Assembly (NCBI GenBank): GCA_017449495.1
Contig: JAFTFO010000035.1
Location: 1 to 64,000 of the forward strand
Length of the DNA: 64,000 nucleotides
Direction of reading: 5' to 3'
From: Prevotella sp.
Lineage (GTDB): Bacteria > Bacteroidota > Bacteroidia > Bacteroidales > Bacteroidaceae
The first letter of the stretch is position 1, and each line of letters opens with the position of its first letter. Of this stretch, positions 1 through 64,000 are shown in pieces. Below the pieces are notes generated by a model. That model was not told the DNA's origin, ran no database searches, and saw nothing but the letters and a program-made list of their open reading frames with translations. The position numbers and the translations under genes are program-made.

Positions 1-69
1 CTGTGTGTCGAATGATGCACGACGGAGATAGCGTTTTGGCACATAGTCGAGGAGGGCGTACTTGAACAT
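1..69 (-). CDS. partial ORF running off the left edge
   Basis: An ATG at 69 opens a minus-strand frame of 23 codons (MFKYALLDYVPKRYL...) that is still open at base 1, so only the N-terminus is visible. It starts 12 bases after the stop of the small ORF at 82-252, on the same strand, as in an operon. No family can be assigned from so short a piece. Its position on the far side of a decayed integrase suggests cargo of an integrative element; that is inference. Confidence 0.4.
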   Translation of the reverse strand, partial: MFKYALLDYVPKRYLRRASFDTQ

Positions 70-81
70 GGTGGGGAATGG

Positions 82-252
82 TTAGAGGATGATACGAGTG
101 AGGAATACCACCGTCCAGAATGTGGTGGAGATAAGCCAGATGGCGAGGTTAATCGCTACCCTGAAGCAGAACCACATGATTCGGGCTGCCCACAGGAGGA
201 TGCGGTAGGTGATGAAGCAGATAACCGCTGTTGTTGTCAATGTACTGTTCAT
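82..252 (-). CDS. small hydrophobic protein, 56 aa
   Basis: This ORF is read directly from the sequence: ATG at 252, TAA at 84-82. The product is 56 residues, very rich in Ile, Leu, Phe and Trp, with two candidate membrane stretches (about residues 9-22 and 33-56) separated by a short Arg-containing turn. I recognise no family. No strong ribosome-binding site precedes it, which is normal in Bacteroidetes. It lies just upstream of another minus-strand ORF at the window edge. Small hydrophobic ORFs like this are common in conjugative elements of this phylum, which fits the integrase 1.6 kb away, but its function is unknown. Confidence 0.4.
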   Translation of the reverse strand: MNSTLTTTAVICFITYRILLWAARIMWFCFRVAINLAIWLISTTFWTVVFLTRIIL

Positions 253-290
253 ATCCAATCTGTTTTGATGTTCAACTTTTATTTTTATGT

Positions 291-360
291 GGATTCAGGA
301 GCTGTGAAGTGAGTTCCTACTGAAACTAATCCGAACTCCGTGAATCCTTCGTTTTTTTTT
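291..360 (+). terminator. possible terminator-like inverted repeat
   Basis: Nested arms GGATTCA (291-297) with TGAATCC (341-347) and GAGTTC (311-316) with GAACTC (333-338) are followed by a run of nine T at 352-360. The arms are unequally spaced, so the stem would be bulged. No plus-strand gene is visible upstream, so its target is unclear. Confidence 0.3.
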
Positions 361-654
361 GCGTATTTCTATCGCCGTTTGTTTCGTTCCTGTGGCTTCA
401 TAAAAGGTTGCTGATTGGATACGGCAAGTTTTTTCGGCAAAATACTACCCCCCTTCAGCGGGCGTGGAGATTTTCCCGAAAACCCTTGTGGCTCGAACTT
501 GACATTCCAATCTGCGGGATTACCTTTGCCACTGGAACGTATCAAACGAGCGTTTTGAAATACACTGCGGAGGTTCGCGGTCGGATTGCAACCAAGTGGG
601 CTCGCCCACCTTCCTGACAAAAGCCTAAAAACGAGAGTTTTGAATCTTACTGGA

Positions 655-1145
655 TGTGTGAAAGGGGGAACATACAACAAAAATGGATGCTGACTGTGTG
701 CCAATGAACAGAGAAAAGCAGGAACGGCAAGCCCATGAAGCAAGTGTGCATCGGAAGGGACGGGCAAATGGATACCATCTGTCTGGCCCTTCCGACGTAC
801 TCTTGTGGGGATTGCCCATCAGCAGACGACTCTCTGTATCTCTCCCGTCGCACCAGTACGATGCGAGAAATTCAGAGTGTTGTATGCCTGATTGCTTTTC
901 AGTCAGTTCCTCGTAACCTCATAGCCGACAGCCGTCGTTGAGTGATGTCCTTTTAGGATTGGCATCAGAGAAATGAGCCAAGCGGAAGAGTCTGCCCGAA
1001 TACTTTCAGGCAGGTGTTCGCTTCGCTCTCTTCTCGCCAATCCGCTGCCATGTCATTCTCTGAGGCTCGTCCCTGGAGTATGAGATGGCAGAAAGGACAA
1101 CACCAACGACGAAGCCGTCAGCAATGAGGCAACTGGAGGAACTTG
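655..1145. repeat. diverged duplication, copy 1
   Basis: This copy aligns by eye with 1275-1690. Shared blocks include AGCAGGGACAGCAAGCCC-like at 717-733 against 1311-1328, CAGACGACTCTC-like at 822-833 against 1411-1422, and GTCATTCTCTGAGG-like at 1052-1065 against 1594-1607. The offset falls from about 594 to 542 because copy 1 holds about 50 extra bases near 990-1035. Neither strand keeps one long frame in both copies. Confidence 0.65.
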
Positions 1146-1274
1146 GGAGGCAACTGTGGAAAGAGAAACAACATGTAGAAATGAAACTTGTCTGTAGGAG
1201 AATGGAAAGAAGAAAAAGGATTTGCTTCTACTGATATAGCTCTTCCATTGGAAATCAAGTAAGTGGAAACTGCA

Positions 1275-1690
1275 TCGTAAAAGGGACAACGCTACAGATG
1301 AACTTCAGAAAAGCAGGGACAGCAAGCCCTAAAGCCAAATGTGCATTGGAAAGGTGGGCAAGTTTACTCGTCTGCCTTTCCATTGTACTCATGGCAGGGA
1401 TTGCCAGACAGCAGACAACTCTCCGTGTCTTGCCCAACACTACTGTGATGAGCAAAACACGGAATGTCGTATGCCTGACTGCTTTTCCTCCGTTCTGACC
1501 ATTTCTACAACCGACTGTCGTCACCAAGCGATGTCCTACAGGAGTGGCAACAGAGAAGTGAGCAAGGCTTTCTTCTCACCGCTCCATTGCCGTGCCATTC
1601 TCTTAGGCTTGTCCCAAGAGTATCGCACAGCAATAGGACATCACTGGTGACGAAAGCAGTCAGTCGTGAGATGTGGAGGAACCAAGAATA
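1275..1690. repeat. diverged duplication, copy 2
   Basis: Partner of 655-1145 in the same orientation. Differences are spread along the whole length and include several indels, so this is an old duplication. It lies between copy 1 and the 3' end of the integrase remnant. Confidence 0.65.
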
Positions 1691-1857
1691 GGTTGTAAGA
1701 AAAGTGGAAATTGTTCGCTTGCCGACTGAAAATATAAAAATCAAAAAAGTAGGGGCAAACGTGTTATAATTCGAGATAATTTACTACCTTTGCAACCGAA
1801 AAGGTGTTCTTTGGTTAAGAAGCAAGTTGGAGCGGACGAAAGCAATTAGCTCGTTTC

Positions 1858-2964
1858 TTATCCGTTAGCAGTTACCAATTGAGAACTGCCTAACAAGTTG
1901 ATTTTTATTGGGTTACTAAAATTCCTGTGACTACCACAATGGTAGGAGATGGCTTTCTCTATGCCGCAGGCTGTCATCACCGTTTTCAGCTTCTTGCACA
2001 TCGACCAGTAGTTCATTTTGCCGAACACCAGTTTGTCTTCCTGTAGATGTTTGTAGCGGTCGATAATCTGCAAGGGAACGTCCATCAGCTTCACCTGGAA
2101 GGGGATGTTGGTCTTGTGTCGTTTGCTGATAATCCACTTGTCACCGTTGATGTCCACGATGTTGTCCGTGGTCAGGTTCTTCACGTCGATGAACGAGAGG
2201 GCGGTGAAGCATACGAATACAAAAATGTCACGAACGAAGGCCAGATTGTCGTCGTCGAATTCATGGGTTACGACAGCCTTCAGTTCTTCTTCGGTCAGGA
2301 ACTCCCTTTCCTTGCAATTGGGGCTGATATGGAACTGCGCGAACGGGTTACGAGGAATCTTGCCGTTGTAGTGCGCCCTCATCATGACACCTTTCAACCA
2401 CATACACCGCTGCCAGATAGTGCCATTAGCCAGTCCTCGGTCTGTGCTGAGGTAAGCGGCAAAGTCCTTGATGAACTCAGGTGTCAGTTCCAGCATCGAC
2501 ATGTCCGTGCGACGATAGTGCGACTGGATGAAGTCTGCCACATCCTTCCGCGAACGCTCCATAGCCCAGAGAGTGCTTGCTGATCTGTCTTTGCCCACAC
2601 GCTTCTTCTGGTTGGCAATATCCTTGTCGAAAGCACTCAGCAGCGTCTCATACTCGCAGCCGAAACCCTGATAGGAGTTGCGCACCATCTCTGCCGTCAC
2701 GAAAGCCTCTCTATCCGAAAGGTGCTGATAGTGCTTGATAATCTGCGCCTTGATGTTATCCAGTTCGCGGTTAATCTGCAATGCCTCCTTGCTACGCCCC
2801 TTGGCACAATTGCCCTTCACGTCCCACATATCAAGCAGAATCGTCTTCTTACAACTGAACTGGCTCTGCGTGCCGTTAATCGTAACCCTGCCCATCACAG
2901 GCACCACACCATTTTTCTCCTTACTCTTGTTCACATAGAACAGAATGTTAAAAGTACTTCTCAT
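1858..2964 (-). pseudogene. truncated tyrosine recombinase (integrase)
   Basis: The 368-residue product is a Bacteroidetes conjugative-transposon type integrase. It has an N-terminal arm domain, a SAM-like core-binding domain (about 100-210) and the start of the catalytic domain. Box I reads CFTALSFIDVKNL; the family's usual first catalytic Arg is Ser here, as known for IntDOT. The catalytic HxxR motif begins as HCG (342-344), but the next residues are SHRNFS instead of RHTFA. The rest of the domain, including the nucleophilic Tyr, is replaced by 24 unrelated residues. Relatives are about 400-410 aa. It should therefore be inactive. ATG at 2964 follows AGGAGT at good spacing, with TAGTTTTG at 3001-2994 as promoter box. 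It probably marks one edge of an integrative element lying to the left. Confidence 0.8.
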
Positions 2965-2993
2965 GTTTCTTACTCCTTTTTTAATTCTGGCTG

Positions 2994-3001
2994 CAAAACT
3001 A
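2994..3001 (-). promoter_or_regulatory. -7 box of the integrase
   Basis: On the minus strand the bases read TAGTTTTG, matching TAnnTTTG, about 30 bases before the integrase ATG. No TTG lies at the ideal 20-bp distance upstream. Confidence 0.45.
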
Positions 3002-3279
3002 CTATCTTTTTAGGCATCCATCGCTATGCAAAATGTAGCAGTTTGCGGAATAAGAAACGGGTGGTGAACAGGCGGTTGTAGATGCCCCATTCTGCCACAA
3101 TTTGCGTTACAATTTGGGAAGATTAACCCTCCTCAGAAACCCGTTTCTTGGGTTACGATTTGGCAACCTAACTCCTTCACCAATCCTCCCCAATTTGCTT
3201 TTTGCCCCAAATTAAACTTCCTCATTCTTCCCCTCTTTGCCTTTATTTCAGGCCGAATTGCGTTAATCTTCCAAAATCA
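3002..3279. other. gene-free spacer, pyrimidine-rich with loose repeats
   Basis: No ORF is supported. The plus strand is rich in C and T. TAACCCTCCTCA (3124), TAACTCCTTCAC (3169) and TAAACTTCCTCA (3213) recur about 44-45 bases apart, and GGGAAGATTAAC (3116-3127) is nearly inverted at GTTAATCTTCC (3262-3272). An attachment site of the element could lie here, but I could not identify its second copy. Confidence 0.4.
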
Positions 3280-3280
3280 G

Positions 3281-3311
3281 TTGTTCTTTACAACCTTTTT
3301 TCGTATCTTTG
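3281..3311 (+). promoter_or_regulatory. promoter of the DUF362 gene
   Basis: TTG at 3281-3283, then 20 bases, then TATCTTTG at 3304-3311. This matches the Bacteroidetes -33/-7 pattern. The ATG at 3333 leaves a leader of about 15-20 bases. Confidence 0.75.
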
Positions 3312-3332
3312 CACCGTTAATTGGTTTGACGT

Positions 3333-4358
3333 ATGAAGAAACTCATGATTTTGACAGCCGCTGCAGCCATGATGCTGACGGGTCGCGCACAGAACAATGC
3401 CCAGCAGGGCACAGTAGCAAACAACGGCACTTCAACGGTGTATCTGACTAAGACTATCTCGCCAGAGGCACTGGTGAACATCTACAAGGCACTGGGTGTG
3501 GAGGCCAAGGGCCGCGTGGCCGTGAAGATGTCGACCGGTGAGGGCTCGAATCCCAACTACCTGAAGCCGGAACTCGTGAAAGACTTGGTGTACGAGGTTG
3601 ACGGCACCATCGTGGAGTGTAACACTGCCTACGGCAATGCTCCCAAAGACAAGCAGGATGAGCGCACCACATCGGAGAACCACTGGAAGGTGATTGAGCG
3701 TCACGGATTCCTGAAATACTTCCCCGTAGACATCATGGACGAGTATGATGAGATACGAATCCCCGTGAAAGACCAGAGCCATCTCAAGTACGACATAGTG
3801 GGTGGCCATATCGCCAACTATGACTTCATGATTGCACTGAACCACTTCAAGGGTCACCCCATGGGCGGCTACGGCGGTGCACTGAAGAACCTTTCCATCG
3901 GCTGTGGATCACAGAACGGCAAGGCTTACATCCACTCCGCCGGCAAGATGACCAAACTCGACATGAGTAAGCTATGGACGCCTGAGTACATCGGCGACCA
4001 GGACGGATTCCTCGAGTCGATGGCCGCCGCTGCACAGGCTGTGGTGAACTACTTCGAGAAGAGGCAGGGCATCATCTACATCTCGGTGATGAACAACATG
4101 TCGATAGACTGCGACTGCGTGGACCATCCTGAGCCCGTGAAACTGGAGGACTACGGTATCCTGGCCTCAACTGACCCCGTGGCACTCGACCAGGCCTGCA
4201 TCGACATCATTAACCAGCAGAAGGTGACCGCCACCAACGACCCCACCGACCTGCTGAACCGCATTGACAAGCAGCACGGTGTTCACACCATTGAGCATGC
4301 CGCCAAGATTGGTCTTGGCAACCGCAAGTACACATTGGTTGAAATCGACAACAAGTAA
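3333..4358 (+). CDS. exported DUF362 domain protein
   Basis: The 341-residue product starts with a signal peptide (about 1-19, MKKLMILTAAAAMMLTGRA). The body looks like the DUF362 family: VAVKMSTGEGSNPNYLKPELV near residue 63, an IVECNTAYG segment, a LNHFKGHPMGGYGGALKNLSIG segment near 170, and a Cys pair in SIDCDCVDHPEP. DUF362 proteins often carry ferredoxin-like clusters, but no classical CxxCxxC motif is visible here. The reaction is unknown. It has a clear promoter of its own, and the GH97 gene starts 20 bases after its stop, so the two are probably co-transcribed. Confidence 0.75.
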   Translation: MKKLMILTAAAAMMLTGRAQNNAQQGTVANNGTSTVYLTKTISPEALVNIYKALGVEAKGRVAVKMSTGEGSNPNYLKPELVKDLVYEVDGTIVECNTAYGNAPKDKQDERTTSENHWKVIERHGFLKYFPVDIMDEYDEIRIPVKDQSHLKYDIVGGHIANYDFMIALNHFKGHPMGGYGGALKNLSIGCGSQNGKAYIHSAGKMTKLDMSKLWTPEYIGDQDGFLESMAAAAQAVVNYFEKRQGIIYISVMNNMSIDCDCVDHPEPVKLEDYGILASTDPVALDQACIDIINQQKVTATNDPTDLLNRIDKQHGVHTIEHAAKIGLGNRKYTLVEIDNK

Positions 4359-4378
4359 TTAAATTAAGGTATAGTGTG

Positions 4379-6370
4379 ATGAAGAAGTGGCTGGTTATAA
4401 TGGGTCTCCTTCTGACGTCAGGAGTGATGTCGGCAGGGAATTATGAGGTCTGTTCACCAAATGGTAAGGTGAAGGTTGTGGTGGATACTGATAAGGGGTT
4501 GTACTGGTCGGTGAGTTATGGCGAGACTCCGGTGCTACTGCCGTCGGCCATCAATATCTGCTTGCAACAGAACCTGAAGGTGTTGTCGCTGGGTAAGGTT
4601 GGCAAGGTGGTGAAGCGGACTGTCGTTGAGGATGCGTATGGTCAGTTGCTGATGCACACTAATCAGAAATGGATGATCGAGGTGCGAGCCTATGACGACG
4701 GGGCCGCCTATCGTCTGATCAGCACGTCTTCGAAGCCCTCGCTGGTGAAGGGGGAAACGGCAGAATTCCGTTTTGCCGACGACTATCAGGCCTTCGTGCC
4801 CTATGTGAACGACAACCGTGGCGGGGAGCGCTATTGCTATTCGTTTGAGTCGTATTACGACGAGCAGCCGTTGTCGGCCATGTTCAGCGACTCGCTGGCG
4901 ATAACGCCTTTGGCTGTCTGTCTGCCAGGAGGCGTTAAGGCCATCGTGATGGATGCCGGCGTGGAGAACTACCCAGGGATGTTCCTGAAGAGGGTGAGAG
5001 GTGAGAAGCAAGAGGTGAGAGGTGAGAAGCTGGTGGCTGAGTTCGCTCCCTATCCGCTGGAACAGGAGATTGGCGGCTACGACCGTTTGAACCTCATCCC
5101 CACGAAACGAGCCGACTATATTGCCAAGTTAAGTCCCGGACAGGCATTGCCTTGGCGGGCAGTGGTCGTCACGGAACGGGATGCAGACATCCTGGGCTGC
5201 GACATGGCCCGGCGTCTGGCCCCGGAGTGCCGAATCAGCGACACGTCGTGGATCCGTCCGGGTAAAGTGGCCTGGGACTGGTGGAACAACTGTAACGTGA
5301 CGGGTGTGGATTTCCTGTCGGGCATGAACACCGACACCTATTTATATTATATAGACTTTGCCGCAAAGAACGCGATTGAGTATATCATCATCGATGAGGG
5401 TTGGAGTGGTAAGGAGTCGTTGCTGGAGGACTTGAACGCGGATATAGACCTGCCACGGTTGATTGTCTACGGCCAGGAGAAGGGCGTAGGCATTATCCTC
5501 TGGTCGAGTTGGCGCAACCTGATAGGCAATGATCCGTTGTCGGGCATGACGGTGACGGACCGGGTAATGAAACACTATGCCGACATGGGCATCAAGGGTT
5601 TCAAGGTGGACTTCTTCGACCGTGACGACCAGCAGGTGATTGCCTCGGCTTATCAGGTAGCAGCGTGTGCTGCCAAATATCACCTCCATCTCGACTACCA
5701 CGGCCTGAAGCCGTTTGGAATCCAACGCGCCTATCCGAACGTCTTGAATTTTGAGGGCGTGAAGGGACTGGAAAACTCGAAGTGGGAACCCCGTGTGGGC
5801 GACGGTCCTCTCCACAACCAGCCTCGCTACGACGTGACAGCTCCTTATCTCCGCATGCTGGCAGGGCCGATGGACTATACCCCAGGTGCGATGACGAATG
5901 CGATGAAGGATAACTTCTTTGGTAATAATGACCACCCGATGAGTCAGGGTACCCGTGTCCATCAGATGGCGATGTATGTCACGTTCGAGGCCCCTCTGCA
6001 GATGTTGGCCGATAGCCCGACGAAGTATATGCAAAACCAGTCGTGTACGGACTTCATCGCCCGTATCCCTACTACCTTCGATGAGACGGTGGCGATAGAC
6101 GGACAGATGGGGGAGTACACGGTGATAGCCCGAAGGAAGGGGACGATATGGTATGTCGCTGCAATGACGGACTGGACGGAGCGTGACATCGATGTGCCGC
6201 TCCATTTCCTGGGGGCTGGGACCTATCGGGCCGATATCTTTGCCGATGGCGTGAATGCCCTGAAAGACGGAACGGATTATCGGCATCATCAACAGCAGGT
6301 CGACAAGGAAAGCTGCCTCCACATTCACCTCAGTAGTGGTGGCGGTTGGGTGGCAATCCTCACTCCATAA
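4379..6370 (+). CDS. glycoside hydrolase family 97 enzyme
   Basis: The 663-residue exported protein has a signal peptide (about 1-20). An N-terminal beta-sandwich (about 20-285) precedes a catalytic barrel that opens with KVAWDWWNNCNVTGVDF (~295), continues with IIIDEGWSG (~337) and GFKVDFFDRDDQ (~406), then NFEGVKGLE (~457), and a C-terminal beta domain. In GH97, retaining alpha-galactosidase-type members have an Asp nucleophile where inverting SusB-type alpha-glucosidases have Gly; the Asp in KVDFFDR suggests the retaining type. The assignment of substrate is inference. Start: ATG 4379 is preferred over the adjoining GTG 4376. An in-frame 21-bp duplication lies at 4994-5029. A histidine kinase gene follows after 21 bases. 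Confidence 0.9.
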   Translation: MKKWLVIMGLLLTSGVMSAGNYEVCSPNGKVKVVVDTDKGLYWSVSYGETPVLLPSAINICLQQNLKVLSLGKVGKVVKRTVVEDAYGQLLMHTNQKWMIEVRAYDDGAAYRLISTSSKPSLVKGETAEFRFADDYQAFVPYVNDNRGGERYCYSFESYYDEQPLSAMFSDSLAITPLAVCLPGGVKAIVMDAGVENYPGMFLKRVRGEKQEVRGEKLVAEFAPYPLEQEIGGYDRLNLIPTKRADYIAKLSPGQALPWRAVVVTERDADILGCDMARRLAPECRISDTSWIRPGKVAWDWWNNCNVTGVDFLSGMNTDTYLYYIDFAAKNAIEYIIIDEGWSGKESLLEDLNADIDLPRLIVYGQEKGVGIILWSSWRNLIGNDPLSGMTVTDRVMKHYADMGIKGFKVDFFDRDDQQVIASAYQVAACAAKYHLHLDYHGLKPFGIQRAYPNVLNFEGVKGLENSKWEPRVGDGPLHNQPRYDVTAPYLRMLAGPMDYTPGAMTNAMKDNFFGNNDHPMSQGTRVHQMAMYVTFEAPLQMLADSPTKYMQNQSCTDFIARIPTTFDETVAIDGQMGEYTVIARRKGTIWYVAAMTDWTERDIDVPLHFLGAGTYRADIFADGVNALKDGTDYRHHQQQVDKESCLHIHLSSGGGWVAILTP

Positions 6371-6391
6371 GACGAAAGAAGGTTGGGAGAT

Positions 6392-7534
6392 ATGCAGTGG
6401 ACTGACAGAATCAGACAGGTTAAGATCGTACTCGTGGTGACGGCCATTGTGATTGCCGTGGCTTCGTTGGTGGTGTCGCACCTGCTCGTCAAGGACCTGC
6501 AACGGGAGGAGCGAAACAAGATGGAGGTATGGGCTCAGGCCATGCAGACGCTGCAGGAGGCTGACGAGACGACCGACCTGGCGCTGGTGCTGAGTGTGAT
6601 TCAAGGTAATAAGACGATTCCTGTGATTGTGCTTGACCATGATGGGGAGGTGATGGATTACCGTAATGTTGAGATACGTGAGAGGGATACGGCCCGCTAT
6701 GTGTTTGACTATGGGCACAGGATGTATGACGGAGGGCAGTATATACAAATCGGTGATTCGGTGGATTACCAGCTTGTGTGCTATGACGAGTCGACCCTGT
6801 TGAAACGTCTGTCGGCATGGCCCTACTGGCAGTTGGGAATTGTCATGATCTTCGTTGTGGTGGCTATCTTCGCCCTGCTGTCTTCGAAACGGGCCGAACA
6901 GAACAAGGTGTGGGTGGGCTTGTCGAAAGAAACGGCTCATCAATTAGGAACACCCATCAGCAGCCTGATGGCCTGGGTGGAGATCCTGAAGGAGAACTAT
7001 CCGGACGATGAGTTGATACCGGAGATGAATAAGGATGTGAAGCGTCTGGAACTGATTGCAGACCGCTTCTCAAAGATTGGTTCGCTGCCAGAGCCTGTGA
7101 ATGCCTCGATGAATGACGTGCTAACACATGTGACGGACTATATGGACCGTCGGACATCAAAGAAGGTGGAGATCGTTAGGGAGTTGCCGGAGCATGAGGT
7201 GATGGTGAAGATGAATGCCTCACTCTTCGAGTGGGTGATAGAGAATCTCTGCAAGAATGCTGTTGATGCGATGGAAGGTCGTGGAAAGATTGTACTCTCC
7301 CTGTACGATGAGGATAAGAAGGTGAGTATAGAGGTGGCAGATAACGGAAAGGGCATCCGCAAGAAAGACATCAAGAACGTCTTTACCCCAGGCTTTACAA
7401 CGAAGAAACGGGGATGGGGCCTTGGCTTGTCGCTGGCTAAGCGCATCGTGGAAGAATATCATAAAGGGCGTATCTATGTCAAGTCATCGGAAGTGGGGGT
7501 GGGTACCACATTCCGCATAGAGATGCCTAAATAG
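6392..7534 (+). CDS. orphan sensor histidine kinase
   Basis: The 380-residue kinase has an N-terminal membrane helix (about 10-32), a short periplasmic sensor segment (about 33-145), a second helix (about 148-168), then a cytoplasmic core. The H-box is KETAHQLGTPISSLMAW with the His near residue 182. The N-box is NLCKNAVDAM near 283, and the G boxes are DNGKGI and GWGLGLSLAKRI. No response regulator or extra receiver domain is nearby, so its partner is encoded elsewhere. ATG 6392 is chosen over an in-frame TTG at 6383 because AAGAAGG (6376-6382) is correctly spaced only for the ATG. The 21-base gap after GH97 suggests co-transcription; whether it senses a glycan is unknown. Confidence 0.85.
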   Translation: MQWTDRIRQVKIVLVVTAIVIAVASLVVSHLLVKDLQREERNKMEVWAQAMQTLQEADETTDLALVLSVIQGNKTIPVIVLDHDGEVMDYRNVEIRERDTARYVFDYGHRMYDGGQYIQIGDSVDYQLVCYDESTLLKRLSAWPYWQLGIVMIFVVVAIFALLSSKRAEQNKVWVGLSKETAHQLGTPISSLMAWVEILKENYPDDELIPEMNKDVKRLELIADRFSKIGSLPEPVNASMNDVLTHVTDYMDRRTSKKVEIVRELPEHEVMVKMNASLFEWVIENLCKNAVDAMEGRGKIVLSLYDEDKKVSIEVADNGKGIRKKDIKNVFTPGFTTKKRGWGLGLSLAKRIVEEYHKGRIYVKSSEVGVGTTFRIEMPK

Positions 7535-7652
7535 TTGCTGAAATTGCACACTATCCCCTTCGAGTGTGTAATATCGGCTTGTTTATATGCCTGATTTTGA
7601 AGGAAAAACATAAAAAAAACAAATAAGCGACTCTTAAATGAAAAAAAGTTTG

Positions 7653-7660
7653 TAACTTTG
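7653..7660 (+). promoter_or_regulatory. -7 box before the DUF177-rpmF operon
   Basis: TAACTTTG lies about 16-19 bases before the probable ATG starts of the DUF177 gene. No TTG is present at the ideal upstream distance. The leader would be only about 10-15 bases. Confidence 0.6.
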
Positions 7661-7675
7661 CAACCCAAAAGTGTG

Positions 7676-8233
7676 ATGATGTGCAGTTTAGAGTGTCTGA
7701 AGGTTGATCTGAAAGGTCTGAAAGACGATGAAACCTCATTGGTCTTCGATCTGGACGATACATTCTTCAGTGCTTTGGACCAGACAGAAGTGAGAAGTGG
7801 CTCATTGCATGTGTCGGTGTCTATACGCAAGGCTTCCGGCTTTTTCGAGTTATTGATTCACGCAGCAGGCACAGTAATCATACCTTGCGACCGATGTCTT
7901 GATGACATGGAACAACCTGTGGATACGGGTTTGCGACAGGTGGTGAGACTTGGTAGCGAGAACTCAGAGGATGGTGACACCATCGTTGTGGCTGAGGACG
8001 AAGGAATACTCGACCTGACGTGGATCATCTATGAGTCTGTGGCATTGGCTATACCCATCAGGCATGTGCATGCACCTGGCAAGTGTAACACTGCTATGAC
8101 GAATGTTCTGGAAGAACTGTCGGCTGACCGAAGCAGCGATGAGGAGTCCGACCAAGCAATAGACCCCCGATGGAGTGAACTTTTGAAGTTAAAAGTGAAG
8201 AGTGAAGAATTTGCTTCCACTCTGAACAATTAA
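7676..8233 (+). CDS. DUF177 (YceD-family) protein
   Basis: About 185 residues, of the DUF177 family whose genes usually precede rpmF. The family (plant and bacterial members) is linked to 23S rRNA accumulation and large-subunit assembly. The key pair IPCDRCLDDME (near residue 72) gives the CxxC typical of the family. An acidic C-terminal half follows. ATG 7676 or 7679 is preferred over an upstream TTG at 7658, which lies inside the promoter box. The last codons, encoding KLKVKSEEFASTLNN, overlap a GA-rich direct repeat (AAGTGAAGAGTGAAGAAT), suggesting the C-terminus was extended by a short repeat. rpmF follows after 34 bases. Confidence 0.85.
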   Translation: MMCSLECLKVDLKGLKDDETSLVFDLDDTFFSALDQTEVRSGSLHVSVSIRKASGFFELLIHAAGTVIIPCDRCLDDMEQPVDTGLRQVVRLGSENSEDGDTIVVAEDEGILDLTWIIYESVALAIPIRHVHAPGKCNTAMTNVLEELSADRSSDEESDQAIDPRWSELLKLKVKSEEFASTLNN

Positions 8234-8267
8234 AATGTAATTAGTAATTTTAAATAGTAATTGAATT

Positions 8268-8459
8268 ATGGCACATCCTAAAAGAAGACAATCAAGTACT
8301 CGTCAGGCCAAGCGTCGTACTCACGACAAGGCTGTAGCTCCTACGCTGGCAGTATGCCCCAACTGTGGCGCATATTATGTATATCATACAGTATGCCCCA
8401 CCTGCGGTTACTATCGCGGTAAGGTCGCTATCAAGAAAGAGGACGAAGTCGCTGAGTAA
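8268..8459 (+). CDS. rpmF: 50S ribosomal protein L32
   Basis: The 63-residue protein opens with the typical basic [20 protein letters not shown]. It has the zinc-binding pattern [18 protein letters not shown] (about 30-47) with all four Cys present, the Zn-containing (C+) form. Length is normal. Its stop codon TAA overlaps the fabH ATG by one base (TAATG), indicating translational coupling with fatty-acid synthesis, a common arrangement of rpmF and fab genes. Confidence 0.97.
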
Positions 8460-9463
8460 TGAGTAAAATCAATGCGATAATCACCGGCGTTGGTGGCTAC
8501 GTTCCCGACTATATCCTCACTAATGAGGAACTGTCGAGGATGGTAGACACCAACGATGAGTGGATTATGACACGTGTCGGTATCAAGGAGCGTCGCATCC
8601 TGACAGAAGAGGGCTTAGGTACCAGTTACATGGCCCGTAAGGCTGCCAAGCAGCTGCTGCAGAAGACAGGTGTGGACCCCGATACAATCGATGCGCTGAT
8701 CGTAGCTACCTCTACGGCGGATTATAAGTTCCCATCCACGGCGTCCATTGTAGTGGGCAAGATCGGATTGAAGAATGCTATGGCATTCGATTTCTGGGGT
8801 GCATGCTGCGGATTCCTCTATTCTCTTGACGTGGCTGCGACGATGATTCAGAGCGGCCGCTATAAGAAGATCATCCTCATTGGCGCAGACAAGATGTCGT
8901 CGGTCACTGACTATAAGGACCGTTCTACCTGTCCACTCTTCGGCGACGGTGCAGCTGCGATGCTCTTGGAAGCTACGGAGGAACAGAACATAGGTTTGAT
9001 AGACTCCTATCTTCGTACAGACGGAAAGGGACTCCCGTTCCTGCACATGAAGGCTGGTGGCTCGGTATGTCCACCGTCGCACTTCACCGTTGATCATCGC
9101 CTGCACTACCTCTATCAGGAGGGACGCACGGTATTCCGGTATGCTGTGACGAATATGAGTAACGACTGTGTACTGGTTGCAGAGCGTAACGGACTGGATA
9201 AGACGAACATTCAGTGGGTGGTGCCCCATCAGGCAAACATGCGCATTATCGAGGCAGTAGCCAAGCGCTTAGACTTGTCGATGGATCAGGTAATGGTAAA
9301 CATCGAGCACTACGGTAATACGAGTGCCGCCACGATACCGCTGGCTCTGTGGGACAATGAGAGTAAGCTGAGGAAAGGCGACAACATGATTTTCACAGCC
9401 TTCGGAGCTGGATTTGTTCACGGTGCTTCATATTATAAGTGGGCTTATGACGGGAACAAGTAG
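8459..9463 (+). CDS. fabH: beta-ketoacyl-ACP synthase III
   Basis: The 334-residue enzyme condenses acetyl-CoA (or a branched primer) with malonyl-ACP to start fatty-acid synthesis in the cytoplasm. The catalytic triad is visible: Cys in [13 protein letters not shown] (near 115), His in VVPHQANMR (near 257) and Asn in [12 protein letters not shown] (near 287). The motif [10 protein letters not shown] is also typical. It overlaps rpmF by one base. plsX, often found between rpmF and fabH in other phyla, is absent. A terminator-like hairpin follows within 20 bases and separates it from era. Confidence 0.96.
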
Positions 9464-9484
9464 GAGATAAATGTCTAACAATAG

Positions 9485-9518
9485 AAAAACGCATGCTCTA
9501 TGGGCAATGCGTTTTTTT
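9485..9518 (+). terminator. intrinsic terminator or attenuator between fabH and era
   Basis: AAAAACGCAT (9485-9494) pairs perfectly with ATGCGTTTTT (9507-9516) around a 12-base loop, and the T run continues to 9518. It starts 22 bases after the fabH stop and ends 17 bases before the era ATG. No separate era promoter is obvious, so it may act as a partial terminator within the operon. Confidence 0.75.
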
Positions 9519-9534
9519 GTCTAAAAGGAAACAG

Positions 9535-10449
9535 ATGCACAAGGCAGGATTTGTGAATATAGTGGGAAACCCGAATGTGGGAAAGTCGACACTGATGAAT
9601 CAACTCGTTGGTGAGAGGATTTCCATTGCCACTTTTAAGGCTCAGACTACCCGTCACAGGATCATGGGTATCGTCAATACGCCAGAAGCCCAGATTGTGT
9701 TCTCAGATACGCCGGGTGTGCTGAAGCCTAACTATAAGCTTCAGGAATCGATGCTTGCTTTTTCTGAGTCGGCTCTGCAGGATGCTGATGTGCTGCTGTA
9801 TGTGACCGACGTGGTGGAGAATCCAGACAAGAATCAGGATTTCTTGTCGAAGGTAGCCCGCATGACTGTTCCTGTATTGCTTTTGATCAACAAAATTGAT
9901 AACCTCACCCCTGACTCATCTTCAAAGGGCGAGGGGAATAGTCAGGCCAAATTGACGGCTATTGTGGAGAAGTGGCATGGCCTGTTGCCGAATGCAGAGA
10001 TCCTCCCCATCTCTGCCAAGAATAAGTTCGGTACGGAATTGCTTCTGAAGCGAATCCTGGAGTTACTGCCAGACTCTCCGCCCTATTTCGACAAGGACCA
10101 GCTGACGGACAAGCCAGCCCGGTTCTTTGTATCGGAGATCATCAGGGAGAAGATTCTCCTATATTACGATAAGGAGATTCCGTATTCTGTAGAGGTTAGC
10201 GTGGAACGCTTCAAGGAGGACGAGAAGCATATCCATATCAATACGGTTATTTATGTGGAGCGTGACAGTCAGAAAGGCATCATCATCGGTCATCAGGGTG
10301 TGGCCCTGAAGAAAGTGAGTACGGAGTCACGTAAAGCATTGGAGAAATTCTTTGGGAAGCCCATCTATCTGGAGGTCTTCGTGAAGGTCGATAAGGACTG
10401 GCGCTCCTCAGAGAGAGAATTAAATCACTTTGGGTATAATCCCGAATAA
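9535..10449 (+). CDS. era: GTPase Era
   Basis: The 304-residue GTPase helps mature 16S rRNA and the 30S subunit. G1 is GNPNVGKST, G3 is DTPGV and G4 is NKID. The C-terminal KH domain contains GIIIGHQGVALKKVS. ATG 9535, preceded by AAAAGGAAAC, is preferred over an in-frame ATG at 9493 that sits inside the terminator hairpin. An unusual Ser/Gly-rich stretch (NLTPDSSSKGEGNSQ, DNA 9900-9947) follows NKID directly and looks like an insertion. der follows after 19 bases. Confidence 0.95.
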   Translation: MHKAGFVNIVGNPNVGKSTLMNQLVGERISIATFKAQTTRHRIMGIVNTPEAQIVFSDTPGVLKPNYKLQESMLAFSESALQDADVLLYVTDVVENPDKNQDFLSKVARMTVPVLLLINKIDNLTPDSSSKGEGNSQAKLTAIVEKWHGLLPNAEILPISAKNKFGTELLLKRILELLPDSPPYFDKDQLTDKPARFFVSEIIREKILLYYDKEIPYSVEVSVERFKEDEKHIHINTVIYVERDSQKGIIIGHQGVALKKVSTESRKALEKFFGKPIYLEVFVKVDKDWRSSERELNHFGYNPE

Positions 10450-10468
10450 GACATAAGAGAGAGTTAGG

Positions 10469-11782
10469 ATGGGAAATTTAGTAGCGATAGTAGGACGACC
10501 GAACGTGGGAAAGTCAACACTGTTCAACCGTTTGACCAAGACACGTCAGGCGATTGTCAGCAGTGAAGCTGGTACGACGCGTGATCGTCAGTACGGCAAA
10601 TGTGACTGGAATGGTAGGGAGTTCTCAGTCGTCGATACGGGCGGCTGGGTTGTGAACTCTGACGATATATTCGAGGAGGAGATTAGAAAGCAGGTGATAA
10701 TTGCTACAGAAGAGGCAGACTTGGTACTCTTCCTGTGTGACATCGGTAACGGTGTGACAGGGTGGGATATGGATGTTGCCCAGATATTGCGCCGTGCGAA
10801 ATTGCCGGTGATACTCGTGGCTAACAAGGCCGATGACGGTAAGGACTTGTACGACCAGTATGACTTTTATAAACTTGGTCTGGGTGATCCTTACCCCATT
10901 AGTGCTGCTACGGGTAGTGGTACAGGCGACCTGCTTGATAAGGTGTTGGAAATGCTGCCAGAGAAGAGCGATGACGATGCGGAAGACGGCATACCCCGTT
11001 TCGCCGTCGTCGGTCGTCCAAATGCTGGTAAGTCAAGTCTTATCAATGCCTTTATCGGCGAGGAGCGACATATCGTGACTGATATCGCTGGTACAACTCG
11101 TGACTCCATCTATACCCGTTATGATAAGTTCGGCTTTGACTTCTATCTTGTTGATACCGCAGGTATCCGTCGTAAGAATAAGGTCACGGAAGATTTGGAA
11201 TTCTACAGTGTGATGCGTTCCATCCGATCGATTGAGAACTCAGACGTCTGTATCCTGATGATTGACGCTACCCGTGGTATTGAGGCGCAGGATATGAATA
11301 TCTTCCAGTTGATCCAGAAGAACAATAAGTCGCTGGTGGTCGTTGTCAATAAGTGGGATCTGGTGGAGGACAAGTCACAGATCGTCATTGACACATTCAC
11401 GAACGCCATTCGTCAGCGTATGGCCCCCTTTGTGGATTTTCCCATTATCTTTGCTTCAGCACTGACGAAACAACGCATTTTTAAGGTGCTTGAAACAGCT
11501 AAGCAGGTCTATCTGAACCGTAAGGCTCGTATAGGTACGACGAAGCTCAATGAGGTAATGCTACCCTTGATCGAGGCCTTCCCGCCTCCTTCAGTAAAAG
11601 GTAAGTTCATCAAGATCAAATATGTGTCGCAGGTGCCTGACACACAGATTCCGACCTTTGTGTTCTATGCCAATCTGCCACAGTATGTGAAAGAGCCCTA
11701 TAAGCGTTTCCTGGAGAACAAAATCCGTGAGAACTGGTCGCTGACAGGTTCGCCTATCAATGTGTTTATCCGGCAGAAGTGA
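10469..11782 (+). CDS. der: GTPase Der (EngA)
   Basis: The 437-residue 50S-assembly GTPase has two tandem G domains. The first carries [19 protein letters not shown] and NKAD; the second carries [22 protein letters not shown] and NKWD. A KH-like C-terminal domain ends in [14 protein letters not shown]. Length is normal. Its stop TGA overlaps the ATG of the following lipoprotein gene (TGATG), indicating coupling. Adjacency to era is typical of this phylum. Confidence 0.97.
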
Positions 11783-12177
11783 TGAGATGGAAAGTCGGGC
11801 TGTTGGGCCTTATCGGATGTGTGAGTATGCTTGGATGCTCGGAGGTGACGCCTGAGGAACAGGCTTCCTTAGCTGCCAAAGGCTATTACGAACATCTGAT
11901 ACATGGGGAGTATGAACAGTTCCTTCAGGGGAAGGACGGTCTGAATAGAAACGACGAAGAGGAATACTGGGGGCAGTTGCAAGACAATTGCCATCAGTTC
12001 ATACATCAGCAGGAGATAGCCCATCGTGGTATCCATGAGGTGCGAGTCGTCAATGCCAAGACCGATACGTTGCAGAAGTATACCAATGTGTTTATGATGC
12101 TCTGTTTCGGTGACTCTACTAACGAAGAGGTTGTCGTGCCAATGGTAGAACGTAATGGCCGATGGTTGATGAAATAA
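11782..12177 (+). CDS. small lipoprotein, possibly NTF2-like (DUF4878-like)
   Basis: The 131-residue lipoprotein has a hydrophobic leader and lipobox (SMLGC, Cys near residue 20). A mixed helix-strand body follows: EEQASLAAKGYYEHLIHGEYEQFL then VRVVNAKTDT and VVVPMVERNGRWLMK at the end. This layout resembles DUF4878-type NTF2-like lipoproteins, but that is a reading of pattern only. ATG 11782 overlaps the der stop codon; an in-frame GTG at 11779 is less likely. The substrate or role is unknown. Confidence 0.6.
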   Translation: MRWKVGLLGLIGCVSMLGCSEVTPEEQASLAAKGYYEHLIHGEYEQFLQGKDGLNRNDEEEYWGQLQDNCHQFIHQQEIAHRGIHEVRVVNAKTDTLQKYTNVFMMLCFGDSTNEEVVVPMVERNGRWLMK

Positions 12178-12203
12178 ATGATAACAGTTAAAAACTTAAG
12201 GAT

Positions 12204-13373
12204 ATGAAGAGATTAGTAAGTTTGTTGGTCTTAGCCTGCTCTTGGATGGGTGTTTTTGCGCAGACTGACGATGTCAAGACAACGAATTCAACTCTGAATG
12301 AGTTGGAGAAGATGAATCATTCCAAGTTTATACCAGTCCTCCAATACTGGAAGGAACACGACATCTTCCAACATTTGGATGCATCTGTGACGCTTGGTAC
12401 TACAGGTATTGGTATTGATGTAGCCTCTCCTGTTACTGAGTGGGCGCAGCTACGACTTGGTTATGAGTTTATGCCGCACTTCACCAAGCGGATGCCATTC
12501 GATATGACCATCAACGGCCAACCTGCAAGGAGCTATGATGAGGAAGGAAACCGTCAGGAGACACGATTTGACAAACTCAAGAACTTTATGTATAGCTATA
12601 CGGGTTATGACATCGAGGACCATGCAGACATGATAGGTAAACCGACTTTAAATAACTTGAAGTTCCTGGTTGATGTATTTCCATTTAAGAATGACAGGCG
12701 TTGGCACCTTACTGCAGGATTTTATTGGGGACCCTCTCAGTTTGCAGAGGCAGAGAACTCTACTGAGGCAATGGTATCACTTGTGTCAGCTGGTATTTAT
12801 AATAAGATGTACGAAAGTGCTAAGAGTGGAGGTCCTTTGATTAGTTTCGATGCAGAACAGTTCCCCTCTTTGGCTGGGGCTAGTATTAGTATGACTAAAG
12901 AAGTCAGGGCTAAGTTCCTGGAATTTGGTGATATGGGTTTCGTTGTTGGTTACTTTACTCATGATATTACCGATGCAGATGGTAATGTCTTAATAAGTCA
13001 GACCATGACCGATTCTAATGGCAATACTGTACGGAGACCTTATATTGTCGGACCAGATGAAGATGGTATGGTTCGCGTAACTGCTAGATCGAACTCCTTT
13101 AAACCGTATCTTGGATTTGGCTATGGCGGTAATCTCTTGAAAAAGCGTGATGACTGGAAGATTTCCTTTGACTGTGGCGCTATGTTCTGGGGGGGGACTC
13201 CTGAATTAGTTGTTTATCATGGTCTGAAACTCCCAAACGGGCGCTATAGGGATGTTAGTCTGACAGAGGACGTGGATAATATCAGCGGAAAGGTGGGTAC
13301 TTATGTTGACCTGTTTAAGGCCTTTAAGGTTTATCCTGTTCTCAGCCTCCGCATTACGAAGCGGATATTCTGA
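12204..13373 (+). CDS. exported envelope protein, probable outer-membrane barrel
   Basis: The 389-residue protein has a signal peptide (about 1-19, ending VFAQ). Alternating aromatic beta strands follow, such as WAQLRLGYEFMPHF, RRWHLTAGFYWGPSQF and FKPYLGFGYGGNLL, and it ends in a Phe after LSLRITKRIF, as outer-membrane barrels do. I recognise no named family. It starts 26 bases after the small lipoprotein gene with AAGGAT before the ATG, so it is probably the last gene of the der operon. A strong bidirectional terminator follows. Confidence 0.65.
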   Translation: MKRLVSLLVLACSWMGVFAQTDDVKTTNSTLNELEKMNHSKFIPVLQYWKEHDIFQHLDASVTLGTTGIGIDVASPVTEWAQLRLGYEFMPHFTKRMPFDMTINGQPARSYDEEGNRQETRFDKLKNFMYSYTGYDIEDHADMIGKPTLNNLKFLVDVFPFKNDRRWHLTAGFYWGPSQFAEAENSTEAMVSLVSAGIYNKMYESAKSGGPLISFDAEQFPSLAGASISMTKEVRAKFLEFGDMGFVVGYFTHDITDADGNVLISQTMTDSNGNTVRRPYIVGPDEDGMVRVTARSNSFKPYLGFGYGGNLLKKRDDWKISFDCGAMFWGGTPELVVYHGLKLPNGRYRDVSLTEDVDNISGKVGTYVDLFKAFKVYPVLSLRITKRIF

Positions 13374-13390
13374 ATGATTTGTTATATCAG

Positions 13391-13426
13391 AAAGCCCATT
13401 TGAACGTTACGATTCAAATGGGCTTT
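13391..13426. terminator. bidirectional terminator
   Basis: AAAGCCCATTTGAA (13391-13404) pairs perfectly with TTCAAATGGGCTTT (13413-13426) around an 8-base loop. It lies between convergent genes ending at 13373 (plus) and 13451 (minus) and has weak A/T tails on both sides. Confidence 0.85.
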
Positions 13427-13450
13427 ATTGTATATTAGGTTGAAAGACCT

Positions 13451-14569
13451 TTATTTGATAATGAATTTTTTGCCGTCCTTAACGTATATGCCAGCTCGTG
13501 AAGTGACTCCGTCAGGCAGACGAACGCCTGTCAGCGTGTAAATGGCTGCAGAAGTGTTGCCCTCTGACTGGATAGAGTTAATAGCTTGTGGGTCATATTT
13601 GCCATGGAGCATCACCTCTGCATCACCGGGGCTTACTTCCAGATAAGCCTTGTTGGCCATTAGGAATTGGCCACTGTATAAACGTTCTAGAGGGGGATTG
13701 GCGATAAAAGCTAATTCTCCATCGTCGCTCAAGCCAAGAATACGCATGGTGATGCGATCGAACAGTTTATAATTACTGTGTTTTGATGCTTTGAGTGAAC
13801 AATATACTCCCTTCAGCCAATTAGGAGAATCAAAAGGATAATATCCTATAACGGGCTCGATTTTATTGTCTTCTATGTTTGAAGAATTACATCTGATGAT
13901 TACCGGTGTACCTGCAGTAATGACTTCTTCTTCAATTGGATTCATTGTAAATCCAGTTCCACCGGCGTTACTTATGTAGAATGCTTTCATACCTGGTGAG
14001 ACTAACCTGAAATTGAATGCAGCATAGATAGTTCCATAATAAATGCCATCGGCAGTTTTAACGTCAGGATGAATAGCTATAAATTCATTAGATGTGTTGA
14101 TTGGTTCGAAAGTCCAATTGGACATGCCTGTCTCAGTGCTAACCAAATAGCCATCTTCATCACTTGGAGATCTGTCGGTCAGATATTTGGTGAAACCTTT
14201 ATATGTTCCAGATATCTTATATGTTCCATTGCCATTCGATGTAATGTCTATGGGTAGCCTGTTGCTGGTCATTGCATATATACTTGAACCCTGGCCTGAC
14301 AGATTATAACCACCACCTGGCAAAGCTGAGACGAAAATAACGCAGGATGGACTGACGGCAACTGAGTCGTAGTTAATATAGGTTCTGATGCCACCCATGT
14401 TCACTGTACCGGATTGACTGACTTCATAGTTCTCGGGATTAGTATCGTTTATGCTTATGTATCTGCCTGTACCAGCATTCCTGATGTGATAAAAGCCATC
14501 AGCAATCTGAGCATTAGCCATCATGATACCACAAAACGACAATAATAGTGTAGTTAATACTTTCTTCAT
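13451..14569 (-). CDS. exported protein with C-terminal sorting-like domain
   Basis: The 372-residue protein has a signal peptide (about 1-20, ending ANAQ). Two lectin-like repeats may be present: DGFYHIRNAGTGRYISI near the start and a second related block that begins KTADGIYYGTIYAAFNFR. The C-terminus (AIYTLTGVRLPDG then AGIYVKDGKKFIIK) has the form of Bacteroidetes type IX or related C-terminal sorting domains: a strand, a Gly-rich turn, GIY and a basic end. It is therefore probably secreted to or anchored at the surface. No catalytic motif is visible. A terminator separates it from the upstream ompA-like gene. Confidence 0.65.
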   Translation of the reverse strand: MKKVLTTLLLSFCGIMMANAQIADGFYHIRNAGTGRYISINDTNPENYEVSQSGTVNMGGIRTYINYDSVAVSPSCVIFVSALPGGGYNLSGQGSSIYAMTSNRLPIDITSNGNGTYKISGTYKGFTKYLTDRSPSDEDGYLVSTETGMSNWTFEPINTSNEFIAIHPDVKTADGIYYGTIYAAFNFRLVSPGMKAFYISNAGGTGFTMNPIEEEVITAGTPVIIRCNSSNIEDNKIEPVIGYYPFDSPNWLKGVYCSLKASKHSNYKLFDRITMRILGLSDDGELAFIANPPLERLYSGQFLMANKAYLEVSPGDAEVMLHGKYDPQAINSIQSEGNTSAAIYTLTGVRLPDGVTSRAGIYVKDGKKFIIK

Positions 14570-14593
14570 TTCTATTTATGTTTTGTTATGATA

Positions 14594-14624
14594 AAAGCCC
14601 AGCCCCATTTTGGGACCGGGCTTT
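14594..14624 (-). terminator. terminator after the OmpA-like gene
   Basis: AAAGCCC (14594-14600) pairs with GGGCTTT (14618-14624), with an inner CCCA/TGGG stem. On the minus strand it follows the OmpA-family stop by about 24 bases and is followed by an A/T-rich tail (TTTATCATAAC). Confidence 0.7.
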
Positions 14625-14647
14625 GAAATCCTTATCTGATTCTTAGA

Positions 14648-15811
14648 TTACTCAGCGATACAGATTGATACACGGTTCAGGTCATTCTCAGCGAACGGCT
14701 GTACACGTGAACCCTTGCTATCCCAGCTGATACGGCTCTCAGCGATGCCATACTGCTCCTTCAGAGCCTTCACGACAACCTGTGCACGACCCTTAGCCAG
14801 ACGATCGTTAATGCGGTTGTTACCAGTTCCAGCATCAGCATAACCGGTAATCATCACCTTCGATGTCGGATGAGCGTTCATGTAGTCAGCGATATCCTGT
14901 ACCTTCTGCTTCTCAGAGTCACGGATGATAGTCTTGTTGATCTCGAAGAAGATATCACGACGCAGCGGCTCAACAGCAGCAGGTGCGGGAGCGGGAACCT
15001 CAACAATCTTCTCCACGATCTTGTCTACGTAGCGAATCTCGGGCTCGGGAGCCGGGATGAAGCGAGTAGAGTAGGTGGGACCGAAGTTGTACTTAACACC
15101 AGCAAGCAGGTTGAAGTACGAGTCGGGGTTACCTGCGTTCTTAAAGTTGTATTTGTCGCTCAAGATGTTACCGTTTAGTTCTAAGCCAATACTCCAAGCA
15201 TCAGTAAGCTGGTAGTCTGCTGTCAAACCTGCTCGACCAAGAAGGAATACTTTTGACTCGTCCTCACTTGCAGTATGGTTGTAGAGAGGAGCCCAATCCC
15301 ATCCATAGTCATGATTATGCTGATAAGCAGTCTGCTCACTCCATTGATTCTTTGCATCGTCGCTTTGCATACGAACATTCAGACCAACACCGATGAAAGC
15401 TCCGAAGTTCAACTTGCGTGCAGGATTGAAACCGGCAATAATATTTGAGAGATTAAATGTCAGATCAATTGCAGGTGCAAAGTAGGTGTATTTGAAATTA
15501 TCGATGGAATAACCATCTTCATGCACCTTGTCAATGTGCTCCTGCTTCCAACCAGTCTTGCTCTGCCATGCATTGATGCCCAGACGAGCGCCAACGCTCT
15601 GTGAGAACTGATAGCCAACGGCACCCTGGATGGTGGGTGAAATCATATCACCGAAGTTTGCCTCACCCGTGGTGTACTGTGCACCTCCCTGAAGCTGGAG
15701 GTACCAGTGCGGCTCGAAGACATATTCTGTCGTGCCCTTCTGCTCCTGAGCGGATACTGAGAGTACTCCCATCAGCATCAGGCAAGACAATATTGCTTTC
15801 TTCATTTTCAT
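14648..15811 (-). CDS. OmpA-family outer-membrane protein
   Basis: The 387-residue protein has a signal peptide (ending VSAQ near 22) and an N-terminal eight-strand type barrel (about 30-250). A Pro/Ala/Glu linker follows (KIVEKIVEVPAPAPAAVEP). The C-terminal OmpA peptidoglycan-binding domain has IFFEINKTIIRDSEK, then TSKVMITGYADAGTGNNRIN and LAKGRAQVVVKAL. It would tie the outer membrane to peptidoglycan. It starts 35 bases after the stop of a large lipoprotein gene on the same strand, so the two are probably co-transcribed, and it ends at a hairpin terminator. Confidence 0.93.
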   Translation of the reverse strand: MKMKKAILSCLMLMGVLSVSAQEQKGTTEYVFEPHWYLQLQGGAQYTTGEANFGDMISPTIQGAVGYQFSQSVGARLGINAWQSKTGWKQEHIDKVHEDGYSIDNFKYTYFAPAIDLTFNLSNIIAGFNPARKLNFGAFIGVGLNVRMQSDDAKNQWSEQTAYQHNHDYGWDWAPLYNHTASEDESKVFLLGRAGLTADYQLTDAWSIGLELNGNILSDKYNFKNAGNPDSYFNLLAGVKYNFGPTYSTRFIPAPEPEIRYVDKIVEKIVEVPAPAPAAVEPLRRDIFFEINKTIIRDSEKQKVQDIADYMNAHPTSKVMITGYADAGTGNNRINDRLAKGRAQVVVKALKEQYGIAESRISWDSKGSRVQPFAENDLNRVSICIAE

Positions 15812-15845
15812 ATCTGTTATTAATTTTTTAGTTCTCGAATGTTAA

Positions 15846-17855
15846 TTAATACACGTGTACATTGTACTTCTTTGTGATTACGAAGCCGAAGTAGTCAACG
15901 CAGCTGATGATGATCCGATAGTCACCCTTCTCACTCAAATCGTAGTCGTAAGTCAGCGTGTTGCCAGGCAGAACCTCAGACTGCAGGAGCATACCGTTCT
16001 TCTCCAGAGCTACATACTTCTTGTATGCAGGAACAAGAATCTCCATGGTACCTGAAGTCAGGTAAGCGTGCATCACACCCTTCTTGATGAACATACCCTC
16101 GCACAGACGATCCATACCAGTATTGGTCTCAAAGATGATGATAGGAGCAACGGCACGTGTGAAGAGGTGCTTGTTGATCAGGTTGGAGAGATACTCAGAA
16201 CCCTTGGTCAGGTAATCGTTGATACGATCAGATGCCTTACCAGTTGCGTTACCCAGTGTGTAGGTCTTCAGATACTTCTCCAGTTTCTCGTTCAGACCGC
16301 TCAGGCCACCGTTTGCATCAACAGAAGACTTGAGGTTGTTGTACTGCTCTGTGCTGTGGCACTTCAGGTTCTCTGTGTTACCGTTAATCTTGGCAGTGAG
16401 AGTCTTGTCTCCGTCGTTGAAGGAAATGAGTTCAACAGTTACACCTGTGTCACCCCATCTCTCACGGATTTCCAGAGCCAGTCTGGAGATAGCACGCTCA
16501 AGAACGCTCTCGATAATCCAGTTGCCATCCTTGGTGTTCTCATACTCCCAGAACGTGTTGTATGACAGAGGTTTCACAGCTGTTGTGAACAAATCGAAAT
16601 CACTCTGAGCTACTCTCTTCAGTTCACCACCCTTTTCAACATATAATGCCAGTCGCTGAGGAGAATATGAGGGATTGTTCCTTAAGTCCTCCTTGGTCAG
16701 CTGGTTATGAACCAGGTCAAATATGATGCTCATCAGCTCTCTTGTAGTGTTCTTGAAAGTAGCCTTAATGCCCGTATTGTTCGTGCCATCTCCAAGAGGC
16801 TCACCCTCACGAGCACGGATGTCATCAATCTCAGCCTGAATCTCACTCTTCAGTCTCTCGAAGTTGATGAACTTCTCGACCTGTAATTTGCTCGGGTCAA
16901 GATCATTCTCCTTAATAGTAGCGTCAGCCACGTAGAAACCATTCTTGGCATCTACGCCAGTCTCCTCAAGGAATGCCTTGCCGAAGCCCCAGTTGAGCAC
17001 GGCGCTAGACTTCCTGACTTTGAGGTCAATAGGAGCAACTTTAGCTACACTGTTCTCAATCTGGAATTTCGCAATCTTACTGACATCGAAGTTCTCGTAA
17101 TCAGTAGTGTTAATAGTGAAGTAAAGCTGACCGGCGTTTCCGTACGCGTCAGTGATGTAGTCGCTTTCATCTAAAGATGCATAACCGTCGTAAGGCAACT
17201 CGTTCACTTCAAGATATTCGGCGAAACCATTACCACCAACATTGAAGTCAATACCAGCATACGGGAACTTGTCGATACCAGTATCGTTGGTTCCGTAATA
17301 TGTGACCAGACCGTCAATCTTAATGGCAGGTGTATTGACGATGCCTAATACGTCATTACGTGTAGCATCGATACTTACACTAGTAATAAGGTTGCCATCA
17401 ACCAGGGCATCCAGAAGACCGACGATGCTGTCGACTCTTGCCCACAGGACATTTACTGAGTCGCTCATATTATTGATGCGGAGATCAATGTTGTTCAGAG
17501 CGTTAGTAATCGAGTCAACAGTCAGAGCCATGTTGGTAATCTGATTGTTGATGTTCTGAAGGTCAAAGTCAATACTGTCAATCTTCTGCACGATGGTCGT
17601 GTCGAATCTCTGGGTGATCTGATTGATAATCGTGTCACCATAGTTATAGAAGATCTGCTCAACCCTCGGATCAATATCGTCGATCTGTCTCTGCAGATCG
17701 TTGATCTTAGACTGGAGGTCACTGCTTCTCTTGCCAAGCTGAGCATAGACGTCGGACAGATCGTCGTCAATGTTGTCCTTGCAAGAAACAAATGATGATG
17801 TGGTGGCAAAAACCATTGCTACCATCAAAAAACCATTGATAAATTTCTTTTTCAT
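15846..17855 (-). CDS. large lipoprotein with N-terminal coiled coil
   Basis: The 669-residue protein has a lipoprotein leader (SSFVSC, Cys near 25). A long heptad-rich segment (about 33-150) contains repeated DSI, NNQI and INN units, such as QSKINDLQRQIDDIDPRVEQ, predicted to form a coiled coil. The remainder is beta-rich with no motif I can name; the N-terminal layout resembles lipoproteins carrying DUF4988-type domains. It has its own good promoter and lies directly upstream of the OmpA-like gene. A structural role at the cell envelope is plausible but unproven. Confidence 0.6.
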   Translation of the reverse strand: MKKKFINGFLMVAMVFATTSSFVSCKDNIDDDLSDVYAQLGKRSSDLQSKINDLQRQIDDIDPRVEQIFYNYGDTIINQITQRFDTTIVQKIDSIDFDLQNINNQITNMALTVDSITNALNNIDLRINNMSDSVNVLWARVDSIVGLLDALVDGNLITSVSIDATRNDVLGIVNTPAIKIDGLVTYYGTNDTGIDKFPYAGIDFNVGGNGFAEYLEVNELPYDGYASLDESDYITDAYGNAGQLYFTINTTDYENFDVSKIAKFQIENSVAKVAPIDLKVRKSSAVLNWGFGKAFLEETGVDAKNGFYVADATIKENDLDPSKLQVEKFINFERLKSEIQAEIDDIRAREGEPLGDGTNNTGIKATFKNTTRELMSIIFDLVHNQLTKEDLRNNPSYSPQRLALYVEKGGELKRVAQSDFDLFTTAVKPLSYNTFWEYENTKDGNWIIESVLERAISRLALEIRERWGDTGVTVELISFNDGDKTLTAKINGNTENLKCHSTEQYNNLKSSVDANGGLSGLNEKLEKYLKTYTLGNATGKASDRINDYLTKGSEYLSNLINKHLFTRAVAPIIIFETNTGMDRLCEGMFIKKGVMHAYLTSGTMEILVPAYKKYVALEKNGMLLQSEVLPGNTLTYDYDLSEKGDYRIIISCVDYFGFVITKKYNVHVY

Positions 17856-17926
17856 TTGAACTTAAAAATTATAATTAAACATTTTAATATTATTTACTCA
17901 CATAATTTATTCCCATAAATCGGTGA

Positions 17927-17957
17927 CAAAATTAGGCAATTATTTTTAATTATGCAA
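17927..17957 (-). promoter_or_regulatory. promoter of the lipoprotein-OmpA operon
   Basis: On the minus strand TTG (17957-17955), 20 bases, then TAATTTTG (17934-17927). The leader before the ATG at 17855 is about 70 bases and very AT-rich. Confidence 0.7.
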
Positions 17958-18055
17958 GAAAATTTTAATTTTTTTTATCAAAAACCTCAATTTTCTATCA
18001 AAATAGCATATTTGTGGTATGTTTATCATCCACTTTTGCCTATATTTTGGGTTTG

Positions 18056-18137
18056 TGCGCCTGACAGGACTCGAACCTGCACGTCGTAAAACACCAGATC
18101 CTAAGTCTGGCGCGTCTACCAATTCCGCCACAGGCGC
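18056..18137 (-). tRNA. tRNA-Leu (anticodon TAG)
   Basis: The acceptor arms GCGCCTG and CAGGCGC pair at the ends. The D arm region is GGCGGAATTGGTAGACGCG. The anticodon stem CCAGA/TCTGG encloses CTTAGGA, giving anticodon TAG. A class II variable arm (TGTTTTACGACGT region) and GGTTCGAGTCC in the T arm follow. Discriminator is A and CCA is not encoded. Confidence 0.95.
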
Positions 18138-18199
18138 AAAAGACCGCTCTGTTCTTAGGGCAGCGAGCCCAAAGTGGGTGCAAAGGTACGAATAATATT

Positions 18200-19246
18200 T
18201 CATTCCGCCAAAAGATTTCGGGCAAATTCTATCAGAGTGTCTTTTCCTTGGCGGAAATCGTCGTCAGCGAGACCGACGGCATAGTCCGGCGAGATGCCAA
18301 ACTCCACTTGCCTGCGGTCCTTGTCGTAGGAGGGACAGGCAGAGAAGCGGACGGTCCATCCGTTGGGCAGCGTGCTGGTATAGGGCATGCCAGCCCCGCC
18401 TCCAGTCTGGTCGCCCACTATTTTTACCAGTGGGAAGCACTTCATGTACTTGACGAAGTCGTTTGCTGCACTGAACACGCCGCGGTTGGTCAGTACGACG
18501 ACCTGCTTCTGCCATCTGAGATTAGACGATGGTTCAATGTATTGTGGCTCCATCTCCGAGAAGTCGAAGTGCCCCTTTCCTGTCTTGTGCTGCAAGTATC
18601 CCACCAGTGTCTTCTCGTTGCAGAAGCGTGCTGCGAGCTGTTCGGCATTGGTGAGGTCGCCTCCTCCATTGTCTCGGATGTCGAGGATCAGTCCGTTGCA
18701 AAAGGCGAAATAGCGCAGAATCTCGTTCAGTCCACCGTCGCTGACAGGGTTAGAGAAGCTGCCGTAGTACATATAGCCGATGTTATCGTCGAGGATACGG
18801 TAGCGTATGCTGGATGCGATACGGTAGTCGGTGCCGAGGTATCTGCGCTGGAGTGTGTCGCTGAAATTCGACGGGAAGTCCTCGTGCCAGCTCCAGTAGC
18901 GGCCGCTGTCGAAGGCGGAGTAGAGGTTCACATGACCGTCGCGCAGTTCGCTCAGCATGTCCGTGAGTACTTCGAACAGCTGATATTTGTCGGCTTCTTC
19001 TCTCGCGCGTACCTTATATATATTATATATAGCGTTCCAGTCGAGGCCATATTCGTGCTGTTTATAGTCGAAGAAGCAGTAGTGCTCGTCAATTATTTTC
19101 CACAAAGCCTCGAAATTCCCTTGGGGCGTATCAGGGAACTCCTCCTCGTCGACGCAAGAGAAAAGCAGGAAGGTAAAAAGGCAAATAGGTAAAATGGCTA
19201 TTGCCTTTACCTTCGGCCAGATGCGATGTTGATGGTTTGCTCTCAT
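18200..19246 (-). CDS. S41-family peptidase lipoprotein
   Basis: The 348-residue protein has a leader with lipobox LLFSC (Cys near 31). A helical N-terminal region (FEALWKIIDEHYCFFDYKQ) leads to DMLSELRDGHVNLYS, typical of S41 tricorn-core proteases. Then NGLILDIRDNGGGD and the nucleophile region VVVLTNRGVFSAANDFVKYM (Ser in FSAA) followed by KIVGDQTGGGAGMPY. This is the IRBP/tricorn-like C-terminal processing peptidase fold. No PDZ domain is evident. It is probably periplasmic and membrane-anchored. It lies 43 bases after the DUF3316-like gene; the intervening DNA is pyrimidine repeat-like. Confidence 0.85.
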   Translation of the reverse strand: MRANHQHRIWPKVKAIAILPICLFTFLLFSCVDEEEFPDTPQGNFEALWKIIDEHYCFFDYKQHEYGLDWNAIYNIYKVRAREEADKYQLFEVLTDMLSELRDGHVNLYSAFDSGRYWSWHEDFPSNFSDTLQRRYLGTDYRIASSIRYRILDDNIGYMYYGSFSNPVSDGGLNEILRYFAFCNGLILDIRDNGGGDLTNAEQLAARFCNEKTLVGYLQHKTGKGHFDFSEMEPQYIEPSSNLRWQKQVVVLTNRGVFSAANDFVKYMKCFPLVKIVGDQTGGGAGMPYTSTLPNGWTVRFSACPSYDKDRRQVEFGISPDYAVGLADDDFRQGKDTLIEFARNLLAE

Positions 19247-19289
19247 TTTTTACCCTTTTTCGACTTTGATCTTTTATTTTCTTACCTTC

Positions 19290-20057
19290 TTATCTTCTCA
19301 CGACGATGCCAATCATCACACGATGAGCATAGATGTGCTGCTTCAGGTTGTTGACCTCTGCCTGCTGGTAGTTGCCGAGATAGCCTACTCTCAGCGACCA
19401 TTTCTCGGATGTATGCCAGTCGAGTGACAGCATCTGACGGAAGGACGGTGCACTGACGAGGGTGGTGGGCACGATGTTGTGGTCGTAGTTCCCTCGGTTG
19501 AATATCTCGTAGTACGACTGTCCGTAGTTCGGACTGAACATGATGCCGACGAGTGGCACGTTCAGCTCATAGCGGAGCGAAAACTGCTTTCCGAAGAGTG
19601 GGAAGTGGTATGTGGCGATGCCGGCAGGCATGAGGTTCAGGCTGAGCCTGGCCTGGGCGGGGTTGTTCGAGGTGGTCATGTCGTAGAGGAAGCCGAGGTT
19701 GGCGTTGGCCAGTCCGCCTGCCTGTAGCAAAAGCCGGTCTCCGAGGAGCTGCCAATGGCGGTAGCGACCCCAGTAGAGATTATAGCTCCCCTCTATCATC
19801 TGGTTGTCTTTGCTTCTGTCCTTGGTCGTGGACAGGTCCAGCTCGTGCTCGATGATACTGTTCCACCGCTTCTCCGGCTTTGCGTGTTCCTTTATATATA
19901 AATAGGTGAAGCCGATGCCAGAGAACTTCTCCTGGTTGATATACGTGTCGAGGATGCCCGAGGAACCCACGCCGATGATATTGGCAGAGGTCGATTCCTG
20001 TGCAGCGGCATGCAGCGGGACCAGCGTGATAAGCAGTAGCAGTAGCTTATTCTTCAT
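19290..20057 (-). CDS. DUF3316-like outer-membrane barrel protein
   Basis: The 255-residue protein has a signal peptide (about 1-19, ending HAAAQ). The body has alternating aromatic strands, for example WNSIIEHELDLSTTKD, YNLYWGRYRHWQLL and FSLRYELNVPLVGIMFSPNYGQSYYEIFN, ending HRVMIGIVVRR. I read it as a DUF3316-type predicted barrel. Its start overlaps the parC 3' end by 11 bases in another frame, suggesting translational coupling to parC, an odd pairing of a topoisomerase with an envelope protein. Confidence 0.65.
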   Translation of the reverse strand: MKNKLLLLLITLVPLHAAAQESTSANIIGVGSSGILDTYINQEKFSGIGFTYLYIKEHAKPEKRWNSIIEHELDLSTTKDRSKDNQMIEGSYNLYWGRYRHWQLLGDRLLLQAGGLANANLGFLYDMTTSNNPAQARLSLNLMPAGIATYHFPLFGKQFSLRYELNVPLVGIMFSPNYGQSYYEIFNRGNYDHNIVPTTLVSAPSFRQMLSLDWHTSEKWSLRVGYLGNYQQAEVNNLKQHIYAHRVMIGIVVRR

Positions 20058-22767
20058 CGTCGAAGAGGCTTAGTTCTTCCCGTGGCTGGCTTTTCTTAGT
20101 GTCGGGCGATGCTGTCTGCTCCTCGTCGACGGGCTGTTCTCCTTCGTCGTCCGTGTCAGGATCCTCAGCGACCTCCGTCCTCTCTGGCTCTTCCGGGAAG
20201 CGCACGGGCTCCAGTTCCTCGATGCTCTCTATCTGCCAGGTTGTCAGACGTTTACCCTTCGCCTTATAGCTCTTGACGGCGATGAACTGCTCCGCATCGA
20301 TCTCCTCGGAGCCCCTGAACTCGTCGTTGCCGCCGTAGGTGACCTTGATGAGCGGATAGACGGTGTCTGTCAGCAGGATCAGCTGCGACTGCGGGTTCTC
20401 CGAGAGCCAGTTCTGCTTCTTTTTCGTGGCGTCCATCTGGAAGCGCTTCATATATGGATAGGCCTGATTGTCAGCGTCATAGAGGATGGCTGTCCACACT
20501 TTCGACGAGTCATATTTCTCGATGCGCAGGATGTTCTCTTCGAAATGGTTGTTCAGATCGAAGTTCGTGAGGTAGCACTCGCCGTTCTGCAGGACAACGA
20601 GGATCTGATCGTCATCGAAGAACTCGCCTAACAGTTGTCCGTGCCCCTCGTAGTTCAGGCGTTTCACGTCGGGGTCGTACCACACCAACCGGCCACCGAG
20701 GGTAGAGTGCCCGCGGCTCTTCAGGCCGATGCGATGGACGGGGAACTTCGTCAGCAGGTTGCCTTTCGACGTGCGCCCTTTGATCATCACCTCCGAGAAG
20801 TCCTTGTCGACGAAGATCTTCCTGAGTTTCGGGTTGGGCTCGAGTGTCACCTTGACGATTTCCGCCTCACCGTTGGGGTTGGCCGTGAAGTACATCACCT
20901 TCGAGCCCGGCGTGCCCTGCGTCAGGTCGTACTCCTTGTCGCGGGTGATGCTGGTCACGTTGAAACGCTTGATGAAGCAGTATCCCTTCTTACCGTCGCG
21001 GTAGACGGTGTTGTAGGTTGTCCGGCTGTCGTTCTTCTTGAACACGTCGAGGTAGAGCACGTTCTTACCCACGAACACCTTCTCCGCCACACGGATGATC
21101 TTGTACTTACCGTCTTTGTAGAAGATGATGATGTCGTCAAGGTCGGAGCAGTTGCACACGAACTCGTCCTTCTTCAGCCCTGTGCCGATAAAGCCGTCGG
21201 TGCGGTTGATGTAGAGCTTCTGGTTTGCTTCGGCCACCTTTGAGGCCTCGATGGTATCGAAGTTGCGGATCTCCGTCAGTCGCGGATGGTCCTTGCCGTA
21301 TTTGTCCTTGAGGAACTGGAACCAGTTGGCGGTCACTTCCGTGAGGTTTGCCAGGTCACGGTCTATCTCCTCGATTTCTGCCTTCAGGCGGGCCATGAGC
21401 TCTTCGGCCTTGGCTTTGTTGAACTTCAGGATGCGTTGCATCTTGATCTCCAGCAGTTTGAGGATGTCGTCCTTGGTTACCTCGCGGATCATCTGTGGGT
21501 AGAACGGTGTCAACCGCTCGTCGATATGTTCGCAAACAGCGTCGATAGTGGGTGCCTGTTCGAACTTCTTGTCCTTATAGATGCGCTCTTCGATGAAGAT
21601 TTCCTCCAGCGACTGGAAGTGCAGCTGCTCTAAGAGCTCACCCTTGCGGATCTCGAGTTCCTGGCGGATGAGGTCTTTCGTACGGTCCACACTGTGGCGG
21701 AGCACGTCGCTGACGGTGAGGAACTTCGGTTTGTTGTCCTCGATCACACAGCAGTTCGGGGATATGCTGATCTCGCAGTCGGTGAAGGCGTAGAGGGCGT
21801 CGATGGTCTTGTCCGACGAGACGCCGGGGGCGAGATGCACCTGAATCTCGACGTTAGCCGCCGTCAGGTCCTCCACCTTACGGGCCTTGATCTTACCTTT
21901 CTCGACGGCTTTGACGATGGAGTCCTGCAAGGTCTCCGAGGTCTTCGAGAAGGGGATCTCACGGATGACGAGTGTCTTCTGGTCTACTTTCTCGATCTTC
22001 GCCCTCACCTTCACGGATCCGCCGCGCTGGCCGTCGTTGTATTTGCTGACGTCAATGCTGCCGGCTGTCGGGAAGTCGGGGTATAGCTGGAAAGGCTGTT
22101 TGTGGAGGTAGGCGATGGCTGCGTCACAGATCTCGCAGAAGTTATGCGGCAGGATCTTTGTGGAGAGTCCCACGGCGATGCCTTCTGCGCCCTGTGCCAG
22201 TAGCAGGGGATACTTCACGGGCAGGGTGATAGGCTCCTTGTTACGGCCGTCGTACGACATCTTCCACTCCGTCGTCTTGGGATTGAACACGGTGTCGAGG
22301 GCGAACTTCGACAGGCGGGCCTCGATATATCGTGGTGCTGCTGCGCTGGAGCCGGTAAGGATGTTACCCCAGTTACCCTGGGTGTCGATGAGCAGGTCCT
22401 TCTGTCCCAGCTGTACCAGGGCATCTCCGATGGAGGCATCGCCGTGGGGATGGAACTGCATCGTATGTCCCACAATGTTTGCCACCTTATTGTAACGACC
22501 GTCGTCCATGCGCTTCATCGAGTGCAGGATACGGCGCTGCACGGGTTTCAGACCGTCCTCGATATGGGGTACGGCACGGTCGAGGATGCTGTAGCTGGCA
22601 TAGTCGAGGAACCAGTTCTGGTACATGCCGCTCAGATGGTGTACCGCCGCAGCATCGAAGCGGTTCACGGGCTTATAGTCGGAGTGGCCTTCCTGGGGTT
22701 CTTCCGACTCTTTCTGTTCCAAGGTCTCGTCGTTCTTTATCTCGCCATCCTTTATCTCGTCGTCCAT
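20047..22767 (-). CDS. parC: DNA topoisomerase IV subunit A
   Basis: The 906-residue type IIA topoisomerase A subunit decatenates chromosomes with ParE. The N-terminus has RALPHIEDGLKPVQRRIL-like residues (RAVPHIEDGLKPVQRRILHSM). The catalytic Tyr lies in SAAAPRYIEARLSKFALD; the APRYIE form points to ParC-like rather than GyrA (which has AAMRYTE). A C-terminal propeller region and an acidic tail (AEDPDTDDEGEQPVDEEQ and LFDDEE) follow. parE is not in the window. The promoter lies at 22844-22814. A 22-bp repeat array lies further upstream, between this gene and alaS. Confidence 0.93.
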   Translation of the reverse strand: MDDEIKDGEIKNDETLEQKESEEPQEGHSDYKPVNRFDAAAVHHLSGMYQNWFLDYASYSILDRAVPHIEDGLKPVQRRILHSMKRMDDGRYNKVANIVGHTMQFHPHGDASIGDALVQLGQKDLLIDTQGNWGNILTGSSAAAPRYIEARLSKFALDTVFNPKTTEWKMSYDGRNKEPITLPVKYPLLLAQGAEGIAVGLSTKILPHNFCEICDAAIAYLHKQPFQLYPDFPTAGSIDVSKYNDGQRGGSVKVRAKIEKVDQKTLVIREIPFSKTSETLQDSIVKAVEKGKIKARKVEDLTAANVEIQVHLAPGVSSDKTIDALYAFTDCEISISPNCCVIEDNKPKFLTVSDVLRHSVDRTKDLIRQELEIRKGELLEQLHFQSLEEIFIEERIYKDKKFEQAPTIDAVCEHIDERLTPFYPQMIREVTKDDILKLLEIKMQRILKFNKAKAEELMARLKAEIEEIDRDLANLTEVTANWFQFLKDKYGKDHPRLTEIRNFDTIEASKVAEANQKLYINRTDGFIGTGLKKDEFVCNCSDLDDIIIFYKDGKYKIIRVAEKVFVGKNVLYLDVFKKNDSRTTYNTVYRDGKKGYCFIKRFNVTSITRDKEYDLTQGTPGSKVMYFTANPNGEAEIVKVTLEPNPKLRKIFVDKDFSEVMIKGRTSKGNLLTKFPVHRIGLKSRGHSTLGGRLVWYDPDVKRLNYEGHGQLLGEFFDDDQILVVLQNGECYLTNFDLNNHFEENILRIEKYDSSKVWTAILYDADNQAYPYMKRFQMDATKKKQNWLSENPQSQLILLTDTVYPLIKVTYGGNDEFRGSEEIDAEQFIAVKSYKAKGKRLTTWQIESIEELEPVRFPEEPERTEVAEDPDTDDEGEQPVDEEQTASPDTKKSQPREELSLFDDEE

Positions 22768-22813
22768 GTGATGTGGGGTTCTTAATTATTTATGGATTTC
22801 TTCTTTTCGGCTA

Positions 22814-22844
22814 CAAAAGTAATAAAAAAAACGGAGACGTGCAA
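22814..22844 (-). promoter_or_regulatory. parC promoter
   Basis: On the minus strand TTG (22844-22842), 20 bases, TACTTTTG (22821-22814), about 47 bases before the parC ATG. Confidence 0.7.
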
Positions 22845-22937
22845 GTTTTAGGCCTTAAATTATCGAAATCTCCTTTTAAATCAGCCCTTCCGAGTGCCTT
22901 GCCGATAGTGGTTTCCTAAGTCATTCATTATCAGTGT

Positions 22938-23074
22938 GTTTGCAAATTCACTGAATTTCCTCACTAAATTCACTGAAATTGCTGACCAAATTCACTGAAT
23001 TTGTTCTGCAAATACACTGAATTTGCTTTTTGAATACACTGAGTTTGCAAAATGAATGTACTGAGTTTACTGAG
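22938..23074. repeat. 22-bp tandem array of palindromic units
   Basis: Six units recur with exactly 22-bp spacing; their palindromic cores start at 22943, 22965, 22987, 23009, 23031 and 23053. The best core is CAAATTCACTGAATTTG at 22987-23003, a perfect palindrome around one C (CAAATTCA / TGAATTTG). Units 1, 2 and 4 deviate by one or two bases and units 5-6, nearest alaS, are more eroded (TGAATACACTGAGTTTG). The period is not a multiple of three and no ORF spans it. It lies between the divergent promoters of parC and alaS. Confidence 0.9.
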
Positions 23075-23120
23075 ATACTTTCCGTGACTAAATCACTTAC
23101 TCCACATATTTTTAATAAGA

Positions 23121-23152
23121 TTTGGTCGTTTCAGAAAAAATAAGTACCTTTG
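23121..23152 (+). promoter_or_regulatory. alaS promoter
   Basis: TTTG (23121-23124), 20 bases, TACCTTTG (23145-23152). This is the cleanest -33/-7 pair in the window. It begins 47 bases after the last unit of the 22-bp array. The ATG is at 23203, giving a leader of about 45 bases. Confidence 0.85.
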
Positions 23153-23202
23153 CACCGCTATTTGCAAATAGAAGGAAATCATATAAAAATACGATACACA
23201 AC

Positions 23203-25863
23203 ATGACAGCAAACGAGATTCGCGACTCATTCAAGAAGTTCTTCGAGTCGAAGCAGCACGCCATCGTGCCCTCAGCACCCATGGTTATCAAGGACGACCC
23301 TACGCTGATGTTCACCAACGCAGGCATGAACCAGTGGAAGGATATTATCTTGGGTACCCGTGACCCGGAGCCCCGCCGGAGGGCAGACACGCAGAAGTGC
23401 CTCCGTGTGAGCGGCAAGCACAACGATCTGGAGGAGGTGGGACACGACACGTACCACCACACCATGTTCGAGATGCTCGGCAACTGGTCGTTTGGCGACT
23501 ACTTCAAGGAGGGCGCCATCGACATGGCTTGGGAGTATCTCGTGGATGTGCTCAAGTTGAACCCGGCAGACCTCTATGTGACGGTCTTCGAGGGTTCGCC
23601 CGAGGAGAATATCCCTCGTGACGATGAGGCCGCCCGGTACTGGGCCAAGCACGTGCCCGAGGATCATATCATCAACGGCAACAAACACGACAACTTCTGG
23701 GAGATGGGCGACACAGGTCCCTGTGGTCCCTGCTCTGAGATCCATGTCGACAGCCGTACCCCCGAGCAGCGCAAGGCCTCGGGCATCAGCGGTCGTGACC
23801 TGGTGAATAAGGACGACCCGCAGGTGATTGAGATCTGGAACCTCGTGTTCATGCAGTTCAACCGCAAGGCTGACGGCTCCTTGGAGAAACTCTCGATGAA
23901 CGTGATCGACACGGGTATGGGCTTCGAGCGCCTCGTCCGTATGATGCAGGGCAAGCACTCGAACTACGATACCGACGTGTTCCAGCCCATCATCAAGGCT
24001 GAGCAGCAGTTGACGGGCCTGAAGTACGTGACCTTCGAGGAAGAGCAGGACGCTCCCATCACGAAGGAACAGGATGATGTCAACGTGGCGATGCGTGTCT
24101 GTGCCGACCATCTGAGGGCTGTCTCGTTCTCGATTGCCGATGGTCAGTTGCCGTCGAACGCAAAGGCAGGCTACGTCATTCGCCGTATCCTCCGTCGTGC
24201 CGTCCGCTACGCTTACACGTTCCTCGGACAGAAAGAGGGCTTCCTCTATAAGCTCGTGCCCACGCTGGTGGCCGAGATGGGCGATGCCTTCCCAGAGTTG
24301 AAGGCCCAGCAGCAGTTGATCTCGAAGGTGATGAAGGAGGAGGAAGAAGCCTTCCTGCGCACCCTCGACAAGGGTATCGGCATGCTGAACGATGCGATGG
24401 ACAAGTTGCGTGAGGAGAAGAAGACGGAACTCGACGGCACACAGGCCTTCCGTCTCTTCGACACCTACGGTTTTCCCCTCGATCTGACGGAGCTGATCTG
24501 TCGTGAGAACGGCTTCACCGTGAACGAGGAACAGTTCAATGTGGAGATGCAGAAGCAGAAGGAGCGTGCCCGTAATGCCGCTGCCGTGGAGAACAGCGAC
24601 TGGACGGAACTGGCTCAGGGCGAGCAGCAGTTCGTGGGCTACGACTATACGGAATATGAGTGCCATATCCTGCGCTATCGTAAGGTGACGCAGAAGAAGA
24701 ACGAGTTCTATGAGCTCGTGCTCGACTATACACCGTTCTATGGTGAAATGGGTGGCCAGGTCGGTGACCAGGGTGTGCTCGTCAACGAGGCCGAGACCAT
24801 CGAGATCATCGATACCAAGCGTGAGAACAACCAGAGCGTGCATATCGTGAAGCAACTGCCGAAGGATCCCTCAGCCCAGTTCATGGCCTGTGTCGATACC
24901 GACAAGCGCGACGCCTCTGCCGCCAACCATACCGCTACCCACCTGCTCGACTATGCCCTGAAGCAGGTGCTGGGCGACCACGTAGAGCAGAAGGGCTCGT
25001 TCGTCAGCCCCGACACCCTGCGTTTCGACTTCTCTCACTTCCAGAAGGTGACCGATGAGGAACTGCGCCAGGTGGAGCGCATGGTGAACGATATGATCCG
25101 TCAGGACATCCAACTCGACGAGCATCGTGATGTGCCTTTCGATGAGGCCAAGAAACTCGGTGCCATCGCCCTCTTCGGCGAGAAGTACGGCGACAAAGTG
25201 CGTGTGGTGCGCTTCGGTCCGTCGTGTGAGTTCTGTGGCGGTATCCATGCCTCGGCAACGGGTAAGATCGGCTTCTTCAAGATTCTCGCAGAGAGCAGTG
25301 TGGCCGCCGGCATCCGCCGTATCGAGGCCAAGACAGGCAAGGAGTGCGAGGAACTGCTCTATAAGACGGAGGACATGCTGCGCACGGTGAAGGCTTTCTT
25401 CAATAATGCCAAGGACCTGCAGGGCGTGATCCAGAAATACATCGAGGAGCACGACTCCATGAAGAAGGAGATTGAGCAGTTCCAGGCACAGCGCGTCCAG
25501 AGCCTCTCGAAGGAACTCCTCGACAAGGCCCGCACCATCAATGGTGTGACCGTTGTCACCGGTAAGTTCGAGATGATGGCCAATTCGGCCAAGGACTTGG
25601 TATTCAAGGTGCGCGAGCAGCATCCTGAGAGCCTGCTTTGCGTCGTGGGTACGGTCTTCGATGGCAAGCCGTTGCTGAACGTGATGCTGAGCGACGATAT
25701 GGTGAAAGACCACGGTCTGAATGCCGGACAACTGGTTCGCGAGGCCGCCAAACTGATGCAGGGTGGCGGCGGCGGACAGCCTCACTTCGCCTCCGCCGGC
25801 GGTAAGAATCCGGACGGACTCTCCGCTGCCATCGACAAAGTCATAGAACTGGCTAACTTGTAA
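23203..25863 (+). CDS. alaS: alanyl-tRNA synthetase
   Basis: The 886-residue enzyme charges tRNA-Ala. The N-terminal class II catalytic core has [28 protein letters not shown], then [23 protein letters not shown] and [16 protein letters not shown]. The editing domain carries HTATHLL ([14 protein letters not shown]) and the [10 protein letters not shown] metal-site motif. A C-Ala domain ends in [24 protein letters not shown] 23203 is used, since an upstream in-frame TTG at 23122 lies within the promoter. Length is normal (about 870-890). Confidence 0.97.
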
Positions 25864-25865
25864 TA

Positions 25866-25897
25866 TTTAAATCCCCGCCAAACGGCGGGGATTTAAA
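25866..25897. terminator. bidirectional terminator after alaS
   Basis: TTTAAATCCCCGCC (25866-25879), a four-base loop AAAC, and GGCGGGGATTTAAA (25884-25897). A perfect 14-bp GC-rich stem with A/T tails sits between convergent alaS and the receptor gene. The receptor stop codon is inside its right edge. Confidence 0.9.
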
Positions 25898-27985
25898 TTA
25901 TAATGAGATAGGCAAGACGACCTTGAAGACCACGTTACGGCCCATATTGTAGACTCCCTGGCGGCCTGTCTGACTGTTGACGTCGCAGTATTTCAGTCGG
26001 CTCAGGTGGTTCTGGTAGGCGCGGTTCAGTAGGTTCTCGGCCGTCACGTAGACTTCCGCCACCTTCTTGTGATGGATGTTCAGGTCGGTACCGGCCGACA
26101 GACTGAGCAGCGTGTAGCTCGGTGTGCGGGTCTCGGTATCGTCAGCCTTGTAATAGTGGTCCTGGGCGAGATTGCACTCCAAGCCCAAGGCGACATAGGC
26201 GTTGTTGAAGGTCGTATGTCCGTGGTGGGTGATCTCGTACTTCAACTCCGAGGTCCAGCGTGGTGCAGGGGTCATCGGCAGGTACTTGGTATCCGCGTCG
26301 GCATGCAGTTGCCGGGCGTCGACAAAGGAGAAGGTGTTCTGGAAGTGGACACTGTGGATGGGGTGGAAGTCGATGCCGGCCTCGAAGCCTAACAGGCGGG
26401 CGTCGCCTTGAGCGTATTCGTAAGTACGGAGCCCTTCCTCCATCACCTCATCGATACGCTTGGCGAAGATATAGTGCTCGATGCGGTTGGCAAAGAGGGC
26501 TATCTGTGCCGAGACATACTGTGCCGAGATATCGAGGCCGAGGTCGCCCTGCCAGCTGTATTCCGGCTTCAACTGGGGATTGCCGATCTCGTAGCGCAAG
26601 GTGCCTTCGTGGACACCATCGCTGCCCAGTTCACTCATGTTCGGGGCCCGGAAGCCCCTGGCGAGGTTCAGGCGCAGGTTGGTGTGCTGGCAGACGTTCC
26701 ACACGGCACCGATACTGCCCGTGACGCCGGAGAAGTTGCGGTCGTTGAAGTCGAGGTGGCGGTGGTCGTAGCGCAGACCACCGTTCAGGGTGAAATCGTC
26801 GAAGGCTTTGCTCACCGTCGCATAGCCGCCGATGTCGAAGAGCCGGTATTCAGGGATCAGCGTCTCCTCTCCGAGGTTCTGCGACTGCTGCCACATACCG
26901 TTGACACCCGCCGCGATCTTCCAGCCGTCGAACTCCTGCGTCAGGTAGCGCAGGTCGTAGGTCAGGGTGTGGAGCCTGAAGTAGAGCTCGTAGTCCTCCT
27001 CTGATTCCTCGAACTCCTGTCGGCGGTTCTGCTGGTAGCCGACGACGGCCTTCAGGTAACCTTTGGGCAGGTTCAGGGAGTTGTCCCACACGGCTTTGTA
27101 GTGCTTGACTTGCTGGAAGGGCAGGGCCTTGCTGTACGTCTTGACGTTGTCCGTCGCACATTCTAACTCGCCCGTAGTCTCGTCGCGCTCTCCCTCAATG
27201 ATACTGGGTGTCTGATGGTAGGCGGACCAGATCAGGTGGGAGTGTCCCCACGACTTGTTGAGGCCCAGCATCAGCCTGCCTGCACGTTCCTTGAACTGTG
27301 AACCCGGCACATAGCCGTCGTATTTGTTCTTATAGGCATGGGCCATCTTATCGGTGAAGCGGGCATCCCAGACGAAGCCCTGCTGGTTGCCGGCGAAGTT
27401 CAGCGAGTAGTCGAACAGCCCGTTGTTGGTCTGGTACTCTGTCGAGACGCTCGCCTTCATCTCTCCTTCCGGCAGGATGGGGGCGCCGTGCAGGATCAGC
27501 ACGCCGGCCATCGCATCGCTGCCGTACATCAGCGAGGCAGGACCCTTCAGGATCTCTACGGAGTTCACGTTGGCACCGTCGATCTCGATGCCGTGCTCGT
27601 CGCCCCATTGCTGGCCCTCCTGGCGGATGCCCTCGTTCATGACAATGATGCGGTTATAGCCAAGTCCGCGGATGATGGGCTTGGAGATACCGCCGCCCGT
27701 GGTAATCTGAGACATGCCGGGCTGTTTGGCGATGGCATCGATGATATTGGTGGATGTGGTCTGGCGCAGTTCTTTGCCCGAGACGATGGAGATGGGCGCC
27801 GTCGAGTTCTTCAGCTTCGTATCGCCAGTGACGCCGGTCACCACCAGCTCGTTGAGCTTCAGGTGACGAAAGAACACGTCGGTCGAATCCGACGGGTGCT
27901 CATGGTGATGATGTCTATGTGTCTCTTGTGCTGCCACGGTCATGCTGATGCACAACAGTGGCAGAATGATATAGCTTGTTTTCAT
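25898..27985 (-). CDS. TonB-dependent receptor with His-rich N-terminus
   Basis: The 695-residue outer-membrane receptor has a signal peptide (ending VAAQ, residue 20) and directly after it a metal-ligand cluster HRHHHHEH (23-30). The plug domain has NELVVTGVTGD, SIVSGKELRQTTSTNIIDAI, PIIRGLGYNRIIVMNEGIRQEGQQWGDEHG and VEILKGPASLMYGSDAMAGVL. A 22-strand type barrel follows, ending in a hydrophobic strand (VVFKVVLPISL). No CarboxypepD-like N-terminal domain is present, unlike SusC-type receptors. The His cluster and the Cys/His-rich protein encoded upstream suggest uptake of a metal such as zinc or copper (ZnuD-like), which is inference. Confidence 0.88.
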   Translation of the reverse strand: MKTSYIILPLLCISMTVAAQETHRHHHHEHPSDSTDVFFRHLKLNELVVTGVTGDTKLKNSTAPISIVSGKELRQTTSTNIIDAIAKQPGMSQITTGGGISKPIIRGLGYNRIIVMNEGIRQEGQQWGDEHGIEIDGANVNSVEILKGPASLMYGSDAMAGVLILHGAPILPEGEMKASVSTEYQTNNGLFDYSLNFAGNQQGFVWDARFTDKMAHAYKNKYDGYVPGSQFKERAGRLMLGLNKSWGHSHLIWSAYHQTPSIIEGERDETTGELECATDNVKTYSKALPFQQVKHYKAVWDNSLNLPKGYLKAVVGYQQNRRQEFEESEEDYELYFRLHTLTYDLRYLTQEFDGWKIAAGVNGMWQQSQNLGEETLIPEYRLFDIGGYATVSKAFDDFTLNGGLRYDHRHLDFNDRNFSGVTGSIGAVWNVCQHTNLRLNLARGFRAPNMSELGSDGVHEGTLRYEIGNPQLKPEYSWQGDLGLDISAQYVSAQIALFANRIEHYIFAKRIDEVMEEGLRTYEYAQGDARLLGFEAGIDFHPIHSVHFQNTFSFVDARQLHADADTKYLPMTPAPRWTSELKYEITHHGHTTFNNAYVALGLECNLAQDHYYKADDTETRTPSYTLLSLSAGTDLNIHHKKVAEVYVTAENLLNRAYQNHLSRLKYCDVNSQTGRQGVYNMGRNVVFKVVLPISL

Positions 27986-28040
27986 TCTGTTTGTTTTACC
28001 TTATTTATTATTATAAAATTACTTTGATAACTGCAGTATT

Positions 28041-28391
28041 CTATAATAAATAAGGTGGCGCACGGGTGCCCGACAGGGTCGGCTTTCTTTGTGCAATACC
28101 GTTGCACAAGAAGAACAGTCCCTTTTGTTGAGGGCTGGTGGTAAAGACAATGGCCAGCAGGGTGGCCGGGATGACAGGACTGCTGAGGAATTGGCAGAGC
28201 ACACATTCGTGCACATCGTTGCCGGCAACGGTGAAGTGACCGGAATGATGCACGTGGTGGGCGCACTCTACACAGTCGGCAGCAGGGTTGGCGACAGGCT
28301 GGTGACGGTGCAACGAGGAAAGCGCCATCATCGATACGAATACCGACAATAGCCACCAAGCTGCGATGACTCTTTTGCTCTGTCTATTCAT
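28041..28391 (-). CDS. small Cys/His-rich membrane or exported protein
   Basis: The 116-residue product has a hydrophobic N-terminal helix (about 9-26). A metal-ligand-rich stretch follows with C40-x2-C43, H45, H46, H48, H49, H52, H61 and C63-x2-C66 (CVECAHHVHHSGHF then HECVLCQFL). A second hydrophobic segment lies at about 68-86. It resembles DUF2946-type small proteins found beside metal-uptake receptors, but I cannot fix the family. ATG 28391 is preferred; the frame continues upstream through the promoter region. It lies 55 bases before the His-rich TonB receptor on the same strand, so the two are probably one operon, perhaps a periplasmic metal-binding partner. Confidence 0.65.
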   Translation of the reverse strand: MNRQSKRVIAAWWLLSVFVSMMALSSLHRHQPVANPAADCVECAHHVHHSGHFTVAGNDVHECVLCQFLSSPVIPATLLAIVFTTSPQQKGLFFLCNGIAQRKPTLSGTRAPPYLL

Positions 28392-28400
28392 TTTCGGCTG

Positions 28401-28408
28401 CAAAATTA
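28401..28408 (-). promoter_or_regulatory. -7 box for the Cys/His protein and receptor
   Basis: The minus strand reads TAATTTTG ten bases before the ATG at 28391. It is divergent from the merR-type promoter. No metal-responsive palindrome is evident. Confidence 0.5.
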
Positions 28409-28450
28409 TAAAAAAACTTGGATAAACGATGTTATCTTTGGCTTTTTTTG

Positions 28451-28458
28451 TATCTTTG
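28451..28458 (+). promoter_or_regulatory. -7 box of the MerR-type regulator
   Basis: TATCTTTG at 28451-28458, about 19 bases before the ATG at 28477. A second partial copy (TATCTTTG) starts at 28432. Confidence 0.55.
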
Positions 28459-28476
28459 CACCAAAATATCATCGTT

Positions 28477-28827
28477 ATGGCACTGAATCTGAATAAAAAC
28501 CTCAAATTGTATTACTCCATTGGAGAAGTCGCAAAGATGTTTGATGTCAATGAGAGTACGCTTCGTTACTGGGAGCAGGAGTTCCCTTTCCTGAAGCCGA
28601 AGACCAGCGGACCGTCGAAGATCCGCCAGTATACGGAAAAGGATATCGAGCAGGTACGCCTGATCCATAACATGGTGAAGGTACGTGGTTTTAAGATTTC
28701 AGCGGCCAAGAAGATGATCAACGCCAACCGTAAGGGCGTTGAGAAGAAGGCTGAGGTTATCAGTTCTCTGAAGGATATCTGTGCGGAGCTGGTGGCAATG
28801 AAGAAGCAACTCGACTACTTGCAGTAG
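28477..28827 (+). CDS. MerR-family transcriptional regulator
   Basis: The 116-residue protein has a winged-helix MerR DNA-binding domain (about 9-78): YYSIGEVAKMFDVNESTLRYWEQEFPFLKPKTSGPSKIRQYTEKDIEQV. A short coiled helix ends LVAMKKQLDYLQ. It lacks a long C-terminal effector domain and metal-binding Cys, so it is a MerR-like regulator of the short type widespread in Bacteroidetes rather than a metal sensor. ATG 28477 is chosen because the longer frame from 28429 runs through the promoter. It is divergent from the metal-receptor pair, but its target is unknown. Its 3' end overlaps the convergent pectinesterase gene by 13 bases. Confidence 0.85.
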   Translation: MALNLNKNLKLYYSIGEVAKMFDVNESTLRYWEQEFPFLKPKTSGPSKIRQYTEKDIEQVRLIHNMVKVRGFKISAAKKMINANRKGVEKKAEVISSLKDICAELVAMKKQLDYLQ

Positions 28828-29816
28828 TCATCCCACTCGTTTTGGAGGTTGAATACAGAGGCAGGCGTAATCTGGTCGGCCTCTTTTTTCGTCAGTTGCC
28901 GACTCCAGGCAGCGCGTTTTTTTGTCGTGGCACCCTCTCCTCGGTTGTTGTACTCTAAGTAGCGGGCAGTCTGCTCGCGCTGTTTCTCCCAGTGGTGCCA
29001 GCCTTCGGGACGGATATGACGCCCCAGCTCACAGTTCATGAAGAGGGTGTAGCCATAGTCGCGCCAGGGACGGCCGAGGTACACTTGGTCCACTCCATCC
29101 GCAGCAATCAGGCGACAGTGGTTGAAGATATAGCCATAGGGCTGGTCTTTAGGTGTCGAGGCAGCGGTGACGTAGCTGTTGATGAGGCTCTCGATGGTGC
29201 AGTCCTCGAACCAGGCTGTCGACGGGCCGAAGATGAAGTCGGTAGTACCACAGATATAACAGCCCTTGAAATAGAGTCGTGTGCCTGCCACACCGGTATA
29301 GATCGTGTCCTGATGACCGATGATCCGGCAGTTCACCACCTTGATGCGATCGCCTTCGGTATGCAGTGAGACGGCCTGCCCCAGACGGGCGGAGTTGTTC
29401 TCGATGGTCAGGTTCTTCAGGGTGATATCGTTGCCTTCTATCTTCAGGGTATAGGTGCGGAAGGTGCCCATGGGCTGGAGGCGTGGCTCCGCCGTGCCTA
29501 AGAGCATCTTGATATTGGCGTGGTCGTCGTAGGTGATGATGGTCGTCTCAGCATCTTCGCCGCAGAGTTCGATATTCTGCAGCCACGAGGGGATGATAAG
29601 CTTTTCCTTATACGTACCTTTCTTTATATAGATCACCTTATGGTAGTCCATGAAAGCCCGGCACACCTCGATGGCCTCGTCTACGGTACGGAACTCGCCC
29701 GTGCCGTCTCTTGCCACGACGATGGTGTCTGGGTTATCATACTTTCCTGCTGCCGAGACGGCTGAGGGGAGGGTGATGAGGGCGAGAAGGGTGAGTAGAT
29801 TCTTGATAGGATTCAT
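28815..29816 (-). CDS. pectinesterase (carbohydrate esterase family 8)
   Basis: The 333-residue exported enzyme removes methyl esters from pectin. It has a signal peptide (ending VSAA near 23) and a right-handed beta-helix. Catalytic motifs are visible: GHQDTIYT (Gln and Asp), CGTTDFIFGPS (nucleophile Asp) and LGRPWRDYG (Arg). Length fits CE8 domains. Oddly, it follows the stringent-response gene with a gap of only four bases, at the end of the parAB-rsh operon, while no other pectin gene is in the window. Confidence 0.93.
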   Translation of the reverse strand: MNPIKNLLTLLALITLPSAVSAAGKYDNPDTIVVARDGTGEFRTVDEAIEVCRAFMDYHKVIYIKKGTYKEKLIIPSWLQNIELCGEDAETTIITYDDHANIKMLLGTAEPRLQPMGTFRTYTLKIEGNDITLKNLTIENNSARLGQAVSLHTEGDRIKVVNCRIIGHQDTIYTGVAGTRLYFKGCYICGTTDFIFGPSTAWFEDCTIESLINSYVTAASTPKDQPYGYIFNHCRLIAADGVDQVYLGRPWRDYGYTLFMNCELGRHIRPEGWHHWEKQREQTARYLEYNNRGEGATTKKRAAWSRQLTKKEADQITPASVFNLQNEWDDYCK

Positions 29817-29820
29817 ATAA

Positions 29821-32085
29821 CTATAGGATTTCAGATATTTCCTTCAGGTCGGCGACGGCCTTGAGATTGTTGACAATGCTCTTCACATCCTCTCTGTCAT
29901 GGACGCGCAGCTCGATGCTGCCATCGAAGATACCATCTTCACAGGTGATCGTCACCTTGTGGATGTTGACGTTCATCTGGGAAGAGATGATCTGTGTGAT
30001 CTCGTTGAGCATGCCTACACGGTCGATGCCGCCTAAGCGAATGGTAGCGTCGAAATAGAGAATCTTGTGCATGTCCCACTTGATGTCGATGATGCGGTTG
30101 CCGAAGCTGGTCTTGAGCTTGGCAGCAACAGGACAGTTGCGCTTGTGGATCTCTATCTGGTTCTTATTGTTGATATAGCCTAAGGCATCATCGCCGGGGA
30201 TGGGATGACAGCAACTGGCGAACTTAAACTGGTTGATGTTCTCCTCGCTGATGTAGATGGGTTTCTTGCGATTGAACTTCTCCGGCACGATGAAGAGGTC
30301 CTGTTTGTGGCTTTCCTCTTTCTTCTTCTTTCCGACAAAGGGCACGAACTTGCGCCAGCCTGTACTCTCCGTACTCTTATTCTTGCCACTCAACTCGTCC
30401 AGATCCTTGTCGCCCAGGATGACGATCTTCTCGCCGAGTGCCTGATAGAACTCATTGCGCTTGCTGTAGTCATGGAACTCCGCCAGACGGTCTGCCAGTG
30501 CAAGACTGGGCTCGTGGTGGTTCTTCTCGAGGAAAGCGTTCAGTATCTCCTCACCCTTGCGCTGCACCTCTCTGTTGTCGCGACGCAGGATGGCCTGGAT
30601 CTTGGCCTTGGCCTTGGCCGTGGAGACGAAGTTGATCCATGCCGGACTGACGTGCTGTGACTTCGATGTGAGGATCTCCACCTGGTCACCGCTCTTCAGC
30701 TTATGGCTCAGGGGCACCAGCTTGTGGTTGACCTTGGCGCCGATACAGTGGCTGCCGAGGAAGGTGTGAATGGAGAAGGCGAAGTCGAGCGCCGTACAGT
30801 CGGCGGGCAGCGTCCGGATCTCTCCCTTCGGCGTGAATACGAAGATCTCACTGGCGAAGAGGTTCAGCTTAATGGTGTCGAGGAAATCCATGGCATCGGG
30901 CTGGGGATCGTCAAGGATCTCCTTGATTGTGCGCAGCCAGTCGTTCAACTCGTTCTCGTCCTCCGTGTACTCCTCTTCCACGCCATCCTTGTATTTCCAG
31001 TGGGCGGCAAAGCCTTGTTCTGCCACCTCGTCCATACGGTCTGAGCGTATCTGTACTTCGATCCATCGGCCTTGCTTCGACATCAGCGTGACGTGCAGGG
31101 CCTGATAACCATTGGCCTTCGGCTGCGAGAGCCAGTCACGCAGACGGTCTGGGTGCGACTTGTAGATCTGCGAGATGGCGACGTAGATCTTGAAACACTC
31201 GTTGATCTCCTCTTCCCTGACCTTAGGCGTGAAGATGATGCGCACGGCCAGGATGTCATAGATCTCCTCGAAGGTGACGTGCTTGTTCTGCATCTTGTTC
31301 CAGATAGAGTAGGGACTCTTGACGCGTTCCTTAATCTCGTACTGGATGCCCATCTTATCCATCGCCTCCTTGATGGGAGCCGTGAACTGGTCGAAGAGCT
31401 CATGACGGGAGGCGTGGGTAGACTCCAGCTTGGTCTCGATATTGGCATATTCGGTGGGATGCTCGAACTTAAAGCTGAGGTTCTCCAGTTCCGACTTGAT
31501 CTTATTCAGTCCTAAGCGGTTGGCCAACGGGGCATAGATATAGAGCGTCTCACCGGCAATCTTGTATTGTTTGTTGGCGGGCTGGGAGTCCAGCGTCCGC
31601 ATGTTGTGCAGACGATCGCAGATCTTAATGAGGATGACGCGGATGTCATCGCTCATCGTCAGTAGCAACTTCTTGAAGTTCTCTGCCTGGGCAGAGGCTT
31701 GCTCGCCGAAGATTCCACCGCTGATCTTGGTCAGGCCATCGACAATCTGGGCAATCTTTGCACCGAAGATGTTCTCGATATCCTCAACGGTATAGTCTGT
31801 GTCTTCGACAACGTCGTGCAGGAGTGCCGAGCAGATGCTCGTTGAACCGAGGCCTATCTCCGAGCAGGCAATCTGTGCAACGGCGATGGGGTGCATGATG
31901 TAAGGCTCGCCAGAGAGTCGGCGAACGCCCTTGTGGGCTTGACGTGCAAAGTTAAAGGCCTTGGTGATGAGGTCTACTTTCTTACGGTGACGCGAGTTGA
32001 TATAGTCACTCAACAGTTTCTCGAACGCCTCGTTGATGAGCTTGTCATCAGCCTCTTCTTGTAGTCTAAGCTCTTCCTCTGCCAT
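29821..32085 (-). CDS. bifunctional (p)ppGpp synthetase/hydrolase (Rsh)
   Basis: The 754-residue RelA/SpoT homologue makes and breaks the alarmone (p)ppGpp. The HD hydrolase domain has GEPYIMHPIAVAQI and ALLHDVVEDTDYT (HD pair intact, so hydrolase-competent). The synthetase has RVKSPYSIWNKMQNK, DILAVRIIF and a GYQALHVTL motif. A TGS domain (IFVFTPKGEIRTLPADCTALDFAF), a conserved Cys region (FASCCHPIPGDD) and an ACT domain follow. Length is normal. It lies 30 bases after the mltD-like gene. Confidence 0.95.
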   Translation of the reverse strand: MAEEELRLQEEADDKLINEAFEKLLSDYINSRHRKKVDLITKAFNFARQAHKGVRRLSGEPYIMHPIAVAQIACSEIGLGSTSICSALLHDVVEDTDYTVEDIENIFGAKIAQIVDGLTKISGGIFGEQASAQAENFKKLLLTMSDDIRVILIKICDRLHNMRTLDSQPANKQYKIAGETLYIYAPLANRLGLNKIKSELENLSFKFEHPTEYANIETKLESTHASRHELFDQFTAPIKEAMDKMGIQYEIKERVKSPYSIWNKMQNKHVTFEEIYDILAVRIIFTPKVREEEINECFKIYVAISQIYKSHPDRLRDWLSQPKANGYQALHVTLMSKQGRWIEVQIRSDRMDEVAEQGFAAHWKYKDGVEEEYTEDENELNDWLRTIKEILDDPQPDAMDFLDTIKLNLFASEIFVFTPKGEIRTLPADCTALDFAFSIHTFLGSHCIGAKVNHKLVPLSHKLKSGDQVEILTSKSQHVSPAWINFVSTAKAKAKIQAILRRDNREVQRKGEEILNAFLEKNHHEPSLALADRLAEFHDYSKRNEFYQALGEKIVILGDKDLDELSGKNKSTESTGWRKFVPFVGKKKKEESHKQDLFIVPEKFNRKKPIYISEENINQFKFASCCHPIPGDDALGYINNKNQIEIHKRNCPVAAKLKTSFGNRIIDIKWDMHKILYFDATIRLGGIDRVGMLNEITQIISSQMNVNIHKVTITCEDGIFDGSIELRVHDREDVKSIVNNLKAVADLKEISEIL

Positions 32086-32115
32086 AACCTTTCACTCAAC
32101 ACAATTCAATACTCC

Positions 32116-33603
32116 TTATCTGACTCTGATCTTCTTGCCTGCCTGGATGTTGTTACCCTTGAGACCATTCAGCTTACGAAGCTTGGCAACGGTGGTGCCA
32201 TTGCGCTTGGCAATCTGCGACAGGGTCTGTCCGCGCTGGATGGTGACAGAACTGCCACCTCTCGACGATCTCGCTGCCCTGGCTCCACGACGTGAGTTGC
32301 GGGCTGAGCGACGGCTGTATCGGCCGTTTCTCTTGCTGTAGGATCCACGACTGCGGGAGAAGGTGGGCTGGTCGTCGTTGACATCCACCACCAGGCGCTT
32401 CGTCAGCAGTTCACTGGCACGATAGTTATAGATCGAGTCTTCATTGTCGATGAACTTGCCCGTATCGGCCAGTGGCATACGGATTGCACAAGGCTTGGTG
32501 TTACCCGGCACAATGTCACGGCGGTATTCAGGGTTCAGCGAGCGCAACAGGTCGGCATCAGTGCCGATGACACCTGCTATCTGTTCCAGATGTACGTCAC
32601 GATGTACCATCACCGTATCGCTCTGGGCTGGCAGACGGGTGGTCATCGGACAGATATTGTGCTCGCAGTAGTACGTCATGATATAGTTGGCGGCGATGAA
32701 GGCCGGCACATAACCACGGGTCTCTGCCGGCAGATAGGGATAGATCTGCCAGTAGTCCTTGTCGGCAGCTGTCAGTAGCCCGTCCTCCTGTGTGCGGCCA
32801 GAGGCAGCACGGTAGCGGCGGATGGCTTTGTTGATATTCTCTGGTCCACAGTTATAGGCGGCAATCACAAGGTTCCAGTCACCGAAGATCCTATAGAGGT
32901 CACGCAGATAGCGGGCTGCGGCATAAGACGACTTGACAGGGTCGCGACGCTCGTCGACGAGGGAGTTGACCTCCAGACCGTACTGCTTGCCTGTTCCCAG
33001 CATGAACTGCCATAGTCCTGTGGCACCAGCCCGTGACACGGCCTTCGGGTTCAGTGCCGATTCGATGATAGGCAGGTATTTCAGTTCGAGGGGCAGCTGA
33101 TAGGCTTCCAGGGCTTCTTCGAAGATGGGGATATAGAAGTTGGCAGCCCCCAGCATGTAACTGACGGAGTAGCGCAACCGTCCACTATACCGGTCGATGA
33201 ATCGCTGGACAATATCGTTATAGGCGAGCTCCATGACAGAGGGGATGCGGCTGAGGCGTTCGATATAGACCTCCTTCGGATAGGTGGGATTCTCATTCTT
33301 CATCTCACAGTCGCCCGGCGACAGGTAGGCCTTCGACATGTAGAGGTTGAGCAGGCTGTCGAGGTCATAGGTCATGGCTTCAGGGAACTCGATGACTTCC
33401 TCGTTGCCCTCCTCGTCTGTGACGGCAAACTCGTCCTCACTCAGTTCATCTGTGCTCTCTTCTTCATCTTCTTCATCCTCTTCTTCACTCTCTGCTTCGA
33501 TGTCTTCTTCTGTCGGAATGTCAGTATTGACGACTTGTGCATTCAGGCCGAGGTTCCATCCCAGGAAAGCGGCAACGAGGATTATCATTAGTTTTTTCTT
33601 CAT
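32116..33603 (-). CDS. MltD-like lytic transglycosylase with LysM
   Basis: The 495-residue exported enzyme cleaves peptidoglycan glycan strands. It has a signal peptide (ending LNAQ near 22), then a very acidic stretch (about 27-60, e.g. EAESEEEDEEDEEES). The GH23 transglycosylase domain has LKYLPIIESALNPKAVSRAG with the catalytic Glu, ATGLWQFMLGTGKQYGL and NLVIAAYNCGPENI. A basic Arg/Ser-rich linker (RRSARNSRRGARAARSS) precedes one C-terminal LysM repeat (VTIQRGQTLSQIAKRNGTTV). The charge contrast between acidic N-terminus and basic linker is notable. Confidence 0.92.
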   Translation of the reverse strand: MKKKLMIILVAAFLGWNLGLNAQVVNTDIPTEEDIEAESEEEDEEDEEESTDELSEDEFAVTDEEGNEEVIEFPEAMTYDLDSLLNLYMSKAYLSPGDCEMKNENPTYPKEVYIERLSRIPSVMELAYNDIVQRFIDRYSGRLRYSVSYMLGAANFYIPIFEEALEAYQLPLELKYLPIIESALNPKAVSRAGATGLWQFMLGTGKQYGLEVNSLVDERRDPVKSSYAAARYLRDLYRIFGDWNLVIAAYNCGPENINKAIRRYRAASGRTQEDGLLTAADKDYWQIYPYLPAETRGYVPAFIAANYIMTYYCEHNICPMTTRLPAQSDTVMVHRDVHLEQIAGVIGTDADLLRSLNPEYRRDIVPGNTKPCAIRMPLADTGKFIDNEDSIYNYRASELLTKRLVVDVNDDQPTFSRSRGSYSKRNGRYSRRSARNSRRGARAARSSRGGSSVTIQRGQTLSQIAKRNGTTVAKLRKLNGLKGNNIQAGKKIRVR

Positions 33604-33644
33604 TCTTTATCTAGTTTTACTTTTGATTTTTACTTTTTTACCTT

Positions 33645-34319
33645 TTAAAAGTTCAGGCTGCATTGCAGTCCTATTGACGAAGCATCCAGTGGGTTGTTGG
33701 ATGAACGGTTGTTGAGTATCGTCGGCTCCACCCTCAGACTCAGGTCGTCGGATATGTCAAACTCGGACAACTCTGCGTCCACATAGGCATCGATGACCGA
33801 TAGCGCATAGACGCCTACCATCACAAAGAAGCTCAGGTCGCGCCAGCGTCTGAATTTGTCCTTACGCTTCTTGAAGATATCTTTATATCGGTCCTCATTT
33901 GAAGAGGTGATCTGCACACCCAGATGCAGGAACTGGTTGTAGCTCTGTGTGCCGGGATCATTGTCCATCAGGTCCAGATAGGCCTGTGAATAGTCCTTGT
34001 ACATCGTGTTGTTCCAGTTCATGGCATACAGACAACCGATGAATCCACCATACACGATGGGCAGTTTCCAGTATTTGCGATTGTATATCTGTCCCCCTCC
34101 GGGGATGACGAGGGCCAGCCACAGGGCCCTTTGGGGATTGGGACGCCACGTTGACCAGTCTTGTTTCAACGCTTTCTTCTCGCTGAATGTGGTGTCTGCG
34201 ACGACGGAGAGACTGTCGAACTTTGTGACGTCCAGACTGTCGCTGTCGTAACGGTCCTGTGCCTTGATCTGTTGGGTGCCTGTACCAAACAGCAGACAGA
34301 CAGCAATCAGTATGTACAT
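33645..34319 (-). CDS. DUF5683 protein
   Basis: About 224 residues with a signal peptide (ending IKAQ). The family signature is visible as WRPNPQRALWLALVIPGGGQIYNRKYWKLPIVYGGF (quoted here as a segment near 50-85, in two parts: PNPQRALWLALVIPGGGQ and IYNRKYWKLPIVYGG). Hydrophobic segments follow near 85-95 and 155-175. Function is unknown; in Bacteroidetes the gene sits between parB and the mltD-like gene, as here. ATG 34319 is preferred to an in-frame GTG at 34334, which lies in GA-rich repeat-like sequence. Confidence 0.8.
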   Translation of the reverse strand: MYILIAVCLLFGTGTQQIKAQDRYDSDSLDVTKFDSLSVVADTTFSEKKALKQDWSTWRPNPQRALWLALVIPGGGQIYNRKYWKLPIVYGGFIGCLYAMNWNNTMYKDYSQAYLDLMDNDPGTQSYNQFLHLGVQITSSNEDRYKDIFKKRKDKFRRWRDLSFFVMVGVYALSVIDAYVDAELSEFDISDDLSLRVEPTILNNRSSNNPLDASSIGLQCSLNF

Positions 34320-34347
34320 TCTCTCACGCCTCACCTCTTGTTCCTTA

Positions 34348-35268
34348 CTAATTCTTGATCTTGTCGATGATGTTCATCACATGTTCCAGCTCGTCCTCAT
34401 TGGCAAACGGGATGCTGATCTTACCCTTGCCCTGAGGAGAGCAGGTCATCTGCACCTTTACCTTGAAGAGGTCTGACAGACGATCACGCAGGATGCTGTA
34501 TTCCAGTGACAGCTGTGAGTCGGACTTCTTGACGGTCTGGATGCTCTCACCATTCTTCAGCTTCTGCACCATCTCCTCCACCTTTCTCACAGAGTAGCCG
34601 TTGCGCTGTACCTCCTTGAATAGCTTGAGTTGTGTCGACGGACTGTCGATGGCCAATAGTGCACGGGCATGTCCCATGTCGATATCCTTATTCTTCAGGG
34701 CTATCTGAATCTGTGCAGGCAGTTTCAACAGACGCATGTAGTTGGTGATAGACGTACGGCTCTTGCCGATACGGGCGGAGATCCGTTCCTGGGTCATTCC
34801 CGTCGTCTCCGACAGATGCTGGTATGCCAGGGCAATCTCAATGGGGTTCAGGTCTTCACGCTGGATGTTCTCCACCAGCGCCATCTCCATCACCTTCTCA
34901 TCTTCTGCCGTACGGATATAGGCAGGGATGGAGGTGAGTCCGGCCAGCTGTGCGGCTCTCCAGCGGCGTTCACCGGCGATGATCTGGTAGTCGTTCTCTC
35001 CCATCTGCCTGAGGGTGACAGGCGTGATAAGGCCGATCTCCCGGATGCTGGCAGCCAACTCTTGCAATGCTGCTTCGTCGAAGTCTGTTCGTGGTTGATT
35101 AGGATTGGGCGAGATCATACTGAGGGCGATCTCACTCAGGTTGGACGAGCCTTGGGCGTGGACATCACTCGTGTCTATCAGGGCGTCGAGTCCGCGTCCC
35201 TTCCCAGTGCCGATGTTGTCCAGACCGCGTCCGAGGACATTACGGTCATATTTCTTCTTAACAGCCAT
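34348..35268 (-). CDS. parB: chromosome-partitioning protein ParB
   Basis: The 306-residue protein binds parS and loads SMC. The N-terminal RGLDNIGTGKGRGLDALI is ParA-interacting. The CTPase/ParB box has ITPVTLRQMGENDYQIIAGE, RRWRAAQLAGL and VENIQREDLNPIEIA. The HTH is MTQERISARIGKSRTSITNYMRLL, followed by a dimerisation domain. It is 12 bases downstream of parA. No parS-like site was found by eye in the window. Confidence 0.95.
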   Translation of the reverse strand: MAVKKKYDRNVLGRGLDNIGTGKGRGLDALIDTSDVHAQGSSNLSEIALSMISPNPNQPRTDFDEAALQELAASIREIGLITPVTLRQMGENDYQIIAGERRWRAAQLAGLTSIPAYIRTAEDEKVMEMALVENIQREDLNPIEIALAYQHLSETTGMTQERISARIGKSRTSITNYMRLLKLPAQIQIALKNKDIDMGHARALLAIDSPSTQLKLFKEVQRNGYSVRKVEEMVQKLKNGESIQTVKKSDSQLSLEYSILRDRLSDLFKVKVQMTCSPQGKGKISIPFANEDELEHVMNIIDKIKN

Positions 35269-35280
35269 ATGGTTATAGGT

Positions 35281-36045
35281 TTATTTGTTTTTGTGAATGA
35301 TTTCACGAGCTAAGGCGAGGTGGTTCTTCGCTCCAGTAGATTCTGCATCGTAGAGGATGACGGGCAGACCGTGGCTCGGGCTCTCCGACAGTTTGACGTT
35401 ACGCTGGATGACGGTCTTGAATACCAGCTCCTGGAAGTGGCGCTTCACCTCATCGTAGATCTGGTTGGCCAGACGCAGACGGCTGTCATACATCGTCAGC
35501 AAGAACCCCTCGATCTCCAACTGCGGGTTCAGCTTGTTCTTGATGATCTTGATGGTGTTCAGCAGTTTGCTGATACCTTCGAGGGCGAAGTACTCACACT
35601 GCACGGGGATGATGACGGAGTCGGCTGCCGTCAGCGCATTGACGGTAATAAGCCCCAGCGACGGCGAACAGTCGATGAGGATATAATCGTAATCCTTTCT
35701 TACAGGCTCAAGGACCTGCTTCAGGATCTTTTCTCGGTTTTCCAGGTTCAGCATCTCTATCTCTGCACCAACCAGGTCGATGTGGCTGGGGATGATGTCC
35801 AGTCCGTCGATGTCTGTCGTATAGATGGCATCCCTGACATCAGACTTATTGATGATACACTCATAGATGGAACTCTCTACTTCCGTGATATCAACACCCA
35901 GTCCACTGGAGGCATTGGCCTGCGGGTCAGCGTCTACTACCAAGACGGTCTTTTCCAGAGTGGCGAGTGAGGCTGCCAGATTAATGGTGGTTGTGGTCTT
36001 GCCCACGCCGCCCTTCTGGTTTGCTAATGCTATTATTTTACTCAT
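35281..36045 (-). CDS. parA: chromosome-partitioning ATPase ParA
   Basis: The 254-residue ATPase has a deviant Walker A (NQKGGVGKTTTTINLAASLA) near the N-terminus, Walker A' VDADPQANASSG, and Walker B YILIDCSPSLGLIT. It positions the origin with ParB. It is the first gene of the operon parA-parB-DUF5683-mltD-rsh-pectinesterase. The promoter box lies in the left arm of a 21-bp inverted repeat shared with divergent surE. Confidence 0.96.
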   Translation of the reverse strand: MSKIIALANQKGGVGKTTTTINLAASLATLEKTVLVVDADPQANASSGLGVDITEVESSIYECIINKSDVRDAIYTTDIDGLDIIPSHIDLVGAEIEMLNLENREKILKQVLEPVRKDYDYILIDCSPSLGLITVNALTAADSVIIPVQCEYFALEGISKLLNTIKIIKNKLNPQLEIEGFLLTMYDSRLRLANQIYDEVKRHFQELVFKTVIQRNVKLSESPSHGLPVILYDAESTGAKNHLALAREIIHKNK

Positions 36046-36092
36046 CTTAATTTCTGATAATCCTTACTTATATATATTGTCCTAAAAAAGAA

Positions 36093-36113
36093 ATTTGACT
36101 GCAAAGTTACAAA
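36093..36113. repeat. inverted repeat, left arm (parA promoter)
   Basis: This 21-bp arm is the exact reverse complement of 36149-36169. It holds the parA -7 box (minus-strand TAACTTTG at 36109-36102) and the following CAGTCAAAT, so both promoter and early leader are duplicated in mirror image. Confidence 0.85.
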
Positions 36114-36148
36114 ATTATTGGGAATTAGGGATGAGGAATTAGGAATTA

Positions 36149-36169
36149 TTTGTAACTTTGCAGTCAAAT
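36149..36169. repeat. inverted repeat, right arm (surE promoter)
   Basis: Exact 21-bp inverse of 36093-36113, with TAACTTTG at 36153-36160 followed by CAGTCAAAT. The surE ATG is 13 bases downstream. The 35-base spacer contains GGAATTAGG-type repeats. Confidence 0.85.
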
Positions 36170-36181
36170 CATTGATATTTT

Positions 36182-36964
36182 ATGGAAATTAAACGACCTT
36201 TACTACTTATTTCCAATGATGACGGTTATCAGGCGAAAGGTATCCGGCAGTTGGTGGAGATGGTGTATGACTATGGCGATATCATCGTCTGTGCCCCTGA
36301 CGAGGCCCGCAGCGGCTTCTCTTGTGCCTTCTCTGCCACGACTCCGTTGAGGCTGCATCTAAGGGAGAAGCGCGAGGGTGTCGAGGTGTGGTCGTGTAAC
36401 GGCACGCCTGTCGACTGTGTGAAGATGGCTCTGGCGGAACTATGTCCCAGAAAACCTGATATGGTCATCGGCGGCATTAATCATGGTGATAATGCTTCTG
36501 TCAACACGCATTACAGCGGAACAATGGGAGTCACGCTCGAGGGCTGTATGAAATATATCCCCTCTGTGGCCTTCTCTCTCTGTGACCATCGCGATGATGC
36601 GGACTTCGAACCACTTCGCCCGCTTGTCAAAACCATTACAGAGAGGGTGCTGGTCGAGGGACTGCCTCAGGGCGTGTGCCTGAATGTGAACTTCCCAGCC
36701 TCCACCTTCCAGGGAGTCCGTGTCTGTCGTATGGCCCATGGCACATGGGGAAGTGAGGTGACCAAGTGCCACCATCCGCGAGGCTACGATTATTGGTGGA
36801 TGGTGGGCCACTACCAGAACGATGAGCCGGAGGCGGAGGATACGGACAACTGGGCCTTAAACCACGGTTTTGTAGCCATCACTCCCACCCAGATCGACGT
36901 CACCGCCTATTCGGCCATGGATATCATTAAGGGTTGGAATGTTAATTGTGAAATTGTCAAATAG
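36182..36964 (+). CDS. surE: 5'/3'-nucleotidase SurE
   Basis: The 260-residue phosphatase dephosphorylates nucleoside monophosphates. The metal site ISNDDGYQAKGIRQL is at the N-terminus (Asp-Asp), with PDEARSGFS, then GGINHGDNASVNTHYSGTMG (Asn ligand and active site). Length is typical. The leader is only about 15-20 bases. lpxB follows after six bases, a common coupling of these two genes in Bacteroidetes. Confidence 0.95.
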   Translation: MEIKRPLLLISNDDGYQAKGIRQLVEMVYDYGDIIVCAPDEARSGFSCAFSATTPLRLHLREKREGVEVWSCNGTPVDCVKMALAELCPRKPDMVIGGINHGDNASVNTHYSGTMGVTLEGCMKYIPSVAFSLCDHRDDADFEPLRPLVKTITERVLVEGLPQGVCLNVNFPASTFQGVRVCRMAHGTWGSEVTKCHHPRGYDYWWMVGHYQNDEPEAEDTDNWALNHGFVAITPTQIDVTAYSAMDIIKGWNVNCEIVK

Positions 36965-36970
36965 TAATCT

Positions 36971-38098
36971 ATGCGGTACTATCTCATAGCTGGTGAGGCT
37001 TCTGGCGACCTCCATGCCTCGCACCTGATGCGGTCATTGAAGGAAATTGACAAGGAGGCAGACTTCCGTTTCTTTGGGGGTGACCTGATGTCTGAGGTCG
37101 GAGGCACCCGTGTCCGCCATTATCGGGAACTGGCATATATGGGACTGATCCCTGTGCTGATGCATCTCCCGACAATCCTGAAGAACATGAGGTTCTGCAA
37201 ACAGGATATCCAATCGTGGCAACCCGACTGTGTCATCTTGGTAGACTATCCGGGCTTCAATCTGGATATCGCGAAATATGTACACAGCCAGCGTCAGAAG
37301 GCCAACGGTCAGAAGCCCAAAATATTTTACTATATATCGCCAAAGATATGGGCGTGGAAGGAGTACCGCATCAAGAATATCCGTCGCGACGTCGACGAAC
37401 TTTTCTCTATCCTCCCCTTCGAGGTGGACTTCTTTGAGAAGAAGCACCATTATCCCATTCACTATGTGGGGAATCCCACGGCAGATGAGGTCCGCGAGTT
37501 TTCTTCCTCCACACTCATCCCTCCTCCCTCCTCGGAAAAAGTCATCGCCCTGCTGGCAGGCAGTCGCAAACAGGAGATCAAAGATAACCTGCCGGCGATG
37601 ATCGAGGCCGTGAAACCATATGTGAAGGATTATCGTGTTGTCCTTGCCGGGGCACCGGGCATCGAACCTGCCTATTACGAACCGTTTATGGCTGGGAGTG
37701 GGGTAGAGGTGGTTCATGGCAAGACTTACGACCTACTTTCACAAGCCCATGCTGCCCTTGTCACCAGCGGTACGGCGACGCTCGAGGCGGCTTTGTTCAA
37801 CGTGCCTCAGGTGGTGTGCTACAAGTTGCCTCTACCGAAGATTGCTCGTGTAGTGCGCCGCCATCTCATCAAAGTACCTTATATATCACTTGTCAACCTG
37901 ATTGCCGACCGCGAGGTGGTCACGGAACTCTTGGCAGACACCTTCACCGTCGGACATATCCGTCACGAACTGGAGAAAATCCTCGACGGACCGGGTCGTG
38001 AGCAGATGCTCAACGGCTATGCCGAAGTGTGGCGTAGGTTGGGCGACCAGAAGGCACCTGATAATGCTGCGAGAATCATGTTCAAATTACTAAAATAA
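36971..38098 (+). CDS. lpxB: lipid-A-disaccharide synthase
   Basis: The 375-residue glycosyltransferase (GT19) joins UDP-diacylglucosamine and lipid X in lipid A synthesis at the inner membrane. Motifs include LIAGEASGDLHASHLMRSL, LVDYPGFNLDIAKY, FYYISPKIWAWKEYRIKNI and HYVGNPTADEV, then LLAGSRKQEIKDNLP and TSGTATLEAALFNVPQVV. A short low-complexity insert (SSSTLIPPPSSEK, DNA 37501-37539) lies in the loop before VIALLAGSRKQEI. A second short duplication-like stretch is SQRQKANGQKPK (37287-37322). Confidence 0.95.
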   Translation: MRYYLIAGEASGDLHASHLMRSLKEIDKEADFRFFGGDLMSEVGGTRVRHYRELAYMGLIPVLMHLPTILKNMRFCKQDIQSWQPDCVILVDYPGFNLDIAKYVHSQRQKANGQKPKIFYYISPKIWAWKEYRIKNIRRDVDELFSILPFEVDFFEKKHHYPIHYVGNPTADEVREFSSSTLIPPPSSEKVIALLAGSRKQEIKDNLPAMIEAVKPYVKDYRVVLAGAPGIEPAYYEPFMAGSGVEVVHGKTYDLLSQAHAALVTSGTATLEAALFNVPQVVCYKLPLPKIARVVRRHLIKVPYISLVNLIADREVVTELLADTFTVGHIRHELEKILDGPGREQMLNGYAEVWRRLGDQKAPDNAARIMFKLLK

Positions 38099-38131
38099 AT
38101 AATAGACAAATCAATTAATTAGTCAATCATT

Positions 38132-38836
38132 ATGAAAAAGATTTTTGTTTTCGCCCTGATGGCCGTAGCAGCCCTCACGGTCCATGCACAAAACATCCAG
38201 TTGCACTACGACTTCGGTCGTAACCTTTATTCCGATCAGGAGTCAGGACGTCAGAAGGTGACCGTCACCCTCGAGCAGTTCAAGGCCGACAAATGGGGTT
38301 CTTGGTACTATTTCGTCGATGTCGACATGAGCCGTAAGTTTACCGAGAGTGCCTACACTGAGATATCGCGTGAGTTCAACCTCGGCAAGCAGTCGCCCTT
38401 CGCCGCCCACATCGAGTATGATGGCGGACTCAACAAGAGCGGCAGTTTCCAGCAGGCTGGTCTCGCCGGTCTTGCCTATAATGGTCACACAGCAGACTTC
38501 TCCAAGACCTGGAGCGTGCAGTTGTTGTATAAGCGCTACTTCAAGAGCTACGACTACACCTCTGCCTACCACAGCATGCAACTGACAGGCGTCTGGGGCT
38601 TGAACTTTGCCCAGAACAAATGCACCTTCTCTGGCTTCATTGATTTCTGGCGTGGCGAGAAGGCCGACGGTCACGGACAGCTTGTCATCCTCTCTGAGCC
38701 TCAGCTCTGGTACAACTTTACTGATCACTTTAGCATCGGCACGGAGATCGAGTTCAGCAACAACTTCATCTACAACACCTACGACGACCAGTCATTCTTT
38801 ATTAATCCAACACTTGCACTCAAATGGAACTTCTAA
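38132..38836 (+). CDS. DUF5020/Tsx-like outer-membrane protein
   Basis: The 234-residue exported protein has a signal peptide (ending VHAQ near 20). Beta strands with aromatic girdles follow: [64 protein letters not shown] and PTLALKWNF with terminal Phe. This matches DUF5020 and the Tsx nucleoside-channel fold. The next gene, a uracil permease, overlaps its 3' end by 13 bases, which supports a nucleoside or nucleobase uptake role. That function is inferred, not shown. Confidence 0.75.
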
Positions 38837-40026
38837 CCCCAACCCGTAAGACCATCGTCGGCGTACAGTTCCTGTTTGTAGCCTTTGGCTCTACTGTGCT
38901 GGTGCCTCTGCTCGTTGGTCTCGACCCCGCCACCGCCTTGTTCACGGCTGGCGTCGGCACATTTATCTTCCATCTCGTCACCAAGGGGATGGTACCTATC
39001 TTCCTCGGCAGTAGCTTCGCCTTCATCGCGCCGATCATCTCGGCCTCCCAGCAGTGGGGCATGCCCGGCACCATCGCCAGTATTGCAGGTGTGGCGTTGG
39101 TCTACTTCCTCATGTCGGCTCTCATCAAGTGGCAGGGCCGCAAGTTGCTCGACCGTCTCTTCCCGCCTGTGGTGATTGGTCCTGTGATTATCCTCATTGG
39201 CCTCTCGCTCTCTCCTGCTGCCGTGAATATGGCGAAGGAGAACTGGCTGTTGGCCTTCATCTCGCTCATCACGGCCATCGTCGTGCTCACCTTCGGCAAG
39301 GGGCTGGTGAAGCTCGTGCCTGTGGTCATCGGCATCATTGTGGGTTATATCGTCGCCCTCTGCATGGGTGTGGTCGACCTCTCGACCGTTGGCGCCGCCC
39401 CGTGGTTCGCATTACCCAGTAGCATCGCCCATTTCCAGTTGCCGCAGTTTGCATGGGAGCCCTTCGTATTCATGATCCCAGTGGCCATCGCCCCGGTGAT
39501 TGAGCATATCGGCGATGTTTATGTGGTCTCTGCCGTAGCCGACAAGGACTTTGTCAAGGAGCCCGGTCTTCATCGCACGATGCTTGGCGACGGTCTGGCC
39601 TGTCTCTTAGCCTCGTTCTTCGGTGGCCCTCCTGTAACCACCTATTCTGAGGTGACGGGAGCCATGCAGATCACCCGTGTCACCCATCCGCAGGTCATTC
39701 GTATTGCCGCTGCCACAGCCATCGTGTTCTCGGTGATTGGCAAGCTGAGTGCCCTCTTGCAGTCCATACCCTCCGCTGTGCTGGGTGGCATCATGCTGCT
39801 GCTCTTCGGCACGATCGCCGCTGTGGGCGTGCAGAACCTCATTCAGCATAAGGTGGACTTGAACCAGACGCGCAACATCATCATCGTCTCCGTCACGCTG
39901 ACGATGGGCATCGGCGGTGCCGTCCTTAGCTTCGGCACCTTCTCCATCAGTGGCATCGGCCTTTCGGCCGTCATCGGTGTGCTGCTCAACCTCTTGCTGC
40001 CACAGACCAAAGAGAAAGCCGCATAG
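38824..40026 (+). CDS. uraA: uracil/xanthine permease (NCS2 family)
   Basis: The 400-residue inner-membrane transporter has about 12-14 hydrophobic segments. NCS2 signatures include [23 protein letters not shown] at the N-terminus, [29 protein letters not shown] (Glu-His pair in TM8) and [20 protein letters not shown] (TM10 motif). UraA-type substrate is likely because of the EHIGD motif and short N-terminus. It overlaps the Tsx-like gene, giving an outer-plus-inner-membrane uptake pair. No terminator is clear; a repeat region follows. Confidence 0.92.
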
Positions 40027-40172
40027 GCGAATAAAGAAAAATAGAGCTACTGGAGCTACTGAGGCGTGTAAGTTACTGGTAATCAGGCAAAGTACGGTGC
40101 AGGATAGACTCAAAATCGAGCTACTATCCTGCACCTATCTTGCACCAGATGGCGCTACTGAGCGGTTTTTGA

Positions 40173-40436
40173 TGATGCAAGGGCGCGTTAAAACGCCGTT
40201 GCTGATGACTCCCATCGTTGTTGCAGGTGCCTTCTTATGTTGTTGCTAATGCCTTGTAACGTTGTTGGTGATGCCTGTTAACAGGGATACTGATGCCTGT
40301 TTATAGGGGTTAACAGGCATTATCACAGGGGGTTTACCCTATCCTTACTACCGTTTGCCTTGGCTCAAATGACCGTTTGCGTATACTCAAACGGTTGTTC
40401 GCGTATACTCAAACGCTAACGCCGATTTTTTTAAGG
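40173..40436. repeat. 22-nt periodic degenerate tandem array
   Basis: Consecutive 22-base blocks resemble their neighbours. The blocks at 40217, 40239 and 40261 all begin GTTGTTG and contain a TGCC-type core. Those at 40261 and 40283 share TGATGCCTGTT in the same phase. The block at 40305 contains GTTAACAGGCAT, the inverse of ATGCCTGTTAAC in the block at 40261. The blocks at 40349, 40371 and 40393 share CTCAAA in phase, and the last two share CGTATACTCAAAC. The sequence drifts along the array while the 22-nt register is kept for about ten units. It lies between convergent uraA and hipT. Confidence 0.75.
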
Positions 40437-40566
40437 GCCATTTAGAGGTGTTGCAAGGGGCAGGGTAGGGGCACGATGACGGCACAGTTTTACACGTACT
40501 ATGCCGTCGTTAAGTTCTTTAAAACCAGAGCGTTAAACCTAATGACGGCGCAGACGGCATAGTCCT
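40437..40566. other. spacer with inverted ATGACGGC/GCCGTCGT motif
   Basis: No gene is supported. ATGACGGCaCAG (40476-40487) recurs as ATGACGGCgCAG (40541-40552), with inverse copies ATGCCGTCGT (40501-40510) and GACGGCATAG (40553-40562). A hairpin between ATGCCGTC (40501) and GACGGCAT (40553) could form near the hipT 3' end. Confidence 0.4.
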
Positions 40567-41517
40567 TCACAATTTGTCAGTCCGCTTGCTCAGTAACATG
40601 CAGTAGTCGGTCTTCATCTTTTCAGGAAGGAATGAATGGCTGATGAGTTCCTGCCATTTGGGTAGGTTGCCTTTCATCCGCTCTATTATCTTGTTGGCTA
40701 CAGCCATTGGAATACCACTCTGTGTAAAGGCGGTCATAAAGGTATTGCGGTCGAAGTTGCTTTTCTCGCCGCCCACAGTAAAGGTCATAGCCATCTCCTC
40801 CGTATCCGCAGGGTCTGCCAGCAGCACCGCCAGCAGGTCGTAGGCAGGAGCCAAGGCATACTCGCCGCCACCGGTATCTATCAGCGAGAAGTTCTTGCAG
40901 TGCATGTCGGAGTTGCCGGTAATCCAAGAGAACAAGACCACTTCCCAATAGCGCTGCACATCGAGCATAGGGGCCGATGAGTACTTTTTGACGGTCTCTG
41001 CCAGTTGCTGGTAGGTGCCGTAGTACTTGTGCTCAGTGAGGCGGTTGGTCAGTTGGCACATATCCAACATTGATATCTTCTCGCCCTTCCGCCCACGGTC
41101 CATCCTTAGGGTCAGGTAGCCCAATTCTCCATCGGCAAGGCGTATTAGCGTGTGGCGGGCTGTGCGGATATGGGCGGCTTCGGCCATCTTCATCGTGAGA
41201 TCCTCCAGTTCTGGCAGGCATGGATAGCGGCCACTTTGTGGTTTGAAGATATACTTGCCCCAAAGACCAACGATGGTGAATTTGTCTGGTTCATGCTTCC
41301 CACCACGGTTCACGTCGAGCGACATTTTGGCCTGTACACCCGTCACCGACGAACTGGTGCGAATCACTTGACGGGCCAGTTCCGACATGTTGTCCCGGGT
41401 ATAGGGGAGAATGGGGGCTACGTCGCTGCCGAAAAATCTACGGGCACAAGCTGGGTGATAATCCACCTGCCCTTCTTCTAATTCCTGATAGCAATACAAG
41501 CACTTACTCATGGTCAT
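40567..41517 (-). CDS. HipT-like toxin kinase (HipA core)
   Basis: The 316-residue protein has the HipA kinase core without the usual N-terminal subdomain, which is encoded separately upstream. The Gly-rich loop is SSSVTGVQAKMS (Ser 55-57, candidate autophosphorylation sites). K92 in YIFKPQ is the probable ATP-binding Lys. The catalytic loop GNSDMHCKNFSLI (D204, N209) and the metal-binding APAYDLL (D227) are intact, so it should be active. An N-terminal cluster (CLYC at 6-9, HPACAR at 21-26) looks like a small zinc site. It overlaps the hipS-like gene by 14 bases (8 if ATG 41511 is used). In E. coli HipT phosphorylates TrpS; the target here is unknown. Confidence 0.85.
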   Translation of the reverse strand: MTMSKCLYCYQELEEGQVDYHPACARRFFGSDVAPILPYTRDNMSELARQVIRTSSSVTGVQAKMSLDVNRGGKHEPDKFTIVGLWGKYIFKPQSGRYPCLPELEDLTMKMAEAAHIRTARHTLIRLADGELGYLTLRMDRGRKGEKISMLDMCQLTNRLTEHKYYGTYQQLAETVKKYSSAPMLDVQRYWEVVLFSWITGNSDMHCKNFSLIDTGGGEYALAPAYDLLAVLLADPADTEEMAMTFTVGGEKSNFDRNTFMTAFTQSGIPMAVANKIIERMKGNLPKWQELISHSFLPEKMKTDYCMLLSKRTDKL

Positions 41518-41830
41518 CTAATGGTTTTACGCTGATGTTTCCGATACAGTCCTTGCAGCAGGCCATCAGCAGTGACATGCGGTCTCGCGGGTCAATCTTC
41601 CACGACGAGGAGGCAATGTCTAATAACCAGCCCTCTGGGATGAGTCCGTCGAAGACGGGGAACATCATCTCCTTGTCGTATTGTTGGTTTGTTAGAGGCA
41701 TGGTAGGACTGACCGGAGCAGCATCCTGACGGGTCAGATACGCGACATCATAAGAAAAATGAAATCCTTCCTCATCTTCTGTAAGGATACCGCAAAAGTT
41801 GTCATTGACATATATTCCTGCCTGCTTCAT
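41504..41830 (-). CDS. HipS-like protein (HipA N-terminal subdomain)
   Basis: The 108-residue protein matches the N-subdomain 1 of HipA: GIYVNDNFCGILTEDEEGFHFSYDVAYL, then PVSPTMPLTNQQYD and FPVFDGLIPEGWLLDI, and CCKDCIGNISVKP at the end. In the tripartite HipBST system the equivalent HipS, not HipB, neutralises HipT. Its gene overlaps hipB by four bases (ATGA type) and hipT by 14, as expected for tightly coupled stoichiometric production. Confidence 0.82.
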   Translation of the reverse strand: MKQAGIYVNDNFCGILTEDEEGFHFSYDVAYLTRQDAAPVSPTMPLTNQQYDKEMMFPVFDGLIPEGWLLDIASSSWKIDPRDRMSLLMACCKDCIGNISVKPLDDHE

Positions 41831-42027
41831 AAGAGTTCATTTTTTACAGGTCCGAGATGTTCGCCAAACAGGGCGAGCACCTCATTGACCTTGTCCATAC
41901 GCAGGGTCTGCTTCCCTTGTTCGAGTTCCCTCACGAACCTGAGCCCCACCCCAGCACGCTCAGCCAACTCAATCTGAGTGAGGCCGTTCTTCTTCCGTTT
42001 TTCCTTGATATGCTCCGATAATGTCAT
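41827..42027 (-). CDS. HipB-like XRE-family regulator
   Basis: The 66-residue protein is almost entirely one helix-turn-helix domain: LSEHIKEKRKKNGLTQIELAERAGVGLRFVRELEQGKQTLRMDKVNEVLALFGEHLG, given here in parts as KRKKNGLTQIELAERAGVGL and RFVRELEQGKQTLRMDKV. It should repress the hip operon, with three matching 19-bp palindromic sites upstream. It is first in the order hipB-hipS-hipT. Confidence 0.88.
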   Translation of the reverse strand: MTLSEHIKEKRKKNGLTQIELAERAGVGLRFVRELEQGKQTLRMDKVNEVLALFGEHLGPVKNELL

Positions 42028-42032
42028 AGCTA

Positions 42033-42051
42033 TTATACCTTAACGGGTACA
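42033..42051. promoter_or_regulatory. candidate HipB operator 1
   Basis: TTATACC at 42033-42039, six bases, GGTACA at 42046-42051. It lies just downstream of the -7 box, over the likely transcription start, so binding would block initiation. Confidence 0.6.
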
Positions 42052-42057
42052 AAGGTA
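42050..42057 (-). promoter_or_regulatory. -7 box of the hip operon
   Basis: On the minus strand TACCTTTG, 22 bases before the hipB ATG, overlapping the edge of operator 1. Confidence 0.6.
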
Positions 42058-42075
42058 AACAATAATTTGAAATAA

Positions 42076-42094
42076 TACACCAAATCGGGTATAA
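42076..42094. promoter_or_regulatory. candidate HipB operator 2
   Basis: On the minus strand TTATACCCG, then GGTGTA at the end, the same TTATACC-N6-GGTGTA form as operator 3, in opposite orientation to it. Confidence 0.6.
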
Positions 42095-42115
42095 ACTTTA
42101 GCGGTTTAACTAAAA

Positions 42116-42134
42116 TTATACCCGAAGTGGTGTA
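42116..42134. promoter_or_regulatory. candidate HipB operator 3
   Basis: TTATACCCG followed by AAGT and GGTGTA. With operator 2 it forms a large inverted repeat over 42076-42134 upstream of the promoter. Confidence 0.6.
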
Positions 42135-42213
42135 AATGCACAGGGCCTTAATGACTGTGTGGAAGGAATTTTGTTATTTTATGAAGCTTTGCAGAGGCTT
42201 CGTTGTCTACTTC

Positions 42214-43593
42214 TTAATAGCTAATGTCAATCACGGGACGGAGATAAGTACCTGGAGAATAATTCACAGAAATCTTATCAGTTTTGACTTCAACTTCACC
42301 TGTGCCTTTCTTACCTAATTGAACTTCTTTAAGTACAGAATCTATAAGGCAGAAATAATTTCTTGAGCCAACCGGAATGTCATATGCTTCAGGGTAATTT
42401 GCTATTGTTTGAATTTCGATTAGAGTTGGAATTCGCCATGTTCCTGTTACTCCTGTAATAGAAGGCCATGATGAAAGTTGCCCTGTTAAGTATGTTAACC
42501 AAACAGACGTTGATGAGCTATTCGCATTATAATTATTTTGTTCTGTTGGAGAGAGGAGTACTGCTGTGTGGTTCTCTTCATCAACGGAAACGACGTAACA
42601 ACCTTTATATAGTTGACCTGCGACGGGGGGATTGGTTGTCTCTGAGCTACCTGAGCCCGCATTAGGGTCGTCAGTATCTGAGGTGGGGCCTGTGTTGGAA
42701 TTGTTGGTGGCGTTGGTTTCGTCGAAGTCGAAGGTGACATCGGAGGGATCGGTGCTCCAGGGTTGGAGGGTGATGGAACCTGAGAGGGTGATGCCAAGGG
42801 GTTCGGTATAGGTGCCGGCGATGTTGTATTTGTTGTTGGCAGACAGGGCATCTTCGGCTGTGCAGGTATAAGTGTGAGGGGTGTCCTCTTCGCTACGGGT
42901 GAAGGTGACGGTGATGGTGGGGACACCCTTCGAGGGGAAGGTGAGCTGCTGGGGGGTGGCCTGCCAAACGCCTGTGGTGGCGGTAGCGGTGAGGTCGAAG
43001 GTGTAGGAGAGGGGATTGTCATCCACATAGGTGCCATTAAACTGGATGGCGGAATAGAACGGGGCGATGGAGACGCTGACGCCAATGACATCGGCTGGCA
43101 CCTGACTGATGGTGACAGACGAGAGTTCGAGTACCTTGCGCTGGAGCACCATATCGACGGTTCTTTCGTTGCCGTCAGCGACGGTGACCGTTGAGGTGGC
43201 CATGAGAAAATCGCTCATCGCCTGGCCTTCAGCCAGGGCGATGGCTGATGTAGGCACAGGCGCGGCCGGGAGTCGAAAAAAAGGGAGGTCGCTGGGACTC
43301 ACGGCACAGAGCGTATAGGAACCTTCTGGCAGTTTGACAGACGCTGAGGCCGACGTGTAGTTGCCATCGGCATCCGTCTGGAGGGTACGGACGTACTCGT
43401 TGTTGCCATTAAAGAGGTAGACGGAAGCGATAGGCGATGATGCCTCCTCGCCCTCTCTGGTATGGGTGACGATACGGAGTTGATTGTTGGCTGACTGGTT
43501 GACGGACTGGAGGTCTGACTCCTGTTCGTTACAACTGACAAGACACACAAAGCCACAGATAACTGCGACGGAATGAATCATTAAACTCTTCAT
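42214..43593 (-). CDS. fimbrillin-like lipoprotein (FimB/Mfa2-type)
   Basis: The 459-residue lipoprotein has a leader with lipobox CLVSC (Cys near 21). An N-terminal domain follows with HTREGEEASSPIASVYLFNG and LPEGSYTLCAVS, the pattern of FimB/Mfa2-family fimbrial anchor subunits, then a second beta-sandwich (about 160-290). A low-complexity linker NATNNSNTGPTSDTDDPNAG and SGSSETTNPP leads to a C-terminal domain (about 330-459) with TWRIPTLIEIQTIA, similar to the C-type-lectin-like tips of some Bacteroidetes surface lipoproteins. It is alone, with no fimbrial partner nearby. A role in adhesion is likely but inferred. Confidence 0.7.
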   Translation of the reverse strand: MKSLMIHSVAVICGFVCLVSCNEQESDLQSVNQSANNQLRIVTHTREGEEASSPIASVYLFNGNNEYVRTLQTDADGNYTSASASVKLPEGSYTLCAVSPSDLPFFRLPAAPVPTSAIALAEGQAMSDFLMATSTVTVADGNERTVDMVLQRKVLELSSVTISQVPADVIGVSVSIAPFYSAIQFNGTYVDDNPLSYTFDLTATATTGVWQATPQQLTFPSKGVPTITVTFTRSEEDTPHTYTCTAEDALSANNKYNIAGTYTEPLGITLSGSITLQPWSTDPSDVTFDFDETNATNNSNTGPTSDTDDPNAGSGSSETTNPPVAGQLYKGCYVVSVDEENHTAVLLSPTEQNNYNANSSSTSVWLTYLTGQLSSWPSITGVTGTWRIPTLIEIQTIANYPEAYDIPVGSRNYFCLIDSVLKEVQLGKKGTGEVEVKTDKISVNYSPGTYLRPVIDISY

Positions 43594-43632
43594 AGTTCTG
43601 CATTTTTAATAGTAAGACATGTTAACTCTGGG

Positions 43633-43707
43633 TGGGCGCTGACGGATTCGAACCGCCGACCCTCTGCTTGTAAGGCAGATGCTCTAAACCAGCTGAGCTA
43701 AGCGCCC
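43633..43707 (-). tRNA. tRNA-Val (anticodon TAC)
   Basis: Acceptor arm GGGCGCT/AGCGCCC, D arm GCTCAGCTGGTTTAGAGC, anticodon stem CTGCC/GGCAG type enclosing CTTACAA (anticodon TAC), T arm GGCGGTTCGAATCCGTC. 75 bases with discriminator A and no encoded CCA. Confidence 0.95.
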
Positions 43708-43735
43708 CTTTTTTTAATGCGAGTGCAAAGGTACG

Positions 43736-43767
43736 AAAAAATGAAAGAATGAAAAAATGAAAGAATG
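43736..43767. repeat. perfect 16-bp direct repeat
   Basis: AAAAAATGAAAGAATG occurs twice in tandem (43736-43751, 43752-43767), just after tRNA-Val and before the mutL 3' end. It is an A/G-rich simple repeat of recent origin. Confidence 0.85.
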
Positions 43768-43792
43768 AAAAGTTGCTGCTACTTAACAATCG

Positions 43793-45655
43793 TTAACTCT
43801 TTCCGCCAAGAAGTCGCTCGATTTCAATCTGTGGGAGGATGCTAAGAATGGGTTTGCCGTTGGGGGTATAGTTCACGTTGGAACAGGCAAAGAGTTCGTT
43901 GATGAGTTGTTCCATCTCGTCGTTGGAAAGCACTTGGCCATAGGGGGTGGCGACGTTCTGGGCGAGGTGGAGGGCAATTTTCGAGGAGTGAGGAGTGTGG
44001 AGTGTGGAGTGAGAACTATCTGAGGCAGAATCAGAAGTGGAGTCCTCAAGCATCTGCTGGAGTAGGCTGGCTGGGTCGACGCCTTCGAGGCCGGCGGGGA
44101 TGCCGTTGACGGCGAAGGTGTTGCCTCCGAGGTCGGAGAGATCAAAGCCGATGGCCGTGAGGTCAGGGAGCATCTGCTGGAGGATGACAGACTCTGCCGG
44201 TGAGAAACGGACGGACTCAGGGAAGAGCACCTGTTGCGTGGCTGCAGTATGGTTCTCGAGCTGTTGCAGATAACGCTCATAGCGGATACGCACATCGGCC
44301 CGGTGCTGGTCGATGATCATGAGACCCGACTTGACGGCAGTCATGATGTAACAGCCCTTGTATTGATAGTGTAATGGCGACAAGTCGACATTGAGCGGTG
44401 AGGGGTGGGAGGAGAGGGGAGAGAGATTTGTTTCTTCCTCTGAAAACAGGGCTTGATCTTCCTTGCGAGGAGTGACGAGGCCTTCGTAGAGTTGCTCCCA
44501 ACCAGAGGGCGTCTTAGAGGTGAGAGGTTTGTCTAAGCCACCCTGATTGCGGAAGGGGTTGTAGTCAGGGTCGTAGTTGACACGGGGGGCCGAGATGGTC
44601 TCTCGAGTGGGATCGAATACGGGGATGTCTGGCTTACCTTGTACGTCGAAGTCGATAGCTGGCACCTCGCAGAACCGTCCTAAGGCATCCCGAACCGTCG
44701 CCGTGAGCACCTGCCAGATGGCCTGTTCGTTCTCGAACTTGATCTCTGTCTTCGTGGGATGGATGTTCACGTCGACAGCAGCGGGATCGACATCGATATA
44801 AAGGAAATACGGCACCTGCATGCCTTCCGGGATCATGCGGTCGTAGGCGGTGATGACAGCTTTATGAAAGTACGGATGGCGCATGTAGCGGCCATTGACG
44901 AAGAAGAAGTCGTGACCGCCCTTCTTACGGGCCGTCTCTGGCTTGCCGACAAAGCCGGTGATGTTGCAGAGCGTGGTCTGTACCTCCACAGGCAACAAAT
45001 CCTGACTGTACTGCCGTCCATAGACATCGGCAATACGCTGGCGCAGGCTGACAGGCTTGAGGTTCTGGAGTTCTGCCCCATTGTGATGGAGGATGAAATG
45101 GATGTCGGGGTAGACAAGCACGATGCGCTCGAAGGCCTGGAGGATGTTACTCAGTTCTGTGGTGTTAGACTTGAGGAACTTTCGCCGTGCGGGGACGTTA
45201 TAAAATAGGTTGTCCACCTTGAAGCTACTACCTACCGCACAGGCGGCAGGCTCATGTGCCACCACCTTTGAAGCCGCGATCTGGAGGCGCGTACCAATCT
45301 CCTCATCGGCCATCCGTGTGAGTAGCTCAACCTGAGCGATGGCAGCGATGGAGGCGAGGGCCTCACCCCGGAATCCCATCGTGTGGAGCGCAAAGAGATC
45401 GTCAGCCTGACGGATCTTCGATGTCGCGTGCCGCTCAAAGGCCAGACGGGCATCTGTCTCAGACATGCCTCGTCCGTCGTCGATGACTTGGATAGAGGTA
45501 CGTCCTGCGTCAACGATGATGACATGGATGGTCTTTGCCCCGGCATCGACAGCATTCTCGACGAGCTCCTTGACGACAGAGGCAGGGCGCTGGATCACCT
45601 CACCAGCAGCAATCTGGTTGGCGACGCTATCGGGGAGAAGGGAAATCACATCCAT
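43793..45655 (-). CDS. mutL: DNA mismatch repair protein MutL
   Basis: The 620-residue GHKL ATPase has IAAGEVIQRPASVVKELVENA-type motif I (ENAVDAGAKTI), then VIDDGRGMSETDARLAFERHATSK and TMGFRGEALASIAAI. The C-terminal dimerisation domain has GLMIIDQHRADVRIRYERYL (Gln-Asp-His type) and SNVNYTPNGKPILSIL near the end. The typical endonuclease motif DQHAxxERxxxE appears as DQHRADVRIRYE. Two Ser/His/Pro-rich patches (NLSPLSSHPSPLNVDLSPL and SDSASDSSHSTLHTPHSS) are encoded by GA-rich repeats on the plus strand (44390-44430 and 43983-44040). It is the last gene of the guaB-ppiC-surA-ostA-mutL series. Confidence 0.94.
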   Translation of the reverse strand: MDVISLLPDSVANQIAAGEVIQRPASVVKELVENAVDAGAKTIHVIIVDAGRTSIQVIDDGRGMSETDARLAFERHATSKIRQADDLFALHTMGFRGEALASIAAIAQVELLTRMADEEIGTRLQIAASKVVAHEPAACAVGSSFKVDNLFYNVPARRKFLKSNTTELSNILQAFERIVLVYPDIHFILHHNGAELQNLKPVSLRQRIADVYGRQYSQDLLPVEVQTTLCNITGFVGKPETARKKGGHDFFFVNGRYMRHPYFHKAVITAYDRMIPEGMQVPYFLYIDVDPAAVDVNIHPTKTEIKFENEQAIWQVLTATVRDALGRFCEVPAIDFDVQGKPDIPVFDPTRETISAPRVNYDPDYNPFRNQGGLDKPLTSKTPSGWEQLYEGLVTPRKEDQALFSEEETNLSPLSSHPSPLNVDLSPLHYQYKGCYIMTAVKSGLMIIDQHRADVRIRYERYLQQLENHTAATQQVLFPESVRFSPAESVILQQMLPDLTAIGFDLSDLGGNTFAVNGIPAGLEGVDPASLLQQMLEDSTSDSASDSSHSTLHTPHSSKIALHLAQNVATPYGQVLSNDEMEQLINELFACSNVNYTPNGKPILSILPQIEIERLLGGKS

Positions 45656-45701
45656 ATTTATTGTAAATTGATAATTGACAATTGATAATTATGGGGGCGG
45701 C

Positions 45702-47297
45702 TCAATTATTTACCTTTTTAACTTTTTCTCTCCAGTTGAAGATGTCGTAGCGGTTGAGGGGACGGATGTAGTCATACCATGCGAAGCCGGGAAGGCGGCG
45801 ACGGTCTGCAGGAATCTGGTTCAGCGGGTACATCGTGCCGGTGGTCTTGGGCGTCCAGACACTCTCGAGCTTCTGGTCCTTGAGGAACATCCGGAGCTCG
45901 GTGGTCTCCTGGTAGTTATATATAATAGGTAATGTGTCACCCTCCTCGAAGAAGTAACCGATGAGCACATTGTCTTTCGCCCTGGCCTCTCGTATCTTGC
46001 CCTCGACGAAGTAAGAGAACATCTCTCTTGAGGACACCTGATTGTAGCAGGCCGTATCGGACTTCAGCTGCTGGATGGAGAAGCAGTTGCCGATGATGTG
46101 GGTATGGTCGATGACGGAGTCACGCATATAGACATTGACAAGGTCGCCCACCAGTTGCTGGCCGTTGTTCCACAGGATGGGGTCGTAGTAAAGGGTCATG
46201 CAGGAGTCTTTCGAGTTGTAGACAAGTGAGTCGCAGACGGCCTGCACGTCCGTGCGGAATGCCCTGACGTGGTGGTAGGCATGGATCTTGCGATAGACGG
46301 AGTCGGTCTCGATGTTGAAGGTGACGACCTTAAACGTGTCAGCATGCATGAAGAGGGAGTCGCCCTGCGAGTAGTCGATAGCCACAGCACTGTCTGTACA
46401 CATGGCATAGCCCGTGTTCTCGTAGTACTCACCATAGTTGCCTGTGAGCTTGTTTCGATTGATGGAGTCGACATAGACCACATCGTAGAAAGCCTGGCTG
46501 AATCCCATCTTACTGTCGTAGTAGACACTGTCGCCCACAAGCATTTTCCCTTCGTTGGTCAGCACAGAGCGATTCATCAGGCGTGCCCGTTCAAGTTTTG
46601 TGTCGTAGAAGCCTAACTCAGAGTAGATATGATTGTTGCCGGAGATGATGTCGGAAGGGCCGACGATGTGGGCCATCGAGTTGTGATTGTCGTAATAGAG
46701 GGTGTCGGTGGTGAGGAAGAAGTCCGGGTTCTTCATCTTCACGTCGTAGTTGAATACCGACATCTTCGTTTTTGTGTTATACTCTCCCCAATCGGAGGTG
46801 AGCGTCGTATTCCCGTCAATCATCTTACCACCCTCGAAGAAATAGGCGTTGTCGTAGATACGGTCGAAGTCGAGACTGTCGGTATAGAGGACGGTCTTGC
46901 GATGCTTCAGGACTACATTGTATCTGGCACGCGCCATCTGCTCATTACCGTCGTAGTAGGCGTAGTCGCTGAAGAGTGACAGGGTGTCGCCCTGATACAT
47001 CTTGACATGTCCAAAGGCCTCGAAAGAGTTGGAGGCTTCATAGAAATAGGCGCTGTCGCAGTAGAGGCGCGCCCCCTGATGGGTGAAGTGTACCTTACCG
47101 TTGAGGATGGTGGCATCGGCGTTGATGCGCTGGTCATAATGGAGCACGTCGGCGTGGACGAGGTAGACACGGCTGTCTTGTACCTTGGCCCTGCGGGCAG
47201 GGCGCCTCGTCTTTCCTTTCTGGGCATAAGCATCGAGACTGGTGTAACACACCAGTATACACAATAGGCTCAGCAGATATAGAAAAGATCGTTTCAC
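45702..47297 (-). CDS. OstA-like LPS-transport protein (LptA/LptD N-domain type)
   Basis: The 531-residue exported protein has a signal peptide (ending DAYAQ near 26). A long series of beta-jellyroll repeats of the OstA/LptA type follows, for example YLVHADVLHYDQRINADATI, LNGKVHFTHQGARLYCDSAY and GHVKMYQGDTLSLFSDYAYY. Bacteroidetes encode such extended OstA proteins that probably form part of the periplasmic LPS bridge. It starts two bases after the surA-like stop codon. Confidence 0.85.
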   Translation of the reverse strand: MKRSFLYLLSLLCILVCYTSLDAYAQKGKTRRPARRAKVQDSRVYLVHADVLHYDQRINADATILNGKVHFTHQGARLYCDSAYFYEASNSFEAFGHVKMYQGDTLSLFSDYAYYDGNEQMARARYNVVLKHRKTVLYTDSLDFDRIYDNAYFFEGGKMIDGNTTLTSDWGEYNTKTKMSVFNYDVKMKNPDFFLTTDTLYYDNHNSMAHIVGPSDIISGNNHIYSELGFYDTKLERARLMNRSVLTNEGKMLVGDSVYYDSKMGFSQAFYDVVYVDSINRNKLTGNYGEYYENTGYAMCTDSAVAIDYSQGDSLFMHADTFKVVTFNIETDSVYRKIHAYHHVRAFRTDVQAVCDSLVYNSKDSCMTLYYDPILWNNGQQLVGDLVNVYMRDSVIDHTHIIGNCFSIQQLKSDTACYNQVSSREMFSYFVEGKIREARAKDNVLIGYFFEEGDTLPIIYNYQETTELRMFLKDQKLESVWTPKTTGTMYPLNQIPADRRRLPGFAWYDYIRPLNRYDIFNWREKVKKVNN

Positions 47298-47299
47298 CT

Positions 47300-48718
47300 C
47301 TATTTAATCCACCCTTCGTATTCGAACTTGCAGTCCTGATAACCGTTGTTCAGACGGGTATAGACGCTCTTGATCTTGTCGACCACCCACTGATGGATGC
47401 GGTCGTTCTGACGGCGTTGTAACACCACGTCTTTCAGCGTCTGGAAATCCTCAGAGATGGAGGCCTTATGTCCCTCAATGCGATTCTTCAGCTTAGCGAT
47501 GACACAGACAGTCTTTCCTCGCTGGTTGATCAGCTGGAAAGCGCGTGACACCTGACCAACCTGCATCGTATCGACCACCTTAGCCACCTCTGGGGGTAGG
47601 TCTTGCATCTTAAACCGTGAGGTGACGCGCCCTGCCTGATCGCTGTTTGACATCAGACCTTTGTTGTTGCGTGTATCCTTATCGTCGGAGAGCATCGAGG
47701 CGGCATCCTCGAAAGTGAACTTCTCTGCCCGGATATCATCGGCAATGGAGTCGAGGCGGGCCAGGGTACTCTCGATGGCCTCGTCAGAGACGATGGGCTT
47801 GCGGAGGATATGACGCACGTTGACCTTATCACCGCGTTTCTCGATGAGCTGGATGATGTGGAAGCCAAATTCAGACTCCACGATCTTCGACACTTTCTTA
47901 GGGTCAGTGAGGTTGAAGGCTACGGATGCAAAAGCGGGGTCGAGCATGCCACGTCCCGAGAAACCCAGCTCGCCACCACGGCGGGCAGTACCGGGGTCTT
48001 CGGAATAGAGTCGGGCCAATGTGGAGAACGAAGCGTCGCCACGGTTCACACGGTCGGTGTACTCACGGAGCTCGTCTTTCACACGGTTCAGCTCCTCTGC
48101 TGGAATCTTCGGCGTGTTCTGTACAATCTCCACCTCTACCTCTGTGGGAATGAAGGGCAGACTGTCCTGAGGCAGGTCCTTGAAATAGCGGCGCACCTCA
48201 GCAGGTGTGACGGCGATATCCTCCACCAGCTTCTGCTTCATCTTCTGTACCATCTGACGGTCTTTCAACTCCTCACGCAGGTCGTTGCGGATCTGTGACA
48301 GGGGCTTGTGGCGATACTCTTCAAGACGCTCACGAGAACCGTCGACCATCTCGAGCCAGTAGTTGATGTGCTGCTCTACCTCAGGTGCCACGTCGGCATC
48401 AGTCACCTCGATACTATCGATCTGGGCCTGGTGCTTGAACAGTTTCTGGACAGCGATCTGCTCGGGAATCATGCAGTCAGGATCTCCCGTCCATTTCACA
48501 CCTTCCATCGCTGCCTGCATACGGTATGCCTCCACATCAGACTTCAGAATAGCTTCGTCACCCACGACCCAAATGACTTCGTCGATGACCGTACCCATGT
48601 GGATGGAATCGCTGTCTGTGAGACTAGTATAACTAGCACTACTAGAAAAACCTGAGGCCGCTCCCATAAAGGGGATACCTATGAGCAGGGCTACTATCAG
48701 ATTCCTTGTTGTCTTCAT
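47300..48718 (-). CDS. SurA-like periplasmic peptidyl-prolyl isomerase
   Basis: The 472-residue exported chaperone has a signal peptide (ending MGAASG). A SurA N-terminal chaperone domain (IDEVIWVVGDEAILKSDVEAY) and two parvulin domains follow. One has SFSTLARLYSEDPGTARRGGELGFSGRGML and FGFHIIQLIEKRGDKVNVRHIL. It folds outer-membrane proteins. Its start overlaps the upstream PPIase stop by one base. The pairing with ostA supports outer-membrane assembly. Confidence 0.9.
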   Translation of the reverse strand: MKTTRNLIVALLIGIPFMGAASGFSSSASYTSLTDSDSIHMGTVIDEVIWVVGDEAILKSDVEAYRMQAAMEGVKWTGDPDCMIPEQIAVQKLFKHQAQIDSIEVTDADVAPEVEQHINYWLEMVDGSRERLEEYRHKPLSQIRNDLREELKDRQMVQKMKQKLVEDIAVTPAEVRRYFKDLPQDSLPFIPTEVEVEIVQNTPKIPAEELNRVKDELREYTDRVNRGDASFSTLARLYSEDPGTARRGGELGFSGRGMLDPAFASVAFNLTDPKKVSKIVESEFGFHIIQLIEKRGDKVNVRHILRKPIVSDEAIESTLARLDSIADDIRAEKFTFEDAASMLSDDKDTRNNKGLMSNSDQAGRVTSRFKMQDLPPEVAKVVDTMQVGQVSRAFQLINQRGKTVCVIAKLKNRIEGHKASISEDFQTLKDVVLQRRQNDRIHQWVVDKIKSVYTRLNNGYQDCKFEYEGWIK

Positions 48719-50139
48719 CAGTGTTGGTTTACTGTTTTCAATGTGTCCTTGTATATCTTCACGTCATAGCGCTGACGGAGGGCTGCCACCCACTGCTGTT
48801 CAAGTGCCTGCTGGTAGTCCTCAACCACCTGGCTGCGCACGTCCGTATAATCCTCCGGCTTCTTTAATTTCTTGCCATAGACCGCATCGATGGGGTAGTC
48901 CTTATTGACTTCGATGGGCTGGTCGAGGGCTGTACGGAATATCTTGTGATCGACCAGACGACTGTCGCCAGGTTTGAAGAGACCCTGTTCCACACGGATG
49001 CGGATAATCGAGTCGGGATTGAAGGTTGAGCGCAACACATCAGCCCACTGGCCAAAGGGCAGTCCCTTCACGCAGCGTTTTACTGCCTTGACGTCGGCTT
49101 GGTCCTTCACGTGGTAGGCGATGCCCTTGAAACGAGGTTCAGAGAACGTATAATCCTTCTTGTGAGCGCGGAACCAGGCGTCGAGTCCTGCCTCGTCCTT
49201 GGCAGCTTTCTCCCACACATGGCGGTTGCTGATCTCATAGACCAGCAGTCCGTCGTGATATTCCTGGATGAGGTATTTCATCTCCGTGTCGACAGCACCT
49301 AAGGAATCAGCGCGGCGCGTCATATACTGCTCTGCCGTCATCTGTCCACAGGCTGCGACACTCTGGATTTTCTGACGGGCGATGGCCTCACGGATCCCCT
49401 GTTGCTCGAAAGACCGCACGATGTTGTCTTTGAGTTCCTCGAAGGGCTCGAGTTGCTTACGGTCTTTCATCAGTATGATATGGTAGCCGTCGGGGGCTAA
49501 GACAGGACGACTCACCTCTCCCGTCTGGAGGGCATAGGCAGCTTCCTCGAACTCAGGAAAAACCTGATTGGGAGCTATCCAAGCCAACTGACCACCATTG
49601 GCCGCACTGCGACGATCCTGAGACACCTTCTTGCAGAGTTCTGCGAAGTCTGCCCCCTGTTGGATGGCCTGCCATATGGAGTCTGCCCGCTGTGCGACCA
49701 CTCTCTGCTCCTCTGCCGTTGCCTTGGTGGAGAGACGGAGGAAGATATGGGCTGGAAGAATGAGTCCCTTCGGACCGATCTGCTCCTTTGCCCGGTCGTA
49801 GGCCTTGCGAGCCTCAGACAGCACCTCTTCATCGGTTGTCATCGTAGGCAGCACCTGCTGATCGCGGTAGGTGGCAAACTCATTCTTGAAAGAGGTCAGC
49901 GTGTCGAGCTTTGCATCGAGGGCTGCTGCCACCTTCATCTTATAGACGGCATAGAGGTCGGCATATTCGTCGACGTTCTTCTTGTCGATCACACCATCGG
50001 TGTTGTTCTTGTTGAAAGAGTACTCGAACTCAGAACGCGTCACGTCCACTCCATTGACGGTCATCACCACAGGATCAGACTGAGCCTTCACCGTGAGGGC
50101 CGACAGGCACAAGGCTGCACACAAAACAGTTTTTTTCAT
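48718..50139 (-). CDS. PpiC-type periplasmic peptidyl-prolyl isomerase
   Basis: The 473-residue exported protein has a signal peptide (ending VKAQ). A parvulin domain is seen in LPAHIFLRLSTKATAEEQR, then QGADFAELCKKVSQDRRSAANGGQLAWI and LQTGEVSRPVLAPDGYHIILMKD. The rest is helical chaperone-like. ATG 50139 is preferred over the TTG at 50145. It is the first of two adjacent SurA/PpiC genes, overlapping the second by one base. Confidence 0.88.
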   Translation of the reverse strand: MKKTVLCAALCLSALTVKAQSDPVVMTVNGVDVTRSEFEYSFNKNNTDGVIDKKNVDEYADLYAVYKMKVAAALDAKLDTLTSFKNEFATYRDQQVLPTMTTDEEVLSEARKAYDRAKEQIGPKGLILPAHIFLRLSTKATAEEQRVVAQRADSIWQAIQQGADFAELCKKVSQDRRSAANGGQLAWIAPNQVFPEFEEAAYALQTGEVSRPVLAPDGYHIILMKDRKQLEPFEELKDNIVRSFEQQGIREAIARQKIQSVAACGQMTAEQYMTRRADSLGAVDTEMKYLIQEYHDGLLVYEISNRHVWEKAAKDEAGLDAWFRAHKKDYTFSEPRFKGIAYHVKDQADVKAVKRCVKGLPFGQWADVLRSTFNPDSIIRIRVEQGLFKPGDSRLVDHKIFRTALDQPIEVNKDYPIDAVYGKKLKKPEDYTDVRSQVVEDYQQALEQQWVAALRQRYDVKIYKDTLKTVNQH

Positions 50140-50181
50140 TTTCAATTGTCAATTATCCATTTATCGATATCAACATCGATA

Positions 50182-51804
<1,623 letters not shown>

Positions 51805-53985
51805 TTAGTTCGCCATTTCTGAGATGAATTTGATCCTTACCAGACGGATCTCATCCTCTGAGTATTCGTCGCCCAATTCCTTCTGAGCCACGCTCAGACG
51901 GTCGGTGTCTGACTCACAGAAATAGTCGTAGATGTCGTCGACATGATCCTCGTCCATCACTTCGTCGAGGAAGTAGTCGATGTTGAGTTTTGTGCCGCTG
52001 TAGACGATGGCCTCCACCTCGTCGAGCAGTTCATCGAAATCGATGCCCTGTGCAGTTGCGATGTCGTCGAGGGCGATCTGACGGTCTATGCTCTGAATGA
52101 TCTTTACCTTCAGCATTGACTTCTTTGCCACAGTACGGACACGCATGTCCACCTGTCGCTCGATCTCGTTCTCCTCACAATAGTTGCGGATCAGGTCGAC
52201 GAACTCCTTGGCATAGGGTTGCTTGACCTTGCCCTCACCCACACCCTGGATGTTCTTCAACTCCTCAAGGGTGACAGGATAGTCTGTCGCCATCTGTTCG
52301 AGCGACACATCCTGGAAGATCACGTAAGGCGGACGCTCCAACCGCTTCGACACCTTCTTGCGCAGTTCACGCAGCATCGCACTTAGCGTGGGGTCGAGGG
52401 CACTGATGCCACCCTCCTGGTCGGGCACCTCGTCGTCGCCTGCAAACTCTGCATCTTTCACAATCATGAACGACTTGGGCGACTTCAAGAATTTCTTTCC
52501 TGCGGCAGTCACCTTCAGCAGACCATAGTTCTCTACCTCCTTGAGCAGATAGCCTGCAATGAGGGCTTGGCGGATGACGGGATTCCATATTTTCTCGTCG
52601 TCGTCAGCACCAGCTCCGAAGTTTTCAAAGTCCTCATGGTGGTGGGCGAGAATCTCGTCGGTCTCCTTGCCTGTGATGAAGTCGATGACATAGTCGGCGC
52701 GGAAGTTCTCCTTGATCTCAAGGATGGCTTTCAAAACGGTTACCAACTGGTCCTTTGCCTCGATTTCCGTCTTTGGATGCAGGCAGTTGTCACAGTTCCC
52801 GCAGTTGTCTTTCGGATAGGTCTCTCCAAAGTAGTGCAGTAGCATCTTTCTTCGGCAGATAGAAGTCTCTGCATAGGCAGCTGTCTCCACCAGCAGTTGT
52901 CGGCCGATATCCTGTTCTGCTACAGGCTTGCCCTCCATGAACTTATCCAGTTTCTGAAGGTCCTTATTTGAGTAGAAGGCGATACACAGACCTTCGCCTC
53001 CGTCTCGGCCCGCGCGACCAGTCTCCTGATAGTAGCCCTCCAAAGATTTGGGAATGTCATAGTGGATCACGAAGCGCACATCGGGCTTGTCGATACCCAT
53101 GCCAAAGGCAATGGTGGCCACAATCACGTCGATATTCTCCATCAGGAAGTCGTCTTGTGTCTGTGTCCTTGTGGCAGAGTCGAGGCCTGCGTGATAAGCT
53201 GCCGCCTTGATCTCGTTGGCCTGAAGCACAGCCGCCAGTTCCTCGACCTTCTTGCGCGACAGGCAGTAGATAATACCACTCTTGCCCGGATGCTGCTTGA
53301 TGAACTTGATGATGTCCTTATCAACATCCTTCGTTTTCGGACGCACCTCATAATAGAGGTTCGGACGGTTGAATGAACTCTTGAACTCCTTGGCGTCGAT
53401 GATGCCAAGGTTCTTCTTGATATCTGAGCGCACTTTGTCAGTGGCTGTGGCCGTCAGGGCGATGATGGGTGCTTTGCCGATCTCGTTGACGATAGGTCGG
53501 ATACGACGGTATTCTGGTCGGAAGTCATGTCCCCACTCAGAGATACAATGGGCCTCGTCGACGGCATAGAAGGATATCTTCACCGTTTTCAGGAACTCGA
53601 CATTGTCCTCCTTCGTCAGTGACTCTGGAGCGACGTATAGCAGTTTGGTGTGTCCAGAGAGAATGTCTGCCTTCACCTGATCGATGGCGGCTTTGTTCAG
53701 CGACGAGTTCAGATAGTGGGCCGTTCCCTCGTGTTCGCTCAAGTTTGTGATGACATCCACCTGATTCTTCATCAGGGCTATCAAGGGTGAGATGACAATG
53801 GCTGTTCCTTCCATCAGTAACGAGGGTAGTTGGTAGCACAGCGATTTTCCGCCACCTGTGGGCATGAGAACAAACGTGTCGTTACCATCCAACAGGTTTT
53901 GGATGATTTGTTCTTGGTCTCCCTTGAACTTGTCGAAACCAAAGTATTTCTTCAGGGCTTCAGTCAGATTTTTCTTTTCGCTCAT
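51805..53985 (-). CDS. recQ: ATP-dependent DNA helicase RecQ
   Basis: The 726-residue helicase has Walker A MPTGGGKSLCYQLPSLL, DEAH box VDEAHCISEWGHDFRPEYRR and motif VI QETGRAGRDGGEG. The zinc cluster has CRRKMLLHYFGE with CGNCDNC. A winged helix and an HRDC-like domain (LRELRKKVSKRLERPPYVIFQD) follow, with a C-terminal extension of about 120 residues rich in Asp/Glu. It follows clpX by 24 bases in the clpPX operon. Confidence 0.95.
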   Translation of the reverse strand: MSEKKNLTEALKKYFGFDKFKGDQEQIIQNLLDGNDTFVLMPTGGGKSLCYQLPSLLMEGTAIVISPLIALMKNQVDVITNLSEHEGTAHYLNSSLNKAAIDQVKADILSGHTKLLYVAPESLTKEDNVEFLKTVKISFYAVDEAHCISEWGHDFRPEYRRIRPIVNEIGKAPIIALTATATDKVRSDIKKNLGIIDAKEFKSSFNRPNLYYEVRPKTKDVDKDIIKFIKQHPGKSGIIYCLSRKKVEELAAVLQANEIKAAAYHAGLDSATRTQTQDDFLMENIDVIVATIAFGMGIDKPDVRFVIHYDIPKSLEGYYQETGRAGRDGGEGLCIAFYSNKDLQKLDKFMEGKPVAEQDIGRQLLVETAAYAETSICRRKMLLHYFGETYPKDNCGNCDNCLHPKTEIEAKDQLVTVLKAILEIKENFRADYVIDFITGKETDEILAHHHEDFENFGAGADDDEKIWNPVIRQALIAGYLLKEVENYGLLKVTAAGKKFLKSPKSFMIVKDAEFAGDDEVPDQEGGISALDPTLSAMLRELRKKVSKRLERPPYVIFQDVSLEQMATDYPVTLEELKNIQGVGEGKVKQPYAKEFVDLIRNYCEENEIERQVDMRVRTVAKKSMLKVKIIQSIDRQIALDDIATAQGIDFDELLDEVEAIVYSGTKLNIDYFLDEVMDEDHVDDIYDYFCESDTDRLSVAQKELGDEYSEDEIRLVRIKFISEMAN

Positions 53986-54009
53986 ATAGTTGTCATTAGG
54001 CTTTTTCCT

Positions 54010-55230
54010 TTACATACGTGACTGCGCCAGTTGCTCATTCACATACTCAGGCGTCACTGTAAATTTCTTTACTTTCTGTGAGGGTGTTGAGTACATGGCT
54101 TCCATCATGACGTTCTCTACGATTGAACGCAGTCCACGGGCGCCGAGCTTGAATTCTATGGCCTTGTCCACGATTACGTCAAGTGCCTCCTGTGTGAACT
54201 CCAGCTCTACACCATCCAACTCAAAGAGTTTCTTATATTGTTTTACAATCGAGTTCTTTGGCTCGGTCAGAATCTGTTGGAGTGCGGCCTTGTCAAGCGG
54301 GTTCAGATAGGTGAGCACGGGCAGACGTCCGATAATCTCCGGGATCATACCAAACGCCTTCAGATCCTGTGGCTGCACATATTTCATCAAGTCCTTCTTG
54401 TCGATCTTCAGCACGTTCTGGACAGAGTTATATCCCACCACATGGGTGTTCAGCCGTTGGGCAATCTTCCGCTCGATGCCGTCGAAGGCACCGCCACAGA
54501 TGAACAGGATATTCCTTGTGTCCACATGGATATAATCCTGGTCAGGATGCTTGCGGCCTCCCTTGGGCGGCACATTTACGATGGTACCCTCTAATAATTT
54601 CAGTAGTCCCTGCTGCACGCCTTCACCACTGACGTCACGGGTGATGGAGGGATTGTCGGACTTCCGGGCAATCTTGTCGATCTCGTCGATGAACACGATA
54701 CCTTGCTGGGCGCGCTCCACATTGTAGTCGGCCACTTGTAGTAGACGGGTGAGGATACTCTCCACGTCTTCGCCTACATAGCCAGCCTCTGTGAGTACTG
54801 TCGCGTCAACGATGGTAAAGGGCACGTCGAGCATCTTCGCAATGGTACGTGCCAGCAGTGTCTTGCCCGTACCTGTAGAGCCTACCATGATGATGTTGCT
54901 CTTCTCGATCTCCACCCCGTCCTTATCTGGTGCCTGTCCGAGTCGTTTATAGTGGTTGTACACCGCCACCGATAGATATCGCTTTGCCTCATCTTGCCCG
55001 ATCACATATTCGTCGAGGTAGGCCTTTATCTCCTTCGGTTTCGGCGTCTTGCTCTGCTCCTGCTTGCCAGGGGTGGCCGTGTCGTTCAGTGATGGCATGT
55101 TCTCCAGCACGATCCGGTTAGCTTGCTGTGCACAGTCCTCACAGATATAACCGTTGAGGCCAGTAATCAGCAGTCTTACTTCCCTTTCGCTCCGTCCACA
55201 GAAGCTACATTCCTTTCTCAGTTTCGCCAT
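54010..55230 (-). CDS. clpX: ClpX ATPase of the ClpXP protease
   Basis: The 406-residue AAA+ unfoldase has an N-terminal zinc-binding domain ([11 protein letters not shown] then CEDC), Walker [16 protein letters not shown], Walker [15 protein letters not shown], and the sensor 2 motif [11 protein letters not shown]. It delivers substrates to ClpP. It starts five bases after clpP. Confidence 0.97.
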
Positions 55231-55235
55231 ATTCC

Positions 55236-55910
55236 TTATTGCTTCCTGCTCAGCACCATATCGATCATGCCGTAGGCCTTAGCCTCCTCGGCAGTCATCC
55301 AGTAGTTACGGTCCGAGTCGGCATACACCTTGTCATAAGGTGTGTGCGAGTGTTCTGATATGATGGTGTAGAGTTCCTTCTTGAATTTCAGGATCTCCTT
55401 GGCTTCAATCTCGATATCTGAAGCCTGTCCCTGTACGCCTCCGAGGGGCTGGTGGATCATCACACGGCTGTGGGGCAGTGCTGAGCGCTTACCCTCCTTG
55501 CCGGCCACGAGCAGCACGGCTCCCATTGAGGCGGCCATACCTGTGCAAATCGTCGCCACATCGCTGGAGATGAACTGCATCGTGTCATAGATGCCCAGTC
55601 CGGCAGTGACGCTGCCACCAGGCGAGTTGATGTAGATGCTAATGTCCTTGCCGGAATCCACGGAGTCGAGGTAGAGCAACTGGGCCTGCAACGTGTTGGC
55701 GGTATAGTCGTCAATCTGCGTGCCGAGGAAGATGATGCGATCCATCATCAGACGTGAAAAGACATCCATCTGCGTCACATTCAACTGGCGCTCTTCGAGG
55801 ATATAGGGGTTCAGGTACTGGGCCTGAGCCTTCATCACTTCGTCAACGGTCAGCCCGTCCATTCCTAAATGCCGGACTGCATACTTTCTAAAATCGTTTC
55901 TATCGTTCAT
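55236..55910 (-). CDS. clpP: ClpP protease subunit
   Basis: The 224-residue serine protease has the nucleophile in [16 protein letters not shown], His in [15 protein letters not shown] and a downstream Asp. The [20 protein letters not shown] segment is typical. Its own -7 box is at 55981-55974. It is the first member of the clpP-clpX-recQ series, 125 bases after tig. Confidence 0.96.
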
Positions 55911-55938
55911 AATTCAATATCATTTTAATGGAAAAAGA

Positions 55939-56002
55939 GCGGTTACCGACCTTTTTCACTTGTGTTTGGGACACAAAGTTACATAAAAAAGTCGATAACC
56001 GC
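55939..56002. repeat. inverted repeat around the clpP promoter
   Basis: GCGGTTACCGACCTTTTT (55939-55956) faces AAAAAAGTCGATAACCGC (55985-56002), 16 of 18 positions pairing over a 28-base loop. The loop contains the minus-strand -7 box TAACTTTG (55981-55974). In the tig transcript the upstream arm is followed by a T run, so it could form part of a tig terminator. Confidence 0.7.
55974..55981 (-). promoter_or_regulatory. -7 box of clpP
   Basis: On the minus strand TAACTTTG, about 65 bases before the clpP ATG. It lies within the loop of an inverted repeat. Confidence 0.6.
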
Positions 56003-56035
56003 CCTAATTAAGTGGTTATTTTTTCCTAAAAATAC

Positions 56036-57397
56036 TTATTTTTCTTGCATCATCTTGTTAAAGTCCTCCAAACTGACCTCTTTCTTCGTCAGTTTAACGA
56101 CTGTTTTGAGCTTTTCAACGAGTTTCTGGTCGACAGCGCGATCCACGAAACCGTCGATGTTCTCGCGTTTCTTCAGCTGCTCAGCAGCATAGTTCTCCAG
56201 CACATCGTCAGGCACGTTTGACATGCCGTACTGGGCGAACTGCTGACGGATGGCATCCTTGGCAATGGCCTTCACGTCGGCATCCTCGACCTTGATCTCG
56301 TTGGCAGCGACGAGCTGCTCTTTGATCAGATGCCATTTCAGTTCCTTGATACTGCCCTCGAAGTTCTTTTCCACATAGTCAGCACCCTTGTCTTGGTTGT
56401 TCTGCAGCATCACGCGCTTCAGCAGAGCCTCAGGGAATGTCACCTCGCCCACCTTTTTCTCCATGTATGCACGCAGGTCGAGCAAGAACTTATAGTCGCT
56501 GTTGCTCTCGAGCTGAGGCTTGATGGTCTCTGCAATCTTCTCACGGAAGGCCTTCTCGTCCTTCACCGTTCCCTCACCGAACACGCGGTCAAACAGCTGT
56601 TGGTTCAGCTCTGCGGGCTGGAAGTGGCGGATCTCGTTGATCTGATAGCTGAAGTCGCTCTTCAGGTCCTTCACGTCGTCCTTCTGTACCTTCAGCAGGG
56701 CAGCTACCTCAGCATCGTTATCGGGGTATGCCTTCTTTGGGTTGAAGGTGATAATATCACCCTTCTTCGCACCGTCGAAGAGCTTGCGCTGCTTCTCTTC
56801 CTTGATATAGGCGGGCATAATCATCGCAGCCTCGTTGGAGAGACCGTCCTCTTTGGTGTTCCCCTTCTTGTCGAGTTCGCGCAGCTCGCCTGTCAACGTA
56901 TCATTGCCGCTGAAGGTCTCTGCCTCCTTGAACTCACCGGCCTGAGAGCAGTACATCTGCACCTGGTCATCGACAAGTTTGTCGTCAACCTTGATGTCAT
57001 AATAGGTGATCTTGTCCTTTGCTGTCAGCTCGGCCTTCATCTCAGGAGCTACGGCGATGTCGAACACGAACTCTAGGTCGCCCTCCTTCTCGAAGTCCTG
57101 CGGCTTCTGTTTCTCCTGATTCGGCAGGGGCTCACCTAGCATCTGTATCTTGTTCTCCTGGATATATCCATAGAGCTTTTCGCTGATCAGGCGGTTCACT
57201 TCCTCCACCTTCACGGCGGTTCCATACTGACGCTTGATCAGTCCCATTGGCACCTGTCCTGGACGGAAGCCAGGCACCTGGGCCTTCTTACGATAGTCTT
57301 TCAGTGTTTTCTCAACCTTCTCCTGATAGTCGGCAGGCTCAATGACCATAGTCATGATGCCATTGATTTTATCAGGGCAATCAAATGTAATTTTCAT
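56036..57397 (-). CDS. tig: trigger factor
   Basis: The 453-residue ribosome-associated chaperone has an N-terminal ribosome-binding domain (KVPGFRPG-type loop seen as AQVPGFRPGQVPMGLIKRQYG). A divergent central PPIase domain (ETFSGNDTLTGELRELDKKG) and a helical C-terminal domain follow. Bacteroidetes trigger factors are divergent like this. Upstream of the clpPX genes in the usual order. Confidence 0.92.
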   Translation of the reverse strand: MKITFDCPDKINGIMTMVIEPADYQEKVEKTLKDYRKKAQVPGFRPGQVPMGLIKRQYGTAVKVEEVNRLISEKLYGYIQENKIQMLGEPLPNQEKQKPQDFEKEGDLEFVFDIAVAPEMKAELTAKDKITYYDIKVDDKLVDDQVQMYCSQAGEFKEAETFSGNDTLTGELRELDKKGNTKEDGLSNEAAMIMPAYIKEEKQRKLFDGAKKGDIITFNPKKAYPDNDAEVAALLKVQKDDVKDLKSDFSYQINEIRHFQPAELNQQLFDRVFGEGTVKDEKAFREKIAETIKPQLESNSDYKFLLDLRAYMEKKVGEVTFPEALLKRVMLQNNQDKGADYVEKNFEGSIKELKWHLIKEQLVAANEIKVEDADVKAIAKDAIRQQFAQYGMSNVPDDVLENYAAEQLKKRENIDGFVDRAVDQKLVEKLKTVVKLTKKEVSLEDFNKMMQEK

Positions 57398-57441
57398 CTT
57401 TCTTTATACCTTATTATATTATATATTCAAATTTTGGGGTG

Positions 57442-57449
57442 CAAAGATA
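57442..57449 (-). promoter_or_regulatory. -7 box of tig
   Basis: On the minus strand TATCTTTG, 45 bases before the tig ATG. Upstream are AATTAAGAAT-type simple repeats (57456-57495). Confidence 0.55.
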
Positions 57450-57455
57450 CTACTT

Positions 57456-57495
57456 TTAATTAAGAATTGAGAATTAAGAATTAAGAATTAAATTA
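57456..57495. repeat. AATTAAGAAT simple repeats
   Basis: Four head-to-tail units of the form AATTAAGAATT or AATTGAGAATT followed by ATTAAATTAAATTAAGG. They lie between tig and lptB, upstream of the tig promoter. Confidence 0.75.
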
Positions 57496-57555
57496 AATTA
57501 AGGTTTAAAGTTTTCCTGATTGAAACGAAGGCCCTTAATTAAACCCCTAAATAGT

Positions 57556-58362
57556 TCAACTATCCGTTTCTTCCTTTGCCTTGCGCTCCTCTTCCAGCTC
57601 CTGGAAGTCTTTCTTGCGCAAAACGAATGAATTGGTGAGGTATTTTTCGCGTACCACCTTGTTCTCAGCCAGTTCCTCGGGCGAACCCTGGAAGAGGATG
57701 CGTCCCTCGAAGAGCAGATAGGCGCGGTCGGTGATGGTCAGTGTCTCGTCCACGTTATGGTCTGTAATCAGGATGCCGATATTCCTGTACTTCAACTTCC
57801 ATACAATCTGCTGGATGTCCTCCACGGCAATGGGGTCGACACCAGCGAAAGGCTCGTCGAGCATGATGAACTTCGGCTCGATGGCCAGACAACGGGCAAT
57901 CTCCGTTCTGCGTCGCTCACCACCCGAGAGCTGGTCGCCCTTGTTCTTGCGCACTTTACCCAGACGGAACTCCTTGATCAGTTCCTCGAGTTTTTCCAAC
58001 TGGTAGTCGCGTGGCTTACCCGTCATCTCGAGCACCGAGAGAATATTGTCTTCGACGCTCATCTTACGGAACACGCTCGCCTCCTGCGCCAGATAGCCGA
58101 TCCCGGCACGGGCACGCTTGTAGACAGGATATTTCGTCACTTCCTCGTCGCCCAGATAGATATGACCGCCGTTGGGTACGATCAGACCTGTGGTCATATA
58201 GAACGAAGTGGTCTTGCCGGCACCGTTGGGACCCAAAAGTCCCACGATCTCACCCTGCTTCACATCGAAACTCACGTCGTTCACTACGGTACGCTTACCA
58301 TACCGCTTCACCAGACCCTCCGTCCGTAATACCAGTCGTTCTTGTTGCTGACTTTCTTCCAT
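57556..58362 (-). CDS. lptB: LPS-export ABC ATPase LptB
   Basis: The 268-residue ATPase powers LPS extraction with LptFG. Walker A is [20 protein letters not shown], the signature is [16 protein letters not shown], Walker B is [13 protein letters not shown], and the H-loop is [11 protein letters not shown]. These variants are typical of LptB. ATG 58362 is chosen; the frame extends upstream through a TAACTTTG box (58378-58371), giving a nearly leaderless transcript. lptF/G are not in the window. A C-terminal extension rich in Lys/Glu ([15 protein letters not shown]) follows. Confidence 0.93.
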
Positions 58363-58370
58363 TTCGACCG

Positions 58371-58378
58371 CAAAGTTA
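58371..58378 (-). promoter_or_regulatory. -7 box of lptB
   Basis: On the minus strand TAACTTTG, eight bases before the lptB ATG. Confidence 0.55.
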
Positions 58379-58453
58379 CGCATTTTCAATGAAAAGTCAT
58401 GTGCTTTAACTCCCTTTAACTCCTTTAATTTCTTCAACTCTCTAAAAATGTTG

Positions 58454-58461
58454 TACCTTTG
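58454..58461 (+). promoter_or_regulatory. -7 box of the C11 peptidase gene
   Basis: TACCTTTG, 21 bases before the ATG at 58483, divergent from lptB. Confidence 0.6.
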
Positions 58462-58482
58462 CATCGACTTTAGAAGAATTTG

Positions 58483-59679
58483 ATGAAGAAACTATTGTTT
58501 TTGACAACCTTGGCGCTGTTATGCTCCTGCCACAAGGACGATGACGAGAAGACGCCACAGACGCGGACTGTGCTCATCTACATGTCGGCAGAAAACACGC
58601 TGTCGTCTATTTCGGAGAGTGACCTACAGGAGATTCGCGATGGCTCTATGTCGCTGACGGAAGACGACTATCTGTTAGTATACTACGACCGTGCTAGACG
58701 GGACGAGATGCCTTGGCTGGCTCGCATTGTGAACGGAGACCTGAGGGATTCTGTCTCGATTGTTGACATGCAGATCAGCGACAAGGATGACTATGCCAGC
58801 GACCCGCATGTGTTCGAAAAGGTACTGAGCTATGCTTACAGTCATTATCCTGCTACGGCTGGTTACGGACTGACGTTCTGGGGGCATGCCTCTGGCTGGC
58901 TGAAGGCTGATTCCATCGCATACACCAGAGCCTATGGCATCGACAACGGCGTGAACAGTACCAACCAAGATATGGGTTACTGGATGAACATTCCAACGTT
59001 GCGACGTGTGCTGGAGAAACAGCCCCACCTGGAGTTCATACTGGGCGACTGCTGTAACTTCATGTGCCTTGAGACGGTCTATGAGCTGCGGAAGGTGACG
59101 GACTATGTCGTGGGCTCCCCAGCTGAGATCCCCGATTGGGGTGCTCCCTACGACAAGATCGTGCCTGAGATGTTCAAACGACAGGACGCAGCGAAGGGTA
59201 TTTTGACTAAATATGCTGATGCCTATAAGAACTATTTGCCGTTGTCATTGGCAAAAACGAGTGAGATGGACGCGCTGGCAGAGGCTACACGTACTGTGCT
59301 GGAGGCCATCTACGGCCGGCAAGAAACGGACTATCCCGATATGACGGGGTTGATTTATTATTATAATGAGAGCTCGAGGTCGAAGTTCTTGCCTCAGTAC
59401 AATATTTTTTACGATGCGGGCGACTTTGTGAAAAAGTATGCCACGGCAACGGAGTATGCCCAGTGGAAAGAGGCGTTCGACCGTGTGGTCACCGACAAGG
59501 TGTTTTCCAAGACTTGGACTACAAACAAGACCTGGAATAGCCACTATACAGCCTTTGATATGACGGAGGAGAAATATCATGGTGTGTCTATGTTCGTGCC
59601 GCAAGAGGCGCTGGGGTACTATGGACGGTACAATGAGGACATCAAGATGATGGAGTGGTATTGGAGAATTAACAACTAA
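58483..59679 (+). CDS. clostripain-family (C11) cysteine peptidase lipoprotein
   Basis: The 398-residue lipoprotein has a short leader with lipobox LLCSC (Cys near 14). C11 motifs: [12 protein letters not shown] near residue 30, the catalytic His in [13 protein letters not shown] (near 135), and the catalytic Cys in [20 protein letters not shown] (near 190). [15 protein letters not shown] follows. C11 peptidases cleave after basic residues. ATG 58483 is preferred to the TTG at 58480. The following mlaE-type gene starts 14 bases after its stop. Confidence 0.88.
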
Positions 59680-59693
59680 GAGTTAATAGAAGC

Positions 59694-60440
59694 GTGATCA
59701 TTACAAAATATCTGGCCATTCTGGGCCGCTATCTGATGCTTATGGGGCGCGTGTTCTCCGTGCCTGAACGGATGCGCATGTTCTTCAAACAATATGTGAA
59801 GGAGATGGCGCAGTTGGGTGTGAACTCCATCGGTATCGTGCTGCTCATCTCGTTCTTCATCGGTGCTGTGATCTGTATCCAGATGAAACTGAACATCCAG
59901 AGTCCGTGGATGCCCCGCTGGGTGAGTGGCTATACGACGCGTGAAATTCTGCTGCTGGAATTCTCGAGCTCGATCATGTGTCTGATCTTGGCTGGCAAGG
60001 TGGGATCGAACATCGCCTCGGAGATAGGTACGATGCGTGTCACCCAACAGATCGACGCCTTGGAGATTATGGGCGTGAATTCGGCCTGCTACCTCATTCT
60101 GCCAAAGATTATGGGTATGCTGACGATCATGCCGTTCCTCGTGATCTTCTCTTCGGCAACGGGTATCATGGGCGCTTATGCCACAGCCTATGTCGGCCAT
60201 GTGCTACCCCCCGACGACTTGACGCTCGGCCTGCAGCATGCGTTTAACCCCTGGTTCATGTGGATGTCGATCATCAAGAGCCAGTTCTTTGCCTTTATTA
60301 TATCGAGTGTGCCTGCCTTTTGTGGCTATACCGTTGAGGGCGGATCGGTTAATGTGGGCAAGGCATCGACAGATGCCGTCGTGTCATCGAGTGTGCTTAT
60401 CCTCTTCAGTGATGTGTTCCTAACCCAGTTACTGTCATGA
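59694..60440 (+). CDS. mlaE: MlaE-type phospholipid ABC permease
   Basis: The 248-residue inner-membrane permease of the MlaE/YrbE family. It has GVNSIGIVLLISFFIGAVICIQMKLN (given as parts), LAGKVGSNIASEIGTMRVTQQIDALEIMGVNSACYLILPKIMGML and a C-terminal GYTVEGGSVNVGKASTDAVVSSSV segment. It moves lipids for outer-membrane asymmetry. The start codon is GTG (59694), with no better ATG until residue 13. It overlaps the ATPase gene by four bases. MlaD is not encoded next to it. Confidence 0.9.
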   Translation: MIITKYLAILGRYLMLMGRVFSVPERMRMFFKQYVKEMAQLGVNSIGIVLLISFFIGAVICIQMKLNIQSPWMPRWVSGYTTREILLLEFSSSIMCLILAGKVGSNIASEIGTMRVTQQIDALEIMGVNSACYLILPKIMGMLTIMPFLVIFSSATGIMGAYATAYVGHVLPPDDLTLGLQHAFNPWFMWMSIIKSQFFAFIISSVPAFCGYTVEGGSVNVGKASTDAVVSSSVLILFSDVFLTQLLS

Positions 60441-61213
60441 TAGAAGTCAAGAACCTGTATAAGAGTTTTGAGGACAAAGAGGTGCTGGTGGATATCAGTA
60501 CGACCTTTGAGGACGGTAAGACGAACCTGATTATCGGCCAGAGCGGATCGGGTAAGACGGTGCTGATGAAGAACCTCGTGGGACTACTCGACCCGACGAG
60601 TGGACAGGTACTCTACGACGGGCGTGACTTCGTACAGATGTCGAAGCATGAGAAGGTGAGGATGCGCCGCGAGATGGGCATGATCTTTCAGAGTGCAGCT
60701 CTCTTTGACTCGCTGACGGTGCTGGAGAATGTGATGTTCCCCCTCGACATGTTCTCGACAATGAACCTACGGGAGCGTACGAAACGGGCGATGGACTGTC
60801 TGGATCGTGTAAACCTTGTGGGGGCTGAGGAGAAGTTCCCAGGCGAGATATCGGGTGGTATGCAGAAGCGTGTCGCCATCGCCAGAGCCATTGCACTGAA
60901 TCCCAAATATCTTTTCTGCGACGAGCCCAACTCGGGTCTTGATCCCAAGACATCGCTCGTCATCGACGACTTGTTGCAGGGCATCACGCGAGAGTTTAAT
61001 ATTACCACCATCATCAATACTCATGACATGAACTCCGTCATGGGTATCGGTGAGAATATCATCTTCATCTATGAAGGCCACAAGGAGTGGCAGGGTGTGA
61101 GTAGTGAGATATTACATTCGCCGAACACCCGACTGACAGATTTTATTTTTGCCAGCGATTTGCTGAAGAACATGCGTCAGTTGGTGATAGAGAAGGAAAA
61201 CACCAGTCTATAG
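60437..61213 (+). CDS. mlaF: MlaF-type phospholipid ABC ATPase
   Basis: The 258-residue ATPase has Walker A IIGQSGSGKTVLMKNLVGLL, signature ISGGMQKRVAIARAIAL and Walker B YLFCDEPNSGLDP, then INTHDMNSVMGIGENIIFI. It pairs with the overlapping MlaE-like permease. The 3' end overlaps the convergent D,D-carboxypeptidase gene by six bases. Confidence 0.92.
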   Translation: MIEVKNLYKSFEDKEVLVDISTTFEDGKTNLIIGQSGSGKTVLMKNLVGLLDPTSGQVLYDGRDFVQMSKHEKVRMRREMGMIFQSAALFDSLTVLENVMFPLDMFSTMNLRERTKRAMDCLDRVNLVGAEEKFPGEISGGMQKRVAIARAIALNPKYLFCDEPNSGLDPKTSLVIDDLLQGITREFNITTIINTHDMNSVMGIGENIIFIYEGHKEWQGVSSEILHSPNTRLTDFIFASDLLKNMRQLVIEKENTSL

Positions 61214-62152
61214 GTTCTTCATCACATTGAAGCCGTAGTCGAGCAGAATGGCAGACTCCGTAAAGCGTGACCGCATTGAGCGGCTGTTGAGCAGTACGCA
61301 GTACAGTGTCTTGCCGTCGCGGGTGGCAACGGAGGCGAGGCAGTTACCCGCTTGTCGGGTATAACCAGTCTTAATGCCAAAACACCCTTCATAGGTTCTG
61401 AGTAGAACGTTGGTGTTTTGGCAGTCCATGTGGCGCCCGTCGGTCATGGGGACTTTCCTTTCGGGAGTACCTACGATGTCTGCAAACAGACTGTCGTGCA
61501 TCGCATACCGGGCCAATCGTACTATATCACTCGCCGTGCTGTAGTTGTCGGGGGCAGGCATGCCGTTGGGGTTGGCGAAGTGAGTGTTCTCCATGCCGAG
61601 GTAGGCCGCCTTCTCATTCATCATCTCACAGAACTGGATGGTATCGCCCCCGATGTGCTTTGCTAAGGCGTAGGCTGCGTCATTATCACTCTGGAGCATC
61701 ATCTCATAGAGAAGATCGCCCAGCAGATAGCTTTCGCCCAGGCGGACTCTGGAGTCACGACAGACGAAAACATCGTCTGTGATGCTGATGGTATCTGACA
61801 GATTGCCATTCTCGATGGCCAGCAGACAAGTCATCATCTTTGTAAGTGAAGCCATGAAGCGTGGCTCGTTGGCGTATTTCTGGCTGATGACGCAGCCAGT
61901 GGCATCGTCGATAAGCATCCATGCATCGGCAGAGAGCGTACGAAGCGGCTCTTTGTCTACAGTCGTATCGGAGTTAAGAATGGTGAGAAGCATAGTACTG
62001 TCGATGTCGCTGATGTGTTCGAGGCGTATCTGCTCAGGGGTGAGGGCAATGCGGGTGCCCGTCGAATCACTCCAGTGGCAGGATACGACGACGAGTAGGA
62101 GGGTCAGAAGACAACTCCAATGGAAAAGAGACTTTTGTGTCATATTCATCAT
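61208..62152 (-). CDS. D-alanyl-D-alanine carboxypeptidase (S11) lipoprotein
   Basis: The 314-residue enzyme trims peptidoglycan stem peptides. The leader ends in a lipobox (VVSC, Cys near 25). The active-site triad is intact: SLTK in PRFMASLTKMMTCLL, SDN in MLQSDNDAAYALAKH, and KTG in CFGIKTGYTRQAGNCLAS. It is shorter than PBP5 and lacks the C-terminal domain. Several ATG codons cluster at the start. A TAATTTTG box lies at 62170-62163 on the minus strand. Confidence 0.92.
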   Translation of the reverse strand: MMNMTQKSLFHWSCLLTLLLVVVSCHWSDSTGTRIALTPEQIRLEHISDIDSTMLLTILNSDTTVDKEPLRTLSADAWMLIDDATGCVISQKYANEPRFMASLTKMMTCLLAIENGNLSDTISITDDVFVCRDSRVRLGESYLLGDLLYEMMLQSDNDAAYALAKHIGGDTIQFCEMMNEKAAYLGMENTHFANPNGMPAPDNYSTASDIVRLARYAMHDSLFADIVGTPERKVPMTDGRHMDCQNTNVLLRTYEGCFGIKTGYTRQAGNCLASVATRDGKTLYCVLLNSRSMRSRFTESAILLDYGFNVMKNL

Positions 62153-62162
62153 ATTTTCGCTA

Positions 62163-62170
62163 CAAAATTA
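62163..62170 (-). promoter_or_regulatory. -7 box of the carboxypeptidase gene
   Basis: On the minus strand TAATTTTG, 11 bases before the ATG at 62152. Divergent from the MATE promoter. Confidence 0.5.
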
Positions 62171-62179
62171 GTGAAAAAG

Positions 62180-62210
62180 TTGCAAATATCACTGATATTA
62201 TGTACTTTTG
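62180..62210 (+). promoter_or_regulatory. promoter of the MATE gene
   Basis: TTG (62180-62182), 20 bases, TACTTTTG (62203-62210). The ATG at 62227 gives a short leader. Confidence 0.75.
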
Positions 62211-62226
62211 CAACATTGTTTAAGAA

Positions 62227-63612
62227 ATGCAGAAAGTGAAGAACAGCGAATTGCTGCTTTCCTACATCAGGGAAGGGCGTACGATGACGCAGCGCGAGAA
62301 GTTGTGGCTCATCGTCAGTTTGAGTATTCCCTCCATTCTGGCACAGATATCGGCTACAGTGATGTTCTTTATCGACGCCTCAATGGTGGGGCATCTGGGT
62401 GCGAAGGCCTCAGCGGCCATCGGACTGGTAGAGACGTCGGGCTGGCTGATGGGGGGATTAGGCTCTGCTGCGAACATGGGGTTCTCTGTACAGGTGGCCC
62501 ACTTCATTGGTGCCAACGACATGGAGGCGGCCCGGCGGGTGCTGCGCCAGTCGATCGTATGCTGTTCCGTCTGGGCGCTTATCATCACCATCGTATCGCT
62601 TTGCGTCGCCCCCTCCCTGCCATACTGGTTGGGGGGTAGCGAAGAGATTGCCCATGATGCCTCGCTCTATTTCGCTATCTTCGGCGTGAGTGGCATCTTC
62701 TTCCAGATGGAGGGGCTGGCGGGCTCGATGTTGAAGTGCTCTGGCAACATGAAGATCCCTTCCCTCCTCAATATTGGCATGTGTGTGATGGACGTGATTT
62801 TCAACTACCTATTTATATATATACTCGGACTGGGTGTGATGGGAGCCGCCATAGGAACGGGTCTTGCCATGCTGGTAACGGCCTGTCTGATGATGTACTT
62901 CCTGATTGTGAGGTCGAAGATGCTCTCGCTGGTGGGGCGTCCTGGCTCGTTCAAACCAAAGTCGGACACCATTCTCACGGCCTTTAAGATAGGCGCGCCG
63001 ATGGGACTACAGCATCTGTTGATGGGGTCAGCACAAATCGTCAGCACCTTGATTGTCGCCCCTTTAGGTACCATCGCCATCGCTGCCCACTCGCTGGCCA
63101 TTACCGTCGAGAGCCTGTGCTACATGCCGGGCTATGGCATTGCTGAGGCTGCCACCACCCTTGTAGGACAGGGTATCGGGGCAGGACAAAGGCTACTGAC
63201 ACGGTCGTTTGCCCGTATGTCCGTTGGGCTGGGCATAGGCGTGATGACGATGATGGGTGTGCTGATGTGGATATTCGCTCCAGAGCTGATGGCCCTAATG
63301 TCGCCCGTCGAGGAGGTAATTGACCTGGGTACGCAGGTGCTCCGTATCGAAGCTTGGGCAGAACCAATGTTTGCTGCGGCTATCGTCTGCAATGGTGTGT
63401 TTATCGGTGCTGGTGACACTCTCATCCCTGCCGTCATGAGTCTCTGTTCGATGTGGTTTGTCCGCTTGACACTCGCTGCCTCCTTGGCACCTAAGTTCGG
63501 CCTGAAGGGTGTCTGGACAGCTATGGCCATCGAACTAATCTTCCGTGGCAGCATCTTCCTGATGAGGCTCTTCAAGGGCAGTTGGGCTGAGAAACTGAAG
63601 ATAAAGGGATAA
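62227..63612 (+). CDS. MATE-family multidrug exporter
   Basis: The 461-residue inner-membrane antiporter has 12 predicted helices in two halves. Motifs include LSIPSILAQISATVMFFIDASMVGHLGAKASAAIGL and, in the second half, GAPMGLQHLLMGSAQIVSTLIVAPLGTIAIAAHSLA, quoted in parts. A C-terminal NGVFIGAGDTLIPAVMSL segment is typical. The substrate is unknown. It is followed directly by the antisense terminator of the RNA at 63611-63906. Confidence 0.92.
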   Translation: MQKVKNSELLLSYIREGRTMTQREKLWLIVSLSIPSILAQISATVMFFIDASMVGHLGAKASAAIGLVETSGWLMGGLGSAANMGFSVQVAHFIGANDMEAARRVLRQSIVCCSVWALIITIVSLCVAPSLPYWLGGSEEIAHDASLYFAIFGVSGIFFQMEGLAGSMLKCSGNMKIPSLLNIGMCVMDVIFNYLFIYILGLGVMGAAIGTGLAMLVTACLMMYFLIVRSKMLSLVGRPGSFKPKSDTILTAFKIGAPMGLQHLLMGSAQIVSTLIVAPLGTIAIAAHSLAITVESLCYMPGYGIAEAATTLVGQGIGAGQRLLTRSFARMSVGLGIGVMTMMGVLMWIFAPELMALMSPVEEVIDLGTQVLRIEAWAEPMFAAAIVCNGVFIGAGDTLIPAVMSLCSMWFVRLTLAASLAPKFGLKGVWTAMAIELIFRGSIFLMRLFKGSWAEKLKIKG

Positions 63613-63651
63613 AAAAAGCCGCTCAAGGGTCATCAACGACTCAAGGGCGGC
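63611..63651 (-). terminator. terminator of the minus-strand RNA
   Basis: Reading the minus strand, GCCGC and GCGGC pair (63651-63647 and 63622-63618), with an inner GTC/GAC stem and two unpaired CCTTGA copies, followed by seven T (63617-63611). The T run overlaps the MATE stop codon. Confidence 0.75.
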
Positions 63652-63906
63652 ACCAACAATCTATGAATAACTAAAAACCTTTTCTAAGAAAAACGGAGTG
63701 TCACCACTGCGTCTGTTATCCTTACTTGCAATCTTCTTCCTAACGCCTTAGAAATACCTATTGCCAATCAAAAATTATAAACCTAAAACCTAAATCTAAC
63801 TAACAATTAACTCTAACTAACTATAACTAAACTAAAACTTATTTCAATCTTTTACCTTACTAATACCTCTGTATTGTATCTTTGAAGATCTTTTTGTCTT
63901 TTGACA
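63611..63906 (-). ncRNA. candidate stand-alone non-coding RNA, about 290 nt
   Basis: A strong minus-strand promoter (63940-63910) and an intrinsic terminator (63651-63611) bound a region with no ATG apart from one inside the terminator hairpin, so no protein is likely. The 5' half is A/T-rich with TTAGTTAGAG- and TTAGGTTTAG-like repeats (63780-63850). The 5' GTGTCA can pair with TGACAC at 63703-63698 on the same strand, closing a large domain. It could be 6S RNA, a known Bacteroidales RNA family or a new RNA; I could not decide. Confidence 0.6.
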
Positions 63907-63909
63907 CTG

Positions 63910-63940
63910 CAAAGGTACGACGATTTCCAGAAAGGCGCAA
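63910..63940 (-). promoter_or_regulatory. promoter of the minus-strand RNA
   Basis: On the minus strand TTG (63940-63938), exactly 20 bases, TACCTTTG (63917-63910). It points away from the window edge toward the MATE gene, where no minus-strand ORF exists. Confidence 0.8.
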
Positions 63941-64000
63941 TATTTTTATTCCTTTTTTATTCAAAAAGGAGCTTTCTTTTGATATAAGTCAATCGATTGT

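Follow-up and report, generated by a model that had tools for sequence, protein, structure and literature searches.

The 22-nt periodic array at positions 40196 to 40415 of a 64,000-nt stretch of a Prevotella sp. genome (the window) belongs to a dispersed family of about 20 copies in its own genome rather than standing alone. From comparison of the arrays and their neighboring genes, we consider it probable (roughly 0.58) that this copy is a dispersed cis element with a role in DNA architecture, and that its partner is an HU-HIG protein encoded elsewhere in the genome. The combination suggests an overlooked pair of protein and DNA array in which the letters are free and the 22-base spacing is fixed.

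Ten contiguous 22-nt blocks in a single register (starting at 40196, 40218, 40240, 40262, 40284, 40306, 40328, 40350, 40372 and 40394) make up the array, which lies between convergent genes, given here as context only, for a Xan_ur_permease of the uraA type (38824 to 40026, forward strand) and a HipA_C protein (40567 to 41517, reverse strand). The initial annotation had described some ten blocks in a 22-nt register between convergent uraA and hipT, one block being the inverse of its neighbor, and all of this held: lag-22 identity across 40196 to 40415 was 0.616, compared with 0.263 ± 0.032 in first-order Markov resamplings, none of which (0/2000) attained the observed value at any of the lags 5 to 66, and inverted arms of 17 nt at 40266-40282 and 40309-40325 were 88% complementary. 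The sequence drift that had also been described gave way to distinct parts that recur in fixed order across copies. On the forward strand these are an A block of four 22-nt units of the GTTGTTGCTGATGCCTTGTAAC type (40196 to 40283), a linker of three more 22-nt blocks in unchanged register (40284 to 40349), of which block 40306-40327 mostly repeats 40262-40283 in inverted form, and a B block of three palindromic 22-nt units of the ACCGTTTGCGTATACTCAAACG type (40350 to 40415; included in model R1), followed at 40416 to 40440 by a shared element end, read by eye as CTAACG, an A/T-rich stretch and AAGGGCC, beyond which similarity between copies usually fades (also by eye). The layout at 40196 to 40415, with contiguous degenerate units and no spacers, is not that of a CRISPR. 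A lag scan of the 64-kb window (lags 12 to 40, threshold 31/44, with a low-complexity filter) returned lag 22 only at this array and at a second one between parC and alaS, and the sole other lag returned was 12, at one place; Tandem Repeats Finder also reported some two-copy 21-nt arrays in the window, for example at 4988 and 51768. In a 165-kb sample of the same genome, taken around arrays and hence enriched for them, 38 matches were found at lag 22 versus 1 to 2 at three other lags. The lack of a 22-nt excess outside the two loci first noticed, named at the outset as a refutation, did not materialize in the sequence covered.

A BLASTN search of the own genome (2.24 Mb in 47 contigs, 68% complete) recovered 19 further places at 80 to 90% identity (E ≤ 1.7e-10) and an additional weak 40-nt match on C26. 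The copies, several of them truncated, share a common anatomy of A block, linker with an internal inverted repeat, palindromic B block and short A/T-rich end, and the family has multiple copies with internal tandem units: among 20 anchored copies (L028, without an anchor, was left out of the counts), B units numbered three in 16, two in 3 and none in 1, and A units ranged from 0 to 6. Used as a search pattern, two consecutive B units matched at least 110 loci in genome contigs, the matches listed carrying the names Prevotella, Xylanibacter and Prevotellaceae and, in a few cases, Bacteroidaceae, Alloprevotella and Bacteroidales; the same pattern had no exact match in viral contigs, and a longer initial pattern had none in genome contigs. 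Alignment of 57 B blocks revealed no indels inside units, with two rows sitting one unit off.

Clustering of the genes adjoining the 110 listed loci yielded one outstanding cluster (n = 14), encoding an HU-HIG protein, with all 14 genes on the element's right-hand side and pointing toward it. Because at least six of these 14 loci also shared a gene on the opposite side, and so in part represent one orthologous locus, the test was reversed and run from the protein side. The own-genome HU-HIG protein as query returned 51 rows (E ≤ 1e-8) from 26 of the 119 genomes of the genus, of which five fragment rows were dropped to leave 46 genes, chosen by protein search alone. A period-22 array (lag-22 identity of at least 28/44) was present within 420 nt past the stop codon in 37/46, compared with 1/46 in the upstream control and 0 to 3/46 for all other lags downstream. 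Nine genes fell under the threshold (L168, L177, L183, L186, L193, L194, L196, L224 and L225), including three near misses at 25 to 26/44 (L183, L186 and L224), one with just 145 nt of sequence present (L177) and one with only a W module, described below (L168). The own genome encodes an intact HU-HIG protein at C23:79600-80217, adjoining an element, and a broken copy at C21:494-668, also beside an element (L014).

All nine partner proteins scanned matched Pfam family PF18291 (HU-HIG), the own partner scoring 35.9 bits against a cut-off of 26.2, and eight of the nine matched NCBIfam HU_rel (TIGR01201) at E ≤ 1, one displayed member being below the cut-off. Matches in the PDB were HU and IHF chains, weak and non-significant (E 0.09 to 0.9). 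The partner probably consists of an HU domain followed by a winged helix, the latter taken from the Pfam family description; a domain-model scan of the C-terminal part of the partner proteins gave no convincing match, and PADLOC returned nothing for the partner at E ≤ 0.01. In an order-level draw, a search at a strict E ≤ 1e-12, a threshold that could miss distant relatives, recovered no HU-HIG protein of this clade from the 246 remaining genomes.

Arrays beside distant HU-HIG paralogs had unrelated letters and retained the 22-nt spacing. Across 39 loci, array similarity was correlated with protein similarity (Spearman 0.62 for the HU part and 0.58 for the C-terminal part, so that the array tracks the HU part at least as well as it does the C-terminal part), compared with 0.01 and 0.04 for upstream DNA as a control (Mantel p of 0.002 for the array versus 0.14 for the control); co-inheritance of gene neighbors alone would yield part of this correlation. 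Genomes drawn under the same settings also showed a match between array type and partner: a close partner (at least 44% identity to the own protein, a line set after the list was seen) was accompanied by this array type in 14/15 genomes, compared with 7/104 of the others (p = 3e-12), and for any HU-HIG match the figures were 15/26 versus 6/93 without a match (p = 5e-8). Among 21 array-bearing genomes, six lacked an HU-HIG gene at the E ≤ 1e-8 threshold. Three of these six gave weak matches, none of which led to an array; the two that were full-length, in G088 and G121, had no period-22 array downstream. Two other array types were searched in 13 chosen genomes, all of them HU-HIG-bearing. Each was found only where the matching paralog is present. 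The GACAGCTG type occurred in 2/13 (G067, with a single place next to the gene, and G076, with nine places, one of them next to the gene), and the GGGCGCCCGCCC type in 5/13 (G071 with six places, G140 with two, and G138, G089 and G110 with one each). Paralog L219 of G032 has a similar-looking G+C-rich array that the GGGCGCCCGCCC-type search did not link.

Dyad symmetry, base mismatches and gene orientation fit DNA sites better than promoters or RNA. Among 39 first blocks, 21 were more palindromic than column-permutation controls (p ≤ 0.05) and 18 were not significantly palindromic; a best-window version of the test, in which the window chosen often fell on the A block, found 16/37 palindromic at p ≤ 0.05. 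The 21 most palindromic blocks contained 35 G-T and 27 A-C mismatches, and this absence of a clear bias toward G-T fits DNA sites rather than hairpins formed by one RNA strand. With gaps oriented by a simple ORF caller and loci beside the partner gene excluded, elements favored convergent gaps (20/54 versus 6/60, p = 7e-4) and avoided divergent ones (4/54 versus 16/60, p = 0.012). Promoters therefore do not explain the arrays, in agreement with the earlier argument that promoter regulation cannot account for both arrays in the window.

The second of these, at 22941 to 23068 on the forward strand between parC and alaS, is a palindromic array of CAAATTCACTGAATTTG units; as had been claimed, it shares the 22-nt period and palindromic tendency and is unrelated in sequence. 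Its family occupies about eight places in the own genome and is present in 12/200 genus genomes, the own included. In five of 25 flanked loci, from five genomes, an array of this type lies just upstream of a different HU-HIG gene (a Pfam check covered two of these five neighbors), compared with a chance expectation of about 0.2, assuming 12 HU-family genes per 2,700; within the own genome, an HU-like gene on C42 adjoins a copy. A third HU-HIG gene of the own genome, at C47:74424-75041, has a 22-nt palindromic array of CTGACTATAGTCAG type about 150 nt downstream, bringing the array types seen in this genome to three (the 40196-40415 type, the parC-alaS type and CTGACTATAGTCAG).

HU proteins are textbook nonspecific DNA benders. 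We suggest that the HU-HIG protein would bind each B unit as a dimer, and that unit spacing of two helical turns would set successive dimers on one face of the DNA and allow them to pack cooperatively. The gene-side array and the dispersed arrays would then be sites of the same protein, whose likeliest role would be in DNA architecture, by bending or by bridging dispersed sites, as a private nucleoid-type protein. Under such an arrangement the letters could drift since only the protein must follow, and the spacing would be held by packing geometry. A more tentative extension, which we regard as possible and would not yet favor, is that each HU-superfamily paralog in Prevotella co-evolves with its own 22-bp-phased dyads as a private pair, so that a single cell would house several mutually orthogonal systems, either chromosome-folding or selfish. 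If the proposed pairing is real, an HU subfamily with sequence-matched, helix-phased arrays would show one way in which general nucleoid proteins become specific ones, and would account for a class of odd repeats found in bacteria that are abundant in the gut and rumen.

Other origins for the arrays were weighed against this architectural role. It is unlikely, in our estimate, that the family is a dispersed, MITE-like repeat containing an internal minisatellite and that the HU-HIG gene is a passenger or frequent neighbor. The copy number of about 20, the variable number of internal tandem units, the patchy distribution and the occurrence of arrays where the genome has no close HU-HIG gene would all suit such a repeat, as would the sharp gene-side end and ragged far end of the copies in G076 (judged by eye) and the precedent of BrickBuilt in Porphyromonas gingivalis, which is described as 19 copies with 23-nt units, always intergenic, whose arrays differ between strains by the gain and loss of entire units (PMC4596501). 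However, none of the 17 inverted pairs listed for 40000 to 40700, in the window copy only, links the two ends of the A-B element, although two short, weak pairs (11 and 12 nt) do connect its flanks, and a passenger would hardly account for the adjacency in 37/46 across unrelated letters or for the matching of array type to paralog. Against this reading, too, the array is retained between species at several orthologous sites. At one orthologous site the array stands by itself in Prevotella sp. P6B1 (L124), and in X. ruminicola SIG140 (L156) it is joined by the HU-HIG gene. The pairs compared, whose loci had all been chosen for having arrays, included no empty orthologous site. A partition or replication-control system, laid out like plasmid iterons or ParB-parS, is improbable: it would account for a gene with adjacent repeats phased at two helical turns and for more sites elsewhere, but sits poorly with the patchy distribution of the gene (26/119 genomes) and the many scattered copies of the array.

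The preference for convergent gaps and the capacity of the palindromes to form hairpins could also point to a transcribed RNA element or a terminator at gene ends, which we rate as very improbable. Folding was slightly better than in shuffles on both strands, yet the z-scores were just -1.9 and -1.4, no terminator-like site was found in a scan of the array, a promoter scan there did not point clearly to an RNA element, Rfam had no match in 40000 to 40600 at E ≤ 1, and the wobble bias expected of RNA was not clear. The initial annotation had proposed a common process behind both arrays, either a protein that tolerates sequence and needs 22-bp spacing or replication or repair in 22-nt steps, and its two halves fared differently. 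The idea of such a protein is supported by the recurrence of an HU-superfamily gene beside both unrelated array families (37/46 and 5/25) and by a 22-nt register that outlasts a complete change of letters between distant paralogs. Replication or repair steps are the least probable of the readings considered here. They would be in keeping with whole-unit differences between some orthologous arrays, and slippage may add or remove units, but slippage yields neither dyads nor a near-constant number of B units (three in 16/20) nor HU-family neighbors, and gives no account of one period in unrelated letters beside HU-family genes; on these grounds such steps are unsupported as the cause. The comparison proposed at the outset, to see whether units are gained or lost one at a time, showed whole-unit differences in some orthologous pairs: the arrays of L067 and L139 differed by 44 nt at 98.5% identity and those of L069 and L071 by 22 nt at 80.6% identity, the latter pair also with gaps of 17 and 3 nt, whereas several orthologous pairs had no unit change and some differences were not multiples of 22.

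Several known systems resemble the proposed pairing of array and architectural protein in part. REP elements with their RAYT and the IHF-binding BIME of Escherichia coli are dispersed palindromic intergenic repeats tied to a RAYT gene or to an HU/IHF-family protein, and the Prevotella arrays are likewise dispersed, palindromic and intergenic with such a link; they differ in being strictly phased at 22 nt and in having letters that change with the paralog, and no RAYT-type gene was noticed next to them. Plasmid iterons (22 bp in R6K) and the 22-bp sites of MuA and TnsB are protein sites about two helical turns apart. The Prevotella units repeat at about the same distance, in what would be a similar role as protein sites, but combine many dispersed genomic copies with an HU-family protein. 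The HU superfamily was reportedly surveyed in 2017. Among the literature matches listed, from open-licence papers, there were no cognate DNA arrays for HU-HIG or HU_rel proteins and no close parallels other than BrickBuilt. BrickBuilt is similarly intergenic and dispersed, with about 20 copies that have internal tandem units, a leader and a tail, and that expand and contract by whole units between strains. Its unit is 23 nt in contrast to the 22 nt of the Prevotella array; some copies have IS5-type terminal inverted repeats, and the family is by the paper's account confined to P. gingivalis and P. gulae (PMC4596501). The sections examined propose no cognate binding protein. In Table 1 one of the 19 elements, BrickBuilt_14, has a PF00216 (HU-family) DNA-binding gene as a neighbor (PMC4596501), which may reflect chance, kinship or the same kind of pairing.

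In several copies the B block adjoins a separate repeat, the W module (likeness judged by eye). In the window, a right W module of direct and inverted repeats of a word near GACGGCATAGT occupies 40450 to 40575 on the forward strand, and a left one with the word GGTGCAGGATAG occupies 40038 to 40165 on the reverse strand, inverted relative to the right. Two short, weak inverted pairs link the flanks (40067/40591, 12 nt, and 40086/40495, 11 nt), one of them joining both W modules. Besides these two positions, W modules were seen at L011, L013, L014, L016, L018 to L020, L170 and L171; the word, of about 10 to 12 nt, differs between copies and has a conserved skeleton near CTGATAATCAG and TTAAC. 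In some genomes a W module lies between the HU-HIG gene and the array, and the one so placed in G116 (L170) is by eye very like the left module of the window. A strict 11-nt array of W modules was considered and set aside: 6/126 loci passed versus 1 control, and no 11-nt array is therefore claimed. Separately, 11- and 22-nt periodic stretches were observed in the own genome at C14:3716-4145 (L236), upstream of the HU-HIG gene C14:3134-3463. Tandem runs of 10 nt, of the AGATAGAGGA type, occur beside L013, L014, L016, L019 and L020, and a further palindrome, of the GGTTACAGCTGTAACC or GGTCACAGCTGTGACC type, was seen near the arrays at L104, L138, L156, L175 and L281.
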